Assembly (NCBI GenBank): GCA_029834535.1
Contig: JAQMWT010000204.1
Coordinates: 1 to 33,236 of the forward strand
Source: Chrysophaeum taylorii
Taxonomy: Eukaryota; Sar; Pelagophyceae; Pelagomonadales; Pelagomonadaceae
DNA length: 33,236 nt
Direction: 5' to 3'
Made by a program: the position numbers and the translations under genes. Within the stretch, counting starts at the first letter, position 1. Every line of letters begins with the position of its first letter. Below, one piece after another: positions 1 to 33,236 of the stretch. Under the pieces are notes generated by a model that did no database searches, was not told the origin of the DNA, and saw nothing but the letters and a program-made list of their open reading frames with translations.

Positions 1-1646
1 CTCTACTAAGCCCCCCAGGGTTTCCCAAGACCCCCGCTACCGCCCGACGGCCGCCGCGTCTCGGGAGCCGACCAAAAACACCGTCGCATGCCGTGGAAAT
101 TGAGTCTTTTCGGTTCTTGAAGATTTCTTGGTAACTTTTTCGTTGTTGGGTTAGGGTATGCACCGTTTACGGTGCTTTCCGTTGCGCGAGGCGTTCTGGG
201 GGTTAGCATTAAGCTTGTTTATTTTTTCGGCTTTGCGTTTTTTTCGGATGGACTACGTGATGGCGGATGGCCGCTTTGTTTATTGGAGTATTTCCTTATA
301 GACAATAATTTTGGTGTAGGCGCCAGGGTGGCGGCGGGCGTAGTGAGGAGGAGGGCGTGGCGCATAATCCATAGATAGCGGACGCGCCGTCGCGGTCGAC
401 GGTCCAGAGGTTCTCGCGGCGAGGACGGCCGCAGCGGGAAGAGCGAGGCGTGGCCGCGGAAGCGGGCTTCGCCGTAGACGCGAGCGGGGAGGTCTTCGTC
501 TCCGTCGGCGATGGCCAGAGCGCGGCCACGGGCGGTCGTCGTGGACACGCGGCGGTCGTCGGCGTCGGTCGTGGCGCTCGTCGGCCCGCGTCCGGCGCGC
601 AACGCTCGTCGCGGTCGTCGCCGCGTTGTTTCCTGGTCTTCGATCCGTAGGCGTCAGCAGTAGGTCGCGAGGTTTGCGATGGCCAGAACGCGGCCAGTCC
701 CAGGACGTGGCGCGACCGTCGACCAAAGCGAAATCGATGATCGCAGGCAGCGTCAGTCGACAGCGCCTGACGAAGGCCGCGACTTTACGGCGAGCCTTTG
801 TCGCCCGCGGGGAGAGTCCGAGGCCGCGGTCGCGACGGCAGTGGCCCGCTCCGCAGCAACGACAGACGCCGGCGCATCGTATCAAGCGCCGGGCCAGCAG
901 CGCGGCGCGCCATCGTCGGCGCGCCCCGAGGTTTGGGTTTGTCGACTGGACGTCAACCCGCGGGCGAGTCGAGTCCGCGGGCGAGTCGAGTCCGCCGGTC
1001 GCGACGGCGGTGGCCTCTGCAGCGGCGACGAAGCCGGCAGCATCGTATCGAAGATGAAACGATGTTCGATCCACCGAGTCGAGGTCGAGTCGTTCGCTCT
1101 CTAGCGTTCACGAGGACGTCCGTCGGAAGAGCGAGTCGTGGCCAATGGAAGCAGGCTTTGACCGCAGACGCGTGCGCAACAAGCAGAACGTCGATTTCGG
1201 TGGCCGAGTCGCAGCGGCGACAAGACGCCAACGCGCGCTCAGCAGCGATACCGAAGATTCGTAGCGTAAAGGCGAAATCGCGTCGCATTTTGCGCGCGCC
1301 AGAACTGAAGAACATCGAAGAAAGCCCGGCGGTGGCGCGCAGCGGCGACGAAGACGCCCGCACGCATCGTATCAAGCGCTGGCAGACGCGTCGAGCGCCA
1401 GCAGCGCCGCCCGTCGGCCTTCGCCCGAGTTTTATTCGGGTTGGTCGACTTGACGTCAACCCGCAGGCGAGTCCGAGTCCGCTGTCGGAAGAGCGAGTCG
1501 TGGCCGTGGAAGCGGGCTTTGACAGCAGACGCGAGCGCGGCAAGCCGTCCAGGCAGAGCATCGCGCGTACCGAAGAGTTCGCGCGGAATAAGGAAGCAAA
1601 TCGCGTCGCATTTTGCGCGCGCCAGAACCAAGAACATCGAAGAAAA

Positions 1647-1669
1647 ACGCCGGCATGCCATGCCGGCGT
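1647..1669. repeat. Perfect 23-bp palindrome in R1
   Basis: An odd-length perfect inverted repeat centred on one C: an 11-base arm ending GGCATG is followed by C and its exact reverse complement. A shorter version with the same centre recurs in R5 (near 11110-11130) and a mutated one in R2 (near 5080). It sits at the 3' edge of the GC-rich core of each unit and could form a hairpin or a cruciform. Confidence 0.8.
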
Positions 1670-1827
1670 CAACCGCGTCGCGCCCCTGGCTCGAGCGCAT
1701 CGTCCGTTGCCGGGCGAAGGCTCCATCGCCGTCGCATGCGTCAACCTTACTTCAAAGATCGGCCGAGGGTTTGCATAGCAAAAAAGAGGAAGAAGTGTAA
1801 GAGTTTTCTTTTTAGAAATACAAGTGC

Positions 1828-2111
1828 AGGCCAGTAAGTTCACCTAGTCCCAATCTCTAACCCCAGTAAGTTCACCGTAAACCCATTAAGTGCTCACATC
1901 CACTCACCCCACTTTCGGCGAGCTCGTCGCTCTCACCCGCCAATCTAAGCTGCGATCCGCACGCCGCTAACGGGTTACTCTAAAAACCCAGTAAGTTCAC
2001 TTGGTCTCAGTAAGTTGACCTGGTCACTAAGTGCACCTAGTCCCAATCTCCAAACCCAGTAAGTTCACATGGCTCCAGTAAGTTCACCTGGTCCAACAGG
2101 TTCACCTACAG
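1828..2111. repeat. Cluster of degenerate ~17-20 bp CAGTAAGTTCACCTGGT-like repeats
   Basis: At least seven imperfect copies of a CAGTAAGTTCACCTGGT-like word lie here, some embedded in a longer duplicated phrase containing TAGTCCCAATCT (near 1848 and 2040). The cluster is at the left end of the foreign insertion in R1, just beyond the 3' end of the helicase remnant as read on the minus strand. It may be the terminal or subterminal part of that mobile element; this is inferred from position only. Confidence 0.7.
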
Positions 2112-2680
2112 TGCGCGTGTAGACGCCGGGAGGGCTTATCGGTATTGCGCAGCGTGTGGGGTAGGGTGGAGTCGTCGACCAGAAGAAATATCGGGGTTGC
2201 CGATCGACAGAGAGCCACGTAGAGCTGGACGTGGCAGAAGACGGGCTTCGCCAAGAGGACGCCGACCTCGCGGGGCGTCTGGCCCTGGCTCTTGGTGATC
2301 GTTTGGCGTCGGCGGGCCTTAAGGATACAGGTTGGAGGAGCCTCGGTGACACCACGATCGATCATGTATCTGGTACCGTTGCAGTGGCCGTGCGACGGGT
2401 CGAGGTTGCGAAGACTTTAAGCTCGCGATCAAAGTCAGCATGCCGTTGGTTGTCAGGGTTGAAAACTCGACTGTAAAGAGCGAGGCGTCGTCTTCCGACC
2501 CAGCCTAGTCAGCCGAAAAGAACTCCGACGCCTCGTCTCCGGGAAAAAGGCCGCGGTCATGCGCGCGTTGTCAGCATCGACAACGTCGTTTCGACAGGGC
2601 GTGAGAATGGCGCGCTGAAAGAGCCGCCGCGGGTCGTGGAAATAGTCTGCGAGGTCGCCGTAGACGGCTTGGAGGATCAC
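2102..2680 (-). pseudogene. Helitron-type Pif1 helicase C-terminal remnant
   Basis: Read on the minus strand, three pieces occur in the order expected for Pif1-family helicases of Helitron transposons. First is an FQRAILTP-like segment followed by NDVVDADN (about 2620-2560), matching the usual RAILTPxNxDVxxxN stretch. Next is NLDPSHGHCNGTRY (about 2407-2366), matching the canonical NLDP..GLCNGTRL. Then comes TITKSQGQTPREVGVLL and QLYVALCRS (about 2300-2190), matching the INKSQGQ and GQLYVALSR motifs. The pieces are in more than one frame with stops between them, and there is no Walker A/B region and no Rep domain, so this is a dead 3' fragment. In an intact element the protein would unwind DNA during rolling-circle transposition. 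A cellular Pif1 is an alternative source, but the repeat setting favours a Helitron. Confidence 0.8.
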
Positions 2681-2839
2681 TGTCTGGCTCTCGCGCCTAC
2701 CTGATCCATCTCGCGCCTACGCTGATCCTTACCTAAATCGAGGACAAACAGACAAGCAAACAAACAGACAAACATCTGTCGATTAGTAGTTGGGACTGAG
2801 GTTCTTCTTCGAAATACATCGATTTTGACCTGTACACCC

Positions 2840-3000
2840 AGTCATGACGCGGTTGCGATGGAAGACGGGCCTCATGAGCGAGCTGCGAGGCATCCCCACG
2901 CCACTCCCCAGCAGCAGGTGCCCTGCCTCCCAGGCAGCGGTTTGCGCAGCGGAACGTTCGCAGTGGGACAGGGCGTGGCCGGGGGCGAAGACGGAAGGTT
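2840..3000. repeat. ~170-bp module F, copy in R1
   Basis: The module runs from the GCGGTTGCGATGG block to GACGGAAGGTT. It is flanked on both sides by TTCTTCTTCGAAATAC motifs, as in R3, R4 and R5. This copy is diverged relative to those at 9086, 11345 and 14205. R2 lacks the module altogether. Confidence 0.8.
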
Positions 3001-3654
3001 GGGTTTTCTTCTTCAGGTGCCGATCTACGACTGCAACCACAAATCGCCACCACAGATGTGCGGGTTTTCTTCGAAATACATAGACTAAGGGTTTCTTCTT
3101 CGAAATACCAGGATCGAACTCGGGACGCACCAGCATACAAATCGACCAGGGATCCGAACTCAAGACGCGTACAGCAAAACCCCAGATTCTCGCTCAAACT
3201 TCTTCGGAGTCTCTCCAGTACAGCAAGGCGCCGCAGATGGCAAGGAGAAAACGTTTTATCGATAAACTTTTGGCTAATACATTTAGCAAAGAACAGAAAG
3301 TGAGGCCGGAGGTGGCGTTTGAAATAAACGGGCTTTAAAAACGCATATTTGGCCGGCCCGTTTCGAGCATACATGAGCAAAAGAACAAGTATGAGTCCGT
3401 TAATATTGTCAGGACAGCACGCGACATCTACAATTGTTAGCCGTGAAGATAGCAAGAAGAAAACGGTTTATAGTGTAGGCTTTGGCTCACATTTTAGCAA
3501 AGAACAGAAAGTAGTCTTAGGCAGGGAAAGGGCTGGCTCAAATAAACTCTGAAACACGGGTCCGGCGTGCCGTTTCAGGCGCCATGGGAGGCGAACAGAA
3601 ATGGGGGTTTTCCGTTAATGTGTAAACACTTGCGACGTTTTCTGGATTAAGCGT

Positions 3655-5562
3655 GGGGACTAGCGAAGCCAAGTCGGGTTTTCCGGCGCTTTTTTCAGGG
3701 CAAACCCCCGAGGTGGGGCTCTGCCCCCAACCCCGCCGGGGACACCCCGGACCCCCACGCCTCGACCGCCGCCGCGTCTCGGGACCGACCAAAAACGCGT
3801 CGCACGCCGTGGAAATTGGTGGCGGTTCTTGAAGACCCGCGTAATTTTTTCGTTCTTGGGTTAGGGTGTGTACCGTTTTCCTTCCTTTCCGTTGCGCGAA
3901 GCCTTCTGGGTTAGCGTTATGCCTCTTATTCTCGGCTTAGCGTTTTTGCGGATGGACTGTGCAGGTGGCGGATGGCCGCTGTTGATGGTTTTCATTATAG
4001 ACAATGAGCGCCGGGGTGGCGGCGGGCGTAGTGAGAAGGAGGGCGTGCGCATAATCCGCGAGATACGGACGCGCCGTCGCGGTCGACGGTCAGAGATTTG
4101 CCGCGGCGAGGACGGCCGCAGCGGGAAGAGCGAGGCGTGACCGCGGAAGCGGGCTTCGCCGTAGCGCGGCAGGGAGGCTTGCGTCTCCGTGGGCGATGGC
4201 CGATGATGGCCACGGACGGTCGTGGTGGACGCGCGCGGGCGCGCAACCGCGCCGCGCGCGACAGCGGAATCGCCGCGTTGTTCCTGGTCTTGGATCCGCG
4301 AAGCGTTCAGTAGCGGAGTCGCGAGGCGATGGCCGACGCAGCCAGTCAGGACGTGGCGCGACCACCGTCGACCAAAGCGAAATCGGTGTCGCAGACGCGT
4401 CGAGATCGACGACGCGCGTGGCCGAAGCCGCGACTTTACGGCGACCGCGTCGCCAGCGGGGAAAGTCGAGTCCGCAGGCGGCAGCTTTACCGCTCGCAGC
4501 GGCGACAGACGCCGGCATCCGTATCGAAGCGCGGCAGACATCGAGCGCCGCGCCTCGCGCCTGCCGAAGTTGCGATGGTTGGTCGACTGGACACCGCGGG
4601 CGAGTCCGAGTCCGCGGGCGAGTCCGCGTCCGATCGCAGCGGCGAACGCCGGCACATCGTATCGGCGCTGGCGCGCGTAGAGCTCGACGCGCCGCCGGTT
4701 TTTTCCGGGTTGGTCGACTGGACGTCAACCCGCGGGCGAGTCGAGTCCGCGGTCGCGACGGCGGTGGCCTCGCAGCGGCGACGAAGCCGGCGGCACGCAT
4801 CGTAACGAAGGTGAACGGTGGTCGATCCACCAGTCGACGGTCGATCTCGTTCGGTCGCGCGCGTTCTCGAGGACGGCCCGTCGGAAGAGCGAGTGGCGGC
4901 CAAGCGGGATGCCGAGCGCGGCAAGCCGTTGTCGATTTCGGTGGCCGGTCTCCGCGGCGACGAAGACGCCGGCACATCGCGCGCGTACCGAAGAGTTCGC
5001 GCGCAAAAACGAAATCGCGTCGCATTTTTGCGCGCGCCAGAACTGAAAGAACCCCGATGAAAGATGAGCCAGCCGGCACGCCATGCCGGCGTCGAGGCTC
5101 GCGTAGCGTCCTGGCTCGAGCGCGTCGTCCCGTTTGCCGGGCGAAGGCCATCATAAATCGTCGACCTTCAACCTTCAAAAGATCGGCCGAGGGTTTTGGC
5201 GCAACAAAGCCAAAAAAAAGGAATGGGATAAGGGTTTTCTTCGAAATACTCCGATTTTCTGCTGCGACGACCAGGATCGAACTCGAGACGTACGTACAGC
5301 AACGACCCCAGATTCTCGCTCAAACTTGCCGCGCTCTCTCCGATACTACAAGGCTCGCCGCAGATGTAGAAAGCATGTTTAGAAATAAACTTTTGGCTCA
5401 TACATTTGCACAAAGAACAGAAAGTAGGGCGCAGGTGAAGCGTTTTGAAATAAATCGGCTACAAAACGCAGATTTTTATCAGGCCGTTTCGAGCATACAT
5501 TTATCAGAAAAGAACAGTAGAGTTCCGTTAATCTGGCCTCACACAACGTTTAATTAATTATT
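3655..5562 (+). repeat. Macro-repeat unit R2
   Basis: The second tandem copy, about 1.9 kb. It starts at the GCCAAGTCGGGTTTTCC junction with its GC-rich hairpins (about 3670-3760), has the GGGTTAGGGTGTG block near 3859, the GC-rich core from about 4050 to 5150, and the AT-richer tail ending with AATTAATTATTGTGGACTAG. Unlike the other units it lacks module F: one TTCTTCGAAATACTCCGATTTT stretch passes straight into the CCAGGATCGAACTCGAGAC block near 5270. A 453-codon open frame runs through the core but is not preserved in other units. Confidence 0.85.
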
Positions 5563-6906
5563 GTGGACTAGTAGGCCAAGTCGGGTTTTCGGCTTTTTCT
5601 CAGGGGCAAGCCCCGAACCAGGGAGGGGCTCTGCCCCAAACCCCCCACTCAGGGGACACCCCGACCCCAGCGCCGACGGGCGCCGCGTCTTGGGAGCCGA
5701 CCAAAAACGCCGTCGCACGCCGTGAAATTCTGTTTTTGGTTCTTGAAGATTTCGCGTAATTTTTCGTTCTTGGGTTAGGGTGTGTACCGTTTTCCTTCCT
5801 TTCCGTTGCGCAAAGCGTTCTGGGGGTTAGCGTTATGCCTGTTTATTTTCGGCTTTGCGTTTTTTGCGGATGGACTATGAGATGGCGGATGGCCGCTTTG
5901 TTAATGGGTACCATTATAGACAATAGGCGCCAGGGTGGCGGCGGGCGTAGTGAGAAGGAGGGCGTAGCGCATAATCCATAGATGGGCGGACGCGCCGTCG
6001 CGGTCGACGGTCCAGAGACCGCGGCGAGGACGGCCGCAGCGGGAAGAGCAGGCGGGCCGCGGAAGCGGGCTTCGTCGTAGACGCGAGCGGGGAGGTTTCG
6101 TCTCCGTGGGCGATGGCGTGGCCACGGGCGGTCGTGTGGACGCGCGCGGGCGCTGCGACCGGTCGTCAGCGGCGCGCAGCCGTTATCGTCGCCGCGTTGT
6201 TCCTGGTCTTGGATCCGCGGGCGTTCGGCGAGGACGCGGGCGCGATGGCTTCGAGCGCAGCCGATCCCAGGACGTGGCGCGACCACCGTCGACCAAAGCG
6301 GAATCGCGGTCGCGAACGTGGTAGCGACGCGCCGACGAAGCCGCGACTTTGGCGAGCCGTGCGTCGCCCGCAGAAGTCAGGCCGCGGTCGCGACGGCGGT
6401 GGCCGCTCAGGCGACGAAGACGCAACGCATCGTATCGAAGCGCCGCCCGGCGGCGCGGCGCGCCGCCCGTCGAGCGAGCCGCGGAGTTTTTCGGGTTGGT
6501 CGACTGGACGTCAACCCGCGGGCGAGTCCGAGTCCGCGGTCGCGACGTCGGTGGCCGCTCGCAGCGGCGACGAAGCCGGCAGCGCATCGTATCGAAGGTG
6601 AAACGTTCGATCCACCGAGTGGAAACGGTCGAGTCTCGTTCGGTCGCGCACGTTCAAAGGACGGCCCGTCGGAAGATCAGTCGTGAAGCCGTGGGAAGCG
6701 GGCTTTGACCGCAGACGCAGCGTAGCAGCAAGCCGTTGTCGATTTCGGTGGCCGGTCGCAGCGGCGGCGAAGACGCCGGCGAGCGCGTCGTCCGTTGCCG
6801 GGCGAAGGCTCCATCGCCGTCGCACGCGCATCAAACGCGCTTCAAAAGATAAGAGCCGAGGGTTTGCATAGGTCGAAATACATGGTTTTTACGACTTGCA
6901 ACCTTA

Positions 6907-7069
6907 CTGATCGCGTGCGACGCGGTTGCGATGGAGGACAGTGCCTCATGAATCCTGAGCGCCGGGCATCCCCGCCCTCCGGCGTAGGTCGGCACCGTAC
7001 GCCTCAGGCCAGTTGGCAGCCGGAACGTTCGCAGTGGGACGGGGCGTGGCCGGAGGCGAACGGAAGGTT
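6907..7069. repeat. ~170-bp module F, copy in R3
   Basis: This module runs from the GCGGTTGCGATGGAGGAC block to CGGAAGGTT, flanked by TTCTTC-type motifs. It is clearly homologous to the copies at 9086, 11345 and 14205, with several substitutions and small deletions. Confidence 0.8.
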
Positions 7070-7517
7070 GGGTTTTCTTCTTCGAATACGCCGATCTACG
7101 GCTACCAGCATACAGCATACAAATCGACCATCGAGAGGGAAACCTTTTAAACAGACCGCTACGGGTTTTCTTCTTCGGAATACTTACGACTAAGGTTTCT
7201 CCCTCGAAATACTCGCCAGGATCCGAACTCGAGACGTAGCGTACAGCAACCACCCCAGATTGCAAGCTCAAACGCGCGATTGTCTCCGATACTACAAGGC
7301 GCCGCAGATGGCAAGAAAACGAGCTTAAAATAGCAGTGAAAGCAGCTCATACAGGTGCAGCAAAACAGAAGGCAGGCCGGAGAGTGAAGCGTTTTGAAAT
7401 AAATCGGCTACAAACACAGATTTTGCCGTTCGAGCATACATAGGATGCGATCAGAAAGTAGAGTTCCGTTAATCGGAATCCCACACGCGACGTTTGTCGG
7501 TAGTACGTGGACTAACA

Positions 7518-7746
7518 GCGACAGGATCGGATAAGAAAGTTCGTGCGAGCCATTAACTATGACTAATTTGTACTAAGACGTGCTCAACGGATCGTGAGCT
7601 ATGTTCATTCACTCAAGCAGTGGCGCCGCCACGCCGCGGATCGTAAAGCGATGGAACTAAGTCCCCATAGTGAAGTCGTCAACATCCTGCAAAGGGAAAA
7701 AGTAGGACCGTTAATTGCGGCACGAGCTAGTCTCGTTTTCTTATCC
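7518..7746. mobile_element. Candidate small non-autonomous transposon (MITE-like)
   Basis: The interval is bounded by inverted ends: CAGGATCGGATAAGAAA at the left (about 7523) and TTTTCTTATCCGACCCT at the right (about 7735-7751). They share an exact 12-base inverted core, TCGGATAAGAAA, with further partial matches inward (CGTGCGAGCC against GCACGAGCT). It lies exactly where other units have GTGGACTAGTAGGCCAAG, and ACTA occurs on both sides, so it looks like an insertion splitting that junction. An end beginning YAGGG would fit a hAT-type MITE, but a clean 8-bp target duplication is not visible. It has no coding capacity. Confidence 0.45.
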
Positions 7747-7787
7747 GACCCTACTAGGCAGGCCAAGTCAGGTTTTCAGCTTTTCTC

Positions 7788-7846
7788 GGGGGCAAGCCCC
7801 CGACCCCAGGGTGGGGGCTCTGCCCCCAAACCCCCGCCGGGGACAC
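7788..7846. repeat. GC-rich double hairpin at a macro-repeat junction
   Basis: Two perfect short hairpins stand in tandem: GGGGGCAAGCCCCC (7788-7801) and GGGGGCTCTGCCCCC (7813-7827), followed by a C-rich run with CCGGGG. The same arrangement, with small mutations, marks the start of every unit (about 3700-3760, 5600-5660, 9750-9825, and the truncated one at 1-40). Confidence 0.85.
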
Positions 7847-9085
7847 CCCAGACCCGGCTCGGGCCGTCGCGTCGGAGCCGACCAAAAACGCCGTCGCACG
7901 CCGGGATTGCGTGTTTTCGGTTCTTGAAGACGCTGCGCAATTTTTGCGTTCTTGGGTTAGGGTGGGTACCGTTACCCTTGCTCCGTTGCGCAGAGCGTTC
8001 TGGGGAGTTAGCGTTATGCAGATAGCGGACGCGCCGTCGCGGTCGACGGTTCCAGAGGTTCTCGCGGCGAGGACGGCCGCTGCGGGAAGAGCGAGGCGTG
8101 GCCGCGGAAGCGGACTTCGCCGTAGACGCGAGCGGGGAGGTCTTCGAGGTCTTCGTCTCCGTCGGCGATGGCCACAGCGCGGCCAGGGGCGGTCGTCGTG
8201 GACGCGCGCGGGCGCGCGGCCGGTCGTCGGCACGTCGGCGCGCGGCGCGGTCGTCGCGGTCGTCGCCGCGTTTTCGTGGTCTTCGATCCGTGGCGCTCCA
8301 GCAGGTCGCGAGGTTTGCGATGGCCAGAGCCCGGCCAGTCCGGACGTGGCGCGACCACCGTCGACCAAAGCGTAATCGCGGTCGCGGACGCGTCGAGGTC
8401 GACGACGCCTAGACGAAGGCCGCGACTTTACGGCGGCCGATGTCGCCCGCGGCGGAGAGTCCGAGGCCGCGGTCGGGACGGCGGTGGCCGCTGGCAGCGG
8501 CGACGAACGCCGGCACACGCATCGTATCGAAGCGCCGGGCCCGGCGGCGCGGAGCGCCGCCCGTCGAGCGCGCCGCCGAGTTTTTTTTCGGGTTTGTCGA
8601 CTGGACGTCAACCCGCGGGCGAGTCCGAGTCCGCGGTCGCGACGGCGGTGGCCTCTCGCAGCGGCGACGAAGCCGTCGAGGGTCGAGTCTCGTTCGCTCT
8701 CGCGCGTTCTCGAGGACGTCCCGTCGGAAGAGCGAGTCGTGGCCGTGGAAGCGGGCTTTGACCGCAGACGCGTGCGCGGCAAGCCGTTGTCGATTTCGGT
8801 GGCCGTCCGCAGCGGCGACGAAGACGCCGGCACGCATCGCGCGCGTACCGAAGAGTTCGCGCGCAAAAGAGGCGAAATCGCGTCGCATCTCGCGTCCCCG
8901 GCTCGAGCGCGTCGTCCCGTTTGCCGGGCGAAGGCTCCATCGCCGTCGCACGCGTCAACCTTACTTCAAAAGATCGGCCGAGGGTTTGCATAGCAAAAAA
9001 AGAGGAAGAAGTGTAAGGATTTTCTTTTAGAAATACTAAGGGTTTTCTTCTTCGAAATACTCGATTTTTACGACTACAACCTTAC

Positions 9086-9262
9086 CCTGATCGCTGACTG
9101 CGGTTGCGATGGAGGACGGTGCCTCACGAATCCTGAGCCTTGCGAGGGCATCCCGCCCTCCCGGCGTAGGTTGGCACCTATTCGCCTCCCGGGCGGGCCG
9201 GTTGGCAGCCGGAACGTTCGCAGTGGGACGGGGTATGGCCGGGGGGCGAAGACGGAAGGTTA
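9086..9262. repeat. ~177-bp module F, copy in R4
   Basis: The module runs from CCTGATCGCTGACTGCGG to GACGGAAGGTTA, flanked left and right by GGGTTTTCTTCTTCGAAATAC motifs. It is nearly identical to the copies at 11345 and 14205. Confidence 0.85.
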
Positions 9263-9711
9263 GGGTTTTCTTCTTCGAATACTCTCGATCTACGACTACC
9301 AGCATACAAATCGACCACCACGAATACTACGGGTTTTCTTCGAAATACTCTCGACTAAGGGTTTTCTCCTTCGAAATACTAACAGGATCCGAACTCGAGA
9401 CGCACCAGCATACAAATCGACCACCAGGATCCGAACTCGAGACGTACGTACAGCAACAACGCTCAAACTTCTTCGCTCTCTCCAGTACTACAAGGCTCGC
9501 CGCAGATGGCAAGAAGAAAACATATAAATAGCAACGCTTTTGGCTCGCCATTTAGCAAAGAACAGAAAGTAGGCCGGAGGTGAAGCGTTTTGAAATAAAT
9601 CGGCTTTACAAAACGTAGATTTTGTCGGCCCGTTTCGAGCATATAGGGAAAAGAACAGTATAGGTCCGTTAATGTGTGGGACTGAAACACTGACTTCCCA
9701 ATTAATTATTG

Positions 9712-11900
9712 TAGACTAGTAAAGCCAAGTCGGGTTTTTCCGGCCTTTTCTCGGGGGCCAGCCCCGAACCCCGGAATTGGGGGCTCTGCCCCCAAACCCC
9801 GCGGGGGACACCCCCGGACCCCCCACCGCCTCGACGGCCGCCGCGTGTCGGGAGCCGACCAAGAACGCCGTCGCACGCCCTGGAAATTCAGTCTTTTCGG
9901 TTCTTGAAGATTTCTGCGCAAATTTTCGTTCTTGGGTTAGGGTGTGTACCCTTTTCCTTGCTTTCCGTTGCGCGAAGCGTTCTGGGGGTTAGCGTTATGC
10001 CTGTTTATTTTCGGCTTCGCGTTTTTTGCGGATGGACTATGTGATGGCGGATGGCCGCTTTCTTTTTGGAGTTTTCCTATAGACAATATTTTTGGTGTAG
10101 GCGCCGGGGTGGCGGCGGGCGTAGTGAGAAGGCGTGGCGCAAGATAGCGGACGCGCCGTCGCGGTCGACGGTCCAGAGGTTGTCGCAGCGAGGACGGCCG
10201 CAGCGGGAAGAGCGAGGCGTGGCCGCGGAAGCGGGCTTCGCCGTAGAGGCGAGCGGGGAGGTCTTCGTCTTCTTCTTCTCCGTCGGCGATGGCCAGAGCG
10301 CGGCCACGGGCGGTCGTCGTGGGCGCGCGCGAGCGCGCGGCCGGTCGTCGGCGCGACGAGCGCGCCGCGCGCCGACGCGCCGACGACCGGCTGTTCCTGG
10401 TCTTCGATCCGTAGGCGCTCCAGCAGTAGGACGCGAGGTTTGCGATGGCCAGAACGCGGCCAGTCCCAGGACGTGGCGCGACCACCGTCGACCAAAGCGA
10501 AATCGCGGTCGCAGACGCGTCGAGGTCGACGACGCCTCGACGAAGGCCGCGACTTTACGGCGAGCCGTTGTCGCCCGCGGGGGAGAGTCCGAGGCCGCGG
10601 TCGGGACGGCGGTGGCCGCTCGCAGCGGCGACGAAGACGCCGGCACGCATCGTATCGAAGCGCTGGCAGACGCGTCGAGCGCCGGCGCGCCGCCCGTCGA
10701 GCGCGCCGCCGAGTTTTTATTCGGGTTGGTCGACTGGACGTCAACCCGCGGGCGAGTCCGAGTCCGCGGTCGCGACGGCGGTGGCCGCTCGCAGCGGCGA
10801 CGAAGCCGGCGGCACGCATCGTATCGAAGGTGAAACGATGTTCGATCCACCGAGTCGACGGTCGAGTCTCGTTCGGTCGCGCACGTTCTCGAGGACGGCC
10901 CGTCGGAAGATCGAGTCGTAGCCGTGGAAGCGGGCTTTGACCGCAGACGCGAGCGCGGCAAGCCCTTCTCGATTTCGGTGGCCGGTCGCAGCGGCGACGA
11001 AGACGCCGGCACGCATCGCGCGCGTACCGAAGAGTTCGCGCGCAAAAAAGGCGAAATCGCGTCGCATTTTTGCGCGCGCCAGAACCCCGAAAGAACATCG
11101 AAAGAAAAACCCCGGCATGCCATGCCGGCGTCGAGGCTCGCGTAGCGTCCCTGGCTCGAGCGCGTCGTCCCGTTTGCCGGGCGAAGGCTCCATCGCCGTC
11201 GCACGCGTCAACCTTACTTCAAAAAAGATCGGCCGAGGGTTTGCATAGCAAAAAAAAGAGGAAGAAGTGTAAGGATTTTCTTTTTAGAAATACTAAGGGT
11301 TTTCTTCTTCGAAATACTCTCGATTTTTACGACTACAACCTTACCCTGATCGCTGACTGCGGTTGCGATGGAGGACGGTGCCTCATGAATCCTGAGCCTT
11401 GCGAGGGCATCCGCCCTCCCGGCGTAGGTTGGCACCTATTCGCCTCCCGGGCGCGCCGGTTGGCAGCCGGAACGTTCGCAGTGGGACGGGGTATGGCCGG
11501 GGGGCGAAGACGGAAGGTTAGGGTTTTCTTCTTCGAAATACTCTCGATCTACGACTACCAGCATACAAATCGACCACCAGGATCCGAACTCGAGACGTAC
11601 GTACAGCAACCACCCCAGATTCTCGCTCAAACTTCTTCGGTCTCTCCGATACTACATACTACAAGGCTCTCGCCGCAGATGGCAAGAAGAAAACATTTTA
11701 TAAATAGCAACGCTTTTGGCTCATACATTTAGCAAAGAACAGAAAGTAGGCCGCGGGTGAAGCGTTTTGAAATAAATCGGCTTTACAAAACGCAGATTTT
11801 GTCGGCCCGTTTCGAGCATACATGCTGCTTTGAACAGAAAGTATAGGTCCGGTAATGTTTCCTCACTGACGGACTGACATTTCCCAATTAATTATTGTGG
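9712..11900 (+). repeat. Macro-repeat unit R5 (last of the array)
   Basis: The fifth copy, about 2.2 kb. It has all blocks: hairpin junction about 9750-9825, GGGTTAGGGTGTG near 9934, GC-rich core about 10140-11220, the GGCATGCCATGCC palindrome near 11115, GAGGAAGAAGTGTAAG near 11258, module F at 11345-11520, and the AT-richer tail. Inside the core a subrepeat containing GCAGCGGCGACGAAG and GCCGGCACGCATCG recurs near 10625, 10795 and 10990, so the unit is itself built of diverged subrepeats of roughly 180-190 bp. The array ends here with a small tail duplication. Confidence 0.85.
11345..11520. repeat. 176-bp module F, copy in R5
   Basis: It starts CCTGATCGCTGACTGCGG and ends GACGGAAGGTTA. By eye it differs from the stray copy at 14205-14380 at only two positions, with equal length. 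Confidence 0.9.
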
Positions 11901-12040
11901 ATTTTGAAATGAATCGGCTTTACAAAACGCAGATTTTGTCGGCCCGTTTCGAGCATACATGCTCGAAAGAACAGAAAGTATAGGTCCGTTAATGTCCTGT
12001 GACGGACTGACTGACATTTCCCAATTAATTATTGTGGATT
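11765..12040. repeat. 137-bp tandem duplication at the end of the macro-repeat array
   Basis: The tail segment starting TTTTGAAATAAATCGGC at 11765 is repeated from 11902 (TTTTGAAATGAATCGGC). Both copies end in CCAATTAATTATTGTGGAT. The second copy is followed by an extra TTTATTGTGGAT. The copies are near-identical, so the duplication is recent. It marks the boundary between the array and the hAT-related region. Confidence 0.9.
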
Positions 12041-12350
12041 TATTGTGGATACTTGTACAATAATTGCAACATACCGCGGACGCAGATGTTTACGTTACCG
12101 AACCTAAAATACCGGTATCAAAGGCCAGGGTTTAGTTTTAGTACTTTAGTACATGTTTTAAACCGGTTTAAAACCGGATTTAACTTGGATTTTACCGATT
12201 TAAACATCTTCTCGTGTCCGGTTGACACCGAAACGCACAGAAAACGTTGCAGGACGTCCGTTTGTGGTCAGGGAACATTTTCTCTCCCATTTCTTTTCTG
12301 TGCCACACGCTCGCTGCCTCCTGTTGAAGTTGCACACACTGGTGACCGTT

Positions 12351-13146
12351 ATGGTGACCATGTTAAAGGGGGGACGGCCCAGGAGTTCGGTGAGCGACTA
12401 CGCGATCATAACGCCTAAGGGCGACGGCACGTTCGAATGGAGATGTGCGGCACGCGGCTGCACGCACGCACGCACGGGCATAAAGTTCAAGCCAGCTCAA
12501 TCTGTTGAGCACATCGTCCTGGATTGCATTCACCCACCCGATGGCGTTAAGTGCACGCTCGCGAGCAAGTCGTCAGCTAAGATTATCTCGGCGTGTGTAT
12601 GGGCCACGAATAAGCGGCCCGCCGCTGTCCACGACCTTCGCGCCTCGACAGCGACATCGTCTGCGCCTTCGTTGTTGCCGAAGACTGGGACGGCTCCGTC
12701 GCAAGTCGTGTCGAAGCAAGCTACTAGAGTTACCGAAGTCACTGACAGGTGTGATACGCGCCGTGCCAGTCTTATCAACGAGAAGACACAAATTCATGGT
12801 TGGTTGCGCTCTGCCTTTCAGCATCGTCAACACCTTTTTCTTCATCGATATGATCAAGGCGCTCGACGCGGCCTACGTTAAGCACTTGCCCAAGTCCGAG
12901 GCCTTTCGGCGCACGTGGGCGCCACGGCTTTTTGAAGAGACCGTACATAATATCAACAAGATGTGGTTCGCCACCGGCAACTTCGCTCGAATCACTGGGT
13001 TCGACGGCTTAAAGACCGAGGCCGGCGCTCAACTCGGGGTTAGCACGAAGAGTGTACATGGTGAGCTGACGTGGCGGTACGAAACCCAAACCCCCCAAAT
13101 TTGTGTGTTGTTTTTTACCCGAAAAAAAACAAAAAAACAGGTTTAA
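12351..13146 (+). pseudogene. hAT transposase remnant (BED-type zinc finger plus start of catalytic domain)
   Basis: Translation from the ATG at 12351 gives a short leader, then a BED-finger-like segment with pattern C-x4-C-x16-H-x4-C (WRCAARGC ... VEHIVLDC). BED fingers bind transposon ends in hAT transposases. After about residue 145 the coding sense moves to another frame near 12785-12800. There FMVGCALPFSIV leads into a stretch with YVKHLPKSEAF and then ITGFDGLKTEAGA. This matches the hAT pattern: a [LI]PF block, a Y..Ps block, then T..xDG with the first catalytic Asp near 13003. The rest of the RNase H-like fold, the other acidic residues and the dimerisation domain are missing. The frame change could be an indel or an unrecognised intron. 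Confidence 0.7.
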
Positions 13147-13889
13147 GACCCGGTCTTTACGGGCGTACAGTAGGGTGGGTTAAGGTTTTTCTCCATCGAT
13201 ATGATCAAGGCGCTCGACGCGGCCTACGTCAAGCACTTGCCCAAGTCCGAGGCCTTTCGGCGCACGTGGGCGCCACGGCTTTTTGAAGAGACCGTACATA
13301 ATATCAACATGATGTGGTTCGCCACCGGCAACTTCGCTCGAATCACTGGGTTCGACGGCTTAAAGACCGAGGCCGGCGCTCAACTCGGGGTTAGCACGAA
13401 GAGTGTACATGGTGAGCTGACGTGGCGGTACGAAACCCAAACCCCCCAAATTTGTGTGTTGTTTTTTACCCGAAAAAAAACAAAAAAACAGGTTTAAGAC
13501 CCGGTCTTTACGGGCGTACAATAGGGTGGGTTAAGGTTTTTCTCCATCGATATGATCAAGGCGCTCGACGCGGCCTACGTCAAGCACTTGCCCAAGTCCG
13601 AGGCCTTTCGGCGCACGTGGGCGCCACGGCTTTTTGAAGAGACCGTACATAATATCAACATGATGTGGTTCGCCACCGGCAACTTCGCTCGAATCATTGG
13701 GTTCGACGGCTTAAAGACCGAGGCCGGCGCTCAACTCGGGGTTAGCACGAAGAGTGTACATGGTGAGCTGACGTGGCGGTACGAAACCCAAACCCCCCAA
13801 ATTTGTGTGTTGTTTTTTACCGGAAAAAAAAACCAAAAAAACACGTTTAAGACCCGGTCTTTACGGGCGTACAATAGGGTGGGTTAAGG
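12836..13889 (+). repeat. Three tandem 351-bp copies of the hAT catalytic segment
   Basis: The ATG of ATGATCAAGGCGCTCGACG falls at 12850, 13201 and 13552, an exact 351-bp period (117 codons). The three copies differ by only a few bases; for example AACAAG becomes AACATG, and ATCACT becomes ATCATT in the third. Each copy holds about 79 codons of hAT transposase plus a tail with CCCCCC and A-rich runs and an in-frame stop, so each is a closed frame. The third copy ends at GGGTGGGTTAAGG (13889). Confidence 0.92.
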
Positions 13890-14633
13890 AACCAGGTGGT
13901 TACGCGCGCACCCCCCCCCTGCCACTGAATGCCCGGGGAAAGTCGATAGACGTCGAAAGGGGCTTCCAACTGGCCACTTTGCTCCTGAGGCCACCCTCGT
14001 AGCTCCCGCACTCGTGATTCTATGCTGCTTTATTTCCTAGAGCCCCGCTGATGAGCGTGAGCAGGAACCGGCTGCTCGAGTTTACGTGGAAATCCAGGCA
14101 AACACGCATGAAAGCGAACGCACTCGACACTATTGTTCTTCCGAAGAACTCCTGGCCAGCACACGGTGCGAAGTCGACCATTTGGGCGGCTGGTTGGCCG
14201 TTGGCCTGATCGCCGACTGCGGTTGCGATGGAGGACGGTGCCTCATGAATCCTGAGCCTTGCGAGGGCATCCGCCCTCCCGGCGTAGGTTGGCACCTATT
14301 CGCCTCCCGGGCGGGCCGGTTGGCAGCCGGAACGTTCGCAGTGGGACGGGGTATGGCCGGGGGGCGAAGACGGAAGGTTATCGACGAGTTGGTTCTCAGT
14401 CACATCGCGGTCTCCTCGTCGCATGGCGACAAGCTTGATGGTCACTCTCCGCCGACCGACCTTTCGGCGCTCCTCGTCTACAGGCCCGTGATTCCGGACT
14501 GGCTCCTGTCGGTCCGGCCTGGCTCCCATGCTCGGGAGAGGTCTGAAGTTAGTTAGTTAGTTAGGTTGGCCGTTGGCGACAGTCGGCCCGTCAATCGGCG
14601 AGCTCGTCGGTGAAAGAAAACGCCCATGTCCTC
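13890..14633. other. Inter-element region without a recognisable gene
   Basis: It holds unique sequence (13890-14204), the stray 176-bp module F (14205-14380), more unique sequence and a (TTAG)n run near 14547-14564. A frame of 156 codons (14086-14556, plus) crosses the module, but it is open on both strands and matches nothing I know. Confidence 0.6.
14205..14380. repeat. Stray copy of the 176-bp macro-repeat module F
   Basis: It begins CCTGATCGCCGACTGCGG and ends GACGGAAGGTTA. It equals the R5 module (11345-11520) in length with two visible substitutions, yet none of the flanking macro-repeat sequence comes with it: left flank GGTTGGCCGTTGG, right flank TCGACGAGTTGG. It is therefore a discrete module that can exist outside the array. 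Confidence 0.9.
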
Positions 14634-17538
14634 TTAAAAGAAGGTGCCTCCCGCCGTTTCATCCACATCCTCATCGTGTTCGTTGGTGTCGAGCTCGAAG
14701 CGCCAGGAGCCAGGTTTGGTGCCTTGAAAGCACGTCGGACGATTTGCTTTGCTCCAACCGGAGAAGCCATCGTCGAAGCCGATGAATATCCATCCAGTCC
14801 CAAGTTTTCTGCGGCCATCCTTTGAATTCGCATCCGAGACGGCCTCAATCTCGCCTGGCATCCAATACGCCCTTAGGTTTTCCCTCGAGCTCCCACAACA
14901 CCTCGACTCGCTGGCCAACAAGAGAGTCGACAATCGAAGGCAGCTGGTCTCGTTTCGCCACTCGCTTGCGCTTTGCTCGCTTTGCGGCCAGAGCAGCCCC
15001 GGCTTTTCCCTTGAGCTCGGCGTCGCTCACAAGGCGCCGAGCGTCCAGGGCCCTGCGCTCCTGTGTTGCCGTACCAAGCACCGGCGGCGGTAGTCGCTAC
15101 GGAACAACAGGCTCATCCGTCAACGCCCGCCTCTCCATTTTGATCTTGCGGTAGATCAAGATAGCTTGAGGTGCTTGGTTAAAAAGGCAACATTTGCTTC
15201 TGAACCAGACTGGCCGACCAGTGCGTCCTTTGTCGAAGTGAAGGACTTGGGCTTGAGGTCACCCATGCCCATGCCGTTGGTGTAGCGAGCAATGTTGCTG
15301 CCGAGCATCTTGCATCGACCACGGTTGCTACGGAGCTTGGCGAGTTTGGCGTCGAGCTTTCTTTCCAACTCTGTGAGCGCGGTTTGTCCCTCCAGCTCCT
15401 GGTTGCTGACAAGGGGCACCTTCTCAATGGCATCCCTGGGCCTCGTCAAATCGTTTACGCGTCGATCGAACGCCGCCGCGATCGTTTCGGCATTTCGCGC
15501 ACGGTGCTGATCGATCGCTGCTTGGCGATGAGCGTCGGCCTTCGCCTTGAAGTCCGGCCGCCCCATTCGCGCTGCTTCAATCAAGGCCGTCACAGTCTTG
15601 TCGTCATGCTGGTCAAGACGACCGGTGGCGGATTTCCTTCCACCACTACCACCTCTGTCTGTTCCTTCGGCAGCGGCGGTGGCTCGGACGCTGACGCTTG
15701 ACGGCATGCGCATCGGCCCGCTCTCGGACGCTAGCCAAGGCCGCCCCAGAGTTGTCGGTCGTCCCGACAGCACCTGCAAGACTGCGACCGCCGACGTCAC
15801 CAATCGCTGAAATTCCGTCCGCCGAACCATAAAGCTTCGCGTACACCCCACGGAACTGATCGAGGGCGCTCTGGATGTCGCTGAAGCGGGCTGCAATAGC
15901 CTGGGATTTGCCGTGAGCGGTCTGCTCGGCGAACTCGGTGGCGCCCATGGTCCAATCTCGAACTCCATGGTCGCCGTCGATTCGGAGTTCCGTGCCGACG
16001 AGCTCCTTGCCGTCGAGCGGCGACGCGTCCGATAGGAACGCGCGCACCTCGCCCTCGCTGAGGTCGAGGGCTAAGAGGAGCTCGTGGAGACGTCCCATCT
16101 CACTTCGTAGGTTGCGGACGAAACGCAAGGACGGGAGCTCCATCTCGGCGGTGCACTCTTCCCCGATGACCGTGATGACGATCGATGCGATGACTTCAGA
16201 GACCTCGGCCGGCGCGACGCGCAACGCCAGCAGACGAATACAGAGGTGTCGCACCCACGGAGGCCAGGCCTGGCCCTTGCCAGCACCGACGCCTGCCGGC
16301 CGGCATGGAACTCGAATAGTGGCGTCTCGCTTCTCGAGCTCAGCGACGCACGCCCGTAGACGATCGATCTCCTTCTCCCGCGCTCTAAGCTCGGCATCGG
16401 CCTTGTCGAGCTCAAGGGCCAGCTGCTTCGCATCCCTGCTGACGTCGGCGTAGCTGCGCTGGAGCTGGCGCATCTTCGCCGCGTCGCACTTTTTAGCCAG
16501 CTGCGTCTTGGTCCGCTCCGTCGCCGCAGCCGCCGCCTCGGTCACTGCTCGCTTCACTTCGGCGCGGGCGTCGGCCACTTCGGCGCGGGCGTCGGCCGCC
16601 GCCTGCTTCTCTTCAGCCACCGCCTGCAGAACGCGCTTCCGCTTCAACGCCGCAGCCTCCTCGCTCCGCTGACGCTGGACCTTGAGTTGTTGCTCTCGAT
16701 GGGCCGCCTCCCGGGCCTCCGCATCAGCTCGGGCAGCGACAGCTGCCGCAGCCTCCATGGCCTCGGCCTTCTCGACCTCGGCCTCGAAGGCCTCTTCGTT
16801 TGCCACCATAACGGCACGCTCGGCCGCGGCGGCACGGTGTTGCTGGGACGCCCTTGCTGCCTCGAGCTGCTGGACCTTGAGCCGTTCCGCCACCAACTGC
16901 CTCTGCAACTCAGGCGACTGCGACTGCGATTGTGCTGGCTGCAGCGCAGGCGGCCGCCGGTGCGAAGCGGTCGATCGAGCGCGACTGGCGACGGCGTTCT
17001 CCTTGTCCGACGCTGCGCGGACGCCGCTCAAGCCCACCTTGATGGTGCCGTTGGAGACGCCCTTGACCGTGAGAGTGACCGAGCTCGTTGCTGCGTCATA
17101 ATGGAGCCTGCGGGCGGTAACCACCTCAGCGTAGACTCCGACGCCCGCCGAAAGGCTGCCTATCGCCTCGACTCGATCGCCGGGCCGGATGTCCGTCTTC
17201 AGGCACGTGGTCAACGCCGCCGAGATGCGTTTCTTGATCTCGAGCACAGGCCGGACGTCGGCGCACATTGGGGCAAAGTCGTTGCTGCAGCGCTTACTGC
17301 AGACGAAGAATTGAAGGGGCAGCTCGCCCTCGATGCCGAGCACTCGTTCCAGGTCAATCGCCTTGCCCGGATCCTCCGGTAGCACAGCGACGCAGCAGCA
17401 ACACTCTCCTTCGCGGAGGTTGGACCGGCGTACGCGCCGCTCGTCCGGTTTCATGAACCGATTCTGCGAGCCCACTGCCTCGGGGAGCTCGGTGACTGTA
17501 TCAGGAAAGATCTGAACGGCCGCCGGGGCCCCAGCCAT
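14634..17538 (-). pseudogene. Transposon-like protein: Cys-rich N-terminus, coiled coil, transposase-like centre, Tudor/agenet-like C-terminus
   Basis: From the ATG at 17538 one frame runs 630 residues (to 15646). The first ~100 residues carry CCCC (46-49) and CSKRC (80-84), possibly zinc-binding, then a short beta-rich part. About residues 200-410 are a long Ala/Glu/Arg-rich coiled coil. A conserved-looking part follows, with WPPWVRHLC, LPSLRFVRNLR, FLSDAS and GTTDNSGAAL. The layout recalls large transposon-encoded proteins of algae and stramenopiles, in which Asp residues follow an LPS..FVR block; I make this comparison from memory. Coding continues in another frame at 15710-15156 (RPRDAIEKVPLVSNQELEGQ), then past a stop near 15090 and a frame change near 14880. 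The end holds VGQRVEVLWELEG and YWMPGEIEAVSD, which look like a Tudor/agenet-type barrel. At least three frame breaks, and possibly an internal deletion near 15700, make it inactive. Confidence 0.5.
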
Positions 17539-17729
17539 CGTCCCAGAGCGCCTCGCTCTCGCCTTCACGCGTCCCAAGGGCTCAAAAACGCCTAATAAGG
17601 CTCGTTTTGAAATCGGGCCTGGCGCTTTTCGATTTTTGCAAGGGTTTCGCGCTCAGCCCTGTAAAAAACCGAGGGGTACGGTAGTTTAAGTACACGTGAA
17701 TTCGGAAACACTATTGGCTCGGCATTAAG
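17539..17729. promoter_or_regulatory. Short divergent intergenic region upstream of the PP2A gene
   Basis: 191 bp separate the minus-strand transposon-like frame from the PP2A A-subunit start. It should hold the PP2A promoter and 5' leader. An ATTGG (CCAAT box on the minus strand) lies at 17713-17717, too close to the ATG to be confident. There is no clear TATA box. The segment near 17640-17664, read on the minus strand as AGGGCTGAGCGCGAAACCC, could be a terminus of the neighbouring transposon, but no matching end was found at its other side. Confidence 0.35.
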
Positions 17730-19865
17730 ATGGCCTTGGACTTTTCGCCCATATCGTTACTTAGGGAAGACTTGGGGAGCTCGGAACGATCGTCGCGACT
17801 TCGCGGAGTGCGTGGACTCCGGAGTATAGCAGTTGCTGTTGGATTTGAAAAGACGCGCGATGAAGTCCTACCGGCTATTCACGAGCATATAAGTCACGAA
17901 CAAGATGACGAAGTTCTTCACAAACTTGCATCAGTTTTGGGCGACTTTCTCCTTGAAATCGGCGGACCTGCGTACGTTACGTTGCTTTACACCCCACTTT
18001 GCGACCTCGCCCGGGTGGAAGAAACAATTGTACATGTTCGTGCAACCATGTCTCTCATTACAGTGTTTGATGCCACTAATGTTGATGGCGCGGAAACAAG
18101 CTCTACGTCAGACACTGTTGCAGCTTCGAATGTTGATTTAGCGATATACGTCATTCAGCAACTCTCTGGCATGAATGCTGCGTGTGATACAGTGTTCAGT
18201 CACACCGGTGGAACCCCAACGTCAACAACAGTTGGACTTGGAGCCAAGATGAGTGCTGCTCGACTAGTGGCTCCTGTAACTCGACTTTTGATGCGACTTA
18301 AGGCAGGAGAAGACAAACTCGCGTTAATCCGTGAAATGTTCCACAGGCTCGCATTTGACGAGGCACCATCTGTCCGACGTGCAACTGCGTCTGAACTTGG
18401 GTCAATTGCAATGGCTGTTGCTTCAGAGCAAAGTTTCGTTCATGACTCAGCAGACGTGGTATGGTCTCTGGTAACTGACGAGAACGATTTGGTTCGAGTC
18501 GTAGCACTGAGGACGCTTGGTATGCAAATCCTTGCGTGCTCAGATATTGCTGATATGTGGAGTGATGCGATGCAAGAGAGCAGATACCGTGATTTGTCCG
18601 GGAGTAGCAACACGGTGACACAAGCTAAAAATCCGAGTGTCAACACAGGTGATGTCGACACCGACGAAGCAACGCTTGCCCGACACAAGGAAGCAAACAT
18701 GAATGATGCTGTACTCAAAGACCCTGCAGCATCTATTTCTCTAGCTGCAGGTGAAGATGCGTCGTGGCGCGTACGCGAGGCTTTAGCGCAAAGTTTTGAG
18801 GGTTACCTGGCACACTACTGCCGCTCTCGTTCGCTAAATCAAATTGGGGCGGGGCAGTTGCTCACTATTTTCTCACAGCTATTTATTGATCGTGAAGTTG
18901 AGGTGCGCGTTGCCGCATATGAGGCAGTAAACGCAGTTGCTTCAGTTGCGCGGAACATTTTCGCTAGTCATACTCAGTGCATACCTTATGCCTGTCGTGG
19001 GGCGGATCCTGGTGAACATCCGACAGTTAGAATTGCTGCTGCGAAAGCTTTGACGCAACTATTAGCGACGATGAGCCCGATCTGGAAAAATAATGCAAAA
19101 TCAGTGGCGCTGAGTGAAGTTTGTGGTGGGCCTCCTGACGGCAGCGCACAGCGGACGATCTTCAGTACTTTGGAAATCAAGGTGTTCACTGACGATCACG
19201 TCGAGGTCCTCTTGGCTACGTTGCGTGAGCTCAAAGATGCTGTACCTTTTCTGGTCGGTGATGCGGCACAGCGCGTAGCACATCTTGTTGAGTCTACGGA
19301 GCACGATAATTGGCGTGTCAGACGTGCTTTCAATAGTGCGCTGCCCGCAGTAGCGGCTAAGCGTGGCCGGGATGCCTTTGAGTCTCAGCTTCTTGAAGGT
19401 TACGTACGCAGCTTCCATGATCGCATTTGTGAGGTTCGACAATCGGCAGTGGACGCTCTGGCCGCTTTGCGCGACTTGTCTATGATTGGCGACAGTTCAA
19501 ACAAACCGATATTTGACGCCGACTGGCTTATGGAGAAGATCGGGAAGCGTCTAAGCGAGCTTTATTTGACCATGTCATATTATGTGTACCGCATTACCAT
19601 TGTTCAGGCCTTCGAAAAGTTGGCAGCAAACTCGTGCCTCTCGGACCACAATATGGAAGCACTTGTGCTGTTCCTAAGCGATGCTGCACGCGATGATGTT
19701 CCGAATGTGCGTTTCACTGCAGTGACTGCCCTTGAGACTGCAGTATCTCGAGCGAATGATCGTGTGGTCAACAATTTTATCAAACCGATTTTGAACGAGC
19801 TTTTGAACTCTGAGCCAGACCCCGACGTTCAGTTGGCAGTTGATAAGGCATTTATGGTGATCTGA
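17730..19865 (+). CDS. PPP2R1: Protein phosphatase 2A scaffold (A/PR65) subunit
   Basis: 711 residues, one uninterrupted frame from an ATG to TGA. The A subunit is a HEAT-repeat solenoid that holds the PP2A catalytic subunit and the variable B subunits; it acts in the cytosol and nucleus. Residues 7-75 (ISLLREDL, RSIAVAVGFEKTRDEVLPAI) match the first HEAT repeats of PR65, as do IGGPAYVTLL and VEETIV at 77-101. Further repeat cores are VRRATASELG (215), VRVVALRTLG (255), WRVREALAQSF (346), VRVAAYEAV (392), NWRVRRAFNSALP, and the C-terminal VPNVRFTAVTALE and DVQLAVDKA. The usual length is about 590; the excess comes from Ser/Thr/Asp-rich loops near 112-135, 158-178 and 283-342. No intron, stop or frame break is seen, so it looks functional. 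Codon use is less GC-biased than in the flanking repeats. Confidence 0.95.
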   Translation: MALDFSPISLLREDLGSSERSSRLRGVRGLRSIAVAVGFEKTRDEVLPAIHEHISHEQDDEVLHKLASVLGDFLLEIGGPAYVTLLYTPLCDLARVEETIVHVRATMSLITVFDATNVDGAETSSTSDTVAASNVDLAIYVIQQLSGMNAACDTVFSHTGGTPTSTTVGLGAKMSAARLVAPVTRLLMRLKAGEDKLALIREMFHRLAFDEAPSVRRATASELGSIAMAVASEQSFVHDSADVVWSLVTDENDLVRVVALRTLGMQILACSDIADMWSDAMQESRYRDLSGSSNTVTQAKNPSVNTGDVDTDEATLARHKEANMNDAVLKDPAASISLAAGEDASWRVREALAQSFEGYLAHYCRSRSLNQIGAGQLLTIFSQLFIDREVEVRVAAYEAVNAVASVARNIFASHTQCIPYACRGADPGEHPTVRIAAAKALTQLLATMSPIWKNNAKSVALSEVCGGPPDGSAQRTIFSTLEIKVFTDDHVEVLLATLRELKDAVPFLVGDAAQRVAHLVESTEHDNWRVRRAFNSALPAVAAKRGRDAFESQLLEGYVRSFHDRICEVRQSAVDALAALRDLSMIGDSSNKPIFDADWLMEKIGKRLSELYLTMSYYVYRITIVQAFEKLAANSCLSDHNMEALVLFLSDAARDDVPNVRFTAVTALETAVSRANDRVVNNFIKPILNELLNSEPDPDVQLAVDKAFMVI

Positions 19866-20510
19866 TTTTAGTTCAGAACGACTTGCACATAATTGCTTGA
19901 ACAACCTGGTTACTGATTGGAACTGAGTTATCTCAAAACGTGAGTTGACTCATCCAGGTCGCATAATACTGTACTAAGGGGAGTTTCTCAGACGTGGAAA
20001 AATTCAGAATTCATTGGGTCCGCCTAAATTTTTTGATCTCGACGAGCTTCCGCGTTGTTGAGTGGCTCGTGGTGTGTGTTTGATAATGGGATTGTCATGA
20101 TGACCGAGCTGGCGGGCAGCAGGTGTCATTTTGCGTGAAGGTCCTTGAGTGGTAACCATTGTGCACTGTTGTATTCAAACTAGATGTAGTTGAAAGTATA
20201 CAAATTAGAAGCGATGCGACCTTGATGGATCCCTTAACTTGAGTTTTCTAAAATTGCAAGGTGTCGTAACCGCACCATTGCTGGATATATGAAAGCGCGC
20301 GAAATGACGTCCCTGCCGAAGCATGATTGTGATGCCTTGCGAGTATGTCTTGTTTGGGTCTATGACTGTGCTTAAGTTGTTAGGAGACTTCAAACAACAA
20401 ATCACCTGAAAATAATCGCAATCACTGCCCATATAAAATTTGTCATGAGCACATGTCGCAGACGTTAAGGGAAGCGCAGTCCTAATCTAGAGCTGCGTGT
20501 TGAGTTTACC

Positions 20511-20960
20511 ATGGTTCTGGCGAGTGGGACGACACTCACTTCAAACAAATACCATGCTGTTGAGCTTGGATTCCTGGTAGCTCTGATGTGCATCAAGCTG
20601 TACCGCCGCATCTACACGCGCTTACACTCTCGGTTCCTCACGGTGCTCGTGCCCTTAATGAGTTTCACTTTATGTCATGTTTTGCGATGGGCGATGGCGC
20701 TTATGTCATGAACAGAGGCTGCGGCAGCCATTGTAACCCGAGAGATGGCGATTGTTACAGGATTCATTTCGAAAGAAGTTTGGTGGTTGTCACGAGGCTT
20801 TACTCTAACGTACTTTGGACTGGCCACGGTGGCACTTGTGCGTGTCGGAGTTCATGGCGGCAGGATGCTGCTTCTGATTCAGAAACCCTGTACACACAGT
20901 CGACGCCATCGTGCAGCATCATTATTCGCCCTTCATCGTGGCCTTTGCATGCTTGCCTAA
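20511..20960 (+). other. Possible remnant of a membrane protein (two hydrophobic frames in phase)
   Basis: Two short open frames, 20511-20711 and 20745-20960, lie in the same reading frame, separated by one stop and 33 bases. Both encode hydrophobic segments: ELGFLVALMCIKLYRR, FLTVLVPLMSFTLCHVLRWA and FTLTYFGLATVALVRVGV, which could be three membrane helices. No family is recognised. It may be a decayed gene with one in-frame stop, or chance. Confidence 0.25.
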
Positions 20961-22627
20961 AGGCTCTGTCATGTAATATCTGCCCCTTAATCCTCCCAAG
21001 AAAACGCGTGCGTAACTGTGCATGGTTCAAGCGAGGCTGGCCTTCACTGGTGTCTGGCGGTTACTGGCACTAGGCGTTCTCCACGCGTTAGTCCTAGCGT
21101 CTTACGATATTTTCTGGTGTTTGGCAGCAAGACCTTATTCCTGAACGAGGTGCCAAATCGTGGTTACGTGCTTTACAGCAAGGATGTTCTTAACGTGTAG
21201 CTGAAGCGTGAATTACGGTATAAATGTTAGCCCCAGCCAAGAAGTGTGCCTGCGATTATCACTGCCGCTGGTGCTTTCTGGGCCTTGCGTTCCTGCTGTA
21301 CGCAGGATAGCGCATTTTTGGAGCCCTCGTCAGTGCGCACTGCCCTGGGTCTTCCGGCCGAAACCTAAATCGTGGATGCAATAACTTGCTGATGCGTGTT
21401 CCGGAGCCGCACTATTGAGATCGAGCGGGAGTCGTAAAGTCGGGGATGCGAGTGAGGAACATCGTTAGATCGTCGAACTCGAAAGGTGTACGAAGAATTT
21501 GCGCCGCTCGGTTGGGGACCGGAATTCCTGGAAGTAACGGATGATCGTTGAAGCGCTGCTCTCCGAAGAAAAAGGTTGTGATCGACAAATTGGAAGGCGT
21601 CGGCTTTTGAGACCCACGAGGTCGGAGCGCTACTCCTGCATTACTGCTTCGCCCGTGGAGTTTGGGACTCGAGCTGTCATGTGAGACAATGACGCTATGT
21701 ACGGTGTGGGCTAAGACGACATGTTTATTAAGGTTGCGACAATGAAGATGACGACGCCGCCGCCACTGCCGACTTTGTCGGTACTTGTCTGATCGCACGA
21801 CGAGTGGCTTGGCGCGTGTGATTATCGGGGCGTTATTATCGTAGTAACATGCTGTACCGTGTCATTGGCGTGTCAGCCAGTTTCGCCTTAAGAATAATAG
21901 AGACATATAAAACTCCATCGCAAAGGAAGGGGCTTGTGCGATATATAGCCGATCGAAGCAGAATTTGGTGCCTCACTGATGTGTCCTGTTTCTACAACAA
22001 GAAGAGAGCTACAGTGACAGGGTAGTAATCACCTTACTCCGCCAAAAAAAAAGTTTCGTGAGCCCCCCCGACCCGATTACCAAGATGGGAGATGCGGCGG
22101 ACGGCCGAGTGACTGAGGAACCCGAGGACATTTAAATGTGCGAAGGCGGCGCGGATGAGGTGGCTGTGCACACAGACAGGCAGAAGCGGCAGCATGGCGG
22201 GCGTCGGACTAATGTCAACGATGAGGTGTTGTTTGGACGGCCGACAAACTCGCAGATTGCCGCGCAGGAGCCAGGAGTGGTGTCGTTGGCTCGCTTTAGT
22301 GGACTAAAATTCTCTATCTTGGAGAAGAAAGGGTGTCCGTCTCGTTAGGAAGCAGGTGGGCTCTGATTTTGTATATCGAGCTTTAGAAATTTCGTTGTTT
22401 CGAGGAGGGAAGCCCTTTGGTCCCTGGTCCCTGGGCAGGATAAAAAGAAGGAAGTTCCCGTCTATGAGGTCCACAGGTCGAGGCTGGATCTCGATCTCCG
22501 GCGCCCTCTCCACCCCTAGTCGGCGCGAAAAGCGCAAGGACGGACGTAAGCATCAATATGGAGCTCATAACTAGGCTTCGGGTACCCGGCACCCTGGCAT
22601 GTATATAGCTGAGTCCACTCGACATCA

Positions 22628-22724
22628 GGCTGCCGTCGTCTTCCCAACGCGCTGCCCGTGCTTACATGTGGCGATCGGGTCGCTCTGTTTCAAGCGACCG
22701 CAGCGCTTGCACCGTGGGTCTTTG
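22628..22724 (-). other. Short minus-strand coding-like segment with a Cys pair, next to an LTR fragment
   Basis: Directly outside the inverted LTR fragment, the minus strand reads RCKRCGRLKQSDPIATCKHG and ends in a stop near 22630. The C-x2-C ... C-x-H arrangement resembles a small zinc-binding segment. It is only about 32 codons, so this may be chance. It is of interest because the other edge of the retroelement cluster (32431) also abuts minus-strand coding. Confidence 0.2.
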
Positions 22725-22812
22725 TAGAGACACGTAAAAATCACTGTGCCCCTGGTAGAGAATGATGGCAGTGGTAGTGTCGATCTTACGCCCTGTCTCT
22801 AACGACACAAAG
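22725..22812 (-). repeat. Inverted, truncated LTR (3' part)
   Basis: On the plus strand this reads TAGAGACACGTAAAAATCAC and continues through CTGGTAGAGAATGATGG to CGACACAAAG. It is the reverse complement of the 3' half of the LTRs at 23215 and 32246. It is head-to-head with the complete LTR starting at 22813, so the pair can fold into an imperfect stem. Confidence 0.85.
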
Positions 22813-23009
22813 TAGAGATACAAAATTCTATTTAGGGCTAGTACCCCCCCTATCCTAGGGTTAGCACCCTCTCATCTCACACTTAAATTCAGAAAACATC
22901 GCTGTGTTATCAACACCGTGCTGTCCTCGTTGCTAGAAACAGGACAATGGCAGCCTACCACTGCTCTCACTCTACCGAAGGGTAGCGCAGTAGAAATTAC
23001 TGTTCTCTA
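22813..23009 (+). repeat. LTR copy A (diverged, 197 bp)
   Basis: It starts TAGAGATACAAAATTC and ends TTACTGTTCTCTA, giving the 6-bp terminal inverted pair TAGAGA/TCTCTA. It is clearly related to the LTRs at 23215 and 32246 but more diverged, with an ATCGCTGTGT core shared by all. It is followed by a leader with CCAGTCCGGTATCGGTAGAG, shared with the LTR at 23215. Confidence 0.85.
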
Positions 23010-23091
23010 GGTAACGGGCACCAGTCCGGTATCGGTAGAGTGCAGGATTTCCAGTTGAGTTCCGCTCTCTGAAGATCCTGAACCAAACAAG

Positions 23092-23217
23092 ATGACCACT
23101 CGCAATCAAAGCAACCAAGACCTTGCACGTAAGTTGTTAAACCAACAAACTAGGCATGACCAAGCCATGCAAGCGCAAGAAGCTCGCTTCAATGCCCAAC
23201 AAACTAGGCATGACTAG
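23092..23217 (+). pseudogene. Truncated Gag N-terminus of a second LTR element
   Basis: An ATG 82 bases after LTR copy A opens a Gln/Arg-rich, coiled-coil-like peptide of 41 residues (starts MTTRNQSNQDLARKLL). It ends because the first three bases of the next LTR, TAG, act as the stop. A 19-bp direct repeat (CCAACAAACTAGGCATGAC at 23142-23160 and 23196-23214) gives the repeated peptide QQTRHD. The leader before it resembles that after LTR B, but the peptide does not resemble the Gag at 24367. It therefore belongs to a different, related element cut off by insertion or recombination at 23215. Confidence 0.6.
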
Positions 23218-23400
23218 AAATAGAAAATTCCATTTAGGGTTAGGAACACCACCCCTTAACCTCACTCTCACACTTACAACCCCAAAATCGCTGTGTCGTA
23301 CACCGTGCTGCTCTTTGTGTCGGTAGAGGACAGGGCGAAAGGCAGCACTACCACTGCCACCATTCTCTACCAGAGGCACAGTGATTTTTACTGTTCTCTA
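23215..23400 (+). repeat. LTR copy B (186 bp), left LTR of the DNMT element
   Basis: It starts TAGAAATAGAAAATTCC and ends TTTTTACTGTTCTCTA. It is very similar to the copy at 32246-32430 over its whole length (shared CGCTGTGTCG, CACCGTGCTGCTCTTTGTG, ACCACTGCCACCATTC). The internal region begins GGTTTGGACCCAGTCCGG. A TGG four bases in could start a primer-binding site, but I could not match it to a tRNA. Confidence 0.9.
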
Positions 23401-24366
23401 GGTTTGGACCCAGTCCGGTACTGGTAGAGAAACGTCCTCCGAAAGACATCGATCTCGATCGACGTCTCGGACAAAGACTCAGGATTTCCAGAAAAGAGCA
23501 ATCTCCTGAAGTTCCTGGAAGTTTTAAGACCGTAGTCAAGTCTCATCGCTTGCTACTGGTGAAAAAGTGTGAACAAAGTGTGAAAGGCAACCAACAACGC
23601 GCAAAACACAACTGTGGCGGCAACTCCTGACCGCTAAGGCTTACCCTCCCTTTCTCGAGGCTTGATACCCGTTCAACGGGACGCCTTCCCCTACCTTCCT
23701 AGTGACATCATACCTCTCTCTTGTGAGAAGCATTCTTGCAGTATTCTTGTAGCATTCTTGCTATCATATACCATCTCTCCATCTGTTGAGAGGCCTGGTG
23801 AGCGTGAGCAAGGTGTGTGGCGAGCATATCCGGCCCCGAGTCCGTGTTTCCCTCGTTCAGCGAGGTCTAGGACGAGTCGGTGAGTACCCCCTTTGTCACC
23901 CGGGGGTCGGGAGTGGTTTTTCTGTGCCGCCATACGTGGTGGAGTACACGAGATCGTGCGACTACATCGGTCGCCGACGAGCGAGTGCTGCCGTACGTAT
24001 TGTATTACGTGGTCCGGATTTGTACGTGCGCCCTGATCAAGCACACGGAGTTCCTATGGACCGGTTTGCGTTGAGAATATACGCGAACGTTGTTTGTGTT
24101 CGTGCGATCCGAGTGACGACGAACACGCGTGCGAGTCGGAAATCGCAGCGCATTCTCCCGGGAATTGATTTTGGTATAGCTGAACGGTGGAAGCTGTTTG
24201 GCGAGTGGGATCGCTACCCACGGGCATTTTTGAATTGCCAGCGGATTGGAATTCCGCGAGTGCTGTTTTCACAGCGACAGATAGCGTTGTTGGAATCAAC
24301 GTGAATTACTTAAAGTGATCGGATCCGGACGTATTTCGAGATTCCTGATCAATATTTTGATACAGT
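23401..24366 (+). other. Long untranslated-like leader of the DNMT retroelement
   Basis: 966 bp between the left LTR and the Gag ATG. The first ~60 bases resemble the leader after LTR A (CAGTCCGGTACTGGTAGAG, GGATTTCCAG). A frame of 172 codons (23786-24304) has no ATG until its second half and no recognised domain; I treat the region as leader. It would be expected to hold the primer-binding and packaging signals. Confidence 0.5.
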
Positions 24367-25850
24367 ATGGATATAAACGCAGACGTGCGTGAGGAAGAAT
24401 CTCCTCCAGTTCTTCCCGCCGCCCCGGAGATAGGCCGCAAGGAAGGTGAATTAAGAGAGGCCGAGGAAGTCGACGTTGCTGACGTGCCCCCCGACGTGCC
24501 TCCGGATACTGCCATTTTTTCGCCGTTGAGTCCAACGACCCGGACCGTGGCGAGCGTGTTACGATTGAGCGCGGATCTGCAGCCCGAAGTCGACTTCGTG
24601 AAGACCTCGAGCGGAGACGTCGCGAAAATGAACGATTAGCTGAGCTCTTTGCCCGTGAAAGGGCTGAAGCGAAAGAGGAAGCGGCTCGACGAGAAGTTGA
24701 TATGCTCAGTGATGCCTTGCAGCAAGAGATTGAGACCTCGAAGACCCTACGTGAAAAGGCTGAACGATTTCGTCGTGAACGAGATGAACTGTTAGCCGAA
24801 CGTACGCGTCGGGAGAGTAGCCGCGAACGACCCGTGAGTCGACCCGAACCGGAAACGCCCGTGAGGCCGCCTGAACCGGAAAGGAACACTGAAACGGGGA
24901 ATGAACCTCCGCCCCGAGTCGATACGGAGACTGAGAGTAGGGCGGAAGTTGAGAATGAAGGTACGAAAATTTTACGGGGATTATCGCGGGGAATATCGCA
25001 GACGGTTTCGGACGCCTTCGAAAAGGGCAACTTGAGCCGATCCCGTCGACCCACTTCTAGTTTGAAGCCTGACAACTTCAAACTCGTCATCGACGGCCGA
25101 GATCAACGACAATTCAATTTGGATTCGGCAGCGATGATGCATACTTTAGCAGATGACCATTACTCGGTCGAGAAATTACGTTACCTCCTACCAGTGCATC
25201 TACGGGACACCGTTGCACCAATTTTTGAGGAACACTTCCAGAAATACGAGGAGCTCTGCGATGAGCTACCGCACGGTCCGTCGTTTTACTTGAAATTGGA
25301 TACTGACGATGAAGAGCATGGAGCCTCGGTTCGTCGCATCCGTCGTCTTAATGAGACGTATTGTGATAAGATTTTGGATTGTTTTAGATCGACTTGCCGA
25401 CCTCCGAGCACGCAGCAGGAGCTGCTCGACAAGCTGCGGAAGGTCACCCAGGCTTCAGTTCCGAAGAAGTCTGGGGAGCGGCACGTCCAGACGTATTGTA
25501 CCAGATTCCAATCGGAAGCCTTGGAGTTTTGTTCCGTGTCCAGCCGCACGATGGATGATGTCGATATCCTCGACCAGCTTATCAGTGAATTGACATCCAA
25601 GAAGTTGAGGGCCCGTGTGCGGACTATGAGGAGCGGACATCCTGATAGTTACTTGACTTTTCAGTCGATGGTGGCGCTTATTACGCGGCTCGAGAACGAC
25701 TTACGAAAGTTGATGGAGGAGGAGAAGGACCAAGGCCCTCCTAACCCGAAATCGAATAAACCGCCGCGAGGGCGGGAGGTCGAGCTATGGCCTCCGATCA
25801 ACAAGCCAAGCAAGATGCGGATAAACCGTCTGGGAATACGGATCCGCTGA
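24367..25850 (+). pseudogene. gag: Gag (capsid-type) of the DNMT retroelement, one frame break
   Basis: The ATG at 24367 opens an acidic, Pro-rich start. At the T-run 24515-24520 coding passes to the next frame (consistent with one lost base) and continues without a stop to 25850. The second part has a long charged Arg/Glu-rich coiled-coil-like stretch (about 24560-24830), a Pro/Glu-rich linker, then a helical core from NFKLVIDGRDQRQFN to LITRLENDLRKLMEEEKD that fits a retrotransposon Gag capsid region. Gag packages the RNA in cytoplasmic particles. The assignment rests on position between LTR and protease and on general character, not on a diagnostic motif. It overlaps the next frame (25787) by 64 bases. 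Confidence 0.65.
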
Positions 25851-26719
25851 TCTTACGAGAGCCTTTTTTGTGGGGCAAGAGAACGTGCAAGCACTGCGGG
25901 TTCTTCTGGACCACCCATGGTGAAGATGAACACGGAAATCGCGTGGTTTGCAACCGCGATCCGGATCGTTACTACTGTGCGATGTGGAAGCGTATTTGTA
26001 AGCAGAAGAAGCCACCCATATCGCGTTCCGATTGGGCGAAGCGTGATGATGCATCTCATGCGAACGCCACGCGCGGATCGGAGCCTTCTAATGAAATTCA
26101 ATCGGCCCTCGCCGATCTTGGAACCACAATGGCGACCATGGTGAGCGAGGTCAGAGGCATCAAGGATACTACGTCGTTTTCTACACGACAGCGAGACGGA
26201 CGATCACCTTCTAGACGATCGTCGCGACGACATCGAAGCCAGAGCCCTGATCGAAAAGCCAATACTCCTCAAAGCAGCCCGAGTCCCCGCCGTCACCGGA
26301 GCTCTAGTCGCAATTCGCGCCGGCGCCGACGTCATCGACATTACAATGACGAATATGACGGAAGTCGATATCAGGATAGTTCGGGACATTCGAGCGCAAC
26401 TTTCGCGTTCCAATCTTTATGCGACGCGCCGCCCTCGTCGGGTGTTGTCTTTTACCCGACGGCGCGCCCCGACCGAGTCTCCGATGATGCTGCCGATGTC
26501 GCCGTGACGAGCAGCCATCGTTTGCAACAGGAGCAAAATACCACCAACGCTCGGATCGTTCGGTGGCCTTCTACATCGCCTGTGGAAGCAATATCAGATG
26601 CTACTTTGGATTCTCCGCACTACTGGGAAGACTCAGATTCGGAGACCGACGAACCCATGCCGCAGGTTCCAGTCCCCCCATTCGTCAATGTGCATGTCTT
26701 GCAGGGCAGTTCACCATGA
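25787..26719 (+). CDS. Cys-rich and Arg/Ser-rich segment, probably the nucleocapsid part of Gag
   Basis: 310 residues from an ATG inside the end of the preceding frame, shifted by -1 relative to it. Near the start is C-x2-C-x17-C-x8-C-x6-C (CKHCGFFW ... RVVC ... YYC), likely metal-binding but not a retroviral CCHC knuckle. Residues around 130-190 are rich in RS/SR and poly-Arg (GRSPSRRSSRRHRSQSP, NSRRRRRHRHY), a basic RNA-binding-like region resembling splicing-factor RS domains. The C-terminal part is acidic and Pro-rich. By position it would be the nucleic-acid-binding half of Gag. Whether it was once fused to the upstream part (a one-base loss) or is translated separately cannot be decided here. 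Its stop at 26717 lies two codons after a GGCAGTT sequence. Confidence 0.55.
   Translation: MASDQQAKQDADKPSGNTDPLILREPFLWGKRTCKHCGFFWTTHGEDEHGNRVVCNRDPDRYYCAMWKRICKQKKPPISRSDWAKRDDASHANATRGSEPSNEIQSALADLGTTMATMVSEVRGIKDTTSFSTRQRDGRSPSRRSSRRHRSQSPDRKANTPQSSPSPRRHRSSSRNSRRRRRHRHYNDEYDGSRYQDSSGHSSATFAFQSLCDAPPSSGVVFYPTARPDRVSDDAADVAVTSSHRLQQEQNTTNARIVRWPSTSPVEAISDATLDSPHYWEDSDSETDEPMPQVPVPPFVNVHVLQGSSP
26705..26711 (+). promoter_or_regulatory. Candidate +1 ribosomal frameshift site between Gag and Pol frames
   Basis: The last Gag codons are CAG GGC AGT TCA CCA TGA. Downstream Pol is open in the +1 frame through this point (GTT CAC CAT GAT). GGC AGT T resembles the known Ty3 +1 site GCG AGU U, where a slowly read AGU is skipped by one base. 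The site is two codons before the Gag stop. Conservation in sister copies would be needed, since the frame relation could also be an indel. Confidence 0.3.
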
Positions 26720-27530
26720 TGACCTTAGACCTTTTGAGTTGACGTCGGGGACGACGTCTTCTTTTTCTACGGCCCCCCCCGAGGACGTTTTAGCCGAGAC
26801 CGTTTTAGCCGATGTTTTAGCTGATACAGTTTTGGTCGCAGCGGAGCCGACCACAGCGGCGCCGATGGAGGAGAAGTTGACGGGAATGTCCGGTTTGATG
26901 GACGAGAAACGACGATTGCCAGAAGAGATAAAGGCGGAAATATATGTGCCTCCGATTGAGGAGTGTCAGAATTTGTTGTCAGCGAAACTGGGGAATGAGG
27001 AAGCAGCCGAAGCGGCGAGAGCCAATATAGATTCAGAGGCGAGATGTGGAACGCCAGATATGGCAGCGGTGACGATGCAGATGCCGGTCGATGCGAAACC
27101 GGAGATACGATGTCATCACACTGCACTTTCGCCGAGCGATGGGGAAAGATCGAGCAAGACCTCATCACAATCGGTTGTTTGGACCCTGGTACACTTACGT
27201 TTATAGTTGGTCATATTTATAGACGACGAGACGGGCCGAAGTTCGCAACGACTTTAGGCGTGGATGGAATGGCTGATGTCTCCTATATTTGTCGTGGGAT
27301 GGTTGAAAAAGTGGCAAAGGATAGCATCATCCTTGACCGGGGCGATCTTCCAGTCGAGCGCACCCTGTACGGGTCAGGAATGAACAAGACGACTATCCAC
27401 AAATGGGTCGCATTGCGGATTGCGCTTGCGGACGACGTGGCCGTTCCAGTTGTTGCTATTGTGGCCGATACTAATCATCTATTTTTGCTGGGAGCGCGCG
27501 ATATTCGGGTGTTGGGAGCGCCATAGTGGA
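26709..27530 (+). pseudogene. Pol N-terminal spacer and retroviral-type aspartic protease, frame-broken
   Basis: The +1 frame after Gag encodes an acidic spacer (DVLAETVLADVLADTV, then PPIEECQNLLSAKLG) to about 27120. Coding then moves by -1 to a frame with VDGMADVSYICRGMVEKV (near 27260) and, at its end, FLLGARDIRVLG (near 27480-27520). Just after this a further -1 step near 27520 leads to IVDYPRNRIAF. This order fits a retropepsin: catalytic D-[ST]-G-A-[DE], then the hydrophobic LLG.D..  segment and the AxIDYxxxxIxF end. The active-site triplet here is D-G-M instead of DSG/DTG, so the copy is probably inactive or unusual. An intact protease would release Gag and Pol proteins. Confidence 0.6.
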
Positions 27531-28905
27531 CTACCCGCGAAATCGTATTGCGTTTCTCCGCACACAAGTCGCTTATGGGCGCAAGACGTTAAAGGTGCAG
27601 GATCGACGAGTCGATTCTCCGATTTTGACGTTCAGAACAACTTATGATGAGCGCAATCCCGTGGTAGTTCAGATTTATGGGCTACAGCACCATGCGATGC
27701 AAAAGAGCCTGAGCACAGTTGAGAACCGAGTCTACGCTCGCTTGTGCAAGATTGAAGACCTCCAGCGTCCACCGCCGAAACGACCGGGAGCTTCGACGAC
27801 TTGGGGAGTCCCTCCAGTTACGCCTTCTCAAAGTTCGAACAGCGATGCCTATGAAGTGATAGCCTATGCTGCGCGCACGATGAAGGTCGATCCTGGGCGC
27901 ACCTACTGCGTGCCAGTCGCTCTTTCAGAGCCCATGGAAACTGGGCCAGTTTTCGTTGCTACGTCTTCTGGGTACGAGCAACTTGGGGTAGTCGATGGAA
28001 TGTGTTCTTCTCCTGAGGATCATGATAAGTTCGCAGCTCGAGTGGCGATATCCTCTACCCAGGATGTGCCGACCGTGATTACTCAAGGTGAAGTCCTTGC
28101 TTTGGGCGATATTGTTCGTTTCGATGACGAGCTGAATGCTGAGACGGTCGACGATTTAACGAAGGATGGTGAAGCCGAATCTAACAAGGCTAACCTATCA
28201 TTCACTTTTTCGGTCGCAAGCCATCTTACTCAAGGCGATGCGGCTCCCGAACCGATGCTTTTGAGCTCGGAGCAGAAGGCGTCTCCTTCTGCCGATAAGA
28301 AGAAGAATTCTCGTCAAGAATCGCCCGGTAACAACGATTTCGACGGACGAACTGACGAGGAGGAAAAGAAATGCCGAGAAGTTACAGAAGGCGAGATTCG
28401 CCGAAGGTTCGAAAAGGTCCATTGGGTGCCGATCACGTATCGCAAGGTTGTGATGCTCTTTAGCGGCGCCGGAGGAAGTACTCTAGGGCTGCAACGAGCG
28501 AACGAGTTGTGCGGGACGTCGTTTCGAGTCGTCCTCGCTCTTGACTCTTCAACAGCTGCCAACAAGGTCCATCAGAAGAATTTTCCGAAGATACCTGTGG
28601 TTCAGCACACGCTCTGCGGACGATATGACTCGATCCTCCGATTGATCAAGGCTTATTTGCCTGAAGCGGAGTTGTCATCGTCGATGTGTATAGCGTCTCC
28701 ACCCTGCGTTCATTCCGCACTCTGCAACTTGACATCCAGAGATGTTGGCAGGGGTGTTACGGCCACTAACTGGACGATGAAGCTGTGCAAAATGGCTGGC
28801 TTCATGATGTGGCTGATTGAACAGGGGACGTCCATTATTTCTTATATAGCGCGCTTACACACTTACGTGTACGTCGTCCATTTTCATGATATCACGCAAC
28901 TCTGA
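27526..28905 (+). CDS. Pol segment: protease end, linker domain and N-terminal half of a C5 cytosine DNA methyltransferase
   Basis: 459 codons in one frame. It is not a separate gene: it opens with the last strand of the protease (DYPRNRIAF), so no start codon is implied. Residues about 110-220 are a beta-rich domain (MKVDPGRTYCVPV ... TVITQGEVLALGDIVRF) of the kind found between protease and RT in many gypsy elements. A charged Lys/Glu/Ser linker follows. From residue 305 the C5-methyltransferase fold starts. VVMLFSGAGGSTLGL is motif I (SAM binding). VVLALDSSTAANKVHQKNFP is motif II/III-like. ASPPCVHSALCN is motif IV with the catalytic Cys at residue 394 (codon 28705-28707). The frame stops at 28905, where the next frame takes over. 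The enzyme type transfers a methyl group from SAM to C5 of cytosine in DNA. Confidence 0.85.
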   Translation: MDYPRNRIAFLRTQVAYGRKTLKVQDRRVDSPILTFRTTYDERNPVVVQIYGLQHHAMQKSLSTVENRVYARLCKIEDLQRPPPKRPGASTTWGVPPVTPSQSSNSDAYEVIAYAARTMKVDPGRTYCVPVALSEPMETGPVFVATSSGYEQLGVVDGMCSSPEDHDKFAARVAISSTQDVPTVITQGEVLALGDIVRFDDELNAETVDDLTKDGEAESNKANLSFTFSVASHLTQGDAAPEPMLLSSEQKASPSADKKKNSRQESPGNNDFDGRTDEEEKKCREVTEGEIRRRFEKVHWVPITYRKVVMLFSGAGGSTLGLQRANELCGTSFRVVLALDSSTAANKVHQKNFPKIPVVQHTLCGRYDSILRLIKAYLPEAELSSSMCIASPPCVHSALCNLTSRDVGRGVTATNWTMKLCKMAGFMMWLIEQGTSIISYIARLHTYVYVVHFHDITQL

Positions 28906-29280
28906 TGAGCTCTCGCGTGCGATTGTTGGTTTCCAGTCACCCACTGCACTTGCAAGAGGCTCCGAAGACATGTGTGAACATGCAACAAAAATTTGCTGCA
29001 GCCTTAGGTTATGCTCATGAACGCCACGTACTTCAGCTGAATAATCTTGGCTCGTCCCGAGAAGCAACAGATACGGCGTACACCGTTACGCGAGTTCCTC
29101 TTCGTTTGGCACCGCATCGCTCGGACACTCAGCCTTTGACTCTCGAGATGACGGCCGAGTTGCTCACGATGCCGGTGGACCATGATTGGGCTAGCTTGTC
29201 TAAGACAGATTCGTTCAAACATTTAGCGTCTGTCGTCCCTCCAGACACGCTTGCGATTTTAGCAGTCGATCTGCACAACT
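28435..29280 (+). other. C5 cytosine DNA methyltransferase domain inside Pol (spans a frame break)
   Basis: The domain covers about 280 codons over two frames joined near 28850-28950. Seen directly: motif I FSGAGGSTLGL (28459), the Asp of motif II (28543), and motif IV PPC (28699-28707). In the second frame: LQEAPKTC near 28950, a possible degenerate motif VI (ENV); KFAAALGYAHERHVLQLN; LGSSREATDTAYTVTR near 29045-29095, a weak motif VIII candidate; LTLEMTAELLTMP (29136), motif IX-like; and HLASVVPPDTLA (29220), motif X-like, with the usual GN replaced. Little space remains between VIII and IX for a target-recognition domain. Position between protease/linker and RT means it would be translated as part of Pol. 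Function is inferred from motifs I and IV; the later motifs are weaker. Confidence 0.8.
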
Positions 29281-30341
29281 CCGTGACCAGAGGTTTCCGC
29301 CAAAGTGGCGAAGTCCTGCCGACAGCGTTAAGCCCGACAGATCGATCCTCTGAGCAGTATTTGCGAATCTCCGACACCACCTTTCGTCACGTACAGATTC
29401 CGCTGTTAAATACGCGTACTCGTGTCGTTAAGTGGGTGTCAAAAGATGATCCCCAGGATCCCACTAAATGGGAACCGTCAGAAGTCCCTATGCTTCCGCT
29501 TCCAACAGATGCGCCGGGGACGGCTCATGCTTTTTCTGCTGCCCCCCCCCGACAACCAACACAATCAAAAGTAGACGTTCCGCCGGATCCTGAACCTGAA
29601 CATGAGCCGAAAGTAAGGAGCGAGCCGAATGTGCGCGTCAAAGGTGAAAAGATCAATAAGAGCCACCCTGAGGTGAGGTTCAAATACGAAGAAAAGTTCG
29701 ATGTGCCATGGAAGGAAGCGCCGCGCGATGCGGGCGGTGTACCGTTACCGCAGACTCCCGAGCACGCCAAGGACAATGATGCGATGAAAGTCGTAATTCC
29801 GACGAAGGAAGAAGTCGAAAAGGTTGTTCGAGATCTGGGAATTCCCGACAACCCGTATCTGGATGATGATGCGAAGATGATGTTGAGCCACTGCGTGCAA
29901 TACGCGTGGGCTTTCTTTGATCCGATTATGAGACCCGCGGACTTGCCACCGGTTTCTCTGCGATTTAAAGACGCAAACCCACGACCGATCAAGATGACGC
30001 CTTATAGGTTGACGCCAGCAAAGCTCGAATGTCTCAGAAAGCAGATCACTGAGTGGTGTCGCGATGGAGTCATCCGACCGGCGAACTCTCCGTGGGGATT
30101 CCCTGTATTGATGCTGCCTAAGAAGGGAGCAGAGGCCGGGACGTCGAATGCTTTTCGTGCTGCAGTTGACTTGCGTCAGCTCAATGATCAGCTGGTCAAT
30201 GACAGTTGGCCGAATATTCGTCAAGATGATGCTTTGGCTTTTCTTGCCATGCGCCGTTGGCGGACGTGCATTGATATTCGATGGGGTTATCATACGCCAC
30301 ATATCATATTCCGATTAAAGCCCAGACACCGCACAGGCTAA
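28905..30341 (+). CDS. Pol segment: C-terminal half of the methyltransferase and N-terminal half of reverse transcriptase
   Basis: 478 codons in one frame, shifted by -1 from the preceding Pol segment; no separate start codon is implied. Residues 20-125 complete the methyltransferase domain (motifs IX and X-like). A Pro/Glu/Lys-rich linker follows (about 200-300). Residues about 355-475 are the fingers and start of the palm of a gypsy-type RT: PYRLTPAKLECLRKQI, GVIRPANSPWGFPVLMLPKK, FRAAVDLRQLND and CIDIRWGYH. The last contains the first catalytic Asp (motif A, near 30271). The catalytic YxDD box is not in this frame; the frame ends 70 bases later. RT copies the element RNA into DNA inside particles. 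Confidence 0.85.
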   Translation: MSSRVRLLVSSHPLHLQEAPKTCVNMQQKFAAALGYAHERHVLQLNNLGSSREATDTAYTVTRVPLRLAPHRSDTQPLTLEMTAELLTMPVDHDWASLSKTDSFKHLASVVPPDTLAILAVDLHNSVTRGFRQSGEVLPTALSPTDRSSEQYLRISDTTFRHVQIPLLNTRTRVVKWVSKDDPQDPTKWEPSEVPMLPLPTDAPGTAHAFSAAPPRQPTQSKVDVPPDPEPEHEPKVRSEPNVRVKGEKINKSHPEVRFKYEEKFDVPWKEAPRDAGGVPLPQTPEHAKDNDAMKVVIPTKEEVEKVVRDLGIPDNPYLDDDAKMMLSHCVQYAWAFFDPIMRPADLPPVSLRFKDANPRPIKMTPYRLTPAKLECLRKQITEWCRDGVIRPANSPWGFPVLMLPKKGAEAGTSNAFRAAVDLRQLNDQLVNDSWPNIRQDDALAFLAMRRWRTCIDIRWGYHTPHIIFRLKPRHRTG

Positions 30342-32245
30342 AATGCACTCGCGACGGCACGCTCACCGCCCCTCTCGGTTTAGACTACAAACATTGCGCC
30401 ATACCCATGGTACACTCACAGTCAACTGAGACGCACGCTCGCTTGTCGCACAGTACGATGCCCAAACACCTTTCGATTCATGATACGCAGAACACTGTCG
30501 TCTCAGCCACCGCTGAAGCGCCTCCTCCGACCGCCGCCCGGCTCTGCGCTCGTTTCGCAATCATGGTCTCTCGGTCTCACCAGCAATTCGAAGATTTTAC
30601 CCAGTTCGAATTACGAGGGCGTATTAGTATTTCACCGACAACAAGATTCGTTTCGATTCGTATCAGTCATGCCTCCTATGGCTACTCTGGCTACATCGGA
30701 ACTCAACTCAAGGCACGTACCGAAGTCCCTCTTTCTAAGGACCTCCGTCACGCGCCAAGACCTGATGAGTATTCGTCGTTCCTTCCCGCTTCAACGCGAC
30801 TCCCGACGATCAAATCCTCGACGATTTGTGATGACACAAAGTTCCGTCATCAATGCAATTCAGAGCCCCCCACGCTCTTCCGTCAGTCTCTTGCAGGTCA
30901 CACCTCTCAAGTTTCAGCATTCCACCCTCGCTCGATTTTATCCAGCATGCTGCCATATGCAAACGAAGTTCAGTCACGCCAACGCCACACTTCGCAGTTA
31001 TCGCCAGTCTCGCGCAATAAATGCCCGCCACCAAATGATAGCCGCACGCAGAGTCCTTTACTCACCTCTCTTCACGTCCCTCCCAGCACTATGCTTGACG
31101 TTGAAGCTCTGCACCACTGTGGTTCGGTTACAACACATCTCGCATATCGACAACACCTTCTGTCGAATGTCCCCCTTTCGGTCACTGCACGATTCACCAG
31201 GGATGCACAACGCTCGCTCGCGCTTGTACATCAAGGGAAGTTTGATTCTGGTGAAAACGGTTGGATTCTGATGTCAACGACTCGGCATGAAATGAATAGA
31301 TCAGTCGATTGTCCCAGTTCAGGATCACTTTGCAACACAGAACACGAAAGATGCGACTTTGACCATACCTTCGAAGTCAACTCCCCCCCTGACACGGACA
31401 CTATCTTCGAGCAGTCCATCGCCTTCAGGCATTTTCTTCTGTTGTCCGACCCTTCTTTTTGCACAGGGCACAGAGTCGTCAGCACAGGACACACGCCTGT
31501 ATCCACCATCATACGCGATACACTCGCAAACCTCAGTCTCCGCCCAGTCATCTTTCGATGATAGCCACTGGAGACTTACACGAGACTACGAACCCCAACC
31601 TACAGCAAATTTAGGTTTTCATACTTATGGCCAACCCCAGACAACATAAGATCCATCGATCGCGATTACACCCCACATCATTCTACACGCTCATAGCCTA
31701 GCTTCAGCTGTCCACGCTACACTCAGGACGACAGCGACGTATGTGACAGGCAATTCGGTTCTCATCTTCCAGAAACAGCTCCGCCTTACTCGCTCCCATT
31801 ACGACGATTACCTTACCATGTCGAAACCGATTTGGTTAAATGGTATCTTCATGTGGGATCACGCTGGCGCTCCGTCACATCGTACATCTTTACTAGCCCA
31901 ACATTAGCCACACAATGCAAAATCCCACGGCCACTCTCATTATTCGCCTTTCGATCAACTGGTCTGTGCTACAATTCCCGACTGCCTGACCCAAGATCCC
32001 TCCTGTTATTATTCGTTAGACCACCCGCTCTACTCAGATGCTCCCCCAGCCACTTAGTATTTATCCACCGGCACACACCGTCCCCTATATCATTAGCCAC
32101 CGAGCAAGACGATGATCTGATCTCTCGCACAACATTCGCCATACTTCATCGTCTCCTCGCGACTCGACATCCATTTGTCCTTGGCCCGACATTTGTTTTG
32201 TTTGTCCCAGATTTCGCTCATCACCGAGTTCAATCTGCGAGGGCG
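30281..32245 (+). pseudogene. Collapsed 3' half of pol (RT palm/thumb, RNase H, integrase not recoverable)
   Basis: From 30281 the RT sense moves to another frame, where YHIPIKAQTPHR and TRDGTL echo the gypsy GYHQIPI..TAF.TRDG stretch. NTVVSATAEA near 30490 echoes the block following YxDD, and FELRGRISIS echoes F.FLGR.IS. These echoes are separated by scrambled sequence, and no YxDD, RNase H or integrase HHCC/DDE motif can be read in any frame. A 426-codon frame is open here (30281-31561), but its composition is Ser/Thr/His/Pro-rich and unlike pol. The plus strand is strikingly C-rich and G-poor compared with the upstream coding part. The region ends at the right LTR. Confidence 0.6.
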
Positions 32246-32430
32246 TAGAGATAGAAAATTCCACTTAGGGTTAGGACCCCCCCCCCCTTAACCTCACACT
32301 CACCTACAACCACAAAATCGCTGTGTCGCACACCGTGCTGCTCTTTGTGTCGTTAGAGGACAGGACGAAAGGCAGCACTACCACTGCCACCATTCTCTAC
32401 CAGAGGCACAGTGATTTTTACTGTTCTCTA
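32246..32430 (+). repeat. LTR copy C (185 bp), right LTR
   Basis: It starts TAGAGATAGAAAATTCC and ends TTTTTACTGTTCTCTA. It is near-identical to LTR B apart from a longer C-run and a few substitutions, which supports a fairly recent insertion. The preceding bases GCGAGGGCG are a weak polypurine tract. The following bases are CTCATCTTCG. Confidence 0.92.
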
Positions 32431-33236
32431 CTCATCTTCGTATAGGATGGCGGGGTGCGCCTCGTGGTCGTCAGCGTGATCACTACCTGAACCATCCGAG
32501 GGAGACTCCGGTTCCCCGAACGTAAGATGCGCCGGATACGGCGAGATGGAGGCACGATGCGAATAATCCGCGAGAGTGCGAGCCTTGAGGTCGGGGTGAG
32601 GTGCGGTTGGGATCGCGTCATTGGTCCGACGAGACAGCGCCGTGTCGTTATACGGGAGACGGACCTGCCCACCACGAACGAAGATCGTGGTATGTACGGC
32701 ACGTACCTAATGCGAGCGATGGATCGATCTATGGGTGAGCGTGCGGATCTTCGATAATGTTGGGGGGATAGTGGGTATTGAGAATGACGGTGTCGATGTG
32801 CTGGACGATCTGGGCTTCAGTGAGGCGTTGAGCTGGTTCGAAGGACTCCGTCAGCTTGAGGATGTTTAGAACGAAACCGACGTTGTGAACAAAGTCCATT
32901 GAACGAGGGTCATGCGCGAGCGTGAGCGCATGGTGCTTGACGTTGCGCACGAGCTGTGTCATGTTAGCTGGGATATGGGCTTTGAGGAGCTCGACCGTCG
33001 CCGCGAGCCGTTGAATAGCCGGCGCATTGGACGCCGCAATGGACTTGATAGACTGCAAAATACTGATGTGCCCGTGAGCGGGATTCTTGGGCGTCAGGTA
33101 TGAGATGAGGCCATCGAGAAGCCCATCAGCAGCCAGATTCAAGTCGGAGGGAGTGGGTAGCCTCGGGTCGAAAGAAAGGGATTATTTGTCAGTTAAGGTG
33201 CAAACCAACGGGATGGTGGCACCGATCGAGTTCAGC
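32431..33236 (-). pseudogene. Minus-strand coding region of unknown family, cut by the LTR and by the window edge
   Basis: On the minus strand a frame from about 33190 to 32729 encodes a helical, Leu/Ala-rich protein (ILQSIKSIAASNAPAIQRL, TQLVRNVKHHALTLAHDPRS, FVLNILKLTESFEPAQRL, IVQHIDTVILNTHYPPNI) with strongly biased third positions. It ends at a stop at 32729. Immediately after, a +1-shifted frame is open from about 32713 to 32431 (VRGGQVRLPYNDTALS, ADYSHRASISPYPAHL, then an acidic tail) and runs straight into the LTR, whose TAG supplies the stop. I do not recognise the family. The two frames may be one gene with an indel or a small intron. A Gag-like protein of another retroelement is another possibility. 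Confidence 0.45.

Follow-up and report, generated by a model that had tools for sequence, protein, structure and literature searches.

Is the DNA methyltransferase (DNMT) encoded within an LTR retrotransposon of the pelagophyte Chrysophaeum taylorii a regular component of the element and, if so, does the element benefit from it through methylation of its own DNA or in some other way? The locus in question lies in a contig of 33,236 bp (JAQMWT010000204.1, analysed at its full length and hereafter called the window), where a first-pass annotation placed a C5-cytosine methyltransferase (C5-MTase) between the end of a retropepsin and the reverse transcriptase (RT) of a gypsy element flanked by two matching LTRs.

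The DNMT-bearing Gypsy family and its copy in the window

A search of the genome (70.8 Mb, 697 contigs) with the DNMT query yielded at least 150 places, from 828 first-look candidates, at 76–100% identity; these counts include duplicates because some places are probable haplotigs (C25 and C521, as well as C10 and C297, share near-identical positions). Two subfamilies are apparent, the window-like A and B, which is about 76–81% identical to A, and some of the frames are open over up to 3067 aa. In one such locus (L009, subfamily B), a single open frame encompasses an N-terminal region, the DNMT (from 1446), RVT_1 (2001–2165), RNaseH, H2C2, and rve, and Ty3 is the best PDB relative of its RT, in agreement with the earlier recognition of gypsy RT fingers in the window. 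Taken on its own, the window copy could suggest that a fragment of a host gene was inserted by chance into a single element; the domain, however, occurs in at least 150 places, is represented in both subfamilies despite their divergence, and, where paired with an RT, keeps a constant distance from it. This refutes the explanation, to which we assign virtually no weight.

The RT query, likewise, detected at least 150 places, from 942 candidates; at least 71 of these 150 have a partner among the DNMT places listed, and in 69 of the 71 pairs the gap between the two is 768–833 bp. (Contig C696 has RT places too, eight of them spread over 10,962–56,289, as an organelle genome with intron ORFs might have.) Seven of the 79 unpaired RT places, picked non-randomly for long frames or high identity, were inspected: five contain the DNMT (L038–L042, some of them frameshifted, and L039 with a loss between the protease-like region and the DNMT), and two (L036 on C510 and L037 on C322) are devoid of both the protease-like region and the DNMT, with gag and the pre-RT stretch in an open frame. 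A query based on such a derivative produced at least 40 places, from 315 candidates; among the 22 within reach of a compared RT place, 11 are located 155–215 bp from the RT (derivatives) and 11 at 2.7–3.1 kb (full elements), an even split that is biased inasmuch as the query was drawn from a derivative and distances were taken to 61 of the 150 RT places. Thus, distance to the RT adds nine derivative places to L036 and L037, with C25 and C521, both among the 11, apparently representing one allelic locus. The expectation that other copies would share the order of protease-like region, DNMT, and RT was borne out, other than in the derivatives. Given that derivatives without the protease-like region and the DNMT have multiplied, they would seem to be mobilised in trans by full elements.

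The class assignment of the family to Ty3/Gypsy combines the LTRs, the RT-RNaseH-integrase order, and the Ty3-like RT, as observed in L009 and L025 together, the window copy itself being truncated and lacking this combination. L025 has an LTR at both ends, in direct orientation and with 88.5% identity between the two, and is the one copy in which such a direct pair was seen. With the DNMT inside the element ORF, many copies, and purifying selection (see below), this is a DNMT-bearing retrotransposon family.

In the window, the element occupies the forward strand. Its 5′ LTR spans 23613..23934, with ends read as TGTGGCGGCA...TGCCGCCATA; in the comparison of copies, position 23613 coincides with the start of the 5′ LTR in L014, L019, L024, and L025 and with the start of the 3′ LTR in L018, L021, L022, and L025. 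The gag-like region (24367..26719) consists of ORFs in several frames, is covered by a single open frame in L014, and produced no Pfam family match. The protease-like region (27108..27560), where long homology with subfamily B begins, is the retropepsin end of the first-pass annotation; no family or PDB match was obtained for it in the window or in the other copies scanned, and it is designated by position and by a pattern discerned by eye (VDGMADVSYI ... LGARDIRVLGA). The putative active-site triplet of the protease-like regions, also read by eye, is DGM in L009 and DGG in the Copia locus L031 described below; the usual triplet of retroelement proteases is DSG or DTG. The C5-MTase-derived domain follows at 28438..29297, and the N-terminal part of the Ty3/Gypsy RT (RVT_1 in longer copies) at 29697..30294. 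Homology to other subfamily A copies begins, within the fetched stretches, at 23612–23613 in most cases (23621 in L018) and ends at 30292–30294, inside the RT; in the window, neither an RNaseH nor an integrase nor a 3′ LTR could be assigned to this element. Because the reading frames are broken in several places, including one near 28897 within the DNMT, and homology is lost at 30294 within the RT, the window copy is not intact but a dead, that is, decayed and truncated, member of a Ty3/Gypsy LTR retrotransposon family.

The two matching repeats initially taken for the LTRs of the element, 23215..23400 (the supposed 5′ LTR) and 32246..32430 (the supposed 3′ LTR), both on the forward strand and 92.5% identical, do not belong to it. 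This 186-bp repeat is dispersed (all 40 scored places, out of 460 candidates and including the two in the window, match), forms three other same-strand pairs spaced by 8.0–8.3 kb, and is absent from the ends common to the other Gypsy copies, and was rejected as the LTR for these reasons. A diverged third copy, a Copia-like LTR at 22812..23009 on the same strand (68.9% identical to the right-hand repeat), is followed by a leader and an ATG-started stretch of 41 codons (23092–23214). With permissive scoring, the end of this LTR together with the leader matches the DNA upstream of the gag of a Copia-DNMT locus, L033 (84% over 86 bp, E = 4.6e-19); the leader is also 75% identical to L032 over 68 bp. 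The supposed 5′ and 3′ LTRs, both probable Copia-like LTRs, match L033 as well (70% over 81 bp, E = 1.8e-7, and 69% over 58 bp, E = 8e-5, respectively), again with permissive scoring; at default scoring, the 186-bp repeat had no match near the Copia gag, so that the link comes mainly through the diverged third copy. All three repeats thus appear to be Copia-like LTRs, and the Gypsy copy, which sits just downstream of Copia-like LTR sequence, probably landed beside or within a Copia-like element.

Other parts of the window have features of their own. The third Copia-like LTR adjoins a fragment of the 186-bp repeat in inverted orientation (22724–22812); a 351-bp unit is present in three tandem copies at 12835–13889; the first 12,000 bp are GC-rich and dense in repeats, with copies of a repeat family often about 2 kb apart; and a 721-aa ORF (17700–19865) contains HEAT repeats (E = 3.2e-17) and resembles the PP2A A subunit in a weak Pfam match.

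Identity and active site of the domain

The conserved beginning of the domain, motif I (YRKVVMLFSGAGGSTLGL), starts at 28438 in the window translation, and motif IV, SPPC with the catalytic Cys, is found at 28696..28707 (forward strand), its PPC exactly at 28699–28707, where it had been reported (the numbering of C5-MTase motifs is that in general use). Recovery of the C5-MTase family by profile searches, on which the original assignment was to be judged, was achieved with several profile collections. The Pfam family PF00145 matched the window ORF with E = 4.9e-4 and 20.1 bits, under the 22-bit cut-off, which was passed in one of the five copies scanned (L020, 25.3 bits; the others were the window, L009, L010, and L014). 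The NCBIfam dcm profile matched L009 and L024 with E = 1.4e-3, far below its cut-off, and two PHROG families of DNA methyltransferases matched L009 (9.1e-7 and 1.7e-6) and L024 (5.7e-8 and 1.3e-7). A profile comparison of 11 Gypsy copies with 13 C5-MTases (12 chosen among database matches and the host DNMT2-like protein) scored 97.9% over motifs I–IV, with 37% identity in 78 columns including PPC; none of 100 column shuffles reached the profile score (best, 24.8 against 94.4), and the reversed alignment scored 12.5. The significant similarity covers about 80 residues: beyond motif IV, the C-terminal half of the domain showed none (alignment probability on its own, 1.3%). When a protein database was queried with the P0002 DNMT region, 3866 candidates were obtained, none at E ≤ 0.001; a profile search with A1, covering 7609 candidates, gave two weak matches, at E = 0.016 and E = 0.52; the matches listed in the genome-wide PF00145 search include no Gypsy copy; 25 and 158 pattern matches in viral contigs contained no relative of either the Gypsy or the Copia domain; and the AlphaFold model of A1 was unusable (mean pLDDT 35.6). 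Taken together, the profile matches identify the first half of the domain as C5-MTase-derived, and we are close to certain that a DNMT-derived domain is part of this Gypsy family.

The affinities of the domain bear on its potential substrate, which, if not the element cDNA, might be host DNA or RNA (the genomic RNA of the element or its tRNA primer). Three of the four weak PDB matches are of the DNMT2 type, although they cover motifs I–II only (best E = 0.079), and an RNA substrate has been suggested for a LINE DNMT that did not act on DNA in yeast (PMC5890265). However, the better matches are PF00145 proteins of bacterial look: the Gypsy domain scored 97.6% against P0006, as compared with 11.7% against the host DNMT2. 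The C5-MTases of the P0006 group (bacterial where the organism is named) share 36–40% identity with the Gypsy domain over motifs I–IV and possess GGPPCQ, ENV, and RxR, with no significant similarity to it after motif IV. A substrate of this alternative kind would seem unlikely.

The active site was examined in 27 copies, including the window and two probable haplotigs. SPPC is retained in all 27. The motif I pattern occurs in 24, of which three have one or two changed residues; in the remaining three copies (L017, L019, and L041), motif I is a variant by one or two residues. The Glu of the motif VI ENV, in contrast, is absent at the aligned place in all 27: the presumed position, 28864..28890 (forward strand), reads YVYVVHFHD in the window, with VVH where the remaining 26 copies, YVYVVN(F/L).D, have VVN. 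This placement leans on context, given the weak C-terminal alignment, which is not significant on its own, and the disagreement between two methods: the global profile alignment sets LHPYVYVV-NF opposite LKPKFIVMENV, and MAFFT puts ENV a few residues later, where there is no Glu either. In place of motif VIII, QxRxR, all 27 copies have NN.GSSR, subject to the same weakness of the C-terminal alignment. The motif IX/X-like segments noticed originally are discernible by eye in the window (LTLEMTAELLTMP and ASVVPPD), and SVVPP, which all 27 copies share, is set against GNAVPP by MAFFT, albeit with no significant score when taken alone. Thus, the alignments reveal no recognisable motif VI Glu or motif VIII in the Gypsy domain; in M.HhaI, the catalytically important residues include Glu119 and Arg165. 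In five subfamily B loci (L009, L010, L013, L039, and L041), a second same-strand frame is open over 255–271 codons in the DNMT area, which could reflect either overprinting or chance.

Selection, methylation traces, and the possible role of the domain

Pairwise Nei-Gojobori estimates were obtained for 18 loci, with stop-bearing or poorly covered loci dropped region by region, leaving 5 A and 10 B loci for the DNMT. The dN/dS of the DNMT across copies, proposed at the outset as an informative measure, is about 0.2 within subfamilies (0.20 within A, 10 pairs; 0.175 within B, 45 pairs), which indicates purifying selection on the domain. Between A and B, dN is 0.048 for RT, 0.118 for DNMT, 0.162 for the post-linker, 0.242 for the protease-like region, and 0.268 for the linker; with dS saturated at about 2, the corresponding A–B ratio of 0.054 is unreliable. 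The ranking of regions by ratio within A is not clean either, the RT, at 0.312 (15 pairs), being above the DNMT and the post-linker at 0.759 (3 pairs). Could the domain, then, be a passenger or a structural spacer with no biochemical role, kept for the folding and cleavage of the polyprotein? That derivatives without the protease-like region and the DNMT have multiplied in the genome is compatible with dispensability of this kind, but the domain changes less between the subfamilies than its neighbours (dN 0.118, compared to 0.268 for the linker upstream and 0.162 for the post-linker downstream), and we consider the spacer explanation about as unlikely as an RNA or host DNA substrate.

If the element methylated its own copies, loss of CG sites might be expected. 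The window element has a CpG observed/expected ratio of 1.26; four other Gypsy loci, flanks included, range over 1.19–1.29, the two Copia loci give 1.02, and other stretches of the window 1.11–1.47. In pairwise comparisons of eight subfamily A copies, C/T differences per site amount to 0.042 at CG, 0.042 at CA, 0.053 at CC, and 0.067 at CT. Thus, neither the CpG ratios nor the C/T differences of element copies show methylation-driven CG loss, a result that weakens self-methylation but may come from a test of little power, the other DNA of the host being CpG-rich too.

An active self-methylating enzyme would mark the cDNA of the element such that it appears host-like or is hidden from cDNA surveillance, as has been suggested of SymbioDIRS-Dnmt3 and KnitGypsy-Dnmt3. 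There is a precedent in that retrotransposon DNMTs are reported to methylate CG sites de novo (PMC5890265). This possibility, which was also the original interpretation of the locus, gains from the purifying selection on the domain and from the retention of elements on which catalysis would depend, PPC in 27 of 27 copies and motif I in almost every one. It is weakened in that neither a motif VI Glu nor QxRxR was found and CpG decay was not apparent. We consider it a serious contender, if a less probable one than an altered or lost canonical activity. The reading that we favour, with a probability of roughly 0.4, is that the domain is maintained and serves the element, its canonical methylation having been altered or lost; the conservation of the catalytic Cys in all 27 copies and of motif I in nearly all speaks against such a loss, as does the uncertain placement of motif VI. 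Longer members of the family encode one polyprotein, with the C5-MTase-derived domain between the protease-like region and RT-RNaseH-integrase; under this preferred reading, the domain would travel with the RT inside the particle and act on the nucleic acid of the element itself during cDNA synthesis or integration, possibly by binding SAM and/or cDNA, whereas canonical C5 methylation by it has probably weakened, changed, or disappeared.

A second methyltransferase family and the relation to known systems

The PF00145 search of the genome yielded at least 57 places (123 of 474 candidates were scored): two genes and 55 places in a second element family, assigned by matching to 103 of the methyltransferase places of that family. 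One gene, on C634, we take to be DNMT2-like from a CFT signature recognised by eye, with what is presumably an LHC-like stretch, also seen by eye, antisense beside it; the other, on C621, encodes a DNMT and SNF2 and is, by content, DNMT5-like. Outside the elements, these two are the only genes among the PF00145 matches listed, from which intron-split or divergent genes can escape, as the Gypsy copies did; DNMT6 has been reported in Pelagophyceae (PMC9998398).

The second element family (L031 on C96, L032 on C314, and L043) has a gag-like ORF, a protease-like region with DGG discerned by eye, and a methyltransferase located between that region and the integrase. The integrase match in L031 is weak (rve, E = 0.0048, below the cut-off), and L043, downstream on the same contig, encodes RVT_2 (E = 9.7e-40); the integrase thus precedes RVT_2, which is the Copia order, in the one copy tested, with the caveat of the weak rve match. 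In L043 (3–1052), the RT reads SVDG at the position of YVDD, the motif expected in Copia RT, at least in this copy. PCQ and ENV are retained in the Copia methyltransferase of L031 and L032, the two copies in which these motifs were read, and at least 152 matches to it are counted genome-wide, some of which are pieces of one locus. In profile comparisons, it matched C5-MTases over motifs I–VIII (77.6%, E = 1.9e-5) but not the Gypsy domain (0.2%), and for this reason we read it as an independent capture, distinct from that in the Gypsy family. Tentatively, then, two classes of LTR elements would each have captured a different C5-MTase, the Gypsy one persisting as a conserved pseudo-methyltransferase that serves the element without ordinary cytosine methylation and can be supplied in trans to derivatives that have lost it; DNMT3L offers a loose comparison.

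Gypsy elements with a DNMT have been known since 2018, the example being KnitGypsy-Dnmt3 of Klebsormidium nitens, with a Dnmt3-related domain in the Pol ORF (de Mendoza et al. 2018, PMC5890265). The C. taylorii family resembles it in being an LTR Gypsy with multiple copies and a DNMT within the Pol ORF under purifying selection; KnitGypsy-Dnmt3, however, has conserved key residues and repeats arranged in a DIRS-like fashion, whereas the family described here has no ENV or motif VIII, has direct LTRs, and resides in a stramenopile. SymbioDIRS-Dnmt3 and SymbioLINE-Dnmt of Symbiodinium are comparable in that DNMT copies number in the hundreds and that several element classes of one genome carry DNMTs, but these are DIRS and LINE elements, with key residues reported as conserved, not Gypsy and Copia (PMC5890265). 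DNMT3 has been found in LTR Copia and DIRS elements of streptophytes and dinoflagellates (PMC12344493), a Copia location like that in our second family, although the domain there is a DNMT3 and the C. taylorii Copia methyltransferase is known as a C5-MTase by profile. Sola1-1_Ec32 of Ectocarpus (PMC12477816) is likewise a stramenopile transposon with a DNA methyltransferase, but it is a DNA transposon with a ParB-like protein, and the predicted enzyme is of the N4-methylcytosine/N6-methyladenine type, not C5. C5-DNMT retrotransposons have thus been described in dinoflagellates and streptophytes (PMC5890265, PMC12344493); a literature search by title and abstract opening, with most subscription papers and preprints outside its coverage, found none in a stramenopile, and the word start "transpos" is absent from the main text of the C. 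taylorii paper (PMC10366177). The Gypsy capture is likely to be independent of the known ones. What appears to be new is the host lineage, the pelagophyte C. taylorii; new as well are a domain recognisable over motifs I–IV only, with motif I and PPC kept and no ENV Glu or motif VIII, the further capture, unlike the first, in a Copia family, and the multiplied deletion derivatives without the protease and DNMT.

Two captures in one stramenopile, independent as they seem to be, would mean that retrotransposons acquire DNA methyltransferase domains repeatedly, and more than once per genome. The full elements, the domain-less derivatives, and the Copia family, with PCQ and ENV in L031 and L032, provide natural comparisons within one genome, which make it testable whether the domain benefits the element through methylation of its DNA or in another way.
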